Shown: positions 1-64,000 of the stretch, one piece after another
Layout: every line of letters starts with the position of its first letter
How positions within the stretch are numbered: position 1 is the first letter of the stretch
Assembly (NCBI GenBank): GCA_028710885.1
Contig: JAQTTG010000001.1
Location: 310,001 to 374,000 of the forward strand
Direction: 5' to 3'
Origin: Sulfuricurvum sp.
GTDB lineage: Bacteria > Campylobacterota > Campylobacteria > Campylobacterales > Sulfurimonadaceae
DNA: 64,000 nucleotides
The notes under the pieces: model-generated
What the model was told of the DNA's origin: nothing
Database searches by the model: none
The model's input: the letters and a program-made list of their open reading frames with translations, nothing else
Position numbers and translations under genes: made by a program

Positions 1-405
1 TTTAAACGCTTGTTGAGCTTGTTTAGTTTCAATAGATTGTTGGATCAAACGCTCTACTACCTTTTTAACTGCGGTAGGAAGTAACGGTTTAAGGAGGTAT
101 TTATCTACTCCAACATCAATTGCTTTTAAAAAAAGATCACTTCCATGTGCACTCGAAATAACCACCGTTTTGATTGATGGATTTAATATTTTACTACGAC
201 TTATGATTTCAAAAATCTGTGGGTTCATCTCCATTGGATGGAGAATTAGTAAATCAATATCATCAAAGTTTTCAGGTAAATGGCTTTGAATACTTAAATT
301 TGTATTTGTAAAATTCAGCACTTCACCAAATGGATCTTGGCTAGAAAGATTTTGATTATCTATCGACCAGTCGGTTACATAAACAATTTGAACGATTTTA
401 TTCAT
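1..405 (-). CDS. Response-regulator-like receiver protein, partial (C-terminus outside window)
   Basis: The reading frame is open from ATG (405-403) to the window edge, giving 135 residues that begin MNKIVQIVYVTDW. The fold pattern is that of a CheY-like receiver: a hydrophobic strand DLLIL, then a VVISS strand with the conserved Ser/Thr, then YLLKPL with the conserved Lys-Pro. At the position of the phospho-acceptor Asp the sequence reads LLILHPMEM, so a His replaces the Asp, and the N-terminal acidic pair is not obvious. It may be a phosphorylation-independent pseudo-receiver. The downstream output domain is not visible. The upstream gene at 507 is divergent. Confidence 0.65.
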   Translation of the reverse strand, partial: MNKIVQIVYVTDWSIDNQNLSSQDPFGEVLNFTNTNLSIQSHLPENFDDIDLLILHPMEMNPQIFEIISRSKILNPSIKTVVISSAHGSDLFLKAIDVGVDKYLLKPLLPTAVKKVVERLIQQSIETKQAQQAFK

Positions 406-506
406 GATTTTTTAGTTTTTCCATAATAGCAGATTATTTTTTTTCATCTTAGCGTAATTTTATTGAGATACAATCACGTTTACAATATTTTGAAGGACTT
501 TATTCG

Positions 507-1019
507 ATGAAAAAACTGTTGCTTGTACTCTTGGCATCTATTACATTAAACGCTGAAGATATCTATGAAGGAGATCTTAGTGCCCAAGAAGCACGCGAAA
601 TGCAGACGAAAGGTACTGCTATCATTGTCGATGTCCGTACGACAATCGAATTTATCTACACCGGACATGGTGAAGGGTTTATCAATATTCCCGCTTATGA
701 ATGGAGTTATGTTCCCCGATCGATTGACGAGAGGGTAAAAAGTGCTGAATATGAACTCAAAAATGATAAAGTTAAAGGGCATGGGGATATTGAAAAACTC
801 TATGATGCCAAAGAGGTATTTAACAAAAATTTTGTTACAGATGTCATGTCAGCCATGAAAATGCGTAACGTTGATTCTGTTATCCTCATATGCCGAAGCG
901 GTCCACGTGCAAAAGCAGCGGCGAATGTCCTAGCTAAAGAAGGAATAAAAGCCTACAATCTCGAAAACGGCTTTATGTTTGGATGGAAAGAGGCAAAAAT
1001 GCCATGGGATGGATACTAA
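507..1019 (+). CDS. Periplasmic rhodanese-like domain protein
   Basis: This is a 170-residue protein with a signal peptide (about residues 1-16, ending LNA). A single rhodanese domain follows: IIVDVRT near residue 40, and an active-site loop ICRSGPRA with the candidate catalytic Cys at about 129. The insertion between these motifs (residues 60-120) is longer than in minimal rhodaneses. A GAAGGAC ribosome-binding site precedes the ATG. Rhodaneses carry sulfane sulfur, and a periplasmic one suits a sulfur-oxidising organism, but no sulfur gene is adjacent, so the substrate is unknown. Confidence 0.85.
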   Translation: MKKLLLVLLASITLNAEDIYEGDLSAQEAREMQTKGTAIIVDVRTTIEFIYTGHGEGFINIPAYEWSYVPRSIDERVKSAEYELKNDKVKGHGDIEKLYDAKEVFNKNFVTDVMSAMKMRNVDSVILICRSGPRAKAAANVLAKEGIKAYNLENGFMFGWKEAKMPWDGY

Positions 1020-1031
1020 TCTTCCCCTCTT

Positions 1032-1769
1032 TTATCTTCGGATGACATCACTCTCTTTTACCCATAATTTTTCATCTTCTTTGGGCGCTGTCCATACGCG
1101 ATTAACAAAATAACCGCTAATGTGAATCCATCCCTCAGATGGATTACCAGCCGTAAAAGAGCGATGTTCTTCCCATTTATCTACGGGATCTCCATTAGGA
1201 GCATTGTAAATTATCCCCTCAACTGCCATCCGATACGCCGAATTGATCATTTTTTTAGTATCTTTAATAATTGGTGCAGGCGGTGTGGATTTAAGCTCTG
1301 CTACTTTTATTTTTTCGATTGCTTTTACACTATGCGCTTGCGGAATAAGTACTGGTACCTGTTTAAACTCATTTGCCTGAATTTTTTCAATCGGTTTAAT
1401 AGCACTGGCTTTTAAAATAGTAGGTGAAACATGTTTTGCAGTAGTTATCATTGACTTGGCATCATGTAATTCTTGCGCTAATGTACTGTTTTGCTTTTTT
1501 AATTGCGCCATTTCAATCGCATATTGTTGAATTTTTGTTTCAAGTGCCGAAATTTTGTATTGATACCCTTTGACTTCACCCATAACATGTTCACGTTCAT
1601 TTTCACATTTTTCATACACTCTGGGTTCTATCCCGATAACGCTTTGTCCGGCTCTGCACTCATCATATTTTTGACGAAGTTTTGTCACATCCTGAAGGAT
1701 ATTGGAAGTTGCATTAGCTGTACTAAAAAAAGAGACTGATACAAAAGCACTAATAATAATTTTTTTCAT
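1032..1769 (-). CDS. Secreted coiled-coil protein with C-terminal SH3-like domain
   Basis: This 245-residue protein has a signal peptide (cleavage near ANA, residue 20). A Lys/Glu/Gln-rich coiled coil spans about residues 25-110, followed by a linker with repeated IKAIEKI-like segments. The C-terminal 70 residues resemble a bacterial SH3 domain (YNAPNGDPVDKW...EGWIHISGYF...LWVKESDVI). It begins one base after the trmA stop and probably shares the fliP-trmA transcript. A cell-wall or envelope role is inferred from the architecture only. Confidence 0.6.
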   Translation of the reverse strand: MKKIIISAFVSVSFFSTANATSNILQDVTKLRQKYDECRAGQSVIGIEPRVYEKCENEREHVMGEVKGYQYKISALETKIQQYAIEMAQLKKQNSTLAQELHDAKSMITTAKHVSPTILKASAIKPIEKIQANEFKQVPVLIPQAHSVKAIEKIKVAELKSTPPAPIIKDTKKMINSAYRMAVEGIIYNAPNGDPVDKWEEHRSFTAGNPSEGWIHISGYFVNRVWTAPKEDEKLWVKESDVIRR

Positions 1770-1770
1770 C

Positions 1771-2886
1771 TTATTGCACCTTTTTTTTCATCAGTTTTAC
1801 GCCCATTTCCAAATGATGAGTATACGGGAACTGATCAAACGCCGCCATCGACTCAATCGTATGCGTATGGCTCAGTATTTCCAAATCACGGTACAGTGTT
1901 TCGGGATTGCAGGATATGTAGAGGAGATGATCAAAGCGTGAAGCAAACGCACACGGTTCCTCTCCCAATCCCGCACGCGGAGGATCGACAAAGAGCGTTT
2001 TGAGGTGATAATCGCTCACCCTCAACCCTTCCAATCTCCGAAATTCACGGGTTCCATCAAGCGCTTGCGTAAACTCTTCCGCCGATAGACGGACAAACTC
2101 GATGTTCTCGACACCGTTAAGTGCCATATTTTGTTTCGCCGCATGGATGGAAGATTTGGATATTTCCGTAGCGAGAACTCGATCAAACACAGTTGCAAAC
2201 GGGATTGTAAAATTTCCCGCTCCGCAATAAAGTTCGAGGAGATCACCACCGATGTTACCCAGTTGTGCCAAAGACCATTCGATCATCTGTTCGTTGACTC
2301 TCGGGTTTGGCTGGGTAAAACTGTTTTCGATATGGATGTAGCGGTATGAGCGTCCATTGATTTGGAGTTTTTCGGTAACGTAGTCTTGGGAAAGGATCAG
2401 TTTTTGTTTACGGCTTCGTCCGATGACGTAAACGCCGAGCCGTTTTTCGAGCTCGCGGGCTTTTGTTTGCCACTCTTCATCGAGCGGTTTATGATAGAGC
2501 ATACTCAGCGTCATTTCACCATTGCCAGACGTTAAAAAATCAACCCCGAAAAGTTTGTGGTAAATTCCGAGATCACTGATTTCAATGAGGAGTTTATCCA
2601 TCACCGATGCTATATGAGGAGAAACGATCGAGCACTGATTGATTTTCAATGCTCCTTGACGATCCAGTCGGCTCATCGCGTACGACATTCCGCCATCATC
2701 ATGATATATTTTAAACTCGGCACGAGAGCGGTATTGCTCACTCGGTGAGGGGCATATGATAATCTCACCCGCATACAAAGCTGCGAACATCTCTTGAACC
2801 GCTGAGACTTTACGGTTTAACTGCCTTTCATAACCCTCTTCATAATCACGACAACTTCCGCATATTCCAAAATAGTCACATTGCAC
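1771..2886 (-). CDS. trmA: tRNA (uracil-5-)-methyltransferase TrmA
   Basis: This 371-residue protein belongs to the TrmA/RlmD-type SAM-dependent m5U methyltransferases. The SAM-binding motif LLELYCGAGNFTIPF lies near residues 216-230 and the DPPRAGL motif near 301. The nucleophilic Cys in YISCNPETL is about residue 326, and the C-terminal general base is in HHLEMGV (Glu about 360). The N-terminus carries three Cys (3, 9, 12). The length matches TrmA of this phylum and the TRAM domain of RlmD is absent, which favours TrmA, acting on U54 of tRNA. It lies 17 bases downstream of fliP. Confidence 0.88.
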   Translation of the reverse strand: MQCDYFGICGSCRDYEEGYERQLNRKVSAVQEMFAALYAGEIIICPSPSEQYRSRAEFKIYHDDGGMSYAMSRLDRQGALKINQCSIVSPHIASVMDKLLIEISDLGIYHKLFGVDFLTSGNGEMTLSMLYHKPLDEEWQTKARELEKRLGVYVIGRSRKQKLILSQDYVTEKLQINGRSYRYIHIENSFTQPNPRVNEQMIEWSLAQLGNIGGDLLELYCGAGNFTIPFATVFDRVLATEISKSSIHAAKQNMALNGVENIEFVRLSAEEFTQALDGTREFRRLEGLRVSDYHLKTLFVDPPRAGLGEEPCAFASRFDHLLYISCNPETLYRDLEILSHTHTIESMAAFDQFPYTHHLEMGVKLMKKKVQ

Positions 2887-2903
2887 CGTAGAAACCCTTT
2901 TCT

Positions 2904-3650
2904 CTATTTAACACTGGCGATCAGATTACCGATCAGGAGATTCCACCCATCTACCATGATAAATACGAGGATCTTAAACGGCATGGAAATCATAACCGGA
3001 GGGAGCATCATCATCCCCATCGACATCAAAATCGAAGCCACAACCATATCAATGACCAAAAACGGCAAAAAGAGGAGAAAACCGATCTCAAACGCCGTCT
3101 TCAGCTCACTGATCATAAAAGCAGGAATAACGATAGTAAGAGGAACTTCTTTGATTGATTGAGGATTTTCCATATGACGAATGCGCAAAAACAATGCTAA
3201 ATCTTTTTCACGAGTATTACGCACCATAAAATTTTTAAACGGATCAGTTGTCTTGTCAAACGCTTCATCATAGGTAATCTTATTCTCACTGTAGGGTTTT
3301 ATCCCCTCATCATACGCTTTGGTTGCCACTGGTTCCATAACAAAAACGGTCAAAATCAGTGCCAACATAACGAGAAGCTGCGTCGGAGGAACTTGCTGTG
3401 TCCCGAGTGCCTGACGTAAAAAGCCAAATACGATAACAAAGCGAGTAAATGTTGTCATGACCAAAACGATACTTGGCGCCAAAAAAAGCACTGTCAACAC
3501 CAACAAAACGTTGAGAGAGCTTACAACTTCCGCAGGAGACTCGGGAGCAGTGAGATTAAAGTTCATCGCGGGAACCTGTGCACTGGCACCCCAAAGTACA
3601 ATCGGGATCATCAAGAGTAAAAAGGCTAAACGACCCAAACAGGACTCCAT
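2904..3650 (-). CDS. fliP: Flagellar export gate protein FliP
   Basis: This is a 248-residue inner-membrane protein of the flagellar type III export apparatus. It has an N-terminal signal-like hydrophobic segment and FliP hallmarks: a long periplasmic segment flanked by membrane helices, TRFVIVFGFLRQALGTQQ near residues 68-85, and the C-terminal ASILMSMGMMMLPP motif. It diverges from glmU across about 100 bases. No clear ribosome-binding site is seen at the first ATG, so the start may lie slightly downstream. It is the only flagellar gene in the window. Confidence 0.93.
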   Translation of the reverse strand: MESCLGRLAFLLLMIPIVLWGASAQVPAMNFNLTAPESPAEVVSSLNVLLVLTVLFLAPSIVLVMTTFTRFVIVFGFLRQALGTQQVPPTQLLVMLALILTVFVMEPVATKAYDEGIKPYSENKITYDEAFDKTTDPFKNFMVRNTREKDLALFLRIRHMENPQSIKEVPLTIVIPAFMISELKTAFEIGFLLFLPFLVIDMVVASILMSMGMMMLPPVMISMPFKILVFIMVDGWNLLIGNLIASVK

Positions 3651-3748
3651 AAATAATATTACTTTTAAAGAGGCGATAATACCACAAACTAAGGGTGTAT
3701 CTTGATTAAATTCTGATAAAATTACACGAATTAATATCAGGAGCTTCT

Positions 3749-5053
3749 ATGTCCAACTCTCTTTCCATCGTTATTCTCGCCGCCGGAAAAGGGAGCCGGA
3801 TGAAATCACCGAAAGCTAAAGTACTCCATGAGATTTGTGGACGAGAGATGCTCTACTACAGTATCAAAGCCGCATTAGAGATTACCGATGATGTCATCGT
3901 TGTTGTCGCCCACCAAAAAGATGCCGTCATCGCCGCAATGGAAAAACATTTCAGTAACTTAACCTTTATCACCCAAGATGCCGAGAACTTCCCTGGGACG
4001 GGAGGGGCGATGATGGGTGTCAAACCTCGATATGAGGATGTCCTCGTCCTCAATGGCGATATGCCGCTCATTACACGTTCGTCTATCGAAAAATTCCTCG
4101 CCAACCCTGCCGACATCGTGATGTCCGTTATCCCTCTCGATAATCCATCGGGGTATGGGCGTGTGGTGATCGACAATAACCAAGTAGTGCGTATCGTCGA
4201 AGAAAAAGACGCGTCAGATGCGGAAAAAGCGATCAACACCGTCAATGCGGGCGTCTATGCGTTCAAACATCACGTACTTCAAACCTATATTCCACGTCTT
4301 TCCAACGCCAATGCTCAAGGGGAATACTACCTCACCGACGTGATCGAAATGGCCCGTAATGACGCTCTCAGTATCTCTCCTCTCTACGTCGAAGAGGTGG
4401 AGTTCAAAGGGGTCAATTCCAAAAATGACCTTTCTCAATCCGAGATAATTATGATGAATCGCATCCGCAGAGGATGGATGGATGCGGGGGTGATTATGCA
4501 ACTTCCTGAAACCATCTACATCGAAGAGGGGGTAAAATTTGAGGGAGAGTGTATCGTCGAAAACGGTGTCCGTCTCTGCGGTAATACCCTCATCGTCAAT
4601 TCGCATATCAAAGCCCACAGCGTTATCGAAAATTCCATCGTGAAAAATTCCGATGTCGGACCACTTGCACATCTACGACCGCTCAGTGTTTTGGAAGATA
4701 CCCACATCGGAAACTTCGTCGAGGTAAAAAAATCGACCCTTACAGGTGTCAAAGCAGGACATTTGAGTTATCTCGGTGACGCAACAATCGACTCGGGAAC
4801 CAACATCGGTGCAGGAACGATCACCTGTAACTACGACGGGGTCAAAAAATACCAAACCATCATCGGTAAAAATGTTTTCGTCGGGAGTGATACCCAGCTC
4901 GTCGCCCCCGTAGAGATCAGTGACAATGTCATGATCGCCGCAGGAACTACCGTCACGGCAGGTAAATACGAAAGTGATATCCTTATCCTCAGCCGCACCC
5001 CGATCCGAAAAGTAGCGGGATTTTTCACCAAATTTTTCGGCAAAGGGAAATGA
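3749..5053 (+). CDS. glmU: Bifunctional GlmU (UDP-GlcNAc pyrophosphorylase / glucosamine-1-P acetyltransferase)
   Basis: This 434-residue enzyme makes UDP-N-acetylglucosamine for peptidoglycan and lipid A. The N-terminal nucleotidyltransferase begins with the signature LAAGKGSRMKS (residues 10-20). The C-terminal half is a left-handed beta-helix acetyltransferase with the catalytic-His region AGHLSYLGDA and the IGAGTITCNYDG motif. An AGGAG site precedes the ATG. It overlaps the next gene by ATGA and heads an operon running to truA. Confidence 0.96.
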   Translation: MSNSLSIVILAAGKGSRMKSPKAKVLHEICGREMLYYSIKAALEITDDVIVVVAHQKDAVIAAMEKHFSNLTFITQDAENFPGTGGAMMGVKPRYEDVLVLNGDMPLITRSSIEKFLANPADIVMSVIPLDNPSGYGRVVIDNNQVVRIVEEKDASDAEKAINTVNAGVYAFKHHVLQTYIPRLSNANAQGEYYLTDVIEMARNDALSISPLYVEEVEFKGVNSKNDLSQSEIIMMNRIRRGWMDAGVIMQLPETIYIEEGVKFEGECIVENGVRLCGNTLIVNSHIKAHSVIENSIVKNSDVGPLAHLRPLSVLEDTHIGNFVEVKKSTLTGVKAGHLSYLGDATIDSGTNIGAGTITCNYDGVKKYQTIIGKNVFVGSDTQLVAPVEISDNVMIAAGTTVTAGKYESDILILSRTPIRKVAGFFTKFFGKGK

Positions 5054-6336
5054 TGGAAATCCCTTCCAATCTTTTAGAGGGTAAAAAAATCCTCCTCGGT
5101 GTTACGGGCTCGATTGCGGCATACAAATCACTCGAATTACTGCGCCTCTACATCAAAGCGGGTGCAGAAGTGCGGGTTGTGATGACCCCCTCAGCCAAAA
5201 AATTCGTGGCACCGCTATCTTTTGAGGCATTGAGCCGAAACCGGGTCCTAGATGATGAGAACGAATCATGGGCAGGAGATGATTTTAACCACATTAAAAT
5301 CACCCAGTGGGCGGACATATTCGTCATCGCACCCGTTACCGCTAACACCATCGCCAAACTCGCCAACGGGATCGCCGATACGATGTTGACCCAATGCGCA
5401 CTCGCATTTTCTGGTATCAAACTCATCGCCCCATCAGCGAATACTGCGATGATCCAAAACCCGATCATCCAAGCCTCCCAAAAGATGCTCGCCATCGCCA
5501 ACTACGAGATCATTGCTACCCAAACCAAAGAGCTAGCGTGCCAAGTGATCGGGGACGGCGCTATGGCAGAACCGATCGACATCTTTTTTGAGACGGCAAA
5601 AATTTTGCTCAAAGAGAGTTTTTGGGCAGATCGACGTGTGGTTGTCACCGGTGGAGGAACACGAGAAAAAATCGATGAAGTACGTTATATCTCTAACTTT
5701 TCATCCGGAAAAATGGCAAAAGCCATCGCTCTGTCTCTCTATTTCAAAGGTGCGGATGTCTGTTACATTACTACAAAAGGCAACGAAGGGCTTCCCAAAA
5801 GCCTCTACACAATAGACGTAGACGATGCCAAAGAGATGTTGGAATATACCAAAGATGCCCTCCGTATCGCCAAAAAAGGGAAACTCTCTAAGCCCTCACT
5901 TATCCATGACGCACCGATAGAGCTGATCCAAAAACGCCCTTTCTTGTTTATGGTGGCGGCTGTGGCTGACTTTGCCCCTGCATTCCCGCAACAAGGAAAA
6001 CTCAAAAAATCGATGCTGGGTGAAAGTTGGCAGATTGAACTGACACAAACATCGGATATTTTATCCACCCTTATTCCAGATCGTGAGGGAATATCCACCA
6101 TCGCCTTTAAAGCGGAGATGGATTCTAACGAGGGACTTGCTAATGCAAAAGCTCTCTTGAATCAAAAAGAGGTCGATGCGGTGTGTTACAATCTTCTCGA
6201 TGATGCCAAAAGTTTTGGCGGAGAAGAGAACACCATCACCTTCATTACCAAAGAGAACCAGATAGATTTGGGACGACATAGCAAATTTAATCTAGCAGAA
6301 AAGATTCTACACCATGCCAAAGCGTGTAGCGAATGA
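5050..6336 (+). CDS. coaBC: CoaBC: phosphopantothenoylcysteine decarboxylase / phosphopantothenate-cysteine ligase
   Basis: This 428-residue bifunctional enzyme of coenzyme A synthesis has an FMN-dependent decarboxylase N-terminal half (GVTGSIAAYKS, the His motif FNHIKITQWAD, ANTIAKLANGIADTML, and a Cys in ELACQVIGDG). The C-terminal ligase half carries VVTGGGTREKIDEVRYISN, then SSGKM, and NLLDDAKSFGG. It overlaps glmU by four bases, and its stop overlaps the start of the uppS remnant by four bases, so translation is probably coupled. Confidence 0.95.
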   Translation: MMEIPSNLLEGKKILLGVTGSIAAYKSLELLRLYIKAGAEVRVVMTPSAKKFVAPLSFEALSRNRVLDDENESWAGDDFNHIKITQWADIFVIAPVTANTIAKLANGIADTMLTQCALAFSGIKLIAPSANTAMIQNPIIQASQKMLAIANYEIIATQTKELACQVIGDGAMAEPIDIFFETAKILLKESFWADRRVVVTGGGTREKIDEVRYISNFSSGKMAKAIALSLYFKGADVCYITTKGNEGLPKSLYTIDVDDAKEMLEYTKDALRIAKKGKLSKPSLIHDAPIELIQKRPFLFMVAAVADFAPAFPQQGKLKKSMLGESWQIELTQTSDILSTLIPDREGISTIAFKAEMDSNEGLANAKALLNQKEVDAVCYNLLDDAKSFGGEENTITFITKENQIDLGRHSKFNLAEKILHHAKACSE

Positions 6337-6425
6337 ACAATCAGCCTCGCCACATCGCAATCACCATGGAATACTCGAAAAAATTTAAACATGTTGAAAG
6401 ACGCTTTGAAGGATTAAACGGATGA
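6333..6425 (+). pseudogene. uppS: Internally deleted uppS remnant (30 codons)
   Basis: A 30-residue ORF starts by ATGA overlap with the coaBC stop and ends by ATGA overlap with the next gene. Its first 12 residues, MNNQPRHIAITM, resemble the conserved N-terminus of undecaprenyl diphosphate synthase (RHIAIIMDGN family motif). Its last residues, KHVERRFEGLNG, resemble the UppS C-terminus (ERRFGG). This is the syntenic position of uppS in Campylobacterota as I recall it. I read it as an in-frame deletion of roughly 600 bases or more that removed the whole catalytic core. Assembly collapse is the main alternative. The remnant cannot be an active enzyme. Confidence 0.7.
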
Positions 6426-7171
6426 ATTTACTGTTTGTTTTTATACTAGGATCGGTCATCGGCTCGTTTTTGAATGTCTTGATTGTCCGGACACCACGTG
6501 ATGAAAGTGTCTCATTCCCTGCATCACATTGCATGAGCTGTAATACACCACTTCGCCCATGGCACAACATACCGATCTTTTCATGGATCTTTTTACGGGG
6601 AAAATGTTCATTTTGCGAAGCAAAAATCTCGATACAATACCCAATTGTTGAGATTTTAAGTGCGCTTATTTTTCTATTTACTGCCATGAAACTCGGGATT
6701 AACCTTCCGGCATTCGGAATCGCACTAACCTTTGATTTGCTGCTTGCTCTTTCAGTCATCGATTATTATTACAAAATGGTTCCCGACAGTATCAATCTCT
6801 CTGCACTGAGTATCGCTATTATCAGCGTCAGCTCATTTTCACAGCTTGGCTACAATTTTTCCAATGCATTATTATTTGCAGGGGGCTTTACCCTCCTTCG
6901 CTTTTACCTCTCCTACATTATTAAAAAAGAGGCGATGGGAGAAGCCGATATCATGATCGCCGCAACGATGGGTGCGCTTTTGGGTACTAAACTCGCACTG
7001 GTAGCTATTTTTGCAGGTGCAGTTTTAGCACTCCCTGCCTTATTGTTAACGCAAGGAGAGAGTGAAGATTCCAAACAGCTTCCATTTATCCCATTTCTTG
7101 CAATGGGATGTTGGATTGTTTTAATGTTCGATACTTATGTAACGGCATATTTGGCAGGTTTGTATGGATAA
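6422..7171 (+). CDS. Prepilin leader peptidase (A24 family)
   Basis: This 249-residue polytopic membrane protein is of the PilD/GspO type. The N-terminal domain carries two CxxC pairs (CMSCN...CSFCEAK), which usually bind zinc or support methylation. The two aspartate motifs of A24 proteases are present as FDLLLALSVIDYYYK and GEADIMIAA. It would cleave and N-methylate type IV pilin-like precursors at the inner membrane. No pilin genes are in the window. It overlaps the uppS remnant and the following gene by a few bases. Confidence 0.9.
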   Translation: MNLLFVFILGSVIGSFLNVLIVRTPRDESVSFPASHCMSCNTPLRPWHNIPIFSWIFLRGKCSFCEAKISIQYPIVEILSALIFLFTAMKLGINLPAFGIALTFDLLLALSVIDYYYKMVPDSINLSALSIAIISVSSFSQLGYNFSNALLFAGGFTLLRFYLSYIIKKEAMGEADIMIAATMGALLGTKLALVAIFAGAVLALPALLLTQGESEDSKQLPFIPFLAMGCWIVLMFDTYVTAYLAGLYG

Positions 7172-8186
7172 ATTACGTCATTACATCATTTCAAATCTAT
7201 CATTACTGTTTTTCTCGATATTTTTGCCCCTTTTCGCAATCGCATCAGTCATTTTTATGATTAAACTTGCCACTTACACATCGATGATTCAACTCACTAT
7301 CGGTGAGATGGGAAAACTGTATCTTTTCGTATTACCTGAACTTTTATTTTATACTCTTCCTATTGCCTTCGTCGTCGGTGCAGCACTAACACTCTATCGC
7401 CTCTCAAATGACAATGAGATGGTAGTGGTTTTTTCATTGGGAATATCCCCCGCTTATGTGACCCGTGTACTGGCAAAACCGGCCCTGTTGCTCTCATTAG
7501 TGTTGTTAATCGATTTTTTACTGGTCACCCCTTATATCAAAATCATCTCCAGCAATTTTGTCGATCATAAAAAAGCCGAAGCAAAATTTAACCTCACCGC
7601 TTCAGAATTTGGTCACCATTTTGGCGACTGGATGCTCTTTATCAACAAAAGCGATAAGCAAAATCGCCGCTTTGAAGATGTTGTTTTATTTAACAAAAAC
7701 ATCAAAAATGAGATCATAGTTACCGCCAAAAGCGCAGAGCTTTTAAATAACAAAGGTGTCTTGCAACTGCGTTTACGCAATGGAGAAAGCTACAGCTATG
7801 ATAATCTAACATTGAAAAAAATGGTTTTTGACACTGTTTATATTAATGACGTCCTCAGCAGCGAAGAGACCATATACCGTGATCCTATCGATTACTGGAC
7901 GAACAACGATCTCAGAGAGCGCAAAAATCAGCGTCTCGTCACCAATACGCTCCTGAGCCTATTCCCCCTCATCTCTTTGTTTTTAATCACAGCTATGGGT
8001 ATCGTCCATGCCCGCCATCAAAAACGTTGGATATACATGTGGCTCTTTCTTAGTGTTATCGTATTTTATTCTGCGGCGATTATCATCCAAAAATGGCTCG
8101 GTTTCCATACGATTTGGGTCGTATCGATTATCTGGCTGATAATCTCCTATATTTTCTATCAACGATTGGTAGGGAGACGTTTTTGA
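7164..8186 (+). CDS. LptF/LptG-family (YjgP/YjgQ) permease
   Basis: This 340-residue protein has three N-terminal membrane helices, a periplasmic beta-rich domain (about residues 130-250) and three C-terminal helices, which is the layout of LptF/LptG. Those are the permease subunits of the lipopolysaccharide export ABC transporter. Sequence alone does not tell me whether it is F or G. It overlaps the prepilin peptidase by eight bases, and its TGA overlaps the TTG start of truA. Confidence 0.85.
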   Translation: MDKLRHYIISNLSLLFFSIFLPLFAIASVIFMIKLATYTSMIQLTIGEMGKLYLFVLPELLFYTLPIAFVVGAALTLYRLSNDNEMVVVFSLGISPAYVTRVLAKPALLLSLVLLIDFLLVTPYIKIISSNFVDHKKAEAKFNLTASEFGHHFGDWMLFINKSDKQNRRFEDVVLFNKNIKNEIIVTAKSAELLNNKGVLQLRLRNGESYSYDNLTLKKMVFDTVYINDVLSSEETIYRDPIDYWTNNDLRERKNQRLVTNTLLSLFPLISLFLITAMGIVHARHQKRWIYMWLFLSVIVFYSAAIIIQKWLGFHTIWVVSIIWLIISYIFYQRLVGRRF

Positions 8187-8911
8187 ACCGTGTCAAAATC
8201 ACTCTCAGCTACAACGGTGCGGCGTATTTGGGATTCCAATCCCAAACCACGACACCCAATACTGTCGTAGGAAGATTGTCCCGTGCCTTTGAAAGTGTCG
8301 GTATTACCTCTGCAGCCATAGGGTCAGGCAGAACAGACCGCGGTGTCCACGCTACCCATCAGGTTATTCATCTCGACCTTCCCCATTTTTGGAATGATCT
8401 CAAACGATTGCGCGAAATGCTTAATCTCCAGCTCCCCCCTTCGATCCGTATCGGTCGGATTGAAACAGTTGCGGATGATTTTCATGCCCGTTACAGCGCA
8501 TCTAAACGTAACTACCGATATATCATTAAAGAGGGTGAATCCAACCCTTTTGAAGATGACTTTGTGACCTTTATCCCTACTATTAACCCCGATGCCATTC
8601 TCAATGCGATAGGTGCATTTGAAGGGGAACATAATTTTGAATTCTTTAAAAAAACAGGTTCCGATGTTACCCATTATGTTCGTACCATATACCGAGCTTA
8701 TGGCTACCGCCATCGAGGCTATTTAATTTTATGTTTTGAAGCAAACGGCTTTTTACGCTCCCAAATCCGTCTGATGGTGGGATTTTTACTCCGTATTTCC
8801 TCAGAAAAAGCGACAAAAGAGCAATTAATCGAGCAATTAAACTGTGTAAAACGACACTCTACCGATATTGCACCCCATAACGGACTCTATCTCACACACA
8901 TCAAATATTAA
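8183..8911 (+). CDS. truA: tRNA pseudouridine synthase A
   Basis: This 242-residue enzyme makes pseudouridine at tRNA positions 38-40. It contains the catalytic Asp motif GSGRTDRGVHAT and the later RYSASKRNYRY and FLRSQIRLMVG segments. I chose the TTG at 8183 as the start. It has AGGGAG at 8171-8176, gives the family N-terminus NRVKITLSYNGAAYLGFQ, and overlaps the upstream stop as TTGA. An upstream ATG at 8093 would add 30 unrelated residues read through the preceding gene. Confidence 0.92.
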   Translation: MNRVKITLSYNGAAYLGFQSQTTTPNTVVGRLSRAFESVGITSAAIGSGRTDRGVHATHQVIHLDLPHFWNDLKRLREMLNLQLPPSIRIGRIETVADDFHARYSASKRNYRYIIKEGESNPFEDDFVTFIPTINPDAILNAIGAFEGEHNFEFFKKTGSDVTHYVRTIYRAYGYRHRGYLILCFEANGFLRSQIRLMVGFLLRISSEKATKEQLIEQLNCVKRHSTDIAPHNGLYLTHIKY

Positions 8912-8948
8912 AACTTTAGTCATATACACTAAGGTTATTTGATATAGC

Positions 8949-8977
8949 TTGCATTATTAAATCTATTTTGTTACAAT
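8949..8977 (+). promoter_or_regulatory. Predicted sigma-70-type promoter of htpG
   Basis: TTGCAT (8949-8954) and TACAAT (8972-8977) are separated by 17 bases, about 30 bases ahead of the htpG start, which has its own AAGGA site. No repressor palindrome is evident. Confidence 0.6.
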
Positions 8978-9007
8978 CACAGCCTAAAAAATCTCAAGGA
9001 AATTACT

Positions 9008-10888
9008 ATGGCAAAACATCAATTTCAAACTGAAGTATCACAAATATTACACCTTATGATCCACTCTTTGTACTCCAACAAAGAGATTTTCGTCCGCGAG
9101 TTGGTTTCCAATAGCTCCGACGCCCTCGATAAACTAAACATGCTCGTCCTCACCGACGACACCTATAAAGCGGTGAACTTTTCACCGCGTATCGACATCA
9201 TCATCGACAAAGAGGGCAAAACCCTCACGATCAGTGACACAGGGATCGGGATGAATGAAGCCGATCTCGTAGAGAACCTCGGAACCATCGCGAAATCAGG
9301 AACCAAAGCGTTCTTGGAAAAACTCTCAGGGGATCAGAAAAAAGATTCCAACCTGATCGGTCAATTCGGGGTCGGTTTCTACGCCTCGTTTATGGTTGCC
9401 GACAAAGTCGAAGTTATCAGCCGTAAAGCGGGTGAAGAGAGCGCGTACAAATGGAGCTCAATGGCAGGTTCAGAGTATGACCTAGAACCGGCACAACGCG
9501 ACAGCCACGGTACGACGATCATCATGCACCTCAAAGACGATGAGAGCGAGTTTTTGGAGACTCACCGCATCGACTCTATCGTTAAAAAATACTCTAACCA
9601 CATCCCTTTCCCAATCTACATGGACAAAGAGGAGTGGGTAGCACCGGCTGAGGGTGAAGAGAAAGGGCACAACGAAATCGTCAATAAACAAATCAACAAA
9701 GCCAACGCCCTCTGGACGATCAGCAAAAGCGACATCAGCGAAGAGGAGTACAAAGATTTCTACTCCAGCATCGCACACGACTCTAGTGAACCACTCCTAT
9801 GGATGCACAACAAAGCTGAGGGTGCATTAGAATACACCACCCTCTTCTACGTGCCCTCTAAAGCGCCGATGGACTTGTACCGCGTCGATTACCAAAGCGG
9901 TATCAAACTCTATATCAACCGCGTATTCATTACCGACGATGAAAAAGAGCTTATGCCGACCTACCTTCGCTTCTTGCGCGGGGTGATCGACTCTGCCGAC
10001 CTACCGTTGAATGTCAGCCGTGAAATTTTACAGAGCAACCGCGTTATGGCGAAGATCAAAAACGCGTCGGTCAAAAAAGTGCTCGGAGAACTTTCAAAAG
10101 TAGCTGAGAACGACGCAGAGAAATACGACGCATTCTACAAAGAGTTCGGAAACGTTCTCAAAGAGGGTCTTTACAGCGACATGGGCAACCGTGAGCGTAT
10201 CCTAGAGCTTCTCAAACTCAACACTCTCAACGCATCTGAGCCGGTCATGTTCAGCAAATTCGTCGAGGGTGTAGACGCCGAGAAAAAAGAGATCTACTAC
10301 ATCACGGCAAAAATGTCTCTCTCCATGCTCAAAAACTCCCCTGCCCTAGAGCGTTTCAAAGCCAAAGGGATTGATGTGCTCGTTCTCAACGAAGAGATCG
10401 ATACGATCGTATTCCCGATGGTCACCGAGTACAACGAGTACAAATTCGTCAATGTAACGGATGCTGTCCTCGAAGAGTCCGAAGAGGAGAAAAAAGAGCA
10501 CGAGGAAAAAGCCAAAGGGCTTGAGTCTTTCGTAGGTCAGCTCAAAAATGCATTGGGTGAAAACGTCTCTAAAGTCGAAACCACATTCGATCTCACCGAC
10601 TCCGCCGTATGTCTAAAAGTCGATAAAGAAGACCAAGGCTACATGATGGCACAGATGATGAAACAGTTCGGGCAAATGGGCGGTGATTTTCCGGCTCCAA
10701 AACCGATCCTCCAAATCAACCCGAATCATGAGTTGATCAAAAAACTGAGCGATTCAGCAGACATGAACCTCATCGACGATGCGGCGCATGTTCTCCTTGA
10801 TCAAGCGAAACTCTATGAGGGTGAAACACTTGCCGATACCGCAGGGTTTATTGCACGTTTAAATCGCATTATGGCGAAAGCGCTGTAA
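9008..10888 (+). CDS. htpG: Molecular chaperone HtpG (Hsp90 family)
   Basis: This 626-residue protein is typical for bacterial Hsp90. The N-terminal GHKL ATPase domain shows ELVSNSSDALDK, DTGIGMN and GQFGVGFYASFM. The middle domain has LPLNVSREILQ and the C-terminal dimerisation domain follows. It has its own promoter, an AAGGA ribosome site, and an ATTCCCGC/GCGGGAAT palindrome just downstream. Base composition matches the housekeeping block, whereas the next genes are more AT-rich. Confidence 0.97.
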   Translation: MAKHQFQTEVSQILHLMIHSLYSNKEIFVRELVSNSSDALDKLNMLVLTDDTYKAVNFSPRIDIIIDKEGKTLTISDTGIGMNEADLVENLGTIAKSGTKAFLEKLSGDQKKDSNLIGQFGVGFYASFMVADKVEVISRKAGEESAYKWSSMAGSEYDLEPAQRDSHGTTIIMHLKDDESEFLETHRIDSIVKKYSNHIPFPIYMDKEEWVAPAEGEEKGHNEIVNKQINKANALWTISKSDISEEEYKDFYSSIAHDSSEPLLWMHNKAEGALEYTTLFYVPSKAPMDLYRVDYQSGIKLYINRVFITDDEKELMPTYLRFLRGVIDSADLPLNVSREILQSNRVMAKIKNASVKKVLGELSKVAENDAEKYDAFYKEFGNVLKEGLYSDMGNRERILELLKLNTLNASEPVMFSKFVEGVDAEKKEIYYITAKMSLSMLKNSPALERFKAKGIDVLVLNEEIDTIVFPMVTEYNEYKFVNVTDAVLEESEEEKKEHEEKAKGLESFVGQLKNALGENVSKVETTFDLTDSAVCLKVDKEDQGYMMAQMMKQFGQMGGDFPAPKPILQINPNHELIKKLSDSADMNLIDDAAHVLLDQAKLYEGETLADTAGFIARLNRIMAKAL

Positions 10889-10903
10889 ACTTTTTTTCTT
10901 CCA

Positions 10904-10923
10904 ATTCCCGCAAAGGCGGGAAT
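10904..10923. repeat. REP-like palindrome after htpG
   Basis: ATTCCCGC, loop AAAG, GCGGGAAT form a perfect 8-bp stem 15 bases after the htpG stop. A run of seven T's lies before the stem, not after it, so it is not a classic plus-strand terminator. It resembles the common ATTCCCG...CGGGAAT extragenic palindromes and a second copy at 40542. Confidence 0.7.
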
Positions 10924-11031
10924 CGAACAACTTTCCTAAAATATTTTTAATTATTATATGAATTTTTCATACTCAAACAATATATAATACACAAGATATT
11001 TATATATTACATTAGCATCAGGAAAAAAAGA

Positions 11032-11664
11032 ATGCAAATATCCATTAATAATAAAATATATCAATTAAGAGATATACCAAACATTTGTCCAATATGTCAT
11101 CATGCTATTGCCCCACAGTATAATTCAGGCGTCGTTACTTTAAACTATAAAATTGACATCGCATTCCAATGCCCTAACTGTAGAAATATGTTTATAGGAA
11201 AATATGCGCAACAGTCAGACGGCACATATTCATATTTTAAAACTTGGCCAATTGTTCCCGAAAATATAGATTTTGAAAAAGAAATCAAAGAAGTTAGCCC
11301 AATGTTTGTTGAAACATATAATCAATCGATTTATGCAGAAAGCAATTCTCTTAATCAATTAACAGGTATCGGACTTAGAAAATCTTTGGAATTTTTGATT
11401 AAAGATTTTTTGACTTCACAAAAACCAGAGAATGAAGAAAGCATAAAATCTTCAACATTGGCACAATGTATAAATAATTTTATCGACGATCATAGCTTAG
11501 TTGAAGTTTCAAAAAGAGCAGTTTGGCTAGGGAATGATGAAACTCATTATGTACGAAAATGGGAAGATAAAGATATTAATGACCTAAAAATATTGATCAA
11601 GCTAACTGTCAATTGGATACACAATATAATTTTAAAAGATAAATATATCGCGGAAATGAGTTAA
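11032..11664 (+). CDS. DUF4145-like protein with N-terminal zinc ribbon
   Basis: This 210-residue protein has two CxxC pairs (CPICH near residue 19 and CPNCR near 57) forming a probable zinc ribbon. A helical C-terminal domain follows, containing LRKSLEFLIKDFL, in the style of DUF4145, a HEPN-related family often found near defence or mobile genes. The function is unknown. AT-rich codon use and palindromic repeats on both sides suggest an accessory gene. Confidence 0.6.
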   Translation: MQISINNKIYQLRDIPNICPICHHAIAPQYNSGVVTLNYKIDIAFQCPNCRNMFIGKYAQQSDGTYSYFKTWPIVPENIDFEKEIKEVSPMFVETYNQSIYAESNSLNQLTGIGLRKSLEFLIKDFLTSQKPENEESIKSSTLAQCINNFIDDHSLVEVSKRAVWLGNDETHYVRKWEDKDINDLKILIKLTVNWIHNIILKDKYIAEMS

Positions 11665-11716
11665 TTTTTTCCTCGTTTGTATAATCACATCACCATTCAA
11701 GAAGGCAGTATTCTCT

Positions 11717-11742
11717 CGTTCCCACTCTCCTGAGTGGGAATG
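11717..11742. repeat. Palindromic repeat B, copy 1
   Basis: This copy reads CG, TTCCCACTC, loop TCCT, GAGTGGGAA, TG, a perfect 9-bp stem. Near-identical copies occur at 12271 and 13435, with partial copies at 14008 and 15714. It lies between two hypothetical genes. Confidence 0.85.
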
Positions 11743-11781
11743 TGCAGACTGATGCTATAATAAATCAATATAAGGATAAAA

Positions 11782-12219
11782 ATGAATGATAAATTAGAAC
11801 TCTCCTGCCCAAAATGTGATAAAGACAACACAGTAAATCTATCAACACAATTAAGTTGTAAACACTGTGGTGAAATCTTAACTGAACAAAAATATATCAA
11901 AAAACCGTTATTAAGTATTTCAACTACAAAAAGTATTATTTTAGGAACCATTTTAAGTGGACTTGTAATGAGCTTTTTATACTTCACATTCAAAAAAGAT
12001 CGTTATTCAACAAGAGAAGAATTTACAATATTAACTAACTGTATCATGCAAAATAAAAATTTATTTGGTCGTTCTTCCAGTGATCGACAAAATATCTGTA
12101 TAGATGCATATAATCAAACGCTAGAAGATGAAAGAGATCTTGATCAAAAACTTTATGCTGAAAAAAGTCAAATTTTTAGCAAGTTATTTGATGCAAATGT
12201 AGATAAACTTTCAAAATAA
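11782..12219 (+). CDS. Zinc-ribbon membrane protein, hypothetical
   Basis: The protein has 145 residues. Two CxxC pairs within the first 33 residues (CPKCD and CKHCG) look like a zinc ribbon. One membrane helix follows at about residues 52-72 and then a charged, probably helical tail. The AAGGA site at the start is well placed. I do not recognise the family. It sits between two copies of palindrome B. Confidence 0.65.
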   Translation: MNDKLELSCPKCDKDNTVNLSTQLSCKHCGEILTEQKYIKKPLLSISTTKSIILGTILSGLVMSFLYFTFKKDRYSTREEFTILTNCIMQNKNLFGRSSSDRQNICIDAYNQTLEDERDLDQKLYAEKSQIFSKLFDANVDKLSK

Positions 12220-12246
12220 AATCTATTTTTCCTCGTTATGGAAAAA

Positions 12247-12263
12247 GGGGAAAGGCTGCTTTT
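12247..12263. repeat. Mosaic repeat C, copy 1
   Basis: GGGGAAAGGCTGCTTTT, immediately upstream of palindrome B copy 2. It recurs with one mismatch at 14099-14115, next to the intact ferredoxin gene. Confidence 0.6.
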
Positions 12264-12270
12264 CCCCTCG

Positions 12271-12309
12271 TTCCCACTCTCCTGAGTGGGAATGCAGACA
12301 ACTAAACTT
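12271..12309. repeat. Palindromic repeat B, copy 2 (with extended tail)
   Basis: The 9-bp stem TTCCCACTC/GAGTGGGAA with loop TCCT is followed by a tail GCAGACAACTAAACTT. The tail recurs almost unchanged after the partial copy at 15714, so the repeat unit is longer than the stem. Confidence 0.85.
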
Positions 12310-12380
12310 CATTTCAAATTGCCATATAATTTCATAACACGATAATACCGCATTACAATATCCCAAAAAGGGAGTTGATT

Positions 12381-12452
12381 ATGCTGGGAAAAAACAATCA
12401 AACTATTTTTCTTCTCTTTCCAAAAGTTATCATTTTTGATATAATCACATGA
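12381..12452 (+). CDS. Candidate 23-residue leader ORF coupled to the toxin gene
   Basis: The ORF starts at ATG 12381, six bases after a strong AAGGGAG site (12368-12374). Its TGA (12450-12452) overlaps the toxin ATG (12449-12451) as ATGA. The peptide is short and hydrophobic (MLGKNNQTIFLLFPKV...). The toxin has no ribosome site of its own, so translation may depend on this leader. A TATAAT (12440-12445) just ahead of the toxin ATG offers an alternative, near-leaderless start. Confidence 0.45.
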   Translation: MLGKNNQTIFLLFPKVIIFDIIT

Positions 12453-12778
12453 AATGGGTTATCGAATTTTTCAACGAAACAGTTGAAGCAGATACCCTAT
12501 CCTTTCCTGCCAAGATTTTGGCGAAAATGCTCCACATCTTTGAGATGATCCAAGAGCATGGTCCCAATCTCGGAAAGCCGTACACCGATGCTTTCGGTGA
12601 GGGACTCTTTGAGGTTAGGGCAAAAGGAGCGGAGGGGATAGGGAGAAGTTTCTTTTGTTATGCCAGTGGAAAAAAAATTATTATTCTTCACTCGTTTGTC
12701 AAAAAGACCCAAAAAACTCCCCAAAAAGAGATCGAAATCGCCCTAAAGCGAAAAAAGGAAATTGATCATGAGCAATAG
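12449..12778 (+). CDS. HigB/RelE-type toxin (phage Gp49-like family)
   Basis: This 109-residue protein is of the phage-derived Gp49-like HigB family. It shows the GLFEVRAKG segment, the aromatic/Arg-rich core RSFFCYASGKKIIILHSFVKKTQKTP, and a Lys-rich C-terminus. Members cut mRNA on the ribosome and are paired with an XRE antitoxin encoded downstream, as here. It overlaps the antitoxin start by 11 bases. The toxin-first order is typical of higBA. Confidence 0.85.
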   Translation: MKWVIEFFNETVEADTLSFPAKILAKMLHIFEMIQEHGPNLGKPYTDAFGEGLFEVRAKGAEGIGRSFFCYASGKKIIILHSFVKKTQKTPQKEIEIALKRKKEIDHEQ

Positions 12779-13073
12779 ACCCTCTTTTGAAGCATTCAAA
12801 GAAAAAGCTCTAAAAAACCAAGAGCTCAAAGCCGAATACGACGCACTAGAACCAATCTTCGCACTCAAAAAACAGATGATAAAAGCGCGTCTCGAAGCGA
12901 AACTCTCCCAAGAAGACGTTGCGTCCCTGCTTCATACCAAAAAAAGCAATATTTCGAGATTAGAAAGCCCGAACAGCAAAAATATGCCCAATCTATCTAC
13001 TTTGATGGAATACGCAAAAGCCGTCGGTTTCAACCTCGAAATCAATCTAAAACGAAGCCCTTTAGCTTCGTAA
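12768..13073 (+). CDS. HigA-type XRE antitoxin
   Basis: I chose ATG 12768 because AAGGA lies eight bases upstream; an in-frame TTG at 12762 is less likely. The 101-residue protein has a helix-turn-helix near residues 45-70 (LSQEDVASLLHTKKSNISRLES), typical of HigA antitoxins. These bind the toxin and repress their own promoter. The stop is followed closely by the truncated ferredoxin copy on the other strand. Confidence 0.85.
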   Translation: MSNRPSFEAFKEKALKNQELKAEYDALEPIFALKKQMIKARLEAKLSQEDVASLLHTKKSNISRLESPNSKNMPNLSTLMEYAKAVGFNLEINLKRSPLAS

Positions 13074-13086
13074 AAAAAATACTCTA

Positions 13087-13391
13087 TCAATTATAGAGCT
13101 TCAGCGTCTCCCCGACACTCACCCGAGCTTCTCTTTGCTCGATGCTGATACTCTCACGCCAAGGCATCGGACTCACCTCCGGTGACATCAAACCTTTGGA
13201 CTTATGAACACGGATGACATACTCGCTACTGTTGACGAAATAATTGTTGTATTCGGGTATATAGGGCATATCCCATACGATACACCCCTCAGTCGGACAC
13301 ACATCGGCACATTTCGGAACGGCAGAGTCCACACACTCGATACATTTTTCAGGCTTGACATACGTATATTCACCATCACTCAGTGGAAATT
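13087..13391 (-). pseudogene. Truncated copy of the dicluster ferredoxin gene
   Basis: This stretch aligns with the 3' three quarters of the intact ferredoxin at 14117-14506 at about 90% DNA identity by eye (about 27 differences over 285 bases). Only about four differences change the protein. The first 30 or so codons, with the first 4Fe-4S motif, are missing, and similarity stops at the AAATTAGGGGTCAGG repeat (13388 onward). An internal ATG could give an 81-residue fragment, but one cluster and the proper start are lost. Confidence 0.85.
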
Positions 13392-13414
13392 AGGGGTCAG
13401 GTGATAACTATAAC
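13388..13414. repeat. Mosaic repeat A, copy 1
   Basis: This is the AGGGGTCAGGTGATAACTATAAC element. It abuts the broken end of the ferredoxin copy, and copy 2 lies at 14031. A diverged third copy is near 15684. Confidence 0.75.
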
Positions 13415-13434
13415 TATGTGCAAGCCATCCCTCG

Positions 13435-13456
13435 TTCCCACTCTCCTGAGTGGGAA
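13435..13456. repeat. Palindromic repeat B, copy 3
   Basis: TTCCCACTC, loop TCCT, GAGTGGGAA, followed by TGCAGACTAA. It lies about 20 bases after repeat A copy 1, the same order seen for the diverged pair near 15684-15740. Confidence 0.85.
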
Positions 13457-13548
13457 TGCAGACTAATACCAAAATAAAAACTGCCGTGATAATAATTTTA
13501 AGCATCACAATGTATAATTAATAAAAATATATTACATGGGAAATTTTA

Positions 13549-14001
13549 ATGCATTCTTTCATAACATTAATCTTGCTTGTCCTATTATCAGGATGCGCAG
13601 CACTTCAGCCAAAACCGCCTATGGAAGCAAGTGCTCTCCAATCTCCCGAAAAAGACAAAGCACTTATATATACTATGCGTCTTAGTCAAACCCTTGGTCT
13701 TGCAAGTCCTGCACACGTTTTTATTGACGACAAAGAAATTACAACTTTGTGGAATGGTGCTTATGTCACTACACCTCTTACGCTTGGAAAACATACAATT
13801 ATGGTTAAATGGCTTTACTTAAAAAACCAAATCATAATTGATGCAAAGCCTGATAGCACTTATTTCGTTCTAACGGGTTGGTATGAAACAATACTTGGAT
13901 GCCCTATGTGCGTTGAAACCAGAACTCAAGAAATCTCACAAATAGAAGCTTTGAGCCAACTATCAGGCATGTACGAAATCAAACCTGAGTCTCAAAATTA
14001 A
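13549..14001 (+). CDS. DUF2846-like lipoprotein
   Basis: This 150-residue protein has a lipoprotein signal (VLLSGC, Cys about 16). The mature part has DKALIYTMRLS, PAHVFIDDKEITTLWNGAYV and LGKHTI, resembling DUF2846 lipoproteins of unknown role. One CPMC pair lies near residue 120. The gene is bounded on both sides by repeats A and B, between the truncated and intact ferredoxin copies, so it looks like cargo of a small inserted segment. Confidence 0.65.
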   Translation: MHSFITLILLVLLSGCAALQPKPPMEASALQSPEKDKALIYTMRLSQTLGLASPAHVFIDDKEITTLWNGAYVTTPLTLGKHTIMVKWLYLKNQIIIDAKPDSTYFVLTGWYETILGCPMCVETRTQEISQIEALSQLSGMYEIKPESQN

Positions 14002-14007
14002 ATGATC

Positions 14008-14030
14008 CCTCGTTCCCACTCTCCTCTGAG
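14008..14030. repeat. Palindromic repeat B, partial copy 4
   Basis: CGTTCCCACTCTCCTCTGAG keeps the left arm and loop, but the right arm is broken after CTGAG, exactly where repeat A copy 2 begins. Confidence 0.7.
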
Positions 14031-14057
14031 AAATAGGGGTCAGGTGATAACTATAAC
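14031..14057. repeat. Mosaic repeat A, copy 2
   Basis: AGGGGTCAGGTGATAACTATAAC is identical over 23 bases to copy 1 at 13392. The two direct copies bracket about 640 bases containing the lipoprotein gene. Confidence 0.75.
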
Positions 14058-14098
14058 CAAACAATAGCTATTCAATTTTCACTTTTTAGGAAAGAAAT

Positions 14099-14115
14099 GG
14101 GGAAAGGCTACTTTT
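14099..14115. repeat. Mosaic repeat C, copy 2
   Basis: GGGGAAAGGCTACTTTT lies just downstream of the intact ferredoxin (minus strand) and differs by one base from copy 1 at 12247. Confidence 0.6.
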
Positions 14116-14116
14116 T

Positions 14117-14506
14117 CTAATTATAAAGCTTCAGCGTCTCCCCGACACTCACCCGAGCTTCTCTTTGCTCCATACTGATACTCTCACGCCACGGCATCGG
14201 ACTCACCTCCGGTGACATCAACCCTTTGGACTTATGAACACGGATGACATACTCGCCGCTGTTGACGAAATAGTCATTGTATTCGGGCGTGTAGGGCATA
14301 TCCCACACGATGCACCCCTCGGTCGGGCAGACATCAGCACATTTCGGTACGGCGGAATCGACACATTCGATACATTTTTCAGGCTTCACATAGGTGTATT
14401 CCCCATCCTCCAACGGTGAATCCGAAGCGCTGACGATCGCCGTCGCGGGACACTCCTCGATACACGCATCACAATTGATACAAGAGTCACTAATCAAAAC
14501 AGCCAT
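14117..14506 (-). CDS. 2[4Fe-4S] dicluster ferredoxin
   Basis: I chose ATG 14506 because GGAG lies six bases upstream; an earlier in-frame ATG at 14518 would precede that site. The 129-residue product begins MAVLISDSCINCDACIEECP. The second cluster motif CIECVDSAVPKCADVCP has a long spacing between its first and second Cys. A 50-residue tail follows. Ferredoxins of this kind serve 2-oxoacid:ferredoxin oxidoreductases, and one is encoded at 36.6-39.2 kb, but they are not adjacent. A truncated second copy lies at 13087. Confidence 0.88.
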   Translation of the reverse strand: MAVLISDSCINCDACIEECPATAIVSASDSPLEDGEYTYVKPEKCIECVDSAVPKCADVCPTEGCIVWDMPYTPEYNDYFVNSGEYVIRVHKSKGLMSPEVSPMPWRESISMEQREARVSVGETLKLYN

Positions 14507-14590
14507 AGATATCTCCATTGTTTAATGAAAGAAAATATGCATGATTTGTTCTTTTTTATATTGAGGATTAGGGGTAAGCTATTCACCCTC

Positions 14591-14944
14591 TTAAAACATC
14601 CACCGACTACCCCAAAGAAGTGCAGATAAAACGATAACACTTACACCTAAAAATGGGAAATACTTATACGTTTTTGTCAATCCAAAAAGAGGTTTCCCAT
14701 CGACAAATATTCCCAATTGAATAGCAGTGACCATCAACGATACCATGGTAGCAAATACAAAGAGCAGAGGTACAAAAACATACCATGAAACATACAATCC
14801 ACCGTATCTCAAAATGGCTAAAATCGCCAATCCAACCAACCAATGTTGCACCAAAAGAGTGCGAGAGGATTTTTCCTCTTTACGATGAACACGGGCAATT
14901 TTAAAATATAAAAATGCAAAAAATAGCGCCAAATAAAAGAGCAT
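14591..14944 (-). CDS. Small polytopic membrane protein, hypothetical
   Basis: This 117-residue protein has about four hydrophobic segments (residues 1-14, 30-50, 55-75 and 93-112). A basic stretch KIARVHRKEEKSSR follows the first. I recognise no family. It is upstream of, and co-directional with, the ferredoxin gene, about 70 bases away. Confidence 0.55.
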   Translation of the reverse strand: MLFYLALFFAFLYFKIARVHRKEEKSSRTLLVQHWLVGLAILAILRYGGLYVSWYVFVPLLFVFATMVSLMVTAIQLGIFVDGKPLFGLTKTYKYFPFLGVSVIVLSALLWGSRWMF

Positions 14945-15135
14945 AAGAACATCCCAAGATAATTTTCGAGATTCTATCCAAGCAAAGGTTAATTATCCGT
15001 AAATATTATTTTAATTATAAAATTAACAAAACATTGTCAAGAATATATCTCTAAAATATTAAAAAATTAAAAAAAACAAAAGTTAATTCAAATATAATAT
15101 TCCATCATTTTATCTTTTAATGCATAGGAGTATTT

Positions 15136-15666
15136 GTGAAGCAACTCAAAAAAGACATCAAAACTGGTATGAATAAAGATGTAGCGTTTACAAAATTTGT
15201 TTTTCGAAAAGGTGATCAAAAAAAAGGATCACGCGTTTTAGCACTCTTTCCCGAACCGAAGTATGCTGAAAAATATGCAAAAGAAAATAAAATTCTGATA
15301 ATCATCTATGGGCTGTTGTCTCTTTTTGCACTTCTTGGATTAAGTGTTCAATTTGCACATTTGCCTCCACTATGGCTACTTTTTTTACTAACAATCGGTT
15401 TCTTATTACCTGCATTAGTGCTCTATCTACTCTACAAAAAAAACGCTGGTGCCTATATGTTTCTTGCATTCTTGCTTGTAAAAGGCATCTTGGATTTACT
15501 ACGCCAAAATGATCATTCAATTATTTTAATTGGAATACTTGTAAATCTAGGATTATTGATTTTTGTCGTCATCCTAAAACAAAAATTGTTTCCCTATCAA
15601 AATTTCTTTAATACAAAAAAAGATGAAAATGGTCTCTATATTTACAAAGATGCTGTTACAGCATGA
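15136..15666 (+). CDS. Multi-pass membrane protein, hypothetical
   Basis: This 176-residue protein starts at GTG with TAGGAG eight bases upstream. It has a basic cytoplasmic N-terminus (about 55 residues, Lys-rich), then about four membrane helices between residues 55 and 150, then a short charged tail. I do not recognise the family. The 190 bases upstream are very AT-rich. Confidence 0.55.
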   Translation: MKQLKKDIKTGMNKDVAFTKFVFRKGDQKKGSRVLALFPEPKYAEKYAKENKILIIIYGLLSLFALLGLSVQFAHLPPLWLLFLLTIGFLLPALVLYLLYKKNAGAYMFLAFLLVKGILDLLRQNDHSIILIGILVNLGLLIFVVILKQKLFPYQNFFNTKKDENGLYIYKDAVTA

Positions 15667-15683
15667 GTTTATTGGTAAACAAA

Positions 15684-15770
15684 GGGTAGATGATAACCAT
15701 AACCACGAACAAACCCCTCTCCTGAGTGGGAATACAGACAACTAAACTTTCCATCATTCCCCTCTCCTGA
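15684..15770. repeat. Diverged repeat A plus partial repeat B copies
   Basis: GGGTAGATGATAACCATAACC (about 15684-15704) is a diverged repeat A. CCCCTCTCCTGAGTGGGAAT with the tail ACAGACAACTAAACTT (15714-15749) is a left-truncated repeat B. A further fragment ATTCCCCTCTCCTGA lies at 15756-15770. The A-then-B order matches 13388-13456. Confidence 0.65.
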
Positions 15771-15836
15771 AAAGTCTATCTCTTCCAATTACCATACTGT
15801 GCTACAATATTTCAAGCCTATACCAAGGAGTTCACA

Positions 15837-16214
15837 ATGAATGATCATGCCATCAGTATTGCTATCGAGCAAAACGGAAATGATATTTTGATGAAAATGA
15901 AAATAGTCGGTAAGCTAAAACACAGCGATTATGAAATGATAATCCCCCTAATGGACGATGCAATCGCAGGCGTAAAAAACCCGCAGATAAAAGTCCTCGT
16001 CGATCTCATCGAATTTAGCGGATATGAGCTTCAAGCACTCTGGGATGATTTTAAATTCGGAGTGAAATACAACAAAGAATTTAGCAAAATCGCCGCTGTC
16101 GGAAATAAACGCTGGGAAGAGACAGGGATCAAAATCGCCAACTGGTTTACACATGCCGAAATGAAATATTTTGAATCACCGACAGAGGCGTTAGAATGGA
16201 TAAGTGCTCATTGA
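15837..16214 (+). CDS. SpoIIAA-like STAS-fold protein
   Basis: This 125-residue protein has an AAGGAG site. It resembles the SpoIIAA-like family: a strand-rich N-terminus, KVLVDLIEFSGYELQALWDDFKFGVKYNKEF, KIAAVGNKRWEE, and a C-terminal FESPTEALEWI. These are small soluble STAS-like proteins of unclear function. The conserved phosphorylatable Ser of anti-anti-sigma factors is not evident. No sigma or kinase partner is adjacent. Confidence 0.75.
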   Translation: MNDHAISIAIEQNGNDILMKMKIVGKLKHSDYEMIIPLMDDAIAGVKNPQIKVLVDLIEFSGYELQALWDDFKFGVKYNKEFSKIAAVGNKRWEETGIKIANWFTHAEMKYFESPTEALEWISAH

Positions 16215-16401
16215 AGCTTGCACTACTTTGAAAGCAGAGCAACAACTACTGAGTCAATACCTCTTCCACCGCAATAGCTTCTCGTAACTATTGCACAAGG
16301 ATCATAGATAATTTAATCTAGGAGAGTGGTTATTTATGCATTAACATTTATTATTATTTTATATGTTATAGTAATAAATATTTAAAGGACAAGGAGTTAC
16401 T

Positions 16402-16875
16402 ATGAAAAATTTTCTTATTGCAGCAACAATTGCTGCTACCTCTCTCACTGCTCCGGCGTTTGCTGCTGATGTCGGTGTCTCAGTCAGCATCGGGCAACCC
16501 GGCTTCTACGGCCAAATTGATATCGGTAACTTCGCACAACCTAGAGTGCTTTATGCTCAACCAATGATCGTTGATCGTGGAATACCAATGAATCGAGCAC
16601 CGATCTATCTACGCGTACCGCCTGGTCATGCAAAACACTGGAGTAAACATTGTCATGAATATAACGCTTGTAATCAACGAGTTTATTTTGTGAATAATGA
16701 GTGGTATGAACGCGATTACGCCCCCCGCTACCAACAAGAACATGGCTACCAAAGAGATGATCGACGTAATGAAAGTAGAGGCGATGATCGAAGAAACCGA
16801 CATAATGAAGATAGAGGTGACAGAGATGACAATCGCGGTAACCAAGGCAACAATGGACACGGTCGCGATCATTAA
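16402..16875 (+). CDS. Secreted protein with Arg/Asp-rich disordered tail
   Basis: This 157-residue protein has a clear signal peptide (cleavage near AFAAD, residue 22). The middle is GVSVSIGQPGFYGQID...PIYLRVPPGHAKHWSKHCHEYNAC, including two Cys and several His. The last 45 residues are almost wholly R, D, N, G, E and H and are probably disordered. Similar small exported proteins occur in several proteobacteria without known function. Metal binding by the His/Cys cluster is possible but unsupported. Confidence 0.65.
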   Translation: MKNFLIAATIAATSLTAPAFAADVGVSVSIGQPGFYGQIDIGNFAQPRVLYAQPMIVDRGIPMNRAPIYLRVPPGHAKHWSKHCHEYNACNQRVYFVNNEWYERDYAPRYQQEHGYQRDDRRNESRGDDRRNRHNEDRGDRDDNRGNQGNNGHGRDH

Positions 16876-16897
16876 CGTATTGATGTAGAATTTTTTC

Positions 16898-16927
16898 CTT
16901 ATTCCCACTCATCCGAGTAGGAATAAG
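16898..16927. repeat. Palindrome related to repeat B, possible terminator
   Basis: CTTATTCCCACTC, loop ATCC, GAGTAGGAATAAG form a 13-bp stem with one mismatch, 23 bases after the preceding stop. It shares the TTCCCACTC/GAGT core with repeat B but has a different loop and longer arms. It lacks a T-run, so terminator function is uncertain. Confidence 0.7.
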
Positions 16928-17050
16928 AAATTAATCATAAAACTCCAACATTTCACCCACCTTCGTTTCATGACATCAGATAAATCTTAGTTTGTTCACT
17001 ATTTAAAAACAAAGCAGTACCTATGCTAAACTATGCTGCAAATAACATAA

Positions 17051-17767
17051 ATGGATAATGTAATGACCAACAAACATGTTAAGAAAAAGAGCTGTGCTAT
17101 TTGTGGCAAGCAATTTTCCACATACAACCTCGTTTCAGGGGAAATAATACGAAAAGAGTTGGAAAGCGAAATACTTAAATCTTATCCTCAGTGGTCATCC
17201 GAAAAATTTATATGCAAAGATGATCTCAAAAAATTTCGAGGGCAATACGTTCATTCTATACTAGAATCTGAAAAAGGTGAACTATCATCATTGGAACAGG
17301 AGGTAATAGAAAGCCTACGGGACCATGAATTACTTTCGTCCGATGTAGATTCAGAATTCGAGCAGCAATGGTCTCTCGGAGAACGTATGGCAGACAAAAT
17401 CGCTACATTTGGCGGAAGTTGGACATTTATTATCGTTTTTGGAATTTTACTTAGCGGTTGGATAATCGCTAACTCGTTGTTACTAATATCTCATCCTATT
17501 GATCCCTACCCGTTTATTTTTCTGAATCTGATTCTCTCATGCATTGCCGCTATACAAGCACCGATCATTATGATGAGCCAGAACCGTCAAGAAGCAAAAG
17601 ACCGAGTTCGTTCACAGCATGACTATCAAATAAATCTCAAAGCAGAATTAGAAATTCGACAACTGCATGAGAAGATTGATCATCTCCTCTCTCATCAATG
17701 GGAACGATTAGTCGAAATACAAGAGCTTCAACTCGAAATGCTCTCTGACCTCGGTGTTAAAAAATAA
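17051..17767 (+). CDS. DUF1003 membrane protein with N-terminal zinc motif
   Basis: This 238-residue protein has a CAICGKQF zinc-knuckle-like motif near residue 16. Two membrane helices follow (about residues 122-145 and 152-175) with the DUF1003 signature LGERMADKIATFGGSWTFI and IQAPIIMMSQNRQEAKDR. The C-terminal coiled coil contains IRQLHEKIDHLL. The function of DUF1003 is unknown. ATG 17063 (MTNKH) is an alternative start; neither has a strong ribosome site. Confidence 0.8.
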   Translation: MDNVMTNKHVKKKSCAICGKQFSTYNLVSGEIIRKELESEILKSYPQWSSEKFICKDDLKKFRGQYVHSILESEKGELSSLEQEVIESLRDHELLSSDVDSEFEQQWSLGERMADKIATFGGSWTFIIVFGILLSGWIIANSLLLISHPIDPYPFIFLNLILSCIAAIQAPIIMMSQNRQEAKDRVRSQHDYQINLKAELEIRQLHEKIDHLLSHQWERLVEIQELQLEMLSDLGVKK

Positions 17768-17819
17768 GTGTATTTTATGAGATTACAAAACGCAGAGTTT
17801 AAAAGAATAAAAAAAGCTA

Positions 17820-18086
17820 TTAACAATGTTCCGTAAATTCTGTGCAATAATTTGAGAGTTGTTCATGATAATGGATATGATTTAATGTTGCAGTAGATTC
17901 GATTGAACACAGACAAAATTCACGGGTGCAATTGGGACAAAAACCGCATTCACGCTCAGAATAACAAATGAATGTTGGTGAGTTTTCACTAAAATCGATT
18001 TTCCATTCACCATTTGCAAACATCCGGGCGACTTCTCTTTTTCCATTAAGGCGTTCCAAATAATTAAACCACTCTATAGTACTCAT
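17820..18086 (-). CDS. Small Cys/His-rich protein, hypothetical
   Basis: ATG 18086 is supported by GGGAGG seven bases upstream. The 88-residue product has a dense run of cysteines (CYSERECGFCPNCTREFCLC) followed by HIHYHEQ and C-terminal Cys. That suggests a metal site, probably zinc. I do not recognise the family. Confidence 0.55.
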   Translation of the reverse strand: MSTIEWFNYLERLNGKREVARMFANGEWKIDFSENSPTFICYSERECGFCPNCTREFCLCSIESTATLNHIHYHEQLSNYCTEFTEHC

Positions 18087-18194
18087 AACGAAGCCTCCCA
18101 TTCAAAGAATTATAATCGTGTAAAAATATTATATGCCAATAATAATTTAAATAATCTTGAATAATGGGATAAAAGTAAATAAAATTGGATTACT

Positions 18195-18638
18195 CTATGA
18201 ATTATTCAGCTCTTTTAACTGCAAATCAAAAAATTTCTCAAGCAGTTCTTTCTCTTCTTGATTCAAAACAGCATTTTTATGCATCATAAGGTATTCATGT
18301 TTTGGCATCAATTCATTGTTTAAAAGTTGTTCTGCCCGTTCTAGACGCAATACTTTTATTTTCGCATCAATATTTGCCCAATTTGAAAAATCGAGAGCCT
18401 TTCGACCTCTGGATATATTATCAGACATGATCCATGATACTGGTGCAACATTGTGGTACCAAGGATATTTTGTTTCGCTGGAATGGCAGTCATAACATGA
18501 ATTTTTGAGTACACTCATAACTTTTGGATCCGTATTTAACGCAACCGTCTGATCCACTGCGGGATTTTTAAAATCAGGGCGGATAAATTGTATCACGATT
18601 GCGACGCCCAATACAAAGTACACTACATTTTTCATCAT
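18195..18638 (-). CDS. Membrane-anchored heme-binding domain protein (monoheme CxxCH)
   Basis: This 147-residue protein has an N-terminal membrane anchor or uncleaved signal (residues 3-20). A single heme motif CYDCH lies near residue 48, followed by SSETKYPWYHNVAPVSW...ISRGRKALDFSNW, characteristic of the Haem_bd family. It would be a periplasmic c-type heme protein. The C-terminus is helical and charged. It stands alone between small hypotheticals. Confidence 0.8.
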   Translation of the reverse strand: MMKNVVYFVLGVAIVIQFIRPDFKNPAVDQTVALNTDPKVMSVLKNSCYDCHSSETKYPWYHNVAPVSWIMSDNISRGRKALDFSNWANIDAKIKVLRLERAEQLLNNELMPKHEYLMMHKNAVLNQEEKELLEKFFDLQLKELNNS

Positions 18639-18738
18639 TCACATCCATTGATTAAATATTTAATCAGAATCATACACGCTTAAAGTAACTACTTAACCAA
18701 AATAGAAAATTAGCTCTCACACTTATCTCATCATCTAG

Positions 18739-18978
18739 CTACTTATGAAGTTGTTTGTACAGATACTCTTCAAGTATATTTGCGTCGGTAATTTCTCGTT
18801 TTACAAGCATTTGTCGGGATAATTCATCTTCCAAAACCATTTCAAAAACATCTTCAATATGGACAAAATTATAATAACTTCGGACAAATTCAATTAACAA
18901 TAAAAAGTTATCGAGCCCTTTTGGATTTGGTCGTTCTTGCTTGTATATCTTGAATTGTTCCCAATTGATCTGTGTCAT
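18739..18978 (-). CDS. Small acidic helical protein, hypothetical
   Basis: ATG 18978 (MTQINWEQFKIYKQ) gives 79 residues and follows a GAGAT-like site; an earlier in-frame ATG would add nine residues. The protein is acidic and probably all-helical. I see no known domain. Confidence 0.45.
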   Translation of the reverse strand: MTQINWEQFKIYKQERPNPKGLDNFLLLIEFVRSYYNFVHIEDVFEMVLEDELSRQMLVKREITDANILEEYLYKQLHK

Positions 18979-19043
18979 ATCTATCTCTTTGTTTCTCATT
19001 TGCACTATTATAGTAAAATTCTGATCATAACAAAGGAATCACT

Positions 19044-19616
19044 ATGTTTAAACCATTGATTTTATCACTATTTTTTACACTTTCATATCTCATGCCTAGC
19101 CATGCCGCAGAACCGACTGCATGGGATTTATTTGACTGGATGGAACAATCACTCAAAGGAGAATGGGTACTCTCTGATCCAGATCAACAAATCGGAACCC
19201 AATCGTATAAAAATCCTGCCGTTTTTCCACTCATAGGTACTTCGACCACAGCAACCGCATATAAACTCATCGGCGGTGATGTCGTGATCCAAGAAGATCT
19301 CCTCCCCAATACTAAAAAGCAGATGGTGACGATGTACCACTGCAAAGATATTGCATGTACAAACCTCAAAGCAACTCATTATTGCTCTAAACAAAATCAA
19401 CCTGAGTTTCTCGCGAATCTACACGAGAGTACTCCACACAAAATGATTTTTGAGTGTGACATGTCCACAGAACTTTGCCAATCTGATGAAGATCATGTCC
19501 ATGACATTATCCTCGAGCTCAGTGATGATAACAAACATTTAAAAGCGTCATATCTTAGCTGGCAGGACAAAAAACCAAAATCTGATAGCTCTATCTACTA
19601 TTTTGATAGAAAATAA
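19044..19616 (+). CDS. Secreted protein, hypothetical
   Basis: This 190-residue protein has a signal peptide (cleavage near SHAAE, residue 22) and an AAGGA site. The mature part contains four or five Cys (CKDIACTN, HYCSK, FECDMSTELCQ) that could form disulfides. The remainder looks beta-rich. I do not recognise a family. Confidence 0.6.
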   Translation: MFKPLILSLFFTLSYLMPSHAAEPTAWDLFDWMEQSLKGEWVLSDPDQQIGTQSYKNPAVFPLIGTSTTATAYKLIGGDVVIQEDLLPNTKKQMVTMYHCKDIACTNLKATHYCSKQNQPEFLANLHESTPHKMIFECDMSTELCQSDEDHVHDIILELSDDNKHLKASYLSWQDKKPKSDSSIYYFDRK

Positions 19617-19689
19617 AGGTTGAGGCTGATTAAGCAAAACAAACTACAATGCGATAATAAAAACCAATCATACAATACAAGGATTTACC

Positions 19690-20037
19690 ATTAAACCACC
19701 AAGTACAAACCGAAACAGCACTCTAAAAAAAAGTTATGTGAAGCCATCTCCAAGCTTTCAACGTAAAGCACCACCGAAAAAAGACAATATCGAAACAACT
19801 CAAAAAAATGAGATAAAAGCGATGTTTATGAATTGGTTTAAAAGCAGCCGAGCAGTTTCAGGACACATCATGACAAAGCAAGATGTCATCAAAAATATTT
19901 TAAAAAAACTCGATTCAAAACAAGACAAACTTTTTGAAAAAGCGATGAATGAACTCAAAAATGACGCGCTAATCGAAATCAAAGACGATGGTGTGACATT
20001 GGTATTAACGCAAAAAGGTGCCGAGTCTATTTGCTAA
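19690..20037 (+). CDS. Small winged-helix-like protein with possible AUU start
   Basis: The clear part starts at GTG 19738 (KPSPSFQRKAPPKKD), but no ribosome site precedes it. Reading the same frame back gives an ATT at 19690 with AAGGA exactly six bases upstream, so an AUU start and a 115-residue product are plausible. The N-terminus is basic and disordered. Residues from about 40 on look helical and may be a winged helix (AMNELKNDALIEIKDDGVTLVLTQKGAESI). A nucleic-acid-binding role is only inference. Confidence 0.45.
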   Translation: MKPPSTNRNSTLKKSYVKPSPSFQRKAPPKKDNIETTQKNEIKAMFMNWFKSSRAVSGHIMTKQDVIKNILKKLDSKQDKLFEKAMNELKNDALIEIKDDGVTLVLTQKGAESIC

Positions 20038-20149
20038 TAACTGAAGCATTCAAAAATTGCTGCATTATGATGCAAAAGCCCAACAAAAATCAATATGCAA
20101 AAGCAGTGTTATAATGTTATACTCTTAGAAATATTTTTGATGGAAAAAC

Positions 20150-20560
20150 ATGGCTTTTGATATCTTTAATCGGGTCAACGTACTCGTAAAAAAAACTTAT
20201 TATATATATCAACGGTACAATGTTGATGCAACTTTTGCATTACTCTATCATGAGATGCCGATCAACGTTGTAGAACTCTCAAAATATGTCCGAATTTCAG
20301 ACCAGCTGATACCTCTGGATGACAATCACTACTTTATTATTTTTTCTTTTACAACGCAAGAGAATGCATACAAAGCATCCCAAAACATCATCCAAAATTT
20401 GGATAAATTTTTTAACAATCAAACCAGCTGTATCGCACTTGATCGGTTTGATGTCTTAAAATCAGCACAAAGTGTTGTCAATCGTTTAAAACAAATTCTC
20501 GCTGAAACCCGAAAAAGTTCCTATATCCGCGTTGAAACAGAAGATATCCTCGACCATTAA
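20150..20560 (+). CDS. Hypothetical protein, possibly a degenerate GGDEF-like fold
   Basis: The protein has 136 residues. The segment VRISDQLIPLDDNHYFIIFSFTTQENAYKASQNI has the strand-turn-strand-helix rhythm around the GGDEF site of diguanylate cyclases, but the signature itself is absent. If related, it cannot be a cyclase. No known domain is otherwise visible. Confidence 0.45.
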   Translation: MAFDIFNRVNVLVKKTYYIYQRYNVDATFALLYHEMPINVVELSKYVRISDQLIPLDDNHYFIIFSFTTQENAYKASQNIIQNLDKFFNNQTSCIALDRFDVLKSAQSVVNRLKQILAETRKSSYIRVETEDILDH

Positions 20561-20619
20561 CAATAATACTTCCCATCTGCACAAAACCTTTTTGTGACAG
20601 CAATCTTCATTAGGTTATA

Positions 20620-21564
20620 ATGTCAAAAACAACCCAAGGTTTCCTTCTCATGTCTAAACATCCAACGCTCCTACAACAATTTCGCTCTTTTTGTTTTCAA
20701 AATGATGTCACTGATCTCGAAAATGCGATAGAGTATTTTGCCGTTTTCGGAGGGATGGGTTGGAAAGTGGATATGACTAAACCGCTTGATGAACTAATCC
20801 AAGAAAAAGTGTTGGCAAATTATCGCTATATACATGGAGATTTAACCAAAATCACTCAGAGTAATAAAACCCATCATTCCCTTCTTACCGCCCTTGCAAG
20901 TGGTGACCGACGGGAACATTCAGCATTTAGACGTGCAAATATCCCACGCAAAGAGGGAGAATCATCTGCAGAATTTTTAATCAAAAATGGACTACTGACT
21001 CGCGATAAATCACAAGAAGACCCAGCCGATGCCAATGAAGAGATTTCAGACCGTCTCATCTTTACTGCACCATTTATCCGCTTTTGGTTCTCAATGATCT
21101 CCCCTTATTACAAAGGGATCAAAGAGGGAGATTTTAGTGAAATGAAAGAAAAATGGGAGAATACCAAACAAACATTTTTTGAAAATATTTATGAAGGCCT
21201 TGTTCTTTCACTGGTTAAACAAAGCCTCAAAGAAGACTGGGTAGCTAAAATCGGCTCATACTGGGATAAAAACAATGAAATAGAAATTTTAGGGCAGACA
21301 AAATCGGGCAAAGTCATCGCCGGATCATGCAAATATTCAAAATCAAAAGCCAATAAGAGCGAACTTACAAAACTTTTGGAAAAGTGTGAAAATGCGAAAC
21401 TCAAAGCCGATATGTTTGTCATATTCTCAAAAAGTGGCTTTTCGAGCGAATTTAAAAAAGAAAAAAATGAGAACTTAAAACTATATAGCCTAAAAAATCT
21501 CAAAATACTTATGGAAGATTTGAACGAAAAAGATCTCCTGATTAATACCAATAAAAAATATTAA
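20620..21564 (+). CDS. DUF234-like stand-alone C-terminal domain protein (PD-(D/E)xK-like)
   Basis: This 314-residue protein resembles the C-terminal part of the archaeal-type ATPases that carry DUF234 (IFTAPFIRFWFSMISPYY). A nuclease-like core follows: NEIEILGQTKSGKVIAGSCKYSKSK. The ATPase domain itself is absent. In canonical family members the pattern is D..G..ECK; here the E is replaced by S (GSCK), so catalysis is doubtful. ATG 20650 is an alternative start. Confidence 0.6.
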   Translation: MSKTTQGFLLMSKHPTLLQQFRSFCFQNDVTDLENAIEYFAVFGGMGWKVDMTKPLDELIQEKVLANYRYIHGDLTKITQSNKTHHSLLTALASGDRREHSAFRRANIPRKEGESSAEFLIKNGLLTRDKSQEDPADANEEISDRLIFTAPFIRFWFSMISPYYKGIKEGDFSEMKEKWENTKQTFFENIYEGLVLSLVKQSLKEDWVAKIGSYWDKNNEIEILGQTKSGKVIAGSCKYSKSKANKSELTKLLEKCENAKLKADMFVIFSKSGFSSEFKKEKNENLKLYSLKNLKILMEDLNEKDLLINTNKKY

Positions 21565-21695
21565 TTCAATGCCATCATTTTTAAAATAAAAAGAGAACAT
21601 CATTCATAAATTCATTGACAATTCATTGGAATGAATTATAATTCCATTTTATTTTCAATCTACATCTAAAATTTTGCTTATATTATATTTATGAA

Positions 21696-23129
21696 ATGGA
21701 AACCATGACCAAAACGGTTAAAAAAAATCTGGATAAATTGCTTAAAAAAGGTGGATTAAAACTCAAGCTAATTATCTATACATCCTTTATCATCATTTTT
21801 ACTGTTGGCATTCTAAGTACATTTATTATCGAATTAACTAAGTCAACTATAGAAAAAAAATCTTTTGAAGTTGCAACAACATCCATTGAGGGAATAGCCA
21901 ACTCTTCGCTACATGCACTCTTAGAACGAACAGATGAAAATCAGATCAACTTAAATGAATTATTGAAAGAGATGAAAAACAAACATATTGAAGGTGTTGT
22001 AGATGTATCCATTTATCAGCATCGAAAATCTGATCTAACTTCAACATTTACTTACATTGCAGGATTTAGAGCAAAGCAACCTGATCTTACCGATGCAAAA
22101 TTAATAAAAAAACTTTCCAACCTCACCTCAAAAAATTTACTTTATGATGAAACACCGCAAACTTTTCGCTTTATACAACCGATCATTTATACTTTTCAAA
22201 ATAAGTCCATATTGCTAGGTGTAGCTACTTTAGATTATGATAAAAGAGTAATTTATGAACTTCTGAACAAAATGTTTGAAATGGCGATATGGGTCTCTGC
22301 AACTATTATTGTTATTATGATTCTTATTGTAAATGCTGCCGGTCTTAGATTTACAAAACCTATTTTGATGATTGCCGATGCTGCTACAGATGTAGCAAAT
22401 GGAAATTTAGATGTTGAGCTCACCATTAATACCAAAGATGAAATAGAAGATCTCGCATGTAAATTTAACAATATGATTAAAGGGTTAAGAGAACACGAAA
22501 AAATACAAAAATTTGTTTCCTATTCAACAATTTCTATGATTCAAGAAGACTCAAGACAAAAATTGATTTTGGGTGGAGAATATCAAACATTAACTTTTTT
22601 ATTTTCCGATATTCGAGGTTTTACTACAATAAGCTCTCTCAAAGAGCCAGAAGAGGTAGTTGAAATAATCAATTTTTACCTTAATCTCCAATCTGAAATT
22701 ATCAAAAAATATGGTGGTGATATTGATAAATTTATCGGTGATGAAATCATGGCATCATTTGGCGGCAAACATGGAATCGATAACGCAATACAGTGTGCTA
22801 TCGAAATGCAGCAAACTATTATTCGCGTCAACAAAGAACGGCTAAATAAACATACCGTTTGTGAAGTGGGCATTGGAATCAATAATGGAAAAGTTATTGT
22901 TGGCAATATTGGTTCACACGAACGAATGGATTACACATCAATCGGTTCTGAAGTGAATATTGCCTCCAGACTGTGTTCAAATGCAAAAGCCAAAGAAATT
23001 TTAATCGAACAAAAAACCTCAACACTAACTCAACATTCTTACCAATATAGCTCCCAACAAGCATTGTTACTTAAAGGGATAAAAACTCCTGTTAACATTG
23101 TCTCAATTTTTGTAGAAGATACTGATTAA
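21696..23129 (+). CDS. Membrane-bound class III adenylate cyclase with HAMP domain
   Basis: This 477-residue protein has TM1 at about residues 25-47, an extracytoplasmic sensor region of about 145 residues, TM2 at about 192-215, a HAMP domain (TKPILMIADAATDVANGNL) and a C-terminal cyclase. Metal-binding aspartates are in FLFSDIRGFTT and DKFIGDEIMASFGG. The Lys in DKFIG and Thr in DYTSIG fit adenine specificity, and the transition-state Asn and Arg are in VNIASRL. All catalytic positions appear intact, so cAMP production is likely. The stop shares one base with the next gene's start. Confidence 0.9.
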   Translation: METMTKTVKKNLDKLLKKGGLKLKLIIYTSFIIIFTVGILSTFIIELTKSTIEKKSFEVATTSIEGIANSSLHALLERTDENQINLNELLKEMKNKHIEGVVDVSIYQHRKSDLTSTFTYIAGFRAKQPDLTDAKLIKKLSNLTSKNLLYDETPQTFRFIQPIIYTFQNKSILLGVATLDYDKRVIYELLNKMFEMAIWVSATIIVIMILIVNAAGLRFTKPILMIADAATDVANGNLDVELTINTKDEIEDLACKFNNMIKGLREHEKIQKFVSYSTISMIQEDSRQKLILGGEYQTLTFLFSDIRGFTTISSLKEPEEVVEIINFYLNLQSEIIKKYGGDIDKFIGDEIMASFGGKHGIDNAIQCAIEMQQTIIRVNKERLNKHTVCEVGIGINNGKVIVGNIGSHERMDYTSIGSEVNIASRLCSNAKAKEILIEQKTSTLTQHSYQYSSQQALLLKGIKTPVNIVSIFVEDTD

Positions 23130-24187
23130 TGTCATTTTTTACCACAACAATACTCTTTATAGCACTATTTTTCAGTGGATGCAGTACTCTTTTTAATTCA
23201 ACCGATAAAACGGTGGAAGAAAAAAAAATCATCTACAAAAATGTCACCAATGAGATAGATTTTTTGAAAGAACGGGGTGAAAAATCATTAGAAGAGGGAT
23301 ATTACACCTCAGCCGCAACTGATTTTAAAATGGTAAATTATTATAAAGATGCCCCCGTCATACCCATAGAAAAAATTGAAGATATTCAATATAAAGCAAA
23401 AATCAGCAGTAAATACCATTATGAACGTGGAATGAAACTGTTACATACAAATAAAAAAGAGGCATTAATTGAGTTTAATAAAATGGTGCAAAATGACCCT
23501 TCTTACAAAGATGGAAAAGAACAATTTAACAAGCTACGTACAGATGAACAAATTGTACCCTTTTTAGCTTCTTTGGAAAAAAGTGTAAACGATCAATTAA
23601 AAAAGAATTTTTTCACAATCAATGCACTTGCAAAACTTAACAGATCAACCTTACAGCTTTTAGAATACAACCATGAAAGTACAATAGCTTCTACAGCCAA
23701 AAATATCATTAAAGATCATCAAAAAGAGATGATTGATGAATCAGTATCACTTTATAATGAACAAAAATTTGACGTTGCGTTGGAACATTTTCAACTTCTA
23801 AAAGAAATATACGGTAAAGACAAAACCGTTCAAAAATATTTGGATAAATATGCATTCAAAAAAGAGGTTGAAACTAAGTTAAAACTTGCAAAGCACTCCC
23901 TTAATACCAGAAAGTATCCCCTTGCCATCAAATATTCCGAATCTATTTTGGAAATTGATCCAAACAATAATGAAGCAAAAAACATACTTATAAATGCCAC
24001 GAATAAACACAAAGCAATCCTCCCCCATTTACTGTATAAAGGGATTACATACTACAATAAACACGAATTAAATAATGCTCTTAAAATCTTCCAATCTATC
24101 CTCGAAATGGATCCAACAAATCCTACTGCAACGGTATATATTAAAAAAATAACGCAACAGCTTGAAACCATAAAATGCCTCAAATAA
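23129..24187 (+). CDS. TPR-repeat lipoprotein coupled to the cyclase
   Basis: This 352-residue protein starts in the cyclase stop (TAATG). It has a lipoprotein signal (ALFFSGC, Cys about 14) and an all-helical mature part with TPR-like repeats (YERGMKLLHTNKKEALIEF, YNEQKFDVALEHF, TRKYPLAIKYSESILEIDPNN, YYNKHELNNALKIF). TPR lipoproteins are scaffolds. Close coupling suggests it works with the sensor domain of the cyclase in the periplasm (inference). Confidence 0.8.
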   Translation: MSFFTTTILFIALFFSGCSTLFNSTDKTVEEKKIIYKNVTNEIDFLKERGEKSLEEGYYTSAATDFKMVNYYKDAPVIPIEKIEDIQYKAKISSKYHYERGMKLLHTNKKEALIEFNKMVQNDPSYKDGKEQFNKLRTDEQIVPFLASLEKSVNDQLKKNFFTINALAKLNRSTLQLLEYNHESTIASTAKNIIKDHQKEMIDESVSLYNEQKFDVALEHFQLLKEIYGKDKTVQKYLDKYAFKKEVETKLKLAKHSLNTRKYPLAIKYSESILEIDPNNNEAKNILINATNKHKAILPHLLYKGITYYNKHELNNALKIFQSILEMDPTNPTATVYIKKITQQLETIKCLK

Positions 24188-24265
24188 AGCTATCACATCC
24201 CAATCCTAATGCTTAATGGCAAGTATAAATAGAGTAAAATTTCAAAAATAATTTAAAGGATCATC

Positions 24266-24544
24266 ATGGCATGGGCAATTGCACGTCATATATTAGTCAG
24301 CACCGAAGCAGAGTGTAATGAGCTTAAAAAACAAATTGAGGAAGGGACTCCGTTTGCAGAAGTAGCAGCAGATCATTCACAATGTCCTTCAGGAAGAAAA
24401 GGGGGAGATTTAGGGAGATTTAGCCCTGGTCAAATGGTAAAAGAATTTGATACGGCTGTATTTAACGGCGATGTCGGCGTTTTGTACGGTCCAATCAAAA
24501 CCCAATTTGGTTTTCACCTCTTAGAAGTAACTGCCAGAGGTTAG
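24266..24544 (+). CDS. Parvulin-type peptidyl-prolyl isomerase
   Basis: This 92-residue single-domain parvulin has AAGGATC before the start. It has the rotamase signatures ARHILVSTEAECNEL, FAEVAADHSQCPSGRKGGDLG, and FGFHLLEV at the end. No signal peptide is present, so it is cytoplasmic, like E. coli PpiC. It accelerates proline isomerisation during folding. Confidence 0.92.
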   Translation: MAWAIARHILVSTEAECNELKKQIEEGTPFAEVAADHSQCPSGRKGGDLGRFSPGQMVKEFDTAVFNGDVGVLYGPIKTQFGFHLLEVTARG

Positions 24545-24578
24545 ATATTTTTTCTCCTCTTGCATGCAGGAGTGAGAT

Positions 24579-24788
24579 TTAATAGAAATCGTATTTCCCG
24601 GCTTCTACATCCGATTTTATACGATCAAGAGACTCTTGCATAATAGAGAGTAAAATATTTGCTGCCTCTTTATCATCGCCCTCAGGTACATCCCAATCAG
24701 TTATTGTCATATTTGCTTTAAACATAACTAGCATCGCATTTTGAATCTCTTCTTTTCGATTTTCAAGATCTTTTTGTACGGCATTCAT
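24579..24788 (-). CDS. Small acidic helical protein, hypothetical
   Basis: ATG 24788 (MNAVQKDLENRKEEI) lies nine bases after AAGGAG. The 69-residue product is acidic, helical and ends KSDVEAGKYDFY. I do not recognise it. Confidence 0.55.
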   Translation of the reverse strand: MNAVQKDLENRKEEIQNAMLVMFKANMTITDWDVPEGDDKEAANILLSIMQESLDRIKSDVEAGKYDFY

Positions 24789-24875
24789 AATCAACTTCTC
24801 CTTAGATCATCTATTGATTATAGTATAAAATAGATACACTTTTACAAACGTCTATTTTCACACTAAAGGAATTCA

Positions 24876-25088
24876 ATGCAAAAATACATCCACTATGACC
24901 CATCGTTCGAAGATATCCATACTTTCCATATGCAAGTAACATCTGATAATGCACACCACTATTATAAAATCCACCTCTCAGAACTCACAGAAGGGCAACG
25001 TAAACATATTTCCCAAAAATTTGGAATATCACTAAATATCCTCGAAAGCGAACCTTATCTCATTTTAGTTAGGATCACCGATATCTAA
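24876..25088 (+). CDS. Small hypothetical protein
   Basis: This 70-residue protein has an AAAGGAA site. It is rich in His and aromatic residues in the first half (FEDIHTFHMQVTSDNAHHYYKIH). No domain is recognised. It is read divergently from the small gene at 24579. Confidence 0.5.
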   Translation: MQKYIHYDPSFEDIHTFHMQVTSDNAHHYYKIHLSELTEGQRKHISQKFGISLNILESEPYLILVRITDI

Positions 25089-25136
25089 AATTATTAGATT
25101 TATTCTTTAAAACTGAATATTTAATATTAATTTTAG

Positions 25137-25164
25137 TTGCAAAATACTTTTTTTATTATATACT
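25137..25164 (+). promoter_or_regulatory. Candidate promoter upstream of the 25235 gene
   Basis: TTGCAA (25137-25142) and TATACT (25159-25164), 16 bases apart, lie in a strongly AT-rich intergenic stretch about 70 bases ahead of the start codon. Confidence 0.4.
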
Positions 25165-25234
25165 ATCCATGATATGTTATTTTGTTATTTTTAATATTAT
25201 AACGTTTTATTAAAACCTTATTTTGGAGAATCAG

Positions 25235-25579
25235 ATGGAAACATTACCGATTACATGGGCTCTTGCATTGCGAGTATGGTGGAGTTTTACATGGCGCGGA
25301 TTACTTTTGGGTATTCTTGCCGGTGCAGGCGTAGGTGCATTTGCCGGAATCATACTAGGTGCAATGGGTATGGTTGGACAAATAGCTGTATTTGCACAAT
25401 ATTTAGGGATGATAGTCGGAATTATTGCGGGGGTATGGGTCGTAAAAATGGTCTTGAGCAAACCGTTTAAAGGGTACCGTATTGCACTCATTCCATCTGA
25501 TGATACATACATAATTCATGCTTCTCCTTTTAAAGGGACAAATGATTCTGTTGAACGCCAAATTTCCCGCCTTCATTAA
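25235..25579 (+). CDS. Small Gly-rich membrane protein, hypothetical
   Basis: ATG 25235 has GGAG at 25225-25228. The 114-residue product has two glycine-rich membrane helices (LLLGILAGAGVGAFAGIILGA and YLGMIVGIIAGVWVV) and a basic cytoplasmic tail. The family is not recognised. Confidence 0.6.
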   Translation: METLPITWALALRVWWSFTWRGLLLGILAGAGVGAFAGIILGAMGMVGQIAVFAQYLGMIVGIIAGVWVVKMVLSKPFKGYRIALIPSDDTYIIHASPFKGTNDSVERQISRLH

Positions 25580-25661
25580 ATAAATATTTTTTATTGTCTA
25601 TCTAGGAGCGGCTTTTTGCTATAATCTATGCCCATAGAGTGTTCGTGTAAAAGGCAGCCCC

Positions 25662-26624
25662 ATGTTGAAAGCAATTTTCCCATCTCTCTTTTTTTTATTA
25701 TTCATAAACGGTTGTACAAAAAATGAACTGACCTCGTACCAAGGTTATGTCGAGGGTGAATACGTTAATATCGCTTCATCTCAAAGCGGACGTCTTACCA
25801 AACTCTTTGTAAAACGTGGGGACACGATAAATGCTTCGACTCCTCTATTTGTACTCGATTCAGAAAATGAAACCGCGCAACTTCGACAAAACGAATCAGA
25901 ATTAGCATCCGCCAAAGCCGTTTTAAACGATATGACAAAAGGTTCCCGTCCAGAAGAGTTGGAGGTGATCCAATCAAAACTTTCCCAAGCTAAAGCTGAT
26001 GCGGAAAACTTTAAAACACAACTTACTCGCAACAAAGAACTCTATAAAGGCAATGCTCTCTCCCAAGAATCTCTGGATAATACAACAGCATTAGCACATC
26101 GTTCTTCAGCACTAGTGAGCGAACTCGAAAACACACTAAAAGTAGCCAAATTAGGTGGTAGAAAAGATCTAATAAAATCCCAACATGAAAAAATAGATCA
26201 AATACAATCTTTAATTACTCAATCCCTATGGCGACTAGGTGAAAAGGGACGAAAATCTCCAACCAATGCACTGGTATTTGACACACTCTACCGTGAAGGT
26301 GAATTTGTTCCAACAGGTGGAATTGTTGTCCGTTTACTTCCTCCTCAAAACCGTAAAATACGTTTTTTCGTCCCAGAGAAAATTGCCGAAGGGCTTCAAA
26401 TTCATCAAAAAGTTCATTTTTACAAGATGAATGATCCGAAAAGTATAGAAGGAGAGATCACCTATCTCTCTCCTGAAGCCGAATATACACCTCCACTCAT
26501 TTATAGCAATGAGTCAAAAAATCGCTTAGTATTTATGGTAGAAGCCTATCCAAAACTTTCAGAAGCAATTCAATTTCATCCTGGTCAGCCGATACAAGTA
26601 GTAATCGATGAAATTGCAAACTGA
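25662..26624 (+). CDS. HlyD-family periplasmic adaptor lipoprotein of an ABC exporter
   Basis: This 320-residue protein has a lipoprotein signal (LFINGC, Cys about 18). A biotinyl-lipoyl-like half motif (YVEGEYVNIASSQSGRLTKLFVKRGDTI) precedes a coiled-coil hairpin (about residues 70-180), and the second lipoyl half and beta-barrel follow. It resembles YhiI/YbhG membrane-fusion proteins that pair with YbhFSR-type ABC exporters. It overlaps the ATPase start by 17 bases and heads a three-gene operon. Confidence 0.88.
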   Translation: MLKAIFPSLFFLLFINGCTKNELTSYQGYVEGEYVNIASSQSGRLTKLFVKRGDTINASTPLFVLDSENETAQLRQNESELASAKAVLNDMTKGSRPEELEVIQSKLSQAKADAENFKTQLTRNKELYKGNALSQESLDNTTALAHRSSALVSELENTLKVAKLGGRKDLIKSQHEKIDQIQSLITQSLWRLGEKGRKSPTNALVFDTLYREGEFVPTGGIVVRLLPPQNRKIRFFVPEKIAEGLQIHQKVHFYKMNDPKSIEGEITYLSPEAEYTPPLIYSNESKNRLVFMVEAYPKLSEAIQFHPGQPIQVVIDEIAN

Positions 26625-27546
26625 TTTAGCGATTGATGTCAAAAATTTGCAAAAATATTTCGGAAATAAACATGTCGTCAAAGATCTCTCTCTACAAGTC
26701 AAAAAAGGGGAAATTGTCGGCTTCTTAGGGCCCAATGGAAGCGGCAAAACAACCGCAATTCGAATGATGTGTGGTTTACTAACCCCAGATGGCGGTGAGG
26801 GAAAATGTCTCGGTTACGACATCGCTACCCAAAGTGATGAGATCAAACGTAAAGTTGGCTATATGACCCAAAAATTTTCCTATTGGGAGGATTTAAGTAT
26901 TCGCGAAAATCTCGACTTTGTGGGACGTATTTACGAATTATCTAATCGTAAACATCTCGTAGAGGAAGCACTCGAGAATCTCGGCCTCACTTCACGCTCA
27001 TCTCAGCTTGCAAAAACCCTCTCAGGTGGTTGGAAACAACGCCTTGCATTAGCAGCTTGTATGCTCCGAAAACCCCGTTTACTTTTGCTTGATGAGCCTA
27101 CTGCAGGAGTCGATCCAAGTGCCCGAAGAGATTTTTGGGAAGAGCTCCATGCTCTAGCTGCCAAGGGAGTATCAGTTCTCATAAGCACCCACTATATGGA
27201 TGAGGCTGAACGTTGCCACTCGCTGGCATACATTGCTTATGGAAATCTCCTTGCAAAAGGGACAGCAGAAGAAATCATCACTCATCAATCTATCAAAACG
27301 TTCAACGTCTCGGGTAATGATCTCATGCCGCTTTCTAATCGCCTCAAAGACTATGAAGGAGTTGAACAAACTGTCATATTTGGTCAATCTCTTCATGTAA
27401 GCGGCAAAGATACAAACCTCATACAACAAGCCCTTCAAAAAGAGTGTACAGAAAAATTTCAGTATGAATCTATTGCTACATCACTGGAAGATGTATTTAT
27501 CTATATCATGAAACATTCGACCGATAATTTCGGAGAATCTCTATGA
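26608..27546 (+). CDS. ABC transporter ATP-binding protein (YbhF-like half)
   Basis: This 312-residue ATPase has Walker A GPNGSGKTT, the signature LSGGWKQRLALA, Walker B LLLLDEP, and a C-terminal ABC-2-type accessory region. It has one nucleotide-binding domain, whereas E. coli YbhF has two. The stop overlaps the permease ATG by four bases. The substrate is unknown; relatives export drugs or lipids. Confidence 0.92.
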   Translation: MKLQTDLAIDVKNLQKYFGNKHVVKDLSLQVKKGEIVGFLGPNGSGKTTAIRMMCGLLTPDGGEGKCLGYDIATQSDEIKRKVGYMTQKFSYWEDLSIRENLDFVGRIYELSNRKHLVEEALENLGLTSRSSQLAKTLSGGWKQRLALAACMLRKPRLLLLDEPTAGVDPSARRDFWEELHALAAKGVSVLISTHYMDEAERCHSLAYIAYGNLLAKGTAEEIITHQSIKTFNVSGNDLMPLSNRLKDYEGVEQTVIFGQSLHVSGKDTNLIQQALQKECTEKFQYESIATSLEDVFIYIMKHSTDNFGESL

Positions 27547-28676
27547 GCAATCGTTTTTTTCACTGGAAACGATGGTGGGCAATAGTCATTAAAGAATTTT
27601 TACAACTCAAGCGTGATCGTATAACGTTTGCAATGATGATCGGTATTCCTATTATGCAATTGATGCTTTTTGGATATGCGATCAATACCGATCCTAAACA
27701 TCTACCGACAGCAATCATCTCTTATGACCAAAGTGAATTTACACGCAGTTTTATCTCAGGAATGGAAAATTCCAATTATTTTGATATCGTTAAGTTTTCG
27801 CAAGATCAACAACAAGCATATGAAGAGCTTCGTCAGGGGAAAATTTTATTTATTCTCACTATCCCCGCAGACTTCACCCGAAAGCTGCTGCGACACGAAC
27901 ACCCTACTTTGCTCTTTGAAGCCGATGCAACTGATCCGATAGCTGTAGGTACTGCTCTCTCTTCGATTGATCCGATTCAATCAATGGTCATACGAAAAGA
28001 TATGAACGGTCCGTTAGCTATATCCAATTCAACATCAATCGATATTCGCGTACATAAACTTTATAATCCTGAAGCGATTACTCAATACAACATCATCCCA
28101 GGTCTTATGGGAACGATACTCACACTCACGCTCACTATGATGACCGCTCTCGCTATCACCCGTGAGAGTGAAAAAGGGACAATGGAAAACCTGCTCGCTA
28201 CACCTGCTCAACCGATAGAAATCATCACCGGAAAAATTATCCCCTATGTCTTTATCGGACTGATTCAGTCCTCGATCATTTTAACGGCAGCCCATTTACT
28301 TTTTTCGGTCCCTTTTGAGGGGAAACTTTTACATGCATATAGCGTTATTCTCCTCTTTATTTTTGTCAATCTCACTATCGGAATCACTATTTCATCTTTG
28401 GCGCAAAATATGCTTCAGGCAATGCAACTTTCTATTTTTTATTTTCTTCCTAGTCTCTTACTCTCAGGATTTATGTTCCCATTTTTAGGGATGCCAAAAT
28501 GGGCTCAATATGTAGGAGAATTTTTACCGCTCACCCATTTTAACCGTCTTATACGAGGTATTGTCCTCAAAGGAAACGGATTTTTGGAGTTATGGCCAAA
28601 CATCTGGCCATTGATGTTGATAGGGGTTCTGACATTGACCATTGCAGTGAAATTTTATAAGCGGACTCTCGACTGA
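27543..28676 (+). CDS. ABC-2-type permease
   Basis: This 377-residue protein has one N-terminal helix (near MMIGIPIMQLMLFGYAI), a large extracytoplasmic domain (residues 50-175) and five C-terminal helices, the ABC2_membrane_3 layout of YbhS/YbhR. Only one permease is present, so the exporter would be a homodimer. It ends the operon 30 bases before the next promoter-like TATAAT. Confidence 0.92.
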   Translation: MSNRFFHWKRWWAIVIKEFLQLKRDRITFAMMIGIPIMQLMLFGYAINTDPKHLPTAIISYDQSEFTRSFISGMENSNYFDIVKFSQDQQQAYEELRQGKILFILTIPADFTRKLLRHEHPTLLFEADATDPIAVGTALSSIDPIQSMVIRKDMNGPLAISNSTSIDIRVHKLYNPEAITQYNIIPGLMGTILTLTLTMMTALAITRESEKGTMENLLATPAQPIEIITGKIIPYVFIGLIQSSIILTAAHLLFSVPFEGKLLHAYSVILLFIFVNLTIGITISSLAQNMLQAMQLSIFYFLPSLLLSGFMFPFLGMPKWAQYVGEFLPLTHFNRLIRGIVLKGNGFLELWPNIWPLMLIGVLTLTIAVKFYKRTLD

Positions 28677-28693
28677 TCTGAATCACTTTTCGG

Positions 28694-28699
28694 TATAAT
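28694..28699 (+). promoter_or_regulatory. Candidate -10 element upstream of the deacetylase
   Basis: GGTATAAT sits only eight bases ahead of the ATG at 28707 and no ribosome-binding site is visible in between. The transcript may start at or very near the start codon. No good -35 is seen. Confidence 0.35.
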
Positions 28700-28706
28700 C
28701 GCGCCA

Positions 28707-29495
28707 ATGAAAAACATATTATTATTCTTAATCATATTACTGCAAACCGCCCTTTTTGGAGACAACAATCCCCTCTACGAAATCCGTGGTGAATCTTCCG
28801 AAATCGATGCCAATCTCACCCAATTTTTGAAACAATGGCGAGACAATACAACTAAACCAATTGAAGATGGAAACTACACCAATATTTTTCTTCACGCAGA
28901 CATTACGAAGGGAAAAATTGTCGCCCTTACTTTTGATGATTCACCAGATGAAAATAATACCGATAAAGTATTAGATATTTTAAACCATTACAACGTTAAA
29001 GCAAGTTTTTTTATGATCGGTTCACCAATACAAGACAACAATGCTACTGTTGTAAAACGCGCCTTTGATGAAGGACATTTGGTACTTAATCACAGTTTTA
29101 CCCATCCCCATTTAAAAACACTCGCCAATGATGAAATTATTCAAGAATTAAATGCAACTTCAGAAAAGATCGAAAGTATAACCGGACATTATCCCCTCCT
29201 CTTTCGCCCTCCCTATGGTGACGTAAATCAACAAGTTATGAATACACTCAATACAAACGGCTACACCACTATTCTTTGGTCGTTGGATTCGCTTGATTGG
29301 GCTATCAAAAACAAAGATGCTATCATCGAAAATGTCATTAACCATATACAGCCCGGAGATATTGTTCTTATGCATAGCAGTCGTGCTAATCAATCAAGTG
29401 TAGATGCTTTGCCCGAAATTATCGAAAAACTCCAACAACTGGGATATAAATTTGAGCGTCTCGATGAGATGCTTGGCATTAAAGCGTACCGATAA
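28707..29495 (+). CDS. Secreted polysaccharide deacetylase (NodB domain)
   Basis: This 262-residue protein has a signal peptide (residues 1-18). The carbohydrate esterase 4 motifs are intact: ALTFDDSPD (catalytic and metal Asp), HSFTHPHL (metal His pair), FRPPYGD, and IVLMHS near the end. It probably removes acetyl groups from an exported sugar polymer or peptidoglycan. It overlaps the flavoprotein gene by one base. Confidence 0.9.
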   Translation: MKNILLFLIILLQTALFGDNNPLYEIRGESSEIDANLTQFLKQWRDNTTKPIEDGNYTNIFLHADITKGKIVALTFDDSPDENNTDKVLDILNHYNVKASFFMIGSPIQDNNATVVKRAFDEGHLVLNHSFTHPHLKTLANDEIIQELNATSEKIESITGHYPLLFRPPYGDVNQQVMNTLNTNGYTTILWSLDSLDWAIKNKDAIIENVINHIQPGDIVLMHSSRANQSSVDALPEIIEKLQQLGYKFERLDEMLGIKAYR

Positions 29496-30757
29496 TGAAA
29501 CCCAAAAATGCTCCCGAAATTTCATATGATGTGATCGTTGTCGGTGCAGGTGCAGCGGGAATTATGGCAGCAATTACCGCTGCCAGACAGGGCAGTAAAG
29601 TTCTACTCCTCGAAAAACTCTCAAAAATTGCTGCAAAACTAAAAGCAACCGGAGGGGGAAGATGCAATCTCACCAATACACTCTCCAATGAAGACTTTAT
29701 GGCACGTTTTGGGCGTAATGGACGTTTTATGACACCAGCACTCAATGCCCTCGATCACAAAAAGTTAATTTCTTTTTTTACGGATATTGGAGTCAAATGC
29801 CATGCACCTGATGGCTATCGTGTATTTCCAATCTCTCATAGCTCAGTTAGTATTATCACTGCTCTCGAAGAGGAGATGAATCGTCTTGGTATTACACTCT
29901 TATGTAATACCCGGATAGAAAATTTAGAACATGATTCTATAAAGATCATTGGAGCCAGTACGGCAGAACAAATCTATCATTCTACTCATGTCATCATTGC
30001 GACCGGAGGATTAGGCTATCCGCAACTCGGTGCAGAAGGAGATGGATTTACCATCGCTTCACATGTCGGGCATAAAATCACCGATCTTTATCCAGCCATG
30101 ATGCCGCTTCGTACCAAAGAGAGTTGGGTAGCAAATTGCCGTGCTGATACCATCTCAAAAGTTGAAATTAAGATAGATCTCCCCAAAGCAAACAAAATCC
30201 GCCTGAAAGGGGATTTAATTTTTACCCAGAATGGTATTCGCGGCCCCGTCGTTCTCGATGCTGCACGGGAAATAAATCCTTTTCTCTCTAAATACGGTGA
30301 AGTTCCTCTTCTGCTAAACCTGACCAAAGGACTGAATGAAGAGCAGATACGTTCTCATATCAAAAAAGAGATTGATAAAAATCCCGAACAGTCTGTACTG
30401 ACACATATGATGACCTTGCTTCCCGAATCAGTATGTCGTACATTATGCACTCTTTCCGAAGCCGATCCAGATAAAGGTTTTAACCGTTTAGAAGGGATTC
30501 AGCGTGACCGCCTTATCAAGCTCCTCGCATGGACACCTCTCACCGTAATTGGACATGATGGGTTCAAAATGGCAATGATTACCCGTGGCGGAGTGTCACT
30601 CAAAGAGATCTCTCCCGATACAATGGAAAGTAAAATTTTACGCGGACTCTATTTTTGCGGTGAAGTGATGGATCTCGACGGTCCCTGTGGCGGATATAAT
30701 TTACAATGGAGCTTTGCCAGTGGGTATGTTGCAGGACAATTATCCTCCTCCAAATAG
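29495..30757 (+). CDS. HI0933/YhiN-family NAD(P)/FAD-dependent oxidoreductase
   Basis: This 420-residue flavoprotein has an N-terminal dinucleotide fold VVGAGAAGIMAAITAARQG, the family motif KLKATGGGRCNLTN, and a C-terminal FAD motif GEVMDLDGPCGGYNLQWSFASG. The family is widespread and its physiological substrate is unknown. The one-base overlap suggests co-transcription with the deacetylase. Confidence 0.9.
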   Translation: MKPKNAPEISYDVIVVGAGAAGIMAAITAARQGSKVLLLEKLSKIAAKLKATGGGRCNLTNTLSNEDFMARFGRNGRFMTPALNALDHKKLISFFTDIGVKCHAPDGYRVFPISHSSVSIITALEEEMNRLGITLLCNTRIENLEHDSIKIIGASTAEQIYHSTHVIIATGGLGYPQLGAEGDGFTIASHVGHKITDLYPAMMPLRTKESWVANCRADTISKVEIKIDLPKANKIRLKGDLIFTQNGIRGPVVLDAAREINPFLSKYGEVPLLLNLTKGLNEEQIRSHIKKEIDKNPEQSVLTHMMTLLPESVCRTLCTLSEADPDKGFNRLEGIQRDRLIKLLAWTPLTVIGHDGFKMAMITRGGVSLKEISPDTMESKILRGLYFCGEVMDLDGPCGGYNLQWSFASGYVAGQLSSSK

Positions 30758-30874
30758 ATGATTTATTACGCTATAATACGCTTACCATTCGCGCATTCGA
30801 TCACGCGTAAGAGACTTCATTATGATCGCTTATCCCCCCCTCTTTAGTGAGGCCTATGTATCCAAGGACTTTTT

Positions 30875-32041
30875 ATGTCATCAACACCTATCAAACGCCA
30901 AAATCATCGTATCCACCCGTGTAACCGTCCACGCAAAAATGAATTAATTGACTTTTTGATCGAACGCAATACCGGCAAAAACATCCTTATCGTCACTTCG
31001 AATGAGATCGGAGAGCTCAAAAATATTTTTAAAGGAAATAATATCACGCTCTTAAGTGATGCCGATTTAGCAAAAGTACCTGAACTTCGATGTGATGTAC
31101 TTATCAGTTATGATCTCCCCGATAAAGCAATCGTTTACATGTCACGCTTTGCCCGTGCCAACGAATACGCCCTCATTACACTCGACGAAGAGGATCAAAA
31201 ACGTCTTTATCCGATTGAATTACTCAACGGTCGCACCATCACCCAAGAGATTGTAAAAGGGTTTGAACCTGATTTCGGAATCGCCGTAGATAATCAGCAA
31301 AAGGCTGAGGCAAAAGCTCGCCGCGAAGAGCGTGAAGCCCGCGATGCACAAGATCCGAGAAATCGTGATAAAAAACCGGTTCGTGACACCCGTCCTGAAC
31401 GTAAACGCGACGATGCCCCGCGTGGTGAACGTCGTCCTGCACGCAATGAAGGGGATGGGTTTGAAGCAAAAAAACAGCACAACAGTAAACCCCGTTTTGT
31501 TGGAAAAGACGAAAATGGTAAACCGATCTTCGAGGGAAAAACCCGAGAACGTAACCACTACATAGACGGTACACCCCGTAGTGATGCTGAAAAAGCAACC
31601 CGAACTCCGTACAGTAGCAAACCAAAATTTTTCGGTGACAAAGAAAAAAAATCGGATGAGCGCAAACCATTCGACGGTGAAAAAAAACCTTACGGAGACA
31701 AAAAACCATATGGGGATAAACCTGCATTTGGTGAGAAAAAATCATACGGAGACAAAAAACCATATGGGGATAAACCTGCATTTGGTGAAAAAAAATCATA
31801 CGGAGACAAAAAACCATATGGGGATAAACCTGCATTTGGTGAGAAAAAATCATACGGAGATAAAAAACCATATGGGGATAAATCTGCATTTGGTGAGAAA
31901 AAATCATACGGAGATAAAAAACCATATGGGGATAAGAAGCCTTATCAAGATCGAAAACCCTCTGATGCACCTGCGGCACCGAAACGCGCACCTCGCCGCA
32001 TCGATGTAAAATCGTTCAAATCACCAAAAGAGAGTGAATAA
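30875..32041 (+). CDS. Degenerate DEAD-box helicase second lobe with 18-residue repeat tail
   Basis: This 388-residue protein has an AAGGAC site. Residues 20-130 follow the second RecA-like lobe of DEAD-box helicases: NILIVTSN (motif IV-like strand), CDVLISYDLPDKAIVYMSRFARANEYALITLDEEDQ (the YDLP and motif VI region, with HRxGRxGR changed to SRFARANE), then NGRTITQEIVKGFEPDF, the linker seen after helicase cores. Motif V and the whole first lobe are missing, so it cannot be a helicase. Residues 140-210 are Arg/Asp/Glu-rich. Then come four units of GDKKPYGDKPAFGEKKSY and a partial fifth. An RNA-associated role is inferred. Confidence 0.6.
   Translation: MSSTPIKRQNHRIHPCNRPRKNELIDFLIERNTGKNILIVTSNEIGELKNIFKGNNITLLSDADLAKVPELRCDVLISYDLPDKAIVYMSRFARANEYALITLDEEDQKRLYPIELLNGRTITQEIVKGFEPDFGIAVDNQQKAEAKARREEREARDAQDPRNRDKKPVRDTRPERKRDDAPRGERRPARNEGDGFEAKKQHNSKPRFVGKDENGKPIFEGKTRERNHYIDGTPRSDAEKATRTPYSSKPKFFGDKEKKSDERKPFDGEKKPYGDKKPYGDKPAFGEKKSYGDKKPYGDKPAFGEKKSYGDKKPYGDKPAFGEKKSYGDKKPYGDKSAFGEKKSYGDKKPYGDKKPYQDRKPSDAPAAPKRAPRRIDVKSFKSPKESE
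31694..31945 (+). repeat. In-frame 54-bp tandem repeat, four copies plus partial
   Basis: Units begin at 31694, 31748, 31802 and 31856, with a shorter fifth at 31910. Each encodes 18 residues with an inner six-residue period (GDKKPY, GDKPAF, GEKKSY). Copies differ by only a few bases, so the array probably expands and contracts. Confidence 0.9.
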
Positions 32042-32084
32042 AACGCATTTTATGCTACTATTTCCAAAAAATTAGAGGGCATTT

Positions 32085-32654
32085 ATGGCAATAATTTCTA
32101 TCGCCTCAACCAAAGGTGGGGTAGGTAAAACCTCACTCGCATTTTCTCTTGCCAAGGATCTACGATATCGGTATGCAACCAATGATATGTCAGTTGTCCT
32201 GAACAAATACAAAAATGCCCGTTATTACCCGAATAAAATTCCCCTCTATCCCGATACAGTCTATGATTTTGGAGGATTCGACGATCCTCATGCCGAAGAA
32301 ATTCTTCGACAATCGGATATTATTATTTTGCCAACGACTAATGATCAAAATTCAATTTTAAAAAGCCAAATTTTTATTAAAAATTTTAGAGAAAAAACAA
32401 TCCTTGTATTTGCTAACATGATTGAAAATCCTAATGATGCAGTAATGATACGTGAAAAGATCCATGAACATTTCCCGAACCTCGCATTTACTTACCTGCG
32501 ACGGACAAAACTGCTGAAAAATGCATTGGAAAGCGGGATGAGCGCCAGCGAGCTGTATGAAAGCAACAACCACACCCAACACCTGTATAAACAGGCATTT
32601 ACTGAATACTCAAAGATTTTAAACCTTTTTAGTGAAGAACACGAAGTATTTTAA
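32085..32654 (+). CDS. Orphan ParA/MinD-like ATPase
   Basis: This 189-residue protein has the deviant Walker A STKGGVGKTS at residues 8-17 and DFGGF near residue 64 in the switch position. It is shorter than usual ParA proteins and has no ParB partner or parS-like site nearby. It could position a cellular structure, or be a plasmid-derived relic. It is 43 bases downstream of the repeat protein on the same strand. Confidence 0.75.
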   Translation: MAIISIASTKGGVGKTSLAFSLAKDLRYRYATNDMSVVLNKYKNARYYPNKIPLYPDTVYDFGGFDDPHAEEILRQSDIIILPTTNDQNSILKSQIFIKNFREKTILVFANMIENPNDAVMIREKIHEHFPNLAFTYLRRTKLLKNALESGMSASELYESNNHTQHLYKQAFTEYSKILNLFSEEHEVF

Positions 32655-32659
32655 ATTTT

Positions 32660-33496
32660 TTACTTCTGATCGACCCCAATACCGATAACCCTTTGTTTAA
32701 TCACAGTTTTATCATTATACATATTCTTATCGGCTAATTCTATAATATCAATCAAGCTATCGTAAACTTGAAACGTACTAACTCCAAACGAGAAGCTTGG
32801 TCTAAACATTATAGCTTGTGCTTTTAGTTTCTTGGTCAAAATATTTTCTCTTAAACTATGTAGTTTTTTTAATGCCTCTTCTTCTGAAACCTCATCCGAA
32901 AAAAGAATCATAAATTCATCTCCGCCATATCGAACAATATTTTTGTCTATTTTTTTTAAATTATTTGCTATGAACATTAAAACTTTATCTCCGATTATAT
33001 GCCCAAAAGTATCATTGATAATTTTAAAATAATTTAAATCAATCATCACAAGTGTTCCTGAACGTTTAAAGCACTGAGAATCTTCATCTAAAAAAGTATC
33101 ATGCAGCCACTTTCGGTTAAATACTCCCGTCAATTCATCTTTATATACAGAAGCTTTGAGTTTTTCTATCTCTTCACGCAATATTTTTGTTTCCGATAGT
33201 ACCTCATTGAGTACTGTTTCATCTCTCATTTGAATCGCACCAATTGCTTTATCGGTACTTTCACTCAACTGCTGCATATTTTTGGATGTTTCATTATTTA
33301 AATTTGTAAAAAATGAAATTTTTTCATTCAGCTCATTGTCAGCGATATTGACTTCATCATTGATCTCTAGTCCGTGTTCAGACGCAAATTTAAAAAACAG
33401 ACTGGAATAAATACTTGGTGTAACAACGCTTAAACTGTTAATAGAATTCATAGTTTTATGAGAAATAAGTTGTAATAGCTCTTGATCTTGATACAT
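32660..33496 (-). CDS. Diguanylate cyclase (GGDEF)
   Basis: This 278-residue soluble protein has an N-terminal helical region of about 115 residues and a GGDEF domain (KDELTGVFNRKWL, IDLNYFKIINDTFGH, RYGGDEFMILF). The active site looks intact, so c-di-GMP synthesis is likely. The usual RxxD inhibitory site is KKID here, so product inhibition may be lost. It is convergent with the ParA gene, five bases apart. Confidence 0.88.
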   Translation of the reverse strand: MYQDQELLQLISHKTMNSINSLSVVTPSIYSSLFFKFASEHGLEINDEVNIADNELNEKISFFTNLNNETSKNMQQLSESTDKAIGAIQMRDETVLNEVLSETKILREEIEKLKASVYKDELTGVFNRKWLHDTFLDEDSQCFKRSGTLVMIDLNYFKIINDTFGHIIGDKVLMFIANNLKKIDKNIVRYGGDEFMILFSDEVSEEEALKKLHSLRENILTKKLKAQAIMFRPSFSFGVSTFQVYDSLIDIIELADKNMYNDKTVIKQRVIGIGVDQK

Positions 33497-33608
33497 TATT
33501 TTTCTCCTGTTTTCTTACGCACTATCTACACCAATTATTAAAAGTATAGCTAAAACAGCATCTCGTCACAGAATTTTTTGTATAACAATTCATCAAAATG
33601 ACCATTAC

Positions 33609-35225
33609 TTACATCAACCCTTTTTTCACTTCCAGCCGATCATAGAGTTCGAGCATACTCACATAATCGCTATGCAGTGCGGTGCTTACCAGCGACTGCT
33701 CTCCCGTAATGATTCCCACCGCTTTATTGACCTTCTCCGTGGTATACAAATCACACAATGCCTGTGAATAATCATCCAGCTCTAGCCCTAACTGTTCCAT
33801 ACGTATGAGTTCCACGATGAGATTGCCCATCATGCTGTTTCCAAACTCCAAATAAGCTATCGCTTCATCATAGTTTTCCAAAGAGAGATGGAGCTGTGCT
33901 TTAAGTTCTCCGATAGTGAAATTTTCCTCGAAAATTACCCCGATAAACTTCTCGACATTAAGATGATCTTCGAGTGCTTCAATCTCATCCAGTACTGTTT
34001 CAGAATCATATTCAGCAAAGTTCAAAATCACTTCCCGATACATCTTGCCCCGATTGCGGTTGTTATAAATCAAATCATCGATTGGATAGACCTCGGAAAC
34101 GCCGGGGACGATCATCTGACACGAGTAAAATCCGAGATAATCGTAATTACGGATATAAATACCGCTTCCCATCGATTCGATAATCGCCGTGAGATAGGTA
34201 AATTCATCTTCGGTAGAGCTGCCCTCATAATTCCACGATGCGAACTCAAAGCTCTTTTTAGAACTCAAAAACTGAATCCCCATCTTGCCGTTGGAGTCGA
34301 TAAAGTGCGATTCGAGATTGAAGCTCTCAGAGACGAGCGACATATCAAATGTCGGAACCTCAAAGCTCTCCAGATTCTCTAATCCACGCCCCTGCATCAG
34401 CTCCGTCATCGTCCGCTCCAATGACACTTCGAGGATCGGATGTGCGCCGAAGGAGACAAAGAGTGTTGCATTGGCGGGATTAATAAACGAGATCGCCGTG
34501 ACGGGGTATTTACCGCCTAAGGATGCGTCCAAAACGTTAACGATATACCCAAGAGAGCGAAGCTTGGTCAAATCACCGTACAGACGCTCGAACTTCACCA
34601 AAAACTCATCGTCGTAATGCGGAAGCGAATAGCCGTTTTTGATAATCTCGATTTTTGCATACCGCTCTAAAATTTCACTCATCGCCTGAACTTGAGCCTC
34701 TATTGCCGTATTTCCTGTAGCAAGACCATTACTGACATAGAGGTTGCTGAGAATATTGATCGGAAAATAGACCACCTCATCCGTTCCCAACTTTTCAAAC
34801 GGCAATGCAACGATTTTATCCTCGGTATCACTGTTAAAATCGAGCAGTTCATCCATACTCAGTTCGCCGCTTGGATCATAAACGCTCATCAGCTCAGGGC
34901 TAAGATATTCCCCCTCAAAATCAAATTCCACCTCATCGGGATAATACTTACGCTCAGGGAGATGAAAATCGATAAAAAAATTATTAGTTTGGAGCCGCTC
35001 AATATACTCCCCCAGCGCACTCGCCGTTGAGGCTTCGGAATAGATCCCTTTTCCGTTGGAATAGATATGTTTTGGTGCTTCTAGCGAGGCGAGATTGACC
35101 GAATAGCAGTTACCCAGCGGATGTTTCTCCTGCGAATAGGTTACACGGCAGCCCATATCCGATAGCACTGCTTCCATTTTTTTAATGGACTCTTCGACGG
35201 GGGCATTTTTGGAAAGAAGATTCAT
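33609..35225 (-). CDS. YcaO-domain protein (RimO-accessory type)
   Basis: This 538-residue protein has the length and layout of E. coli YcaO. It has an N-terminal region with NGKGIYSEASTASALGEYIERL and a YcaO core with TGNTAIEAQVQAMSEILERYAK and SLERTMTELMQGR. The C-terminal region is helical, TPR-like. E. coli YcaO assists RimO in methylthiolating ribosomal protein S12. Other YcaO enzymes make azolines or thioamides, but no precursor peptide or partner is adjacent, so the housekeeping role is preferred. Confidence 0.85.
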   Translation of the reverse strand: MNLLSKNAPVEESIKKMEAVLSDMGCRVTYSQEKHPLGNCYSVNLASLEAPKHIYSNGKGIYSEASTASALGEYIERLQTNNFFIDFHLPERKYYPDEVEFDFEGEYLSPELMSVYDPSGELSMDELLDFNSDTEDKIVALPFEKLGTDEVVYFPINILSNLYVSNGLATGNTAIEAQVQAMSEILERYAKIEIIKNGYSLPHYDDEFLVKFERLYGDLTKLRSLGYIVNVLDASLGGKYPVTAISFINPANATLFVSFGAHPILEVSLERTMTELMQGRGLENLESFEVPTFDMSLVSESFNLESHFIDSNGKMGIQFLSSKKSFEFASWNYEGSSTEDEFTYLTAIIESMGSGIYIRNYDYLGFYSCQMIVPGVSEVYPIDDLIYNNRNRGKMYREVILNFAEYDSETVLDEIEALEDHLNVEKFIGVIFEENFTIGELKAQLHLSLENYDEAIAYLEFGNSMMGNLIVELIRMEQLGLELDDYSQALCDLYTTEKVNKAVGIITGEQSLVSTALHSDYVSMLELYDRLEVKKGLM

Positions 35226-35343
35226 AATAATTCACTTAAGAGGAGTTTTGTCTAATTGCCAAAGTATAGCCAAAACTCCTCCTTTAACCAATCGTTACCA
35301 ATCTAAGTTATAATCCTTTCACTACCTACAAAAGGAGATACAT

Positions 35344-35676
35344 ATGGAAATGTTACTCGGATTAAACCTTTTTTTACTATTTATTGTAATCGGTTTATTT
35401 ACAATATGGATATGGGCAATGATCGATATCATTACCTCAAAATTTAATGAAGATGTTATGCAGATTATTTGGCTTCTCGTCGTCTTCTTTTTACCGTTTA
35501 TTGGTGTTTTGCTCTATTTGCTGATCGGACGAACGATGAAACGTCTTCCTCCGGAAGATCATAATCCAACTGATAAATACGATCATTTAACCAAACTAAA
35601 ATCTCTGTTGGATGAGGGAATTCTGACACCCGAAGAGTACGAAGCGGAAAAAGAGAAAATACTAAACCGTTTATGA
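35344..35676 (+). CDS. Membrane protein with PLDc_N helices and SHOCT domain
   Basis: This 110-residue protein has two membrane helices (about residues 5-28 and 38-62, PLDc_N type with IGVLLYLLIGRTMK). A C-terminal SHOCT motif follows (LTKLKSLLDEGILTPEEYEAEKEKIL). An AAAGGAG site is present. The function of such proteins is not established. Confidence 0.85.
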   Translation: MEMLLGLNLFLLFIVIGLFTIWIWAMIDIITSKFNEDVMQIIWLLVVFFLPFIGVLLYLLIGRTMKRLPPEDHNPTDKYDHLTKLKSLLDEGILTPEEYEAEKEKILNRL

Positions 35677-35779
35677 AACTTTAATAATGCTTAGAAATAG
35701 TGCTAATTTATCTTTAGTGAATACAATTCAACTATTATAAATTACTATATGAGCATATCTTCTACATAAAGGGGACAAG

Positions 35780-36460
35780 ATGAAACATACTCTTATGGAC
35801 CTGCCTTATGAGCAAACTGCATTAGAGCCATATATTTCTGCGGAAACGATCTCGTATCATTACGGTAAGCACCATGCAGGATACGTTAATAAACTCAATT
35901 CGCTTATTGAGGGGACAGAATATGAGGATAAACCTCTAGAGCATATTATTAAATACGCACAAAGCACTATCTTTAATAATGCGGCGCAAATCTTTAACCA
36001 CGATTTTTACTGGAAAGGGCTTAAAAATGCGCCTACCATTCCCTCTGTTGAGCTTTTAAGTCTCATTGAGCGTGATTTTGGATCAATGAAAGCTTTTGAA
36101 GAGACTTTTTTAGCTGCCGCTACAGGTTTTTTTGGTTCGGGATGGGTATGGCTGAGCGTATCGAATGACAAAAAATTAGAGATAAAAATGACCACTAATG
36201 CCGATACGCCTATGCGGCATGGAGATACTCCTCTACTCACTTGTGACGTATGGGAACATGCCTATTATATTGATTATCGCAACGGCAGAGCAACCTATCT
36301 ATCCAATTGGTGGAAACTGATCAATTGGAATTTCGTATCCGACAATCTCTCAGACTTTTTAAGCGATCCCATCGCAGGCTACAATCAATCGTGCAATGAT
36401 CTAACTTCCGTATGTGAGTATGTCGATTTTATGCAAAACAATGAGCGTATACCCTCTTAA
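35780..36460 (+). CDS. sodB: Superoxide dismutase, Fe type
   Basis: This 226-residue cytoplasmic enzyme has metal ligands visible in SYHYGKHHAGYV, FNHDFYW and CDVWEHAYYIDY. The FNNAAQIFNHDFYW segment, with Gln near the metal site, fits iron-type rather than manganese-type enzymes. A C-terminal extension of about 25 residues (AGYNQSCNDLTSVCEYVDF) is longer than usual. The gene is convergent with rubredoxin, 12 bases apart. Confidence 0.93.
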   Translation: MKHTLMDLPYEQTALEPYISAETISYHYGKHHAGYVNKLNSLIEGTEYEDKPLEHIIKYAQSTIFNNAAQIFNHDFYWKGLKNAPTIPSVELLSLIERDFGSMKAFEETFLAAATGFFGSGWVWLSVSNDKKLEIKMTTNADTPMRHGDTPLLTCDVWEHAYYIDYRNGRATYLSNWWKLINWNFVSDNLSDFLSDPIAGYNQSCNDLTSVCEYVDFMQNNERIPS

Positions 36461-36472
36461 ATGACGGGTGCG

Positions 36473-36637
36473 CTATTCCGCCAACTCGGTAAAATCTTCT
36501 TTACCTACACCGCATACTGGACATACCCAATCCTCCGGCAACTCTTCAAAAGAGGTCCCCGGAGGGATACTGTTCTCAGGATCGCCTAACTCCGGATCAT
36601 AAATATAGCCGCATACATCGCATTCGTATTTTGTCAT
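36473..36637 (-). CDS. Rubredoxin
   Basis: This 54-residue protein begins [19 protein letters not shown]. The two rubredoxin iron-binding pairs are CDVCG (Cys 6 and 9) and CPVCG (near residues 39-42), with the conserved WVCPVCG. It is read from ATG 36637, 11 bases downstream of the korB stop with a GGGGT site, and ends the korA-korB operon. It may take electrons from the oxidoreductase or supply a peroxide/superoxide detoxification path. Confidence 0.92.
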
Positions 36638-36648
36638 TTTCTACCCCT

Positions 36649-37509
36649 TTAACAGTATTTATCCATCTCATCACTAAGTTTACCAAAATCAACGTCATGA
36701 GAGAACAACGGATTCAAATCCATCTGAGCCTCAGAACGTAAAATCTTTTCCAATGTCTCTTTGGGAGGACTTTTATAGATAACCCCTATCGGAAACGGAT
36801 GAGACTCCAACGCTTTTTCAAACGCTTTTATCTTGTCTGTCGGATCATATTCCTCCGGCAGTTGATACACATTTTCCTTGAACCATTTAAAGGTATTGAT
36901 TTTGTTAAACGTAACGCACGGCTGAAATATATCGATCAGCACATACCCTTTGTGCTCAATCGCGATTTTGAGCATTGCTTTGCAGTGTTCTTTGTTCCCG
37001 GAAAACGTCCGGATCACAAGAGATGCGTCCAGAGATATCGCCGTGGCTATCGGATTAAACGGCTCAACATGAACCCCTTCAGTCTGCACCGGTGTTTTAA
37101 ATCCTCGCTCGGATGTCGGGGATGCTTGACCTTTGGTAAGACCGTATACCATATTGTTATGGACGATGTTGATGATATCGGAGTTTCGACGGATTGCCGC
37201 CATAAAATGGTTCCCCCCTTCGCCATACATATCGCCATCCCCCCCTTCGGCGATCACCATGAGGGAGGGATTGGCAACTTTCAAACCCTGAGCAACCGGA
37301 AGTGCCCTGCCGTGCAATCCGTTAAACATATTGACACTCATATATTGCGGTGTTTTAGCCGCTTGCCCTATCCCTGAAATGACTGCGCTCTGGAGCGGGT
37401 CAAGCCCCATTTCATCCAACGCCTCTTTTAAATGTGCGAGAATCGAAAAATTTCCGCATCCGGGACACCAGGCGTTATCTTCAACAATTCGGTCAAACCG
37501 TGTACTCAT
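36649..37509 (-). CDS. korB: 2-oxoacid:ferredoxin oxidoreductase, beta subunit (KorB-like)
   Basis: This 286-residue thiamine-diphosphate subunit has CPGCG at residues 15-19 (4Fe-4S ligands with later Cys). The thiamine motif is GDGDMYGEGGNHFMAAIRRN, and HNNMVYGLTKGQASPTS is typical of the 2-oxoglutarate/pyruvate:ferredoxin oxidoreductase beta chain. It overlaps korA by four bases. The substrate is probably 2-oxoglutarate or pyruvate; sequence alone does not settle it. Confidence 0.9.
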   Translation of the reverse strand: MSTRFDRIVEDNAWCPGCGNFSILAHLKEALDEMGLDPLQSAVISGIGQAAKTPQYMSVNMFNGLHGRALPVAQGLKVANPSLMVIAEGGDGDMYGEGGNHFMAAIRRNSDIINIVHNNMVYGLTKGQASPTSERGFKTPVQTEGVHVEPFNPIATAISLDASLVIRTFSGNKEHCKAMLKIAIEHKGYVLIDIFQPCVTFNKINTFKWFKENVYQLPEEYDPTDKIKAFEKALESHPFPIGVIYKSPPKETLEKILRSEAQMDLNPLFSHDVDFGKLSDEMDKYC

Positions 37510-39185
37510 CGGATCTCCTTTAGTACGGATAGTATTCTTTCGGAGAGTTCGTCAACAAAAAAGGATAACCCGTCGGATTTGAGTATCTGGGCATGAATCA
37601 CTATTTTGTGCAGTTTTAGCAATTTGGCGAACTGCCCCGTCGCATTATTTTCCACCGTAATAATCTTTTTTGCTTTTCTCAACACGTCTAGCTGAGCTTC
37701 GCTCAACGGGTAAACCCATGAAAAGTGGATCGCCGATACCGTTTCATTCTCTATTTTATCAACGGCCTCTTTAATGATATGTTTCGTACTTCCCCATCCA
37801 ACGATGATAATTTTCTCTCGGGCATCACCTTCGGGAATTATTGCTTCATTAGCAATCAACTCTAGCTTTTTAAGACGTTTGGCGTTTTGCTCATTACGCA
37901 CAGACATACTCTCTGTAATCAGCCCCTCTTCGGTATGTTCATCCGAATCGACGAGCACGAAACCCTCTCCGTATCCGGGAATACCGCGGGGACTGATACC
38001 ATCATCGCTCAAAGAATAGCGTTTATACTCCGCATCAGTTTTTACGATATGATGAACAGGCTGTTTCGAATCAATATCAAACTGCTCGACATGGAAATAA
38101 CTATCTGCCAAATACTGATCACTCAATATAATCACCGGAATTTGATACAAATCGGCAAGTTCAAAAGCCCTGCGGGCGAGTTCAAAACACTCTTTCGGAT
38201 CGCCCGGTGCCAGTACGATACGGGGAAATTCACCATGTCCGCTGTAGATAGAGAGTTCCAAATCCCCCTGTTCCGTTCGCGTCGGAAGACCGGTTGCAGG
38301 ACCTGGACGCTGCGCCAAATAGACAACTATCAGGGTTTCGGTGATTCCGCTGAGACTGAGACCTTCTCCCATCAGGGCAAATCCGCCGCCGCTTGTCGTT
38401 GTAATCGCCCGTCCGCCGCCGTACCAGACACCCAATCCCATTTGAAACGCCGCAATCTCATCTTCCGCCTGTTCAACACAAATGCCGAAAGCCTGACTCT
38501 GCTTTGCCAAAAAGGTCAATACTCCCGTCGATGGGCTCATTGGATAGCTGGAAATAAAATTGCATCCACCCGCAATCGCTCCGAATCCGACTCCTTCCGT
38601 CCCGCTCAAAAAGTAATCCTTGGTTTGAATGGCTGAAAGCGTCGGTTCGATACAGTAAAGACAGTTCCCGTTCTCTTGACCCAAATTTGCTCCGATCTCT
38701 AACGCTTTGAGATTCACTTCGAGCAGTTCATTACTGTATATCTCCGCAATAATCCCTCTCAACACCTTCACATCGCATCCAAGCAGTCCGAAAACCAGTG
38801 CTGCAGCAATTGTGTTAGATACGATCGGGCTCCCGATACTTTTAGCCAATGATTCCAAATCGTGATCGTAAAACGTGCAGTCGCATTTATAATCCCCTTT
38901 TTTGGCGATTACAAATGTCTCGTTTGTAATCCGATCTTGCGCATGGTAAAAAGCACTAATGTCCAGAGGAACGAAAATATCTGCTTTGTAAACGGGTGCA
39001 TTAACCGGATTCTTCGAGATGCGTATCAGCGTTGTATTGCTTCCGCCGCGCACTCTGGACATAAACTCTTTGGTCGAAAAAGTATAAAACCCCGCTCTTT
39101 TGAATCCTTTGGTCAAAAGAGTTTCGATACTTGCGATCCCCTGCCCCGCTTTTCCCCCGATCAATATCGAAACCGAATCTCTCAT
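37506..39185 (-). CDS. korA: 2-oxoacid:ferredoxin oxidoreductase, fused gamma-alpha subunit (KorA-like)
   Basis: This 559-residue protein has an N-terminal gamma domain (GGKAGQGIASIETLLTKGF and MSRVRGGSNTTLIRIS). The alpha domain begins near residue 195 (GTEGVGFGAIAGGCNFISSYPMSPSTG) and ends in a transketolase C-terminal-like domain. No delta ferredoxin subunit is encoded beside it, so an external electron carrier is needed. It overlaps the upstream membrane cytochrome gene by four bases. Confidence 0.9.
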   Translation of the reverse strand: MRDSVSILIGGKAGQGIASIETLLTKGFKRAGFYTFSTKEFMSRVRGGSNTTLIRISKNPVNAPVYKADIFVPLDISAFYHAQDRITNETFVIAKKGDYKCDCTFYDHDLESLAKSIGSPIVSNTIAAALVFGLLGCDVKVLRGIIAEIYSNELLEVNLKALEIGANLGQENGNCLYCIEPTLSAIQTKDYFLSGTEGVGFGAIAGGCNFISSYPMSPSTGVLTFLAKQSQAFGICVEQAEDEIAAFQMGLGVWYGGGRAITTTSGGGFALMGEGLSLSGITETLIVVYLAQRPGPATGLPTRTEQGDLELSIYSGHGEFPRIVLAPGDPKECFELARRAFELADLYQIPVIILSDQYLADSYFHVEQFDIDSKQPVHHIVKTDAEYKRYSLSDDGISPRGIPGYGEGFVLVDSDEHTEEGLITESMSVRNEQNAKRLKKLELIANEAIIPEGDAREKIIIVGWGSTKHIIKEAVDKIENETVSAIHFSWVYPLSEAQLDVLRKAKKIITVENNATGQFAKLLKLHKIVIHAQILKSDGLSFFVDELSERILSVLKEIR

Positions 39186-39892
39186 TGTCTCGCCCCCCAG
39201 GTAATTTTTCCGCCGTAAAACCCTACAATCGTGACCGAAATAACCGTTAGAAAAATAATAGAGTGATAGATAAACCCATCTAAACCTTTTTCAAACGGGA
39301 TATTCGAATTCATAAACATTTGAATGATCGGAACCACTCCTACAATAAGGGTAAAAAGTGCACCGCTCAACTTGATCATAAAAGGTTTTGATTTAACAAG
39401 GTTGTAGTTGACCCACCAACTGAAAACACCCGCGAATAAAGCGAATATTCCCATGACTGTAGCCATAAGAAAGGAGAGAAATACGGCCTCTTCGTAGGCA
39501 ACGGAAGGATGTGCTAAAAATAGGATATCCGCCGCACCGCTGAAATAATGTAACGCAATAGGGAAATGGACAAGCATAGGATGGGGATGATACACAGCGT
39601 ACCATTGACGATACCGCTCTTTCCGAGCCTCTTTTTCGTCTTGCGGCGATTTTTTGGTCGGGAGAATGAAAAGACCAATGGGCTCAAATTGTTCAAAAAC
39701 TTCATCGGCGTGAGGCGCATCTTCCATTTCGGGTGTCAGATCGCACCCCGCAAGATGTCTTTTAAAATGGGTCCCGTTTTTCCATAATTTGGATGAACTG
39801 ACGTCGTACACTTTCCCTTTGAAAGCGATATACGCCGGTACACCGTTCTGACCATTGTATTTTCGGAGCTCTTTCTCGGTAAATTGCTGCAT
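39182..39892 (-). CDS. Cytochrome b5-like / DUF2231 membrane fusion protein
   Basis: I start at ATG 39892 (MQQFTEKELRKYNG), with AGGA just upstream; an earlier in-frame start is less likely. Residues 1-80 form a small cytochrome-b5-like heme domain (AYIAFKGKVYDVSSSKLWKNG, then THFKRHLAG and APHADEVF with candidate heme His). Residues 110-236 form a four-helix DUF2231 domain beginning HPHPMLVHFPIALH. It is first in the operon with korA, korB and rubredoxin and overlaps korA by four bases, so it may link that enzyme to the membrane (inference). Confidence 0.75.
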   Translation of the reverse strand: MQQFTEKELRKYNGQNGVPAYIAFKGKVYDVSSSKLWKNGTHFKRHLAGCDLTPEMEDAPHADEVFEQFEPIGLFILPTKKSPQDEKEARKERYRQWYAVYHPHPMLVHFPIALHYFSGAADILFLAHPSVAYEEAVFLSFLMATVMGIFALFAGVFSWWVNYNLVKSKPFMIKLSGALFTLIVGVVPIIQMFMNSNIPFEKGLDGFIYHSIIFLTVISVTIVGFYGGKITWGARQ

Positions 39893-40048
39893 AGATTCCT
39901 GCTTACATTTGGTTATAGATACTTTAGTCCAACTTGGTAAATACAAAAATATAAAATCAAACTAATTATAAAATTTATTATTGGATGCGCTCATTCTAAA
40001 ATCGCAATTTATGCTACAATAACCTCATCAAGACGTGGAAGGGAAGCC

Positions 40049-40324
40049 GTGAAATTTGAGTGGGATGATAAGAAAGCAGCCTCAAATCTGAAAAAGCATG
40101 GTATTTCATTCGAAGAAGCAAGTACGGTGTTTGGGGATTGGCTCGCGATCACAATCGAAGATCCTCTCCATTCAGAGGATGAAGAGAGATTAATCATCAT
40201 CGGAAAATCGGAATATCTCAATACATTAGTAGTCGTTCACGTCGAAAAACGCGAAGCCATTCGGATTATTTCGGCACGTGGTGCGACTAAAAATGAACAA
40301 AACTTTTATGAGGAACAGCAATGA
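40049..40324 (+). CDS. brnT: BrnT-family toxin
   Basis: This 91-residue protein starts at GTG with GGAAGGGA upstream. It shows the BrnT pattern: FEWDDKKAASNLKKHGISFEEAS, DPLHSEDEERLIIIG and REAIRIISARGATKNE. BrnT is a RelE-fold ribonuclease toxin. It overlaps the antitoxin start by four bases. Confidence 0.9.
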   Translation: MKFEWDDKKAASNLKKHGISFEEASTVFGDWLAITIEDPLHSEDEERLIIIGKSEYLNTLVVVHVEKREAIRIISARGATKNEQNFYEEQQ

Positions 40325-40521
40325 AAAAACAACCTGAAATGCTGGATGAATACGATTTTAGCAAAGGTGTTCGCGGTAAATATGCGCAAGCCTATCACGA
40401 AGGTGTCAATATCGTCAAAATTGACGATGATGTCACCAAAGTATTCCCTGACTCAAAATCTGTCAATGAAGCATTACGAACTCTTATGCGCCTTTTAGAT
40501 AAGACACCGCAATCGGCATAA
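40321..40521 (+). CDS. brnA: BrnA-family antitoxin
   Basis: This 66-residue partner of BrnT contains DEYDFSKGVRGKYAQAY and a C-terminal ribbon-helix-helix-like segment (SVNEALRTLMRLL). BrnA antitoxins bind the toxin and repress the shared promoter. A palindromic repeat follows 20 bases after the stop. Confidence 0.85.
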   Translation: MKKQPEMLDEYDFSKGVRGKYAQAYHEGVNIVKIDDDVTKVFPDSKSVNEALRTLMRLLDKTPQSA

Positions 40522-40539
40522 ACTTCCCACACTTCCCCG

Positions 40540-41226
40540 TCATTCCCGACTTGATCGGGAATCCAGCTTAAGAATATGCCAAGGCTTAGCAGTTAAAGGA
40601 TTGATTTCTTTAAACTTCTCGTCTGTTACAAATGTGTCTTGAAAAACTTTCCAACCATTCTTATACGGAACAAACATCCATAGCCTTGAGCTGTCTTCTT
40701 CTAATCTTAATGCATTTCCATAAAGAGGGCTTTCATCAGTATCCAGCATCAATTCAACTTTTATTTTTTTCTTATCAATTTGGATTTTACTATTTCTAAA
40801 ACACCATTTTTGATTTAATTCGTCTCTATAACACTTATTTTGAAATAGTCTGTTAAAATAAATCGTATTTTCATCAAAATCTTTGCTTACCCGTATAAAA
40901 GGTCCTTCCCAGTGATTTGTAAACTCATTAATAACCCATAATTTGTTTTTTATGATAGAGCTACATATCGGTTGAGCAGAACCTTCATGCCAACCAGTAG
41001 CAGCAGTAACCACTCCGTGTTCGTCAATGTAAACCCTGCTAATACCGTTATGAGATTGCCCTCGTGTTGACGACCAATTTCGCTGTATAGGAATATTGTG
41101 CCAGAGCACTTGATCAGCGTAATAACCGGCATATTTTGCCAAAATATTTTGCTGTTCACATGTTGTGTTTAAATCTAAACTCCAAAGAGGGACTAAACAT
41201 AAAATGAGTAAAAAAATTTTATTCAT
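40540..41226 (-). CDS. Secreted protein, hypothetical
   Basis: This 228-residue protein has a signal peptide (residues 1-16, LVPLWSLD). The mature part has several Trp, Tyr and Cys residues and looks beta-rich (NGISRVYIDEHGVVTAATGWHEGSAQPIC). I do not recognise the family. Its last eight or so residues are encoded by the palindrome at 40542, so the original stop was probably upstream or overwritten. It sits 9 bases downstream of ppsA and may share its transcript. Confidence 0.55.
   Translation of the reverse strand: MNKIFLLILCLVPLWSLDLNTTCEQQNILAKYAGYYADQVLWHNIPIQRNWSSTRGQSHNGISRVYIDEHGVVTAATGWHEGSAQPICSSIIKNKLWVINEFTNHWEGPFIRVSKDFDENTIYFNRLFQNKCYRDELNQKWCFRNSKIQIDKKKIKVELMLDTDESPLYGNALRLEEDSSRLWMFVPYKNGWKVFQDTFVTDEKFKEINPLTAKPWHILKLDSRSSRE
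40542..40562. repeat. REP-like palindrome, read into the 3' end of the neighbouring gene
   Basis: ATTCCCGA, loop CTTGA, TCGGGAAT form a perfect 8-bp stem. On the minus strand it supplies the last codons (LDSRSSRE) of the gene ending at 40540. Confidence 0.8.
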
Positions 41227-41235
41227 GAGTATCCA

Positions 41236-43629
41236 TTATCTATTTTCCAACTCACTCACCACCTGTCGCATTTTCAACAGCGAATCGGGGTTAAGCGAGA
41301 TCGAATCGATCCCCTCCTCCACTAAAAATCGGGTGATTTCAGGATAGTCTGAGGGTGCCTGACCGCAGATACCGATGTATTTTCCCCGCTCTTTGCATGC
41401 GCGTATCGCCATGGAGAGCATCCGCGTCACCGCTTCGTTACGCTCATCAAACACCGCTGCGACCAGGGCACTGTCCCGATCTACACCGAGTGTGAGTTGC
41501 GTGAGGTCGTTGGAGCCGATACTGTACCCATCAAAAATCTCCAAGAACTGATCGGCGAGGATAACGTTGGAAGGGATTTCACACATCGCATAAATCTCCA
41601 AAGCGTTCTCCCCCTGCACTAATCCTGCCTGATTCATTACCTCAATCGCTTTGCGCCCTTCTTCAGGTGTTCGGACAAAAGGGAGCATCACTTTGACATT
41701 AGTGAGTCCCATATCATCGCGTACCCGTTTCAGCGCTTCACACTCCCACTCAAACGCTTCTCGGTACTGCGGGGAGTAATAGCGGCTTGCCCCGCGAAAT
41801 CCGATCATTGGGTTCTCTTCATCGTTCTCATACGCCGCTCCACCGACCATGTGTTTATACTCGTTGGATTTAAAATCAGACGTTCGGACGACCACGGGAC
41901 GGGGATAAAATGCTGCCGCGATCATCCCGACCCCCTCGGCGATCTTATCGATAAAAAATTGTTTCGGATCGTCATATCCACGCATCGCCCGATACACATC
42001 CTTAATATCACGGATTTCTTTGCCTTGAGAAAGTTCCACCAATGCCATCGGATGTGCCGCGACATAATGGGTGATGATAAACTCCATACGTGCCAATCCT
42101 ACACCGTCATTTGGGAGTTTCGCGACTTTAAATGCAATATCAGGATTTCCGACATTCATATAGAGCTTTGTCACAGTAGGTGTAAGATTACCCAAATCGA
42201 TCCGAGTCGTCTCATACTTCAGCAATCCCGCATAAACGCGACCGCTCTCACCGTCTGCACAACTTGCAGTCACTTCATCGCCATCGTGAAGCAGTTCAGT
42301 CGCATTGACCGTTCCCACAATAGCGGGAACTCCGATCTCACGCGCCACGATGGCGGCATGACAGGTACGACCTCCCCGATTGGTGATAACGGCGGACGCT
42401 TTTTTCATGATCGGTTCCCAATCTGGATCCGTAATATCAGCGACGAGGACATCTCCCGCATTAAATCGATCTCCCTCATGAGGAGAATGAATAATTTTAA
42501 CTTTACCTGAACCAATTTTTTCCCCTATAGCTTTACCGCTGAGAAGAATTTGTATATCTCCTGATTCTTTAAGATGATACTGCTCAAAACTGTTATCCCC
42601 AATCTTACGACTTTGAACCGTTTCTGGACGCGCTTGAACGATAAACAGTTCCCCACTTTGTCCGTCTTTTGCCCATTCAATGTCCATCGGACGGTATTCT
42701 CCCGCAAGTGTCGTATAATGTTCCTCAATAAGCAAGGCATAACGAGCGAGTGTGGCAACCTCATCGTCGTTGATCGAAAATGTCTCTTGGAGCTCTTTTG
42801 AGGTGGCAAAATTGATCGTATGGTGGCGTTCATCATATTTCATCGTCAGTGCTTTTGAACCTATCTGACGTTTAAGGATCGTCGTTTTTCCCTCTTTGAG
42901 TGTCGGTTTAAATACGTAAAACTCATCAGGATTGACACGCCCTCCGACGATATTTTCTCCTAGTCCCCAGATCGAATTAATCAAAATTAGATTCTCCGAA
43001 CCGTTTTCAGTGTCGATGGTAAACATAACCCCGCTGCTCGCCAAATCACTCCGCACCATTTTTTGCACCCCTACAGAGAGGGCAACGGCAAAATGATCAT
43101 ACCCACGACTGTGACGATAGCTAATAGCGCGATCGGTAAACAGTGACGCGAAACAGCGCTTGACATGTTCAATCAGCATTGCCTCTCCGCGTACATTGAG
43201 ATAGCTCTCCTGCTGACCTGCAAAACTCGCATCAGGTAAATCTTCTGCTGTTGCGGAGGAGCGCACTGCCACATCAACCGATTTCATACCATAATCAGTT
43301 TCCATAATTCGATAACTCTCAGCGATTTCACGCATTAACTCTTCTGGCATCTCTCCCGTAAGCATCAGAGTCCGTATAGAATCTCCACATCGATTTAATG
43401 ATTCAATATCAGTCAAATCGACACCCTCAAAATAGTGACGAATTTTTGATTCAAAATTATTATGTGCAATAAAAACTAGATATCCCTCAGATGTAACAGC
43501 AAAACCTTCAGGGACCTTTACCCCTAAACTTTTAAGTGAACCAATCATCTCACCTAATGAGGCATTTTTACCTCCAACTAATGCAATGTCATTTAAATTC
43601 AATGAATCCAATCGGCGTATAAAGCGCAT
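41236..43629 (-). CDS. ppsA: Phosphoenolpyruvate synthase
   Basis: This 797-residue enzyme converts pyruvate and ATP to PEP. The N-terminal ATP-grasp part begins with [16 protein letters not shown]. The phosphohistidine swivelling domain has [18 protein letters not shown], and the C-terminal PEP domain ends with [12 protein letters not shown] and the Cys acid/base. The length matches bacterial PpsA. With KorAB and the biotin carboxylase it suits gluconeogenesis from acetyl units in an autotroph. Confidence 0.96.
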
Positions 43630-43775
43630 GTGAACTCCTTAGGAAATATTGGAATAAGGATAACACAAATTTACCTCTTTGATATCACCATAAAATTAGA
43701 CAACACTCCCGTTTTTGAAGAAAAATAGGGTATTATTCGGTTTAAAATCTCAAAAACTTGACAGATGAGGTCATC

Positions 43776-45233
43776 GTGAAAACAAAAAAAATCAACAAAG
43801 TATTAATCGCCAACCGTGGTGAAATTGCGCTTCGTATCATTCGAGCGTGTAAAGAGTTGGAGATTAAGAGCGTAGTTGTCTTTTCAGAAGTCGACGTTAA
43901 TGGTGTTTGGGTTCGTAAAGCTGATGAATGCTACCCGATTATGGGCGATCCAATCGCTGCATATTTAGATTATGATCGTATTATCTCTTTGGCTAAAAAA
44001 GCGGACTGTGATGCAATCCACCCGGGTTACGGATTTTTATCAGAAAGTGCTGAGTTTGCACAAGCATGTGTTGACAATGATATTATCTTTATTGGTCCAA
44101 AACCTGAGCATATTGCCCTTTTCGGTGACAAAATGGCATCAAAAGTAGCGATGCGTGCAGTAGGTGTTCCAATGCTTCCGGGTACCGATGAACCAATCGA
44201 TAATATTGATGATGCTGAAAAAATTGCGACCGATATCGGTTTCCCAATTATTATCAAAGCAGCATTCGGTGGAGGCGGACGTGGTATGCGTATCGTTGAA
44301 AAAGCATCTGATTTTAAAGAAATGTATGAATCAGCAACCAATGAAGCATTACGTTTCTTTAATCGCGGAGAAGTATTTATTGAAAAATATCTCAAAAATC
44401 CACGCCATATCGAGATTCAAATTGTTGCTGACAAATACGGTAACGTTGTTCACCTCGGAGACCGTGACTGTTCTATCCAACGTCGTCACCAAAAAGTTAT
44501 CGAGATTGCCCCTTCACCGTTGTTAAATGAAACAACGCGTCGTGAACTGTATCGTATTTCGACCAAAGCAATGTTCAAATTGGGCTATGAGAGCGTCGGA
44601 ACCATCGAATATCTGGTTGACCAAGACGATAACATCTATTTCATCGAAATGAATACGCGTGTTCAAGTAGAACATCCGGTAACTGAAGCAATCTCAGGAA
44701 TCGATTTAATTCAGCGTATGATTCAAATTGCAGAGGGTGACCCACTCAAATTTTTACAAGAAGAGATCAAATTCCGTGGATATGCGATTGAATTCCGTAT
44801 TAATGCTGAAAATCCGAAATTGGGCTTTGTGCCGTCTCCGGGTCTGATCACCAACTATCTCGCTCCAGGTGGACCAGGAGTGCGTTTGGACTCTATGGCG
44901 TATACTAACTATCAAATCCCGTCCAACTACGATTCGATGATCGGGAAGTTGATCGTTACGGCATTAACATGGGAAGATGCAGTTCGTAAAGCACGTCGTG
45001 CTTTGGATGAGTTCCTAATCGAGGGTGTTCCGACGAATATCCCGCTTCACCGCCAAATTGTTCGTGACCAAGATTTCATCGATGGTAAATTAGACACTGG
45101 GTACTTAGATACAAAACTCAGCACGTTCAATCTTGATGCTATCCACAATATGGATGATGAAGAGGCTAAAATGAAGCAAATTTCTGCTGTCATTGAAGCT
45201 ATCAAGAAAAACAACCTAAACGTTCGTCACTAA
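43776..45233 (+). CDS. Biotin carboxylase subunit (AccC / PycA / CfiB type)
   Basis: I chose GTG 43776 because GAGG (43767-43770) lies five bases upstream; a TTG at 43758 is in frame but less likely. The 485-residue product has KVLIANRGEIALRIIRACKEL, HPGYGFLSE, AAFGGGGRGMRI, and EMNTRVQVEHPVTE. It is a free biotin carboxylase with no biotin carrier domain. Proximity to ppsA favours a pyruvate or 2-oxoglutarate carboxylase subunit over acetyl-CoA carboxylase, but the partner subunit is not in the window. Confidence 0.88.
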   Translation: MKTKKINKVLIANRGEIALRIIRACKELEIKSVVVFSEVDVNGVWVRKADECYPIMGDPIAAYLDYDRIISLAKKADCDAIHPGYGFLSESAEFAQACVDNDIIFIGPKPEHIALFGDKMASKVAMRAVGVPMLPGTDEPIDNIDDAEKIATDIGFPIIIKAAFGGGGRGMRIVEKASDFKEMYESATNEALRFFNRGEVFIEKYLKNPRHIEIQIVADKYGNVVHLGDRDCSIQRRHQKVIEIAPSPLLNETTRRELYRISTKAMFKLGYESVGTIEYLVDQDDNIYFIEMNTRVQVEHPVTEAISGIDLIQRMIQIAEGDPLKFLQEEIKFRGYAIEFRINAENPKLGFVPSPGLITNYLAPGGPGVRLDSMAYTNYQIPSNYDSMIGKLIVTALTWEDAVRKARRALDEFLIEGVPTNIPLHRQIVRDQDFIDGKLDTGYLDTKLSTFNLDAIHNMDDEEAKMKQISAVIEAIKKNNLNVRH

Positions 45234-45239
45234 GAAGTA

Positions 45240-45259
45240 GGGAGAGAATTTTCTCTCCC
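45240..45259 (+). terminator. Hairpin after the biotin carboxylase
   Basis: GGGAGAGAA, two T's, TTCTCTCCC form a perfect 9-bp stem seven bases after the stop, without a following T-run. It lies seven bases ahead of the next ATG, where no other ribosome site is visible, so it might also limit translation of that gene. Confidence 0.6.
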
Positions 45260-45266
45260 ACATAAT

Positions 45267-46769
45267 ATGAGCACTATTCTCCTCACAACATTAAATGCCC
45301 GCTACGCCCATACCGCATTGGGGCTTCGCTATTTATATGCCAACCTACACGAACTGCAAGCAGAAACAAAAATCGTCGAATTTACGATGAACGAACAGAT
45401 TCAAAGCATTACTGAAGGGCTGTTAATCCATGCTCCTCGCATCATCGGGATCGGAGTCTATATTTGGAACGCCGCACAGTGCTCCGAGCTGATTCAAACC
45501 CTTAAAAAAGTCTCCCCGCAAACCATTATCGTTCTCGGAGGACCTGAAGCAGGATATCTACCCCACCGCGTTGATTTGAGCAAAGCCGATTATATTATCA
45601 GCGGTGAAGGTGAAGTGGCATTTTATGAGCTGTGCAAAAAAATCCTTGCTGATGATGCGCCTGAAGAACATTTTATTAAAGCACCGATCCCTAATCTTGG
45701 ATCGATTTACCTCCCCTATAACGCCTACAATGATGAAGATGTCGCCCATCGCTATATCTATGTCGAAGCTTCACGCGGCTGTCCGTTCGAATGTGAGTTC
45801 TGCCTCTCATCCATCGATGAAAAGGTACGAAACTTTCCACTCGATCAGCTCCTCGAAGAGTTTGAAATCCTCTGGCAGAGGGGAGCACGCAGTTTCAAAT
45901 TTATCGACCGTACCTTTAATCTCAACATGACGTTTGCCAACCGCATCCTCGATTTTTTTCTCTCTAAAGAACCGCCCTACTTTGCCCATTTTGAAGTAAT
46001 CCCTGACCATTTTCCCGAAGTTCTGAAAGAAAAAATTGCCCTTTTTCCCGCCGGATCACTCCAACTGGAGATCGGTATCCAAACACTCGATCCCATCATC
46101 GCAAAAGGGATAAACCGACCGCTGAAAGTGGATAAAATCTTTGACAATCTCCGTTTTTTGGAAAATGAAACCCGTGCACACATGCATCTCGATCTCATCG
46201 TCGGATTGCCGGGAGAGACACTGGAAGGGTTCGGACGAAATCTCGATCAGTTGGTTTCTCTAACACACAGCGAGATTCAGATCGGAATCTTGAAAAATCT
46301 CTCAGGAACCACCCTTTCCCGCCATGATCAATCACATGGGATGATCTACAGCGATACACCCCCTTATGATATTCTCCAAAACAATCTGCTTAGTTTCGTG
46401 CAGATTCAAAAGATGAAACGATTTGCACGGTTTTGGGATATTTTTTACAACAGCGGAAGTTTTAACAAGAGTGTTCCATTAATCTGGAAAGAGGGAAGTG
46501 TCTTCGAAGGATTCTACGCTTTCAGCGAGTGGATCTATTCTCAAACCCTCTCTACGTGGAAAATATCACTTGAACGTCAGATATCCCTACTTCATGCTTA
46601 TTTGTGTCTCTATCACGACAAAGAGAGTGTTGAGAGTCTATTATCTGAAGATTTGGCACAAAGACCTGAAAAAACCATTCCATTTTTTCTGAGACAATCA
46701 ACAGCAGAGAAAAAAACGAAAGAAAATGAAAACTTTGTAACGCCAAAGAGGCAGGCCAAACGAAGCTGA
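45267..46769 (+). CDS. B12-binding-domain radical SAM protein (DUF4080 type)
   Basis: This 500-residue protein has an N-terminal cobalamin-binding-like domain (TLNARYAHTALGLRYLYANL). The radical SAM core carries CPFECEFC near residue 172, then a C-terminal DUF4080-like region. The substrate of this family is unknown. No obvious ribosome site precedes the ATG; the region is occupied by the hairpin at 45240-45259. Confidence 0.85.
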   Translation: MSTILLTTLNARYAHTALGLRYLYANLHELQAETKIVEFTMNEQIQSITEGLLIHAPRIIGIGVYIWNAAQCSELIQTLKKVSPQTIIVLGGPEAGYLPHRVDLSKADYIISGEGEVAFYELCKKILADDAPEEHFIKAPIPNLGSIYLPYNAYNDEDVAHRYIYVEASRGCPFECEFCLSSIDEKVRNFPLDQLLEEFEILWQRGARSFKFIDRTFNLNMTFANRILDFFLSKEPPYFAHFEVIPDHFPEVLKEKIALFPAGSLQLEIGIQTLDPIIAKGINRPLKVDKIFDNLRFLENETRAHMHLDLIVGLPGETLEGFGRNLDQLVSLTHSEIQIGILKNLSGTTLSRHDQSHGMIYSDTPPYDILQNNLLSFVQIQKMKRFARFWDIFYNSGSFNKSVPLIWKEGSVFEGFYAFSEWIYSQTLSTWKISLERQISLLHAYLCLYHDKESVESLLSEDLAQRPEKTIPFFLRQSTAEKKTKENENFVTPKRQAKRS

Positions 46770-46863
46770 TTACGAAGCTTAAATTGTTATGCTAATAGTT
46801 GTTTATTAATCATCCGGAATTTTTTTTACGTTATAACACTTTATTATTATTTAAAGGATCGTT

Positions 46864-47415
46864 ATGCGTAAAATAATTGTAGGGGCATTCATTCTCGCCG
46901 CATCCCTTTATGGCGATTGTCAGTTTCAAAGCAACTCTTCGAAAGTTTCATGGAAAGCATTCAAAACCTATGAAAAAATTGGCGTAGCTGGATCATTTGA
47001 TCGTGTCACATCACAAATCATCGATGCGAATTCAATTGATGCACTTTTAATGAAAAGCTCCATTATTATTGACACCTCCAGTGTTAATTCAGGAAACCCA
47101 AGTCGCGATGCAACTTTAGTAGAATCATTCTTTAAAACACAAAATGTTCAATCCATCAATGCAAACGTAAAATCTGCCAAAGATGGAAAAGCACTTGTTG
47201 ACATTACCATGAACGGAATTTTAAGAACTATCCCTTTTTCATATACAGTTAATGAAGATAAAATTGTAGGAAAAGGATTTATCGATTTAGCTGATTTTGG
47301 AATGATTCCATCATTACTTTCAATCAATAAATCGTGTTATACACTACATGCAGGAAAAACATGGCAAGATGTAGAAATAGGATTTGAAATCCCTCTACAA
47401 AAAAACTGTCAATAA
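46864..47415 (+). CDS. YceI-like periplasmic protein
   Basis: This 183-residue protein has a signal peptide (residues 1-17) and an AAAGGA site. The pattern SKVSWKAFKTYEKIGVAGSFDRV...LVDITMNGILRTIPFSYTV...GFIDLADFGM fits the YceI lipocalin-like fold, which binds isoprenoid lipids. Convergent with the sox-cluster cytochrome, sharing a short hairpin. Confidence 0.75.
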   Translation: MRKIIVGAFILAASLYGDCQFQSNSSKVSWKAFKTYEKIGVAGSFDRVTSQIIDANSIDALLMKSSIIIDTSSVNSGNPSRDATLVESFFKTQNVQSINANVKSAKDGKALVDITMNGILRTIPFSYTVNEDKIVGKGFIDLADFGMIPSLLSINKSCYTLHAGKTWQDVEIGFEIPLQKNCQ

Positions 47416-47417
47416 TC

Positions 47418-47434
47418 ATCCCCTATTCGGGGAT
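47418..47434. terminator. Bidirectional hairpin between convergent genes
   Basis: ATCCCC, loop TATTC, GGGGAT, followed by TGAATTTT on the plus strand, in the 25-base gap between the YceI-like gene and the cytochrome. Confidence 0.5.
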
Positions 47435-47440
47435 TGAATT

Positions 47441-47863
47441 TTACCAGTTACGAATCCGGATATGACACGATGTACATTGTTTTAGAAGCTGTGTATAATC
47501 TTCTAACGCATCATCCATACGACCGGCATCGATAGATGTAATCATATCATCTGAATAGAGACGAAGCATACTCGCTGATTTTTGAGCAAATTTATAAGCA
47601 TATACCTGATCTTTAGGAAGTATAAATTTAATCTCTTCACTCTCTAAAATCTTTAATGTACCTTGGAGCTTTTTAACCCCTAATTTCATATCGTCTGATG
47701 AACTATATAACCCGCCACGCTGAATCTGCTCCATAGCATCCAACATCGAACGCATATCTTTCATAAGCATTGTACGATGATCCATATCTGCTTTTTTATC
47801 CGCTGCATTCAACGAAAATGCAAGGAGAGAAGAAATGAGAAGTGTAGTAAGTCCTTTTTTCAT
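47441..47863 (-). CDS. Periplasmic c-type cytochrome (C-terminal CxxCH)
   Basis: This 140-residue protein has a signal peptide (cleavage near LNA, residue 20) and a helical body. One heme motif CTSCH lies near the C-terminus, as in cytochrome c'/class II cytochromes. It is last in the fccB-soxYZ-Rieske operon with an AAGGGAG site, and is a candidate electron acceptor for the sulfur-oxidising proteins upstream. Confidence 0.75.
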   Translation of the reverse strand: MKKGLTTLLISSLLAFSLNAADKKADMDHRTMLMKDMRSMLDAMEQIQRGGLYSSSDDMKLGVKKLQGTLKILESEEIKFILPKDQVYAYKFAQKSASMLRLYSDDMITSIDAGRMDDALEDYTQLLKQCTSCHIRIRNW

Positions 47864-47873
47864 ATATACTCCC

Positions 47874-48602
47874 TTAATATTGGATAACTTCTTTTGAAAA
47901 CTCTGTTAGTTTAACAGTTTTTGCCGAAATTGAAACTAATTGCTTAGCTTGAGCTGTTCCGCCATAAAACTCTTTAAATTCAGGCTTGAATGCTTTGAAA
48001 TAATCCTGAAATTTATCAGCTCCTAAAATACCTACAGCCCAAATCGTATCATCATCCGCAACTTTTAACACAACTGCTGCTAATGGTTGTTGCGCAGCCC
48101 CAGCTAAATTTTTTGCCCCGGCAGCAGCATCATAGGCTGAAAGATGCGATGAGCATACAATGATCCCACTCTTAGAATATGCCATTGTTGGTGTGGATTT
48201 TGGTACGTATTTAATAAAGCTGTCATTAGGAGTCGGATGCGTTAGCTGATGTGCACAGATTGCTACATAGGCGACTACTGTACGATCTTTTCCGACTCCA
48301 TTTTTCCATACATATGTTTCACCCATTTCAGATTTTAATTCTACCTCTTGACTCGTTGATTCAGGCAAATTGATCAACATACAAGGAGTTGCTGCATACG
48401 GATAATTAAAAATATAAGTTACCTCTTTTTCAAGAGATGATGCTTTAATCGGTACACCTGCCGCATCAACAATTTGTACTTTCTCGTACGCCGCATACAT
48501 ACGTCCATCATCTGCATAGAGAGTTCCACGGATAAGTGAAGGATTTACCGCCACAACCGTAGCGCCTGCCGCCATTATTTTTAAAAAATTTCTACGTTCC
48601 AT
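47874..48602 (-). CDS. Tat-exported Rieske iron-sulfur protein
   Basis: I start at ATG 48602 (MERRNFLKIMAAGATVV), a Tat-type signal. The Rieske ligand pairs are visible as CAHQLTHP (Cys-x-His) near residue 115 and CSSHLSAYD (Cys-x-x-His) near residue 150. The interval is unusual and the usual CTHxGC box is replaced by CAHQL. It is not next to cytochrome bc1 genes but directly follows soxZ, so it probably moves electrons from thiosulfate or sulfide oxidation. An upstream TTG at 48626 would mask the Tat motif. Confidence 0.75.
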   Translation of the reverse strand: MERRNFLKIMAAGATVVAVNPSLIRGTLYADDGRMYAAYEKVQIVDAAGVPIKASSLEKEVTYIFNYPYAATPCMLINLPESTSQEVELKSEMGETYVWKNGVGKDRTVVAYVAICAHQLTHPTPNDSFIKYVPKSTPTMAYSKSGIIVCSSHLSAYDAAAGAKNLAGAAQQPLAAVVLKVADDDTIWAVGILGADKFQDYFKAFKPEFKEFYGGTAQAKQLVSISAKTVKLTEFSKEVIQY

Positions 48603-48651
48603 TCTCAATCTTCCAATAAAAGGCAATCAAGCCATATTTTCTTATTCTATA

Positions 48652-48984
48652 TTATCCAGCCGGAGTAATCGCGACTGTTTTTTGTCCTTTTTCATCTTCT
48701 GAATTGACAAAATCAACTACCAATGTACCGGGAGCCGTTACTTTTAGCGGAAACTGAATTACAGGATTTTGACTGGTCGCCACATCTAAATCAAAATGGG
48801 CAACTATCACGCCGTTATAGGTTGCTGTAATCTCTTTCATATAAAAACGAGGGAACTGTTTACCTGATTCCTTATCTTTTGTAAATCCTGTATCCATTTT
48901 ATGAATAACAATGATTTTTGCTTTTACGACATCACCAACTTTATAACTTTGATCTAAAATTTTAACTACGCCTCTTAATTCCAT
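48652..48984 (-). CDS. soxZ: SoxZ, thiosulfate oxidation carrier partner
   Basis: This 110-residue protein has no signal peptide, as expected because it is exported with SoxY. The SoxZ pattern VGDVVKAKIIVIHKMDTGF...FYMKEITATYNGVIVAHFDLD...GTLVVDFVNSE is clear. SoxYZ carries sulfur intermediates on the SoxY cysteine. An AAGGAG site is present, with 13 bases between soxY and soxZ. Confidence 0.93.
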   Translation of the reverse strand: MELRGVVKILDQSYKVGDVVKAKIIVIHKMDTGFTKDKESGKQFPRFYMKEITATYNGVIVAHFDLDVATSQNPVIQFPLKVTAPGTLVVDFVNSEDEKGQKTVAITPAG

Positions 48985-48997
48985 CTAATTCTCCTTC

Positions 48998-49468
48998 TCA
49001 ACCGCATCCGCCGAGTGCAACTCGGACGTTTTTAGATGACTGAAATATTCTACCTTTATTGGTTTGCGCCAAAATGACTACATCCTGAGTTTGACCCATT
49101 TTTACATTAACATACAAATATGCCATCCCGTTCGCAGGTGTCAAATCAAATGAGATCGCTTTATTGGCTTTATTTTTAGTTGTTAACACCGTAATGTTAC
49201 TAATATAATCATCAGCTTTCATAGGATAATCGACAGTTACTTCGACAGGAACAACTGCACCATTCTCTGGAGCATCAGGGATATTTAGACTCATAATTTT
49301 ACTGCCATCTTCCACTTTTTTACCTCTTAGATACTCATCAAGAGCATCTTTATAAGGTATTTCAATCGCATCTTCAGCTGCACTTAAACCATGCCGAAAA
49401 AGGATAGGATTGAGTAAACCGATCGTTGCTAGGGCAAAAGTCCCTTTAATGAAACTACGTCTTTCCAT
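48998..49468 (-). CDS. soxY: SoxY, sulfur-carrier protein of thiosulfate oxidation
   Basis: This 156-residue protein has a Tat signal (MERRSFIKGTFALATIGLL). The C-terminal GGCG swinging arm whose Cys carries the sulfur substrate is intact (VRVALGGCG). It lies about 110 bases downstream of the fccB stop, with a hairpin between. Confidence 0.93.
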   Translation of the reverse strand: MERRSFIKGTFALATIGLLNPILFRHGLSAAEDAIEIPYKDALDEYLRGKKVEDGSKIMSLNIPDAPENGAVVPVEVTVDYPMKADDYISNITVLTTKNKANKAISFDLTPANGMAYLYVNVKMGQTQDVVILAQTNKGRIFQSSKNVRVALGGCG

Positions 49469-49549
49469 TCTTTCCTCTCTTTCAAAAAAATCATCTTGTA
49501 TTATCTTATCAAGACAAATTTAAACAATCCATAATTGCTTGAATCTGTC

Positions 49550-49572
49550 TTGCACGGCAACAAGCCGCGCAA
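49550..49572 (-). other. Intercistronic hairpin between fccB and soxY
   Basis: On the minus strand TTGCGCGGC, loop TTGTT, GCCGTGCAA form a 9-bp stem with one G-U pair. No T-run follows in the direction of transcription, so an mRNA processing or stability element is more likely than a terminator. Confidence 0.55.
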
Positions 49573-49581
49573 AAAATTGAA

Positions 49582-50937
49582 TTAGTTAAAAAAGTCTCGA
49601 TAAAGACCTTTGCCCCATTCAAGAAGACCTTTACCAGCATCTTCACCCTCTTTGGTATCCCATTTTTCCATTGTACTTGCATCTGCAAAACCAAATGATT
49701 TTTTAGTTGCATCGTATGCATAACCCGCGTTAACGGAAATAGCACGCAATGGATTAGTTTCAACCGCAGAATAACATGTTGTATGCGGAGATGCCCATGT
49801 TTTTTGACTAAGCTCAGTGCCAGCAAGATATTTAACAATATTTCCTGCAACAATGCGCCCTTCAGTATTTGCTGTATTAGCTGATTTACTAAAGCCCATA
49901 GGACGAACGTCCCCTGTACAGAATACGTTAAGATCACCGATAACTTGATACGTAAACGGATCAATATTCGCTTCACCTTTATTGAATACACTGTCTTTAG
50001 CAACACCGGCAATTTCAAGTAATTTATTACCACGAACACGGCTATAAAGTGCAGCATCATTAAACTGTATCTCTTCACCAAGTTCAGTAACAATTTTTTG
50101 TTTATGTGGATCAATACTAGTAATAGTAGTACTTGGCATATATGTGATGTAATCTTTATACAATCGATCAAATGCTGAATGGAAACCATCCGCTTTAATT
50201 GTGATATTTGGATTTTCATCCAAGATTACTACTTTACCTTTGATTTTGTTGCGTTTCATGTAATCCGCAATCAAACAGCTGCGCTCATATGGCCCAGGCA
50301 AACAACGGTAGTTTCCGCCAGGTACTGTTTGAACGAATACACCGCCTTCAAAGTTTTCAATTTTAGATTTAAGGGTTAATGTTTCGCTACCTGCAATAAA
50401 TGCACCAGGAAATTTCGTTTTAAGTGCTGTTTCAAGCTCTGCATCACCATTAGTCCATTTAGAATAGTCATAATCGATACCTGGTGCCAATACAAGGACA
50501 TCATATTTTACAGTACCTTCATTGGTATAAACAATTTTAGCAGTACGATCAATTTCATGAGCAGTTGCTTGTAAAAATGTATAGTTACCGTTACGAGCAC
50601 CTTCCAAAAAGTCATGTGTAATAAATTCTAGTGGGAGAACACCTGTTGCTACCAAGTTACTGATAAAACCAGACATGAATACCGAACGTTTGTCCATCAA
50701 AACAACATCAATATTTGGATTCCCTTTTTTTACATATTTTGCAATAGTAAGTCCTGAGGGACCAGCACCTACGATAACAACTCGTGGTCCTTTAGCAGCG
50801 GGGATTGGAGCGGGTGAAAGCAGAACACCTTTTGCAGCTGCTTTAGCCCCTTCATTTCCTTTTGCATAACCGCTTGATGCAGCCGTAACTGCTGCCAACC
50901 CGGTATATTTCATCGCATCTCTTCTTGATAGCGCCAT
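49582..50937 (-). CDS. Sulfide dehydrogenase flavoprotein (FccB/SoxF family)
   Basis: This 451-residue protein has a Tat signal (SRRDAMKYTGLAAVTAASS). The FAD fold is VVIVGAGPSGLTIAKYV. The redox Cys pair of flavocytochrome c is visible (CLPGPYERSC near residue 210 and TTCYSAVETNPL near 385), and the C-terminal FCSD region with GYAYD follows. It oxidises sulfide to sulfur in the periplasm. The diheme FccA partner is not encoded next to it. It has an AAGGAG site and is first in the cluster with soxY, soxZ, Rieske and cytochrome. Confidence 0.9.
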   Translation of the reverse strand: MALSRRDAMKYTGLAAVTAASSGYAKGNEGAKAAAKGVLLSPAPIPAAKGPRVVIVGAGPSGLTIAKYVKKGNPNIDVVLMDKRSVFMSGFISNLVATGVLPLEFITHDFLEGARNGNYTFLQATAHEIDRTAKIVYTNEGTVKYDVLVLAPGIDYDYSKWTNGDAELETALKTKFPGAFIAGSETLTLKSKIENFEGGVFVQTVPGGNYRCLPGPYERSCLIADYMKRNKIKGKVVILDENPNITIKADGFHSAFDRLYKDYITYMPSTTITSIDPHKQKIVTELGEEIQFNDAALYSRVRGNKLLEIAGVAKDSVFNKGEANIDPFTYQVIGDLNVFCTGDVRPMGFSKSANTANTEGRIVAGNIVKYLAGTELSQKTWASPHTTCYSAVETNPLRAISVNAGYAYDATKKSFGFADASTMEKWDTKEGEDAGKGLLEWGKGLYRDFFN

Positions 50938-51081
50938 CGTTAACTCCTTCGTTAAGTATAAGATTTTTGTATCAGTCGGCAGTGTATCTATGCTAAGCTT
51001 AATGATTTTTAAATATTATAAAAATTTATCTTATAGGTAGTATTCGTCAAAATTAAATCTCACATATTTATCACTAAAATT

Positions 51082-51113
51082 GGGGTAAATATGGTAAAAA
51101 CAGGGGTATATAT
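51082..51113. promoter_or_regulatory. Direct repeat GGGGTA(A/T)ATAT, two copies 21 bp apart
   Basis: GGGGTAAATAT at 51082-51092 and GGGGTATATAT at 51103-51113 match at 10 of 11 positions. The 21-bp spacing equals two helical turns, placing both on one face of the DNA, as expected for a tandem activator site. Confidence 0.45.
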
Positions 51114-51166
51114 CACTTTATCATCAAAAATAATCTTTACTAGATTGCTTACGATTGTCAATTTCT

Positions 51167-51219
51167 GTGATATGAATGTGATGACAAAAGTGATAATCCA
51201 TTTAAACTACAAAGTGATA
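51167..51219. promoter_or_regulatory. Direct repeat GTGAT(A/G), four copies at 11, 12 and 24 bp
   Basis: Copies are at 51167, 51178, 51190 and 51214. The helical-turn spacing resembles OmpR/PhoB-type response-regulator boxes. The last copy is about 35 bases ahead of the chorismate mutase start. Confidence 0.4.
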
Positions 51220-51254
51220 TGATATGATAAATAAAAAATGTGAGGTAGGTTGAT

Positions 51255-51554
51255 ATGACAATAGAAAATTGCCAAAGCTTAGAAGAGGTCCGCAGTTATA
51301 TTGATCATTTGGATGATCAGATCGTTGAGCTTATCGCAACACGTAATGCCTATGTCAAACAAGCAGCAAATTTCAAACATTCAATTGAAGAGATTAAAGC
51401 CAATGATAGAATGGAAGCAGTCATGGACAGAGTACGAACCCGTGCTATGGAGTTTGGAGTATCTCCGAACCTGCTCACTAGACTCTATACAATTATGATA
51501 AATGAAATGGTTGAATCAGAAATTTCCGAATTCAGAAATGCAAAGTCATTATAA
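51255..51554 (+). CDS. Chorismate mutase (AroQ type)
   Basis: This 99-residue all-helical protein has the AroQ pattern: EEVRSYIDHLDDQIVELIATRNAYVKQAANFK, with active-site Arg and Lys, and RMEAVMDRVRTRAMEFGVSP. It converts chorismate to prephenate for tyrosine and phenylalanine. Stand-alone forms of this size are common. It has a GAGGTAGG site. Confidence 0.88.
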   Translation: MTIENCQSLEEVRSYIDHLDDQIVELIATRNAYVKQAANFKHSIEEIKANDRMEAVMDRVRTRAMEFGVSPNLLTRLYTIMINEMVESEISEFRNAKSL

Positions 51555-51622
51555 AAAGCTCGCTTGTGGTGATCCGCGCTAAGCATAAATCACCATGCAA
51601 TCAGCTCATAGGAAACGATAAA

Positions 51623-52840
51623 TTATAAGTGTGTAATTTCCCCTCGGCACAGGGACATAATTACCCTACCTTGCAAAGTCTCATTTTTATAAAGACTGTG
51701 ATGATGCGTCACTTGCGTCGTTTGATTCGGGTCAAAAAGAATAAGATCAACTTTTGATCCCACAGTAATTTCACCACTTTTTATTCCAATATGATTTCCA
51801 GTAACCTGAGAAGTACACTGAATCAATCGATTCAGTGTAATGATGCCACCTTTTATCAAATAGGTATATAACAACGGTAAATATTCGGTGATGGATGTTG
51901 TGCCGTAACTAGCATCAAAGAAAGTTATATCTTTATGCACATCCGAATTAGGCTGATGAAGCGATGTCAAAGAATGAATATCTCCAGATTTTAATGCTTC
52001 GATCAATAAAAGACGTTTTGTTTCACTTACCAAAGGAGGATCTATCTTTGCATCCGAATCAAATCCAAGACATGCTGAATCATTTTTACATAAATGGTGA
52101 ATAGCAACTTCACATTGAACATCTACTCCACTTTTACGTGCATCCGAGATTAATGCTATCGATCTTGGTTCCGTAACGCTTTTAAAAACAATTTTAATAT
52201 CAAAATAACGTGCAATTTCAATCATGGATGCAATATGAACTACTTCACTCATCGGGGAAATCCCCGGAAGACCCAGTTGCGCTGCAATAGCACCATCAGC
52301 CATCACACCACTCTCAAAAAGACTTTTCTCTTCGGCTTTATAAAACAATGTTTTATCGGCCATTTTGAGATATTGTGCAATGCGACTGATACGATTATAA
52401 TCATCAATTGTAGAGGTGTGGACGGCAACAGATCCTTTTTTCAACATAATCGCAATATTACTCAGTGCACCTGAATCATTTAATGCACTCACCGATGCTT
52501 CAAGTGTTGCCCCATGACTAAGATATCGATGTTGCTGAACAAACTCCAAAGTTATCTCATTATCTATACGAGGTTTCGAATCACTGGCTAAAACTACAGT
52601 GGTCACTCCACCGCTTAATGCCCGACGTGAAAGTTTTTCCAAATTTGTACCGTTAAGTTGAGTATCTTTCAGCCGAACATCCGTATCGACCAGTCCTGGA
52701 AGTAAATAACACCCCGAAGCCAATATTTTTTCATCTCCTGAAAGGTTGCTTCCGATTTCGGTTACAACTCCATCTTCGATACGTATCTCTTCTCGACGTT
52801 CTCCGTTAATATCACAGATAATTGCGCCTGAAATGATCAT
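51623..52840 (-). CDS. Dihydroorotase-like protein, probably non-catalytic (PyrC'/PyrX type)
   Basis: I start at ATG 52840, seven bases after GGAG. The 405-residue amidohydrolase-fold protein aligns with type I dihydroorotase, but the metal HxH motif (normally PGLIDxHVHLR) reads PGLVDTDVRLKDT. The later metal His positions are also changed (FYKAEE, VFKSVTEP). The C-terminal EITVGSKVDLILFDP is retained. Such pseudo-dihydroorotases support aspartate transcarbamoylase assembly in other bacteria. Confidence 0.85.
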   Translation of the reverse strand: MIISGAIICDINGERREEIRIEDGVVTEIGSNLSGDEKILASGCYLLPGLVDTDVRLKDTQLNGTNLEKLSRRALSGGVTTVVLASDSKPRIDNEITLEFVQQHRYLSHGATLEASVSALNDSGALSNIAIMLKKGSVAVHTSTIDDYNRISRIAQYLKMADKTLFYKAEEKSLFESGVMADGAIAAQLGLPGISPMSEVVHIASMIEIARYFDIKIVFKSVTEPRSIALISDARKSGVDVQCEVAIHHLCKNDSACLGFDSDAKIDPPLVSETKRLLLIEALKSGDIHSLTSLHQPNSDVHKDITFFDASYGTTSITEYLPLLYTYLIKGGIITLNRLIQCTSQVTGNHIGIKSGEITVGSKVDLILFDPNQTTQVTHHHSLYKNETLQGRVIMSLCRGEITHL

Positions 52841-52903
52841 AATTAACTCCCGTTCGCTATAATTACACCATTTTAGTCTAAGAAATGTTTGAAAAGGATT
52901 AGA

Positions 52904-53266
52904 GTGCGTAAAATTATACTTATAGCTTTGCCTTTTATCGCACTCTTGGCATCCCCCTCTACTTATGAAGAAGGCAAAAGAATCTATTTTTCCAAAGGAT
53001 GCAATGGTTGTCATGGTGTTTCCGCCAGTGGAACCAATACCTATCCAGCACTTGCATTTCGACGAAAACCATTTTTAATTTACAAGCTTAAAAGACTCCG
53101 TGCAAAACAAGGTGACACCCAACTTTCCCAAATGATGATCCCATTTGCTATGGGACTAAACGATGCACAAATCGATGCAGTAACCACCTTTCTTAGCGAA
53201 TATCATGAGCAAGAAAGCGAAAAATATTGTCCGGATGATTCCAATACCGGTGGTGGAAGCTCATGA
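52904..53266 (+). CDS. Class I c-type cytochrome
   Basis: GTG 52904 has AAGGA about six bases upstream; an in-frame TTG at 52889 is less likely. The 120-residue product has a signal peptide, one heme motif CNGCHG near residue 33, and an axial Met in MMIPFAMGL. A Gly/Ser tail follows. It is a small periplasmic electron carrier. It overlaps lpxB by four bases. Confidence 0.88.
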   Translation: MRKIILIALPFIALLASPSTYEEGKRIYFSKGCNGCHGVSASGTNTYPALAFRRKPFLIYKLKRLRAKQGDTQLSQMMIPFAMGLNDAQIDAVTTFLSEYHEQESEKYCPDDSNTGGGSS

Positions 53267-54312
53267 AACTTCTCGTCAGTGCATTGGAGCACTCCGCTAA
53301 CATTCATCTTAAATACTTAGTAAAAGAGTTAGGAAGCGACATTGAATTGTCTGGAATTTTTGATGCTTCTTTGGGTAAAAGTATTGTTGATTTGCGTTCT
53401 ACGTCTATTATGGGATTCGTTGATGCAATCAAGAAACTCCGCTTCTTTTTTCGACTTAAAGATCAGATGGTTGATTTGGCTGCTGATGCCGATAAAGTAT
53501 TACTGATTGATTCTTCCGGATTTAATCTCCCATTAGCCAAAGCAATCCGTAAACGCTATCCTGAAAAAGAGATAATTTATTATATCCTTCCCCAAGCATG
53601 GGCATGGAAGAAAAAGCGTATTCCTGTTTTAGAAAAAACAATTACGCACTTGTGCTCTATCCTCCCGTTCGAACCCGCATACTACTCTAAAAAAGCCCCT
53701 ATCGAATATGTTGGGCACCCTCTATTGGATGAAATTACCGTTCATAAAACAGATTTTGAACCAAAAGGGAAAATCACTTTTATGCCAGGAAGCCGTCCTG
53801 GTGAAATCAAGCGTCTCATGAGTGTTTTTCGCGAATTACGGACCATGATTGATTCTCGTGCTCTGATCGTCATCCCGCCCCATTTTACAGATGAACAAAT
53901 TTCAGAACTCTATGGGGATATTTCAACCTTTGAAATCACCCATGAAGCGCACCAGAGTTTAGCAGATTCAGATTTTGCATTTATTTGCAGTGGTACAGCT
54001 ACCCTGGAAGCTTCGCTTATCGGTACCCCTTTTGTCTTGGTTTACATTGCGAAATCTCTCGATTATGCTATTGGAAGAGCTTTGGTCAAACTCAAATATG
54101 CCGGTCTTGGAAATATATTATTCGATCACCAATATCATCGACCGATTCATCCTGAATTCATTCAAAACGAAGTCAATGCTCAAAATCTGTATAATGCGTA
54201 TTGTCAAATGGATAAAGAAGCTTTTTTCAACGATACTGCGCAACTGCATGATCTATTAAAACATGGCAGTGCTGTCCGTGTCAGTCAAATAATCAAGGAA
54301 CACAATGTTTAG
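53263..54312 (+). CDS. lpxB: Lipid-A-disaccharide synthase LpxB
   Basis: This 349-residue glycosyltransferase of lipid A synthesis contains YYILPQAWAWKKKRI, EYVGHPLLDE, FMPGSRPGEIKRL and CSGTATLEASLIGTPFVLVY, all LpxB signatures. Its start overlaps the cytochrome stop by ATGA and its stop overlaps the next gene by eight bases. Confidence 0.94.
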   Translation: MKLLVSALEHSANIHLKYLVKELGSDIELSGIFDASLGKSIVDLRSTSIMGFVDAIKKLRFFFRLKDQMVDLAADADKVLLIDSSGFNLPLAKAIRKRYPEKEIIYYILPQAWAWKKKRIPVLEKTITHLCSILPFEPAYYSKKAPIEYVGHPLLDEITVHKTDFEPKGKITFMPGSRPGEIKRLMSVFRELRTMIDSRALIVIPPHFTDEQISELYGDISTFEITHEAHQSLADSDFAFICSGTATLEASLIGTPFVLVYIAKSLDYAIGRALVKLKYAGLGNILFDHQYHRPIHPEFIQNEVNAQNLYNAYCQMDKEAFFNDTAQLHDLLKHGSAVRVSQIIKEHNV

Positions 54313-54832
54313 AATTTTTTCATGGATCAAAAACAAAGTACGAAGTTTTACTGATGATAAAATTATCCCTTATGTTTTTACCCTGAGCGATGGACCTATG
54401 CTTTTTCGAGATTTACTCAAAACCAATAAAATGTATCAAGATGGATTAAAGCTAGAAGGAAAAATACCAGGTTTTCGCCTCAGTACCGGTAGAAGTTTTC
54501 TTGTTTTTATAGGGCTTTGGAATCTAATAATTTTACCTATTTCCATTGTCTTTCACCCGCTATTGGCCAAAATTGATTGCCATTTACTGATTATTATGGC
54601 CATTTTATTTACCGGGATGTTTTTTGCAACCTATTCAATCTTTAAAGAATATCTCATCGATACTGTTGCATTGCGTATTATTCAAACTGCATGGGAAAAT
54701 CATTTTCCCCATTTTGATTACGATCTACACTCAAAAGAAGTAGCAAAAATTTATTCTGAAGCACTCGAAAAAGAGATACCGCACAAAAATATGCAACTAT
54801 ATATTTTAGATAAATTAGTAGAGAAAAAATAA
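54305..54832 (+). CDS. Membrane protein downstream of lpxB, hypothetical
   Basis: This 175-residue protein has two membrane helices near residues 65-82 and 93-112, a basic N-terminus and a cytoplasmic helical tail. It overlaps lpxB by eight bases, so it may act in the envelope. The family is not recognised. Confidence 0.55.
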   Translation: MFRIFSWIKNKVRSFTDDKIIPYVFTLSDGPMLFRDLLKTNKMYQDGLKLEGKIPGFRLSTGRSFLVFIGLWNLIILPISIVFHPLLAKIDCHLLIIMAILFTGMFFATYSIFKEYLIDTVALRIIQTAWENHFPHFDYDLHSKEVAKIYSEALEKEIPHKNMQLYILDKLVEKK

Positions 54833-54836
54833 TCTA

Positions 54837-55616
54837 CTAAAAAAAATAGACTAAATCAAAATATGCCTTACTCTCAGGCTGATCTGTCTCCAAGCTTTTT
54901 ATGACACTAAGTGAGGTTTTTACTTTCTTGTTAATATTATGTTTATGTGAAAATTTGATTTTTTTATTCGGTCGAAGAGTTTGGTCTGTATCCTGAACCA
55001 ACATATATGATGCATTAATCGAAGTATCAGTACCATCAGTATAAGTGACCCCTGTAGCATAACTATAAGGATTACGATACGGTGTGCTTTCCATATGAGG
55101 AGTATCCAACAACGAATAACTCCCCTCTGCAAAAACATTATAAACATCATCAACGGGATAAAGTGCTTTGAGCATGCTCGTATATTTCATAGAATCAGTT
55201 TGATCATTGGCAGTTTTAAGGGGTATAGTAACGTTTTCGGAAGCATTTAGAGATAAAGTATTCCAAAATTGTTTTTGATATTGCACCAACAGATTTGTTT
55301 TTCCCAGCGAAGGGGTATTATCAAATCTGCTTTGCATGTAAGAACCTTGAAGTTTTGCTGAAAAAATATCTCTCGCATATTGAGCATCCATCGATATCGT
55401 TTCAAAAGTGCCTTTTTTCTTTAAGTCATACTTCATGGTTGTTACACCGCCAAATACCTGCGATGGAACTGAATTTTGAGAGTACTGAATAACTTTTTTC
55501 TCACATTCATCCTGATGATAATCCCATGTCAATAACGACTTGTCGCAAATATTATCATACTCTGCACCAGATACTATAGTCGCAAACATAACCAATATAA
55601 CGCTATAGCTTTGCAC
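54837..55616 (-). CDS. Exported beta-rich protein, hypothetical
   Basis: This 259-residue protein has a signal peptide (cleavage near VSGAE, residue 18). Alternating hydrophobic patterns and an aromatic C-terminus (AYFDLVYFF) are consistent with an outer-membrane beta-barrel. I see no specific family. It converges on the gene downstream of lpxB. Confidence 0.55.
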   Translation of the reverse strand: MQSYSVILVMFATIVSGAEYDNICDKSLLTWDYHQDECEKKVIQYSQNSVPSQVFGGVTTMKYDLKKKGTFETISMDAQYARDIFSAKLQGSYMQSRFDNTPSLGKTNLLVQYQKQFWNTLSLNASENVTIPLKTANDQTDSMKYTSMLKALYPVDDVYNVFAEGSYSLLDTPHMESTPYRNPYSYATGVTYTDGTDTSINASYMLVQDTDQTLRPNKKIKFSHKHNINKKVKTSLSVIKSLETDQPESKAYFDLVYFF

Positions 55617-55695
55617 TTCTAAATACCTATTGATTGATCTATTTCATCTTATATATCTAAATGTATCTAAAAATAGTTAAGCTTTTGTTGAGGAA

Positions 55696-56079
55696 TTAAC
55701 GGCTTAGAATGATCATCCGAGCCAAATCACTGTCCATATTGAGCAGGTGCGTACGAAACCAATCCCCCAATCGATCTTTCACATATGCTTTCGCAAATAT
55801 CAGTTTTTTGCTTGATACTTTTTCCCGAAAGTAGTTCATTTCATCCAGCGCTTTTTGGTGCTCTTGCTTATGTTCGGCTTTGTTAGCATAGACGAGATGC
55901 TCCATATCCGCTTCTTCTTCGGCAAAGTGTCTTTGAGTATGGAGGATTACAGCATCAAAAGCGGCTGAAAAGTCACTATCAGAAGCATTTTTGAGGGCTT
56001 CAAACAATCCCCAGAACTCTTCGTGTCTTTGATCGATCGAATCTACCCCGACTTTTAGAGCATCCGGTAACTGTGACAT
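55696..56079 (-). CDS. Bacteriohemerythrin
   Basis: This 127-residue single-domain hemerythrin has di-iron ligands in DSIDQRHEEFW, LHTQRHFAEEE, HKQEHQ and FRTHLLNMDSDLA. It is soluble and cytoplasmic. It probably binds oxygen, as in other microaerophiles. Confidence 0.92.
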   Translation of the reverse strand: MSQLPDALKVGVDSIDQRHEEFWGLFEALKNASDSDFSAAFDAVILHTQRHFAEEEADMEHLVYANKAEHKQEHQKALDEMNYFREKVSSKKLIFAKAYVKDRLGDWFRTHLLNMDSDLARMIILSR

Positions 56080-56136
56080 AGAGAGCCTTTTTTATAAAGC
56101 TATTCAATTATCGTTCTACACTATAAAAGGCAAAAA

Positions 56137-56520
56137 CTACTTTTTATATTTTCCCAAAATTCCTATAAAATTAGGGATATTCGCTGCACCGTCATAGCGA
56201 CCTATTTTTTTCCCATTTGCATCCAAAAAATGAAATGTAGGTGTACCGATAAATCCTAAGCCATCTGGTATAAAATCGTTATGTATATCGATATGGACAG
56301 GTACAAACGATTTATCCACTTCTGAAACTACCATCTTTTCTTCAAAAACGATATCAGTCATATAGTCACATGCAGGACATCCCTCTTTTGAAAGCATTAC
56401 CATCACATTTTTTTTCTCTTTTTTTGCTTGCGCTAATGCCGCTTCATACGACGGTGCCCACTTGAGTTCGGCAAGAGCACAGCTTGCTAAAAGTGAAAGT
56501 GCTAAAATTATTTTTCCCAT
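56137..56520 (-). CDS. Periplasmic thioredoxin-fold protein
   Basis: This 127-residue protein has a signal peptide (cleavage near ALA, residue 17) and an active site CPACDYM near residue 47. FIGTPTFHFLDANGKKIGRYDG carries the cis-Pro. It overlaps dsbD by one base, so it is likely reduced by DsbD. Confidence 0.88.
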   Translation of the reverse strand: MGKIILALSLLASCALAELKWAPSYEAALAQAKKEKKNVMVMLSKEGCPACDYMTDIVFEEKMVVSEVDKSFVPVHIDIHNDFIPDGLGFIGTPTFHFLDANGKKIGRYDGAANIPNFIGILGKYKK

Positions 56521-58367
56521 TACAGTTTTCCTAAGTGATTTAAAAATTCTTGTGGCTCTTTAAAACCGACAATATCGTTATTTTCTTTATGTACACCATT
56601 TTCATCAAAGAACAAAATTGCTGGAGGACCGAAGATGCCAAATTTTTGACTGATCGTTTTTGCAGCGTCATCATTTGCGGTCAAATTAACTTGGACAAGA
56701 ACAAAGTTGTCCATTGCCGTTTTAACCTTCTCGTCACTAAATGTTTTATCTTCAAATTCTTTGCACGCAGTACACCAATCGGCATAAAAATCAACCATCA
56801 CACGCTTGCCTTTGTTCTCTGCCAAAATAGCATCCAACTCTTCGATAGAGGTGATTCTCACAAATTTTTTATGCTGAGATTCATTCACGACCGCCAATCC
56901 TTGAGTAGGGAGAAATGGGTTGAGTGGATGAAGAGGATTTTTTGCTCCCGCCATACCACCTAAAAGTAATGACATCCCATAAAGTAAAATAATAATCCCT
57001 AATGCTTTTTTATTCGAATGTGCACAACGAAGACAATTTGAAGGAATTGGTTCAAGTGCTCCAATATTAATGGCAATAAATACCGCTAATCCTCCCCAAA
57101 GCATCATAGAAATATTTTCGTCGATAATACGGCTAATCATCCAAATCGAAATACCGATCAGCATCACACCAAAAATCGATTTAACATTATCCATCCATAC
57201 ACCCGGTCGAGGCATAAATTTACCTGCACTGGTTCCGATAGCAATCAATGGAACACCCATACCGATACTGAGGGAAAAAAGAGCTACACCACCGAGCACT
57301 GCATCACCGGTTTGCCCGATATAAATCAATGCACCTGCAAGTGGAGCTGCAACACACGGTCCGACGATAAGAGCAGATAAAAACCCCATGATAGCGATAC
57401 CAACCACACCACTTTGTGATCCGCTGACTTTAGTAATTTTAGACTGAATTGCATTAGGAATTTGAAGTTCAAACAGATCAAACATTGACATTGCCAAAAC
57501 AACAAAGATGAGAGAAAAGAGTGTAATTATCCACGGCGTTTGAAATGCTGCTTGAAGATTCGCGCCAAACAACCCTGCCAAAATACCCGCTATCGTATAA
57601 GCAACCGCCATAGAGAGAACATAAACGACTGAAAGCCAAAATGCACGCTTTGTCCCTAATCCTGCCCCCTGAGCCATAATAACCGATGAGATAATAGGAA
57701 TCATCGGAAATACACATGGTGTCAATGCCAAAAGCAATCCGAATCCAAAAAAGCTAAAGATTATAAACCAAAGGCTTCCCCCTTTAATAACTCCAGCGAT
57801 TTGATCGGTTTCAGACCCTTTGGTAGCTACTTTTTGATTGGTTTTAGGCTCTGGAACTTCTGCTTTGGGTGTTGGAGCAGATATCACATCAATAGCACTG
57901 ATCGTCGCATCCGGAGCTTTGAGAATGGATGATTCTTTTTTTACATCGCTTGAGAGTTTATCAGTATTGACGACAACTTCCAAAGTCGACTCAATCGGTT
58001 CGTAGCATAACCCTGCACTTGAACACCCTTGATAAGAGACTTTTATTTTTATCTTTTTATCACCACTAAGCTCTTTAGTTTTTGTCAAAGAAATACGGAC
58101 AGCCGGTGAAGTCTCATAGACTTTTTCACCGTCAAGCTCAGTCGGTTTAGCCATCGTGATCGATTTAAAATCAATACCGTCATTTTTATCGATATCTTCA
58201 ACTTTTAGTTTATCGGCATAAATATGGATTTGATCCCCCATCACAATCTCAACACCGAGTGTTTTAGAATCGATCATTTTAGCAGAGGGTTTAAATGCCT
58301 CATCAGGCTGTAAAAATCCAACAGCCCAAACATTTAAAGAAATCAGTAAAAACAATAGGAAGCGCAT
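56520..58367 (-). CDS. dsbD: Thiol:disulfide interchange protein DsbD
   Basis: This 615-residue protein has three parts. A periplasmic alpha domain carries CSSAGLCYEP, eight central membrane helices carry TPCVFPMIPIISS and VGPCVAAPLAG, and a C-terminal thioredoxin domain carries DWCTACKEFE. It moves electrons from cytoplasmic thioredoxin to the periplasm, for example for cytochrome c maturation, which suits the many c-type cytochromes here. Confidence 0.95.
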   Translation of the reverse strand: MRFLLFLLISLNVWAVGFLQPDEAFKPSAKMIDSKTLGVEIVMGDQIHIYADKLKVEDIDKNDGIDFKSITMAKPTELDGEKVYETSPAVRISLTKTKELSGDKKIKIKVSYQGCSSAGLCYEPIESTLEVVVNTDKLSSDVKKESSILKAPDATISAIDVISAPTPKAEVPEPKTNQKVATKGSETDQIAGVIKGGSLWFIIFSFFGFGLLLALTPCVFPMIPIISSVIMAQGAGLGTKRAFWLSVVYVLSMAVAYTIAGILAGLFGANLQAAFQTPWIITLFSLIFVVLAMSMFDLFELQIPNAIQSKITKVSGSQSGVVGIAIMGFLSALIVGPCVAAPLAGALIYIGQTGDAVLGGVALFSLSIGMGVPLIAIGTSAGKFMPRPGVWMDNVKSIFGVMLIGISIWMISRIIDENISMMLWGGLAVFIAINIGALEPIPSNCLRCAHSNKKALGIIILLYGMSLLLGGMAGAKNPLHPLNPFLPTQGLAVVNESQHKKFVRITSIEELDAILAENKGKRVMVDFYADWCTACKEFEDKTFSDEKVKTAMDNFVLVQVNLTANDDAAKTISQKFGIFGPPAILFFDENGVHKENNDIVGFKEPQEFLNHLGKL

Positions 58368-58506
58368 ACTTTAACCTTATGAAAATTTCATCTCTATTTT
58401 ATCGCAATTAACTGTTACAAAACTCAGTGAGCAACATTGTTAATATTTTTCAGCTTACTCATAGACTCAGATGCTACACTACCCTCACTTATCTATGGAG
58501 TTTATC

Positions 58507-60423
58507 ATGTCAAACCGTCTCGCCCTCGAAGATTCTCCTTACCTTCAACAGCATAAAAACAATCCTCTCGATTGGTATCCATGGTGTAACGAAGCATTTG
58601 AACGTGCGAAGACGGAGCATAAAGCAATCTTTATTTCAATAGGTTACAGCAGTTGTCATTGGTGTCATGTCATGGAGCATGAAGTATTTGAAAATCCCGA
58701 GATTGCCGCTTTTGTCAATCAACATTTCATCTGTATCAAAGTAGATCGTGAAGAGCGCCCCGACATCGATAAACACTACCAAGAGCTTCACAACCTTCTC
58801 AACCGGCGTGCAGGAGGATGGCCGCTTTCGATCTTTTGTACTCCGGAAAATAAACCTTTTTACGCCGCTACCTATATTCCACCGCATAACCAAAATCAGA
58901 TGATGGGGTTTAGTGAACTTACGGCTATCATTGCAGAAAAAATAGCTCAAAACGATGAAAAACTTTTTCAAAACGCTGATGAAATTACCACATTTATGCG
59001 TCCGAAAAATGAGAATATCCAAGCAACCGTGTTAAATGACAAAATTATTACCCAATTTACCCTCCAAGCACAGCACAACTATGATGCCGAAAATGGTGGA
59101 TTCTCAAAATCGCCGAAATTCCCCCATGTCTCAACCCTCAGAACTTTGATGACAATCAATCGACTTGCTCCCAATGCCGATATTAAAACCATACTTACCC
59201 ATACTCTCGATTCTATGGCATTGGGTGGAATGTATGACTTAATCGATGGTGGATTTTGCCGTTACAGTACCGATTCCGCATGGCTTGTTCCCCATTTTGA
59301 AAAAATGACCTATGATAATGCCCTCCTTTGTACTCTATATACCGAAGCAGGTATGCTTTACAGTAATGCTCATTATCTCCGTATTGCCCAAGAGAGTGCC
59401 AATTTTATGATCCATTTTATGATGGAAGATGACCTCTTTTACAGTGCCAGTGATGCTGATAGCGAAGGTCATGAAGGAAAATATTTTGTATACAGCTACG
59501 ATGAAATCATAAGTGCACTTGAAAAGTGTTCAGTAGAGAATCCCCATGAAGCCGCTAAAATCATCGGTGCATCCGCTAAGGGAAATTTTGAGGAACATTG
59601 CATACTCCGACTAGATTTACATGAACGTCCTGAATGGTTTGAAATACTCCGCATAGAATTATCTCGTATACGGCAATCTCGTATCTATCCATTTATCGAC
59701 CGCAAAGTTATCACGGCATGGAATGCAATGATGATCAGAGCTTTATTTATTTTAGGACGCCATATTCATGATTACCGTACACAGGCGATTAAATGTCTCA
59801 AAAAACTCTCTTCAACCATGATCATAGAAGGTTCACTTAAGCACTCTACTCTCATCCATAAAAAACCAAAAATAGACGCTTTTTTGGAAGACTATGCTTA
59901 CCTATGTCAGGCGCTGTTAGAAGGGTATCAGGTAACATTGGATGAGACTTATCTAATCGAAGCACAACGTCTGAGTAATAAAGCACTGGAACTTTTTTAT
60001 GAAGAAGGAAAATGGTACTTTAGTCGAGGGGAATTTACTACCCTTGCCGAATTGGATGATAGCACCTATCCCAGTGCAATATCAGTGATGATTGATGTTT
60101 TACTCTCACTCGGACTATTGGTCGATCCAAAATATCGCCGATTCGCATTTAAAAGCCTCGAATACAGTTCTCTCAAACTCATGAAAACTCCAATCTATTA
60201 TCCGACACTCACCGAACAAACCATCCGATATCTCAACGAGCAACGGCTCATCAAGAACTCATCCAAAAATCTTTTAACCATTGATGAGATATTCAACTAT
60301 CCATTTGTACTTCTCCAAAATGATGAAACACTAGAAGAATTTACGATTTGCGGTGAGAATTCGTGCTATACAAGTACACAAGAGATATCAAAACTTGACG
60401 AATTAATTACTTCAACGCTATAA
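58507..60423 (+). CDS. Thioredoxin-domain YyaL/spermatogenesis-associated-20-like protein
   Basis: ATG 58507 has GGAG six bases upstream; an earlier in-frame ATG at 58471 is less likely. The 638-residue product has an N-terminal DUF255 thioredoxin-like domain with [14 protein letters not shown] and [15 protein letters not shown] in a C-terminal alpha/alpha toroid. The function is not established. The family is broadly conserved. Confidence 0.9.
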
Positions 60424-60445
60424 TGAAGTAACATAAGGAGTAATA

Positions 60446-61384
60446 ATGGGCGCAAAACACTCTATGGCAACAGCTGAAATTGCTGAAGCCAAACAAATCG
60501 AAGATATAGTTCATGAAGATCGGCGTAGCGATAAAAAGGAAAAATCTGATAACAAGAGCAAAGAAGAACGTCTCCCTATTTGGGTTAAAAAATCGGTACT
60601 GGAATATGAAAATGAGCTCAAAAAACTTCAAATAGAACTCCTTAAACTCCAAAATCATGTAAAAGAGAAAGGGCTCAAAGTTCTAATGATTTTTGAAGGA
60701 CGCGATGCTGCTGGCAAAGGGGGAACGATCAAACGTATCACCGAGCATCTCAATCCGCGCGGTGCACGTGTCGTTGCATTGGATAAACCCTCAGATGTTG
60801 AAAAAACACAATGGTATTTTCAACGCTATATCGAACATCTCCCAAGCGCAGGCGAGATGGTCTTTTTTGACCGTAGTTGGTATAACCGTGCTGGAGTTGA
60901 ACCTGTCATGGGGTTCTGCAGCGAGGAAGAGCATAAAGAATTTTTACATGAAGTGGGTGAGTACGAACGAATGCTAGTAAATTCGGGAATCATCCTCTTT
61001 AAATTCTATTTTTCTGTATCTAAAAATGAGCAAGCTGCACGTTTTAAAGAGCGAAAAACCGATCCTCTCAAACAATACAAGCTCTCTCCTGTTGATGCCC
61101 ATTCTCAACAATTATGGGACAAATATACCATTGCAAAATATTCAATGCTATTGGCCTCACATACTACACATTCCCCGTGGGTCATCATCCGCTCAGACAA
61201 TAAGAAAAAAGCGCGTATCAACTGTATACGTCATATTCTGAAACAAGTCGAATATCCTAAAAAAATCAAACCATCCGCACTCAAAACATCCGAAAAAATA
61301 TTACTCGATGGTGATGAAGAACTAAAACTTATGGAATCAAGTATGTCATTGAAAAAAAATGAAGAGTTTAATGAAAAAGGATAA
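60446..61384 (+). CDS. ppk2: Polyphosphate kinase 2
   Basis: This 312-residue single-domain PPK2 has Walker A EGRDAAGKGGTI, Walker B VFFDRSWYNRAGVEPVMGF, and the lid ERKTDPLKQYKLSPVD. It uses polyphosphate to phosphorylate nucleoside mono- or diphosphates. The N-terminal 40 residues are charged and probably disordered. Confidence 0.93.
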   Translation: MGAKHSMATAEIAEAKQIEDIVHEDRRSDKKEKSDNKSKEERLPIWVKKSVLEYENELKKLQIELLKLQNHVKEKGLKVLMIFEGRDAAGKGGTIKRITEHLNPRGARVVALDKPSDVEKTQWYFQRYIEHLPSAGEMVFFDRSWYNRAGVEPVMGFCSEEEHKEFLHEVGEYERMLVNSGIILFKFYFSVSKNEQAARFKERKTDPLKQYKLSPVDAHSQQLWDKYTIAKYSMLLASHTTHSPWVIIRSDNKKKARINCIRHILKQVEYPKKIKPSALKTSEKILLDGDEELKLMESSMSLKKNEEFNEKG

Positions 61385-61391
61385 ATGAAGC

Positions 61392-61407
61392 GGGGAAAAA
61401 AATCCCC
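61392..61407. terminator. Weak hairpin between ppk2 and thrC
   Basis: GGGGA, loop of six A's, TCCCC, in the 31-base gap between convergent genes. The stem is short. Confidence 0.4.
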
Positions 61408-61415
61408 AAGAAAAA

Positions 61416-62888
61416 TTACTGTAAAAAGCTCAAAATCTCTTTTTCAATATTCTCTTTCTCAATAACAATCGGTTGAGTGATTGGTTTAGCAAACAATCCT
61501 TTTATCATTTCAGGAATAGAAACATTAGCCGTTGATGCAATCGAATGAAGAGCATCAATATCATTTGTATCTTTTTCTCCACTCAATGCATTGGCAATTG
61601 TAGGAGAAAATTTAGTCCATTCTGCTGTTGAATAAACGATTGTTTTAATTGCTTTTGTTGCACAGCAATCATAGGCTTTAAAACAAGTTGCCGTATGAGG
61701 ATCCATGAGATATCCATGGTCAAAAGCCTCTTTAATATACCCTTTTCCTTCAGCACCGTTACAATAATCAGCTGAGAATAATGTTTGGATTTTCATTGTT
61801 TCATCATCGCTCAACGCGTAAAAACGTTCGCTCTCCAACCCTGCCATCAACTCTTTTGTCCGTTCTGTTCCAAAGAAATCATATAAAATTCGTTCAACAT
61901 TACTAGAGATTAAGATATCCATTGCAGGAGAAGTGGTAGCAACTACACTCTCACCACGCAAATCATAACGTCCTGTATTGATTAAACGTGTAAGGACATT
62001 ATTTTCGTTAGAAGCAATAATGATTTTTTCAACGGGAAGACCCATTTTATATGCATAATATCCACCTAATGCATTACCAAAATTTCCACTTGGAACATCC
62101 AAATATACTTTCTCACCCAGTGTTATAACATTCTGACGTACCAATTCCAGATAACTATGAATATGATAAATGATTTGAAAAATGATGCGTCCAAAATTGA
62201 CTGAATTAGCCGCTGAAAGAGAGATGTTTTTTACCCTTAGTGCATCTTTGAACGTTGGCGAACTGAGTAAACGTTTTAAAGCACTTTGCGCATCATCAAA
62301 GTCACCTTTTATTCCGATAACTTTAAGATTCGCAGCATCTTCAGTAACCATTTGGAGACGCTGAACATCAGATGTACCGCCATCAGGATAAAGACATGCA
62401 ACACGAACATTAGGACGATTTTTAAAGGTCTCCAATGCTGCAGGTCCCGTATCGCCACTGGTCGCTGCAAGAATCAAATACTCTTCACCACGTTTTTGTG
62501 CGATCGAAGAGAGGACAACACCAAATGGCTGCAAGGCCATATCTTTAAATGCGCGAGTAGGTCCATGGTAAAGTTCACTGACATATAAATCATCACGTAC
62601 TTTTACAACCGGAACCGGATTTAAGGGATTATCAAATTTATCGTACAACGATAAAGCTTCATCTATTACCGATTCTTCAATATCAATAGCCAAGGTTATG
62701 AGCAGATCTTTAGCCAATTCTTTATAAGAAGATCCCAAATGTTTGGTTAAAAAAGCTTCACCCAAACTTGGAAGTTCACTGGGAACATAGAGTCCACCAA
62801 ACGATGCTATCGGGCTTAAAATCGCTTCTGAGAAAGAGATTTCCTGTGAATGGATTCCGTCATTTCCGCGTGTTTCTATAAATTTCAT
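61416..62888 (-). CDS. thrC: Threonine synthase
   Basis: This 490-residue PLP enzyme makes threonine from O-phosphohomoserine. The PLP Lys is in YHGPTRAFKDMALQPFG, and the phosphate-binding loop is in ATSGDTGPAALE. The long form is typical of proteobacteria. The start has no unusual feature. Confidence 0.94.
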   Translation of the reverse strand: MKFIETRGNDGIHSQEISFSEAILSPIASFGGLYVPSELPSLGEAFLTKHLGSSYKELAKDLLITLAIDIEESVIDEALSLYDKFDNPLNPVPVVKVRDDLYVSELYHGPTRAFKDMALQPFGVVLSSIAQKRGEEYLILAATSGDTGPAALETFKNRPNVRVACLYPDGGTSDVQRLQMVTEDAANLKVIGIKGDFDDAQSALKRLLSSPTFKDALRVKNISLSAANSVNFGRIIFQIIYHIHSYLELVRQNVITLGEKVYLDVPSGNFGNALGGYYAYKMGLPVEKIIIASNENNVLTRLINTGRYDLRGESVVATTSPAMDILISSNVERILYDFFGTERTKELMAGLESERFYALSDDETMKIQTLFSADYCNGAEGKGYIKEAFDHGYLMDPHTATCFKAYDCCATKAIKTIVYSTAEWTKFSPTIANALSGEKDTNDIDALHSIASTANVSIPEMIKGLFAKPITQPIVIEKENIEKEILSFLQ

Positions 62889-63032
62889 CGTGTCACTTTG
62901 TAAAATTTTTATGATTATAACAAAGCCGCTATCAGGGCTTGCTTAGAGTGATAAAACAAAATAATAATTTCTAAACCTACTCTAAAGCCCAAACTCCCTA
63001 AAATACTGCCAATTTATACGAGGAAGCATTTT

Positions 63033-64000
63033 ATGCCATTTTCATCACTCGGACTCTCCCGCGATATCATACGTGCTCTTGATAAAAGCAGTTTCAGTAT
63101 ACCAACCCCTGTTCAAGAAAAAGTAATCCCTCTCATCCTCGCTCACCATGATATATTGGCACGCGCACAAACCGGAAGCGGCAAAAGTGCAAGCTTCATT
63201 TTACCAATTTTAGAACTTTGGTCAAAAACAAAAGGGGAAGGAAAGGGCAAAATCAAAGCGCTTATTTTAGCCCCTACCCGAGAATTGACACTCCAAATCG
63301 CAGAAGCTTTCGACACCTTTGGTCAATTTTTACCAAAAAAACCGAAGGTAATCAGTATCATTGGTGGTGAAAGCATCGGCGATCAGCTCTATGCAATTCA
63401 ACAAGGGTGTGATATCCTCGTCGCAACATCAGGAAGACTGCTTGACGTATTAACAAAAAAACAGATGAATCTCTCCCATTTGGAATTTTTTGTTTTGGAT
63501 GAAGCGGACAAAATGCTTGATCTTGGATTTGCCGAAGAGTTGGAACTCATCCTAAGAGAGATCCCATCACAGCGACAAAATCTCCTCTTTTCTGCAACGT
63601 ATCCTCCAAAAATGGCTGGAATCGCTTCTAAAATAACTCAATCAGCGGTTGAAATAGCGATTGAATGTGAAAATCCAACAGTTGAAACAATCCATCAACG
63701 CGCCATTGAAGTCAATCGTGAAAATCGAGGTCCACTCTTAAGATATTTATTAAATAATGACAAATGGGAGCAAGTGTTGGTATTTATGGCCAACAAACGT
63801 GCTTCGGATAACATTGCCATGAAATTTAAAAAATATGGTTTTCTAGCTGAATCGTTTCATGGCGACTTAAGTCAAGAAGATCGTAATTACACACTAAATG
63901 AGTTTAAAAAGAAAAAGATCCGTATCCTTTTCGCGACCGATATTGCCGCACGTGGATTAGATATCGATAACATAACCTGTATTGTCAATTTTGATCTCCC
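63033..64000 (+). CDS. DEAD-box RNA helicase (RhlE-like), partial at window end
   Basis: The frame is open from ATG 63033 (GAGGAAG upstream) to the window edge, about 322 residues. It has the Q motif IPTPVQEKVIP, ARAQTGSGKSASF, APTRELTLQI, VLDEADKMLDLGF, FSATYPP and ATDIAARGLDI. Both lobes are therefore intact up to the YDLP region (here FDLP), unlike the degenerate lobe-2 protein at 30875. Confidence 0.93.
   Translation, partial: MPFSSLGLSRDIIRALDKSSFSIPTPVQEKVIPLILAHHDILARAQTGSGKSASFILPILELWSKTKGEGKGKIKALILAPTRELTLQIAEAFDTFGQFLPKKPKVISIIGGESIGDQLYAIQQGCDILVATSGRLLDVLTKKQMNLSHLEFFVLDEADKMLDLGFAEELELILREIPSQRQNLLFSATYPPKMAGIASKITQSAVEIAIECENPTVETIHQRAIEVNRENRGPLLRYLLNNDKWEQVLVFMANKRASDNIAMKFKKYGFLAESFHGDLSQEDRNYTLNEFKKKKIRILFATDIAARGLDIDNITCIVNFDL

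Follow-up and report, generated by a model that had tools for sequence, protein, structure and literature searches.

Peptidoglycan synthesis normally cannot proceed without UppS. The uppS locus considered here can be set beside several described systems. Termination-reinitiation couples gene pairs that overlap in ATGA or TGATG (PMC6728339). Short upstream open reading frames (ORFs) have also been proposed whose sole role is the delivery of ribosomes (reviewed in PMC12548453). In Clostridioides difficile, uppS1 is the housekeeping gene, probably essential (PMC12548448), and uppS2 resides, along with manC, in a polymer locus (PMC4973711).

Within the window (the whole 64,000-nt stretch of DNA that was analysed, from a sulfur-oxidising species of Sulfuricurvum), a 30-codon stub stands in the place of uppS, between coaBC and pilD, and a literature search found no paper on such a coaBC-uppS-pilD stub locus. 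Like the systems that employ termination-reinitiation (PMC6728339, PMC10666635), the stub shares 4 nt with each neighbour and contains a Shine-Dalgarno (SD)-like motif; unlike them, its locus has a gene remnant as the upstream cistron, and coupling is here a prediction from the sequence. The proposed ribosome-delivering ORFs (PMC12548453) are matched by a 30-codon frame that finishes on the downstream start codon, but the stub derives from a deleted enzyme gene and its role would be an inferred one. As in xenologous displacement, a foreign-like homologue appears to have coexisted with, and then replaced, the native gene, with intermediates found in relatives; what departs from the usual course is that the newcomer sits in unrelated loci rather than in situ and that a two-ended stub was left in the old operon. 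With C. difficile, the genome shares an extra UppS paralogue in a surface-polymer locus with manC; both uppS genes are intact in C. difficile, whereas in the window's genome the housekeeping copy has been deleted and the polysaccharide-linked copy alone is left.

The uppS remnant in its operon

The remnant belongs to the conserved block glmU-coaBC-(uppS)-pilD-lptF (Table 1). The name pilD, which comes from the first-pass annotation and from reading of the sequence, is putative, as the NCBIfam search gave no match; orthologues of the gene are present in 39 of the 41 Sulfuricurvum genomes of our sample.

Table 1. Coordinates of the stub, its parts and its neighbours in the window
Feature	Position	Strand	Basis
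glmU, upstream gene of the conserved block	3749..5053	+	NCBIfam NF010939/TIGR01173, above cut-off
coaBC; ends in a 4-nt overlap with the stub start (ATGA)	5050..6336	+	TIGR00521, above cut-off; sequence
uppS remnant, 30 codons, in frame, without the catalytic region	6333..6425	+	sequence, BLASTP, alignment
5' stub, UppS codons 1-12, MNNQPRHIAITM	6333..6368	+	
Deletion scar/junction, EYS	6369..6377	+	no clear alignment to intact uppS
3' stub, last 14 (about 15) UppS codons, KKFKHVERRFEGLN	6378..6419	+	
SD-like GAAGGA before pilD	6408..6413	+	GGAGG in 24/25 intact relatives
pilD-like prepilin peptidase gene; its start overlaps the stub stop (ATGA)	6422..7171	+	sequence
LptF/LptG-family permease, next in the block	7164..8186	+	TIGR04407, E 1.6e-32, below its cut-off

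The translation of the stub is MNNQPRHIAITMEYSKKFKHVERRFEGLNG, followed by the stop. The first-pass annotation had read this ORF as the UppS N-terminus joined in frame to the UppS C-terminus, a reading that a lack of UppS similarity in alignment would overturn; BLASTP found similarity at both ends, residues 1-13 being identical to the intact UppS of a relative (G042) at 9 of 13 positions (E 5e-05) and residues 16-29 at 12 of 14 (E 2e-06), and the reading holds. Both homologous termini, together with the position between coaBC and pilD, the same as that of uppS in 36 of 39 genomes, point to descent from uppS. Compared with the 225-aa uppS of G042 and G010, 588 nt (196 codons) net are missing, in frame. 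The breakpoint is placed approximately, the matches at the two ends being taken from BLASTP and inspection; an automatic gapped alignment was rejected, having scattered the residues by chance. The 5' stub ends one residue short of the catalytic D13, the first residue of DGNGRW, which is lost, and in the 3' stub the genus-invariant RRFGG has become RRFEG. With neither the catalytic Asp of DGNGRW nor the complete fold, the peptide cannot act as a working prenyltransferase of the PF01255 family. The same stub was seen in no other genome compared.

Some observations concern the surroundings of the remnant. The CoaB half of coaBC comes in two Sulfuricurvum classes, with ~75-88% or ~56-61% identity to the window copy (loci L033-L061), and these classes do not track pilD: the window coaBC is near those of G052 and G015, the window pilD closest to that of G042. 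This discordance suggests recombination inside or near coaBC. In two Sulfurimonas-like assemblies (L133 and L134), there are ~750 bp extra between coaBC and uppS.

Native and type-2 UppS in the genus

Unless bases had been lost in assembly, the first-pass annotation expected another isoprenyl transferase at some other locus, and a PF01255 search of the window's genome (G000; 2.64 Mb, 29 contigs, 100% complete) did reveal a single full-length UppS of 227 aa (G000:C29:201070-201753). This protein aligns over the whole of PF01255 (271 bits, 1-219/219), exceeds the TIGR00055 and NF011407 cut-offs, carries DGNGRW, and has as its closest solved relative the UppS 2d2r (E 2.8e-73). Its gene is flanked by fcl and galU, followed by manC, a Nudix gene, gmd and a second fcl, with UDP-glucose dehydrogenase also among the neighbours; by gene content, the surroundings are a surface-polysaccharide (GDP-mannose/GDP-fucose) cluster. 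By homology, this enzyme, hereafter type 2, would function as an UppS, and it would supply all undecaprenyl diphosphate in this genome.

The sample comprised 41 Sulfuricurvum genomes, 39 of them with an assessable pilD (G017 and G056 are incomplete assemblies without pilD). When the region was compared among relatives, as the first-pass annotation had proposed, uppS was found directly before pilD in 36 of the 39, the exceptions being the window's genome with its stub, G003 and G055. In G003, the coaBC stop TAA is followed by the pilD ATG 5 nt on, and the canonical uppS is gone without trace; in G055, TAA is immediately followed by ATG (L067 4340-4360), and no UppS at all was found in this assembly, which is 82% complete. 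Type-2 genes are present in 4 of the 41 genomes, at three kinds of locus in scattered species. Besides the copy in the window's genome, there is one in G042 (near-complete, two contigs), which has an intact native uppS as well and where the type-2 gene adjoins ridA and galE near gmd and fcl; one in G017, between ridA and galE; and one in G003, between ispH and rpsA (L063 6111-6806). No uppS is found between ispH and rpsA in G000, G016, G017, G024 or G042, and by this comparison the G003 gene is an insertion. In the polysaccharide locus adjoining the type-2 uppS of G042, manC is seemingly truncated to ~124 aa (L065 5684-6058). On an 8-kb contig of another genome (G023:C7), close to one end (L068 30-674), lies the gene of a further, divergent PF01255 protein (138 bits), possibly a contamination of the assembly.

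In the UppS tree, the four type-2 proteins form one clade (support 100/99), apart from the native Sulfuricurvum clade. This clade groups with a family of the same order, f20 (support 97/86), and a tree constrained to unite native and type-2 proteins in a single clade is worse by 52 log-likelihood units and is rejected (AU p 0.028), the f20 relation and the AU value being of moderate strength in a tree of one protein and 228 columns. Hence, a different origin of the replacing copy, as in xenologous displacement, is indicated with moderate strength, and the coexistence intermediate (G042, with both genes) and loss of the native gene (G003, G055) are found among the relatives.

As to the number of losses, the neighbours of the window's genome in the recA and pilD-lptF trees are G010, G011 and G049, all with native uppS, whereas G003 and G055 are distant, and a clade uniting the window's genome with these two is rejected (AU p 7.6e-09). 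Since a single loss might account for both G003 and G055 (AU p 0.318) and the window's genome is clearly separate, the trees point to at least two independent losses of native uppS in the genus; three are not claimed.

Junctions, ribosome binding and the age of the stub

In the 25 intact relatives, the coaBC-uppS junction is ATGA in 24 and GTGA in one, so that, by this comparison, the coaBC-side overlap of the stub is ancestral. In contrast, uppS and pilD overlap by 1 nt, mostly as TAATG or TGATG, in all 25, which makes the ATGA on the pilD side a derived arrangement: in the window's genome, the old uppS stop TGA has changed to GGA and a new TGA lies inside ATGA. The proposal that both ATGA overlaps had been kept thus stands on the coaBC side and fails on the pilD side.

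The GGAGG of the relatives encodes the GG of RRFGG and provides a strong SD sequence ~9 nt 5' of pilD. Pairing with the anti-SD tail amounts to -5.5 kcal/mol in the window's genome vs a median of -9.9 kcal/mol in the intact relatives; for orientation, 64% of the first-ATG sites of 42 long window ORFs, not all of which are genes, are weaker than -5.5 kcal/mol. The use of GGAGG at RRFGG was discarded as proof of selection for the pilD SD because it also occurs in type-2 genes without pilD downstream; its near-universality in the native genes is only suggestive of such selection. Still, the short stop-start overlap and the upstream SD-like motif that characterize termination-reinitiation are both present (ATGA at either end; AAGGA, -5.5 kcal/mol), and ribosomes coming from coaBC could read the stub and stop on the pilD start, so that translation of pilD is probably preserved.

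In the retained codons, 11 synonymous and 4 non-synonymous differences from G010 are found, as compared to ~12 non-synonymous ones expected under random change; most of these changes presumably predate the deletion. So few amino acid changes imply either a recent deletion, with constraint acting on native uppS during most of the period since the lineages diverged, or constraint on the stub itself. Recent deletion is favoured because the genus-invariant G of RRFGG is lost in the stub. These data suggest a young stub, too young to infer selective retention, and a single species does not allow selection for coupling to be told apart from recency.

Probable displacement of the native gene and the fate of its remnant

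Taken together, the data very probably reflect functional displacement by the second UppS, followed by deletion of native uppS. The order of events would be as follows. Native uppS originally lay between coaBC and pilD, and the ancestor also had a type-2 UppS linked to surface-polysaccharide genes, probably from another Campylobacterota lineage. With two UppS present, the native copy would have become redundant and, for that reason, could be deleted. An in-frame deletion of ~588 bp would then have removed codons 13 to ~208, including the catalytic site, and left the 30-codon ORF, which ribosomes leaving coaBC could still read, stopping on the pilD start; that coupling operates at the locus in this manner is what we infer from the junctions.

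An altogether different account would be that a full-length uppS really occupies the locus and was lost in assembly or binning. The genome is indeed a draft of 29 contigs, and the first-pass annotation had offered as an alternative that the assembly lost about 600 bases. However, direct repeats of at least 9 nt are absent from 6201-6600, and the longest word common to both uppS ends in intact relatives is 5-7 nt; repeat collapse is unlikely since no such repeats exist to cause it. The intact UppS on C29, the clean removal of uppS from this site in G003 and G055, the presence of both copies in G042, and the marks of relaxed constraint in the stub (FGG to FEG, I/V to T, the shifted stop) further disfavour an artefact, which we consider very improbable. 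Somewhat less so, although still unlikely, is a history without horizontal acquisition, in which an ancient duplication within the family gave rise to the two UppS types and lineages then differed in whether they lost the native or the type-2 copy. The scatter of type 2 over species and loci and an AU value that is not extreme would fit such a history; the rarity of type 2 within the genus, the absence of any other UppS with more than ~67% identity to it among 399 sampled genomes of the order, and its place outside the native clade speak against it.

Displacement, which we prefer, leaves room for a further question, namely whether selection actively maintains the stub as a short ORF that delivers ribosomes, holding its frame, overlaps and SD and keeping pilD and lptF coupled to coaBC; such retention would add to displacement rather than exclude it. 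The stub is in frame and stop-free, overlaps each neighbour by 4 nt and has AAGGA 8 nt 5' of the pilD start codon. A 1-nt overlap and a strong SD occur together at pilD in every one of the 25 intact relatives; even G003 and G055, after clean loss of uppS, retain SD-like sites before pilD (-7.8 and -11.7 kcal/mol, respectively). Coupling through ATGA or TGATG has been described (PMC6728339), and short ORFs that deliver ribosomes have been proposed (PMC12548453). Yet the SD is weakened, the pilD overlap is derived, two relatives manage without any stub, and a young neutral deletion, seen in one species, accounts for the data. The first-pass annotation suggested that the stub may persist because it maintains translational coupling, which is accordingly plausible but unproven: frame, overlaps and SD-like motif agree with it, while the derived ATGA, the weaker SD, the stubless relatives and the apparent youth of the stub do not. 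We regard active retention as doubtful, and it is a little more doubtful still that an essential gene, made redundant by the polysaccharide-cluster homologue, was trimmed in frame to a 30-codon translational relay whose sole task is now to pass ribosomes from coaBC to pilD. A new function of the 30-aa peptide itself is extremely improbable: the amino acid changes since divergence are fewer than a neutral model expects, but a recent deletion would leave equally few, genus-invariant UppS positions are already changing, and the stub occurs in no other genome seen.

The process is an ordinary one; the case is unusually well resolved and caught at an informative stage. A single genus displays the stages of an essential-gene swap: native gene only, both genes, native gene reduced to a stub, and native gene gone without a trace. 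This suggests that a polysaccharide-linked carrier-lipid synthase can come to provide all of the cell-wall lipid. The genus is also a natural setting in which to test whether overlaps between operon genes limit the ways in which a redundant gene disappears.

Follow-up and report, generated by a model that had tools for sequence, protein, structure and literature searches.

Organization of the gene cluster

The analyzed window, a 64,000-nucleotide stretch of a Sulfuricurvum sp. genome, contains a cluster of five genes in the order fccB-soxY-soxZ-Rieske-cytochrome, which runs from position 50937 to 47441 entirely on the minus strand (Table 1). The ORF check supported the gene set and gene order of the original prediction as well as its three Tat signals, the twin-arginine motifs at the start of FccB, SoxY, and the Rieske protein being read by eye. 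The Rieske ORF opens with TTG at 48626, and ATG at 48602 is the likelier start; with this ATG, the intergenic distances along the cluster are 113, 13, 49, and 10 bp. A scan of the locus for promoters and terminators revealed nothing in excess of shuffled sequences. The evidence for the hairpin next to the cytochrome gene is weak, since two terminator-like sites were found vs. 2.1 expected in shuffles.

Table 1. Genes and other features of the cluster in the window
Feature	Position	Strand	Description
fccB	49582..50937	-	Tat-exported FAD flavoprotein, FCSD/SoxF fold, 451 aa, "type A"
soxY	48998..49468	-	Tat-exported sulfur carrier, C-terminus GGCG
soxZ	48652..48984	-	SoxY partner; own signal absent
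Rieske	47874..48602	-	Tat-exported [2Fe-2S] protein, AioB-like fold, CxH...CxxH, 242 aa
cytochrome	47441..47863	-	monoheme, CxxCH at C-terminus, 140 aa
GC hairpin	47418..47434	.	terminator-like, between converging cytochrome and yceI genes

The neighboring genes are yceI, a radical-SAM-like ORF, chorismate mutase, a pyrC-like gene, and an lpxB-like gene (all named by eye apart from YceI and chorismate mutase). Neither soxXAB, nor a heme-bearing fccA-like ORF, nor bc1 genes were found among the inspected neighbors. The original prediction was at risk from soxXAB and fccA lying directly outside the cluster; the genes found there are unrelated. Its description of the cluster as lacking SoxXAB is valid for the locus only, because the same genome carries a complete soxX-soxY-soxZ-soxA-soxB set on contig C19. 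Placement of the cluster SoxYZ in an operon with soxXAB just outside was rejected, the neighbors being unrelated and soxXYZAB being on a different contig.

The flavoprotein and its cysteines

FccB of the window scored 91 bits against the Pfam family FCSD_central, over the cut-off, and matched 1fcd_A in phmmer with an E-value of 2.5e-40. The best PDB matches of its AlphaFold model (pLDDT 85) were 5n1t, 3vrd, and 1fcd, with Z of 46–48, and the FCSD flavoprotein fold spans 385 residues of the model. Flavocytochrome c has three functional cysteines, of which the window protein retains one: Cys212, corresponding to FCSD Cys161, is kept, the Cys337 equivalent is absent, and Gly90 occupies the site of the covalent-FAD Cys42. 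An additional cysteine, Cys340, is located immediately ahead of the FAD-binding GD motif.

Cysteines were counted in 40 full-length Rieske-linked flavoproteins, the window protein included and L040 excluded due to a cut fccB. The Cys161 equivalent was present in all 40, and the Cys337 column held no cysteine in any of them; the Cys42 site was Cys in 34 and Gly in six (Gly in the window clade). As a positive control, Cys337 was kept in 4/4 heme-linked FCSD of the same phylum. The loss of Cys337 is not confined to Rieske-linked proteins, since 16 of the 20 non-Rieske loci fetched encode FccB-type flavoproteins that lack Cys337 and have no Rieske gene adjacent. Cys340 was found in 19/40 proteins, including 11/11 full-length ones with SoxYZ in the operon (window counted), and in 0/25 others, and was considered as a candidate replacement for Cys337 as redox partner. 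An identity of 50% to the window FccB was taken as the boundary between flavoprotein types A and B; in 8 of the 18 type B proteins, a cysteine follows the Cys337 column at a distance of some residues. In the flavoprotein tree, SoxF of Ruegeria and Paracoccus ferrooxidans grouped with heme-linked FCSD, across a 100/99 branch from the window protein, with long-branch warnings.

The original prediction of a sulfide flavoprotein, if read as an ordinary sulfide dehydrogenase, conflicts with the lack of a Cys337 equivalent and with the additional lack of Cys42 in the window clade; these losses would make sulfide a less likely substrate. The flavoprotein could instead use a different donor, such as polysulfide or a thiol, or receive electrons from the cytochrome, and take no part in sulfide oxidation. 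Besides the missing cysteines, all 22 aligned flavoproteins gave matches to a type III SQR-like model that were well under its cut-off. We regard this reading as quite unlikely in view of the extent of the FCSD fold and of the recurring company of SoxYZ or sox clusters, including a Cys337-less fccB that adjoins soxCDYZ in genomes of the Sulfurimonas family.

The Rieske protein and the cytochrome

The window Rieske protein scored 16 bits against PF00355, under the cut-off of 20.3; this family was matched by all 26 scanned Rieske relatives at E ≤ 0.1. The cluster ligands C-x-H and C-x2-H (C124/H126/C158/H161, ORF numbering) were invariant in 41/41. By predicted fold, the closest structures were AioB chains (TM 0.73–0.80 by target length) and also 1jm1, which was matched by phmmer as well (E 7.8e-7). 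TIGR02694 gave 44.4 bits against a cut-off of 95.65. Assignment to the bc1 Rieske proteins was rejected, as genes for cytochrome b and c1 are absent nearby and the disulfide cysteines of the bc1/b6f type are absent; together with the twin-arginine motif, this bears out a Tat-exported Rieske protein with no link to a bc1 complex. A plasmid search with the Rieske protein gave no match, and no Rieske relative was among 26 pattern stretches in viral contigs.

The predicted fold likens the protein to the Rieske subunit of arsenite oxidase AioAB, where a Tat-exported AioB-type Rieske likewise sits on a periplasmic oxidoreductase. AioAB hands electrons to a cytochrome, and the solved AioAB-cytochrome c552 complex 8ed4 was among the Rieske fold matches. 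In contrast to AioAB, the partner of the window Rieske is a flavoprotein and no molybdenum subunit is nearby; no gene for AioA adjoined the Rieske gene in the loci inspected.

The small cytochrome appears to be Sec-exported. As predicted, it has a single CxxCH at the C-terminus (CTSCH at residues 130–134), of which C130, C133, and H134 were invariant in 21 aligned cytochromes. PF01322 was matched weakly, by 18/21 members at E ≤ 0.1 (best 1.5e-4; window 14 bits, below cut-off), and the protein is possibly a distant four-helix protein of the cytochrome c' type. A PDB search using the cytochrome profile returned 0 matches.

Distribution of the module

The conservation survey proposed with the original prediction was run across Campylobacterota and detected the Rieske protein in 40 of 397 genomes. 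An FccB-type flavoprotein was encoded near the Rieske gene in all 40 of these other loci (directly adjacent in 34, on the same strand in 39), and the C-terminal-heme cytochrome in 27, being absent in 13. SoxYZ was present in only 11/40 loci (10/40 by a stricter recount, since SoxZ of L076 matched through clustering only). The pairing of flavoprotein and Rieske is far beyond chance. Judging by these counts, the conserved unit is the flavoprotein with the Rieske protein, often joined by the cytochrome, and SoxYZ is an add-on. In a wider scan of genome contigs, fccB was near in 77/80 named loci among the best 80 of 398 Rieske relatives and not near in three, one of them at a contig end; these best 80 were all labelled Campylobacterota except one Petrimonas and one "bacterium".

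On the Rieske tree, flavoprotein type switches between A and B at least three times by well-supported branches and six times on the best tree. Eight congeners carry the module at the same chromosomal site with 76–85% identity retained in the Rieske protein and 75–88% in the cytochrome, while fccB is 80–92% identical in two of them and 31–34% in six. The type switches and the same-site exchange of fccB thus point to the Rieske protein and cytochrome as a constant electron exit and to the flavoprotein as an exchangeable head.

SoxYZ and Sox genes elsewhere in the genomes

SoxY of the window scored 107.6 bits against PF13501, over the cut-off, and 112.5 bits against TIGR04488, under its cut-off of 125; the corresponding values for SoxZ were 80.2 bits against PF08770, over the cut-off, and 75.6 bits against TIGR04490 (cut-off 76). 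The C-terminal cysteine was found in 12/12 cluster SoxY, with a GGC motif in 10/12. All 12 fell on one side of a 100/100 branch in the SoxY tree, forming a clade separate from SoxY of both soxXYZAB and soxCDYZ. We therefore rejected the cluster as a renamed version of the published soxCDYZ, which is arranged soxC-soxD-soxY-soxZ in the relatives fetched and has SoxY of a different clade. SoxYZ occupies three positions in the operons (between fccB and Rieske, after Rieske, or after fccB) and accompanies type A flavoproteins in 11/22 loci and type B in 0/18.

Six of the 12 genomes with a SoxYZ-bearing cluster also appear to have soxXYZAB, which is complete in that of the window. In the other six, no SoxA, no SoxC, and no SoxB over the cut-off was detected, and SoxY is encoded in the cluster only; therefore, the cluster SoxYZ can be independent of SoxXAB, in line with the predicted SoxYZ lacking its usual enzymes beside it. 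In the window genome, it could serve the resident soxXYZAB system. The six genomes with SoxXYZAB would also suit a spare carrier, used in trans by the SoxXAB of the cell, with fccB and Rieske nearby for regulatory convenience. This appears highly improbable: the SoxXAB system is missing from half of the genomes, the cluster SoxY has a clade of its own, and the SoxYZ-fccB linkage is retained across the three gene orders.

Loading of sulfur onto SoxY, put forward in the original prediction, is plausible where SoxYZ is present, but cannot be what the flavoprotein-Rieske pair does in general because SoxYZ occurs in a minority of loci and SoxY is missing altogether from 7/40 Rieske-bearing genomes. 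These SoxY-less genomes also weigh against a repair role, in which a SoxF-type flavoprotein would keep the ordinary Sox cycle supplied with reactivated or re-oxidized SoxYZ, only few electrons would drain through the Rieske protein and cytochrome, and no new catabolic route would exist. The cysteine pattern resembling SoxF of Ruegeria and Paracoccus and the soxXYZAB of the window genome speak for such repair, and a Chlorobaculum SoxF flavoprotein reportedly stimulates thiosulfate oxidation in vitro. We consider it unlikely, however, as the six genomes without SoxA, SoxB, and SoxC offer it no cycle to serve.

SoxC over the cut-off was found in 0/12 genomes with a SoxYZ-bearing cluster vs. 14/28 with a SoxYZ-less one (Fisher p 0.003, uncorrected for kinship, the 12 representing few lineages, with six from one family). 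The flavoprotein, Rieske protein, and cytochrome might accordingly replace SoxCD as a molybdenum-free sulfane dehydrogenase acting on SoxYZ-bound sulfane. To our knowledge, six-electron sulfane oxidation by a flavoprotein has no precedent, and the six genomes that also lack SoxB would not release sulfate; thus, such a replacement is very unlikely, even if the available passages of PMC4288042 describe Sulfuricurvum as lacking soxCD.

Comparison with known systems

With FccAB (1fcd, 3vrd, 5n1t), the cluster shares the flavoprotein fold, Tat export, and the Cys161 equivalent; it differs in having an adjacent Rieske gene instead of an adjacent heme subunit, and in the cysteines. The SoxF/SoxE pair of Paracoccus-type sox clusters also ties an FccB-like flavoprotein to SoxYZ, and Paracoccus SoxF has sulfide dehydrogenase activity. 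SoxF of Ruegeria and P. ferrooxidans, encoded beside soxB/soxC, lacks Cys337 as the window FccB does. However, SoxF stands with a c-type cytochrome in a full soxB-soxC cluster, whereas the window cluster has Rieske and a C-terminal-heme cytochrome without soxAB. The rhizobial soxY-soxZ-cytochrome c-fccB unit (Phyllobacterium and Sinorhizobium meliloti plasmids) is another compact set of FccB, SoxYZ, and a small cytochrome with soxXAB not adjacent, but it has no Rieske, and both redox cysteines are present in its FccB.

The dhsU1-Rieske-dhsU2-soxXYZAB cluster of a Sulfurihydrogenibium-like Aquificota bacterium, mapped in 2012, likewise has a Rieske gene flanked by FccB homologues with sox genes next to it, and sulfide dehydrogenase activity was measured for DhsU1; in the passages available, the Rieske gene is drawn on the map without discussion (PMC3504083). 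In contrast to the window cluster, its neighbors include a flavocytochrome ORF and the full soxXYZAB set, and DhsU1 has all three cysteines. According to the passages available, soxCDYZ of Sulfurimonas and Sulfurovum combines SoxYZ with an enzyme that drains electrons, SoxXAB being no part of it (PMC10470523, PMC7952632), but has SoxCD where the window has flavoprotein and Rieske; the fcc of a Sulfurimonas was termed "non-canonical" (PMC10066037). Passages of further sources were also used (PMC4584964, PMC12403661, PMC5336275, PMC5371076, PMC13047784). In the literature searched, which covered few subscription papers, no paper was found on a Rieske protein together with soxY and flavocytochrome in Sulfurimonas, with soxY in Sulfurovum, with sulfide dehydrogenase in Sulfurimonas, or with flavocytochrome c and sulfide in Campylobacter. 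Papers mentioning soxYZ and Rieske, and fccB and Rieske, do exist.

Proposed function and implications

We consider it fairly probable that the cluster is a Rieske-linked, SoxF-like periplasmic sulfur dehydrogenase module with SoxYZ as an optional sulfur acceptor. The flavoprotein would draw electrons from a reduced sulfur atom near FAD, either sulfide or a carried sulfane. The AioB-like Rieske protein, presumably in a physical complex with it, would stand in for the heme subunit, FccA or SoxE, as acceptor of these electrons and pass them to the small cytochrome and on to the respiratory chain, by analogy with electron transfer from AioB to cytochrome in arsenite oxidase. The order flavoprotein, Rieske, cytochrome of the original prediction fits this gene anatomy. 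Where SoxYZ is in the operon, the C-terminal cysteine of SoxY most likely brings or removes the sulfur atom, and sulfide-level sulfur would be loaded or oxidized on SoxYZ without SoxXA or SoxB. A bolder version, which we hold only tentatively, is a stand-alone route in which the Cys212/Cys340 flavoprotein would charge SoxYZ and electrons would leave via the AioB-like Rieske without SoxXA, SoxB, or SoxC; this would give the Sox cycle another starting point, and the flavoprotein would be a plug-in head that was replaced at least three times while its Rieske-cytochrome base stayed constant.

The Sox systems of Campylobacterota sulfur oxidizers are often called "incomplete", and the KEGG labels fccB, soxY, and soxZ by which whole genomes are scored conceal the present arrangement. 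If our reading is true, an fccB label is no proof of a classical sulfide dehydrogenase, a soxYZ label is no proof of thiosulfate oxidation, and SoxYZ-bound sulfur would enter without SoxXA and SoxB. We know of no earlier case in which a flavoprotein has an AioB-type Rieske subunit as its partner; the pairing would illustrate the swapping of electron-transfer subunits among periplasmic oxidoreductases. The genomic data suggest that some Campylobacterota may possess a modular sulfur-oxidizing device operable without the classical Sox enzymes.

Organization of the cluster in the Sulfuricurvum genome

The five genes of the window cluster are separated, from fccB to the cytochrome gene, by gaps of 113, 13, 49, and 10 bp, and three of the encoded proteins carry twin-arginine motifs at the N-terminus. 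The neighboring genes are yceI, chorismate mutase, and further genes without a sulfur role. The absence of SoxXAB noted in the original prediction applies to the locus itself but not to the whole genome, in which contig C19 carries a standard soxX-soxY-soxZ-soxA-soxB set. SoxY is present twice in this genome, and SoxC is represented by just one weak relative below the cut-off, located on contig C5 and followed by a small ORF. A monoheme cytochrome c gene flanks the cluster across the genus, whichever of the two flavoprotein types (see below) is present.

Location of the cluster genes and related features
Feature	Location	Strand	Remarks
fccB	window, 50937–49582	−	FCSD_central confirmed by Pfam
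soxY	window, 49468–48998	−	SoxY confirmed by Pfam
soxZ	window, 48984–48652	−	SoxZ confirmed by Pfam
Rieske gene	window, ATG 48602–47874; ORF opens 48626	−	Weak NCBIfam match, near SoxL2 and AioB
C-terminal-heme cytochrome gene	window, 47863–47441	−	
Monoheme cytochrome c gene	window, 52889–53266		
DUF302 gene	L041, 8270–9181		
DUF302 gene	L004, 84–992		
DUF302 gene	L173, 5544–6515		
soxY-soxZ-cytochrome-fccB	L160, 2766–5200		Rhizobial plasmid
soxY-soxZ-cytochrome-fccB	L162, 2702–5143		Rhizobial plasmid

Conservation in Campylobacterota and known relatives

The Rieske protein was present in 40 of 397 Campylobacterota genomes, representing 15 of 68 genera. Neighborhoods were surveyed for all 40 Rieske copies besides that of the window, originating from 39 other genomes, one of which has two copies. 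An fccB-type gene was found at every locus (directly adjacent in 34, on the same strand in 39) and a cytochrome gene was close by in 27, so the predicted cluster is conserved in this part but not in SoxYZ, which was close to the Rieske gene in just 11. Among the best 80 of 398 Rieske relatives in the named collection, fccB was located within 5 kb of the Rieske gene in 77 loci and SoxY in 13. FCSD_central was detected in 88 of the 397 genomes, including all 40 with the Rieske protein; FccB therefore also exists without this Rieske protein, while no genome with the Rieske protein and without FccB was found among the 397. Locus L104 contained tandem units, fccB-Rieske-cytochrome followed by fccB-Rieske-soxY-soxZ-cytochrome. 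The cluster was also present on a contig labelled Petrimonas (Rieske identity of 86%), probably a mis-binned Sulfuricurvum contig.

The gene order flavocytochrome-dhsU1-Rieske-dhsU2-soxXYZAB was mapped, and DhsU1 assayed, in an Aquificota bacterium in 2012 (PMC3504083); thus, FccB, a Rieske protein, and sox genes are already on record as neighbors in another phylum, and the accessible part of that report states no function for the Rieske protein. The FCC of one Sulfurimonas has been termed non-canonical, according to the accessible part of PMC10066037. A literature search of partial coverage revealed no description of the Campylobacterota unit. Rhizobial plasmids carry a four-gene soxY-soxZ-cytochrome-fccB arrangement without adjoining soxXAB.

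Predicted folds and flavoprotein cysteines

The flavoprotein model (mean pLDDT 85.1) matched flavocytochrome c best, with Z of 46–48 over 385–388 residues and rmsd of 1.9–2.3. For the Rieske model (mean pLDDT 85.1), arsenite oxidase AioB was the top match, followed by Sulfolobus Rieske protein II. The four Rieske cluster ligands were invariant in all 41 aligned sequences, none of which had disulfide cysteines beside them. The cytochrome gave no matches in a PDB search and only weak ones to the cytochrome c' family.

Flavocytochrome c has its redox disulfide between Cys161 and Cys337 and its FAD attached at Cys42 (numbering as in PMC3504083). We aligned 65 full-length flavoproteins (40 Rieske-linked, 16 solo, 4 heme-linked, and 5 plasmid references). 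The Cys161 equivalent was kept in all 65. Cys337 was present in all four heme-linked proteins from the same phylum and in two of the five plasmid references, and in none of the Rieske-linked or solo proteins. The Cys42 site was occupied by Gly in six Rieske-linked flavoproteins, including that of the window, and an equivalent of Cys340 (window flavoprotein numbering) was found in 19 of the 40 Rieske-linked proteins vs. none of the 25 others. A rival explanation is that the flavoprotein acts on another substrate. Since Cys337 is also missing from SoxF of Ruegeria and Paracoccus ferrooxidans, both encoded in full sox clusters, its loss is neither proof of a dead enzyme nor Rieske-specific.

Loci L185–L188 of family f7 encode a canonical-looking FCSD with all three cysteines, and a one-heme ORF of ~100–130 aa adjoins fccB. 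Loci L193, L195, and L201, from Sulfurimonas-family genomes, have an fccB that resembles type A but lacks both Cys337 and a Rieske gene beside it, and that lies just beyond soxCDYZ or its DUF302-type neighbor; this arrangement is a second kind of fccB-SoxYZ company.

Two flavoprotein types

Rieske-linked flavoproteins fell into type A (at least 53% identity to the window protein) and type B (about 30%). SoxYZ accompanied 11 of 22 type A loci and none of 18 type B loci. Well-supported branches of the Rieske tree require at least three switches of type, and the best tree shows six. The cluster adjoins the same chorismate mutase gene in eight congeners of the window genome, with further genes shared where the contig extends. 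At this site, identity to the window proteins was 76–85% for Rieske and 75–88% for the cytochrome, and fccB identity was 80–92% in two members and 31–34% in six. In the flavoprotein tree, which gave long-branch warnings, Rieske-linked proteins occurred in more than one place, intermixed with solo ones. The Rieske–cytochrome pair is the constant part and the flavoprotein an exchangeable head.

SoxYZ without SoxXAB

Among the 40 Rieske genomes, 26 had SoxB over the cut-off, 33 had SoxY, and 7 had neither. That the flavoprotein module serves in SoxYZ repair is a rival explanation, against which the seven genomes without SoxY speak. SoxYZ was inside the cluster in 12 genomes, in six of which (G250, G139, G053, G031, G057, and G387) the cluster SoxY was the sole SoxY; SoxA, SoxC, and SoxB over the cut-off were absent from these six, the single SoxB match in G139 scoring 106 bits vs. 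a cut-off of 550. These genomes speak against SoxYZ repair and against another rival, the cluster SoxYZ as a spare carrier. All 12 cluster SoxY retained the tail cysteine, and a 100/100 branch separated them from 18 SoxY of soxXYZAB or soxCDYZ (L076 formed a long branch).

The module could alternatively be a SoxCD substitute: SoxC over the cut-off occurred in 0 of 12 genomes with cluster SoxYZ vs. 14 of 28 without (Fisher p 0.003, uncorrected for kinship, six of the twelve belonging to one family). The congener G176 has a cluster without SoxYZ, but soxCDYZ elsewhere in the genome. A recurrent sox neighbor is a DUF302 gene, which comes after the cluster in L041 (with a homologue in L040), in the vicinity of soxB in the window genome, and close to soxCDYZ in G176.

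Proposed pathway

Most likely, the flavoprotein would oxidize sulfur sitting near FAD, and the electrons would pass to the AioB-like Rieske protein and then to the cytochrome, as gene linkage and the analogy with arsenite oxidase suggest. In operons with SoxYZ, the SoxY arm would most likely take up or present sulfur, a path to which gene linkage and the six SoxXAB-less genomes point.
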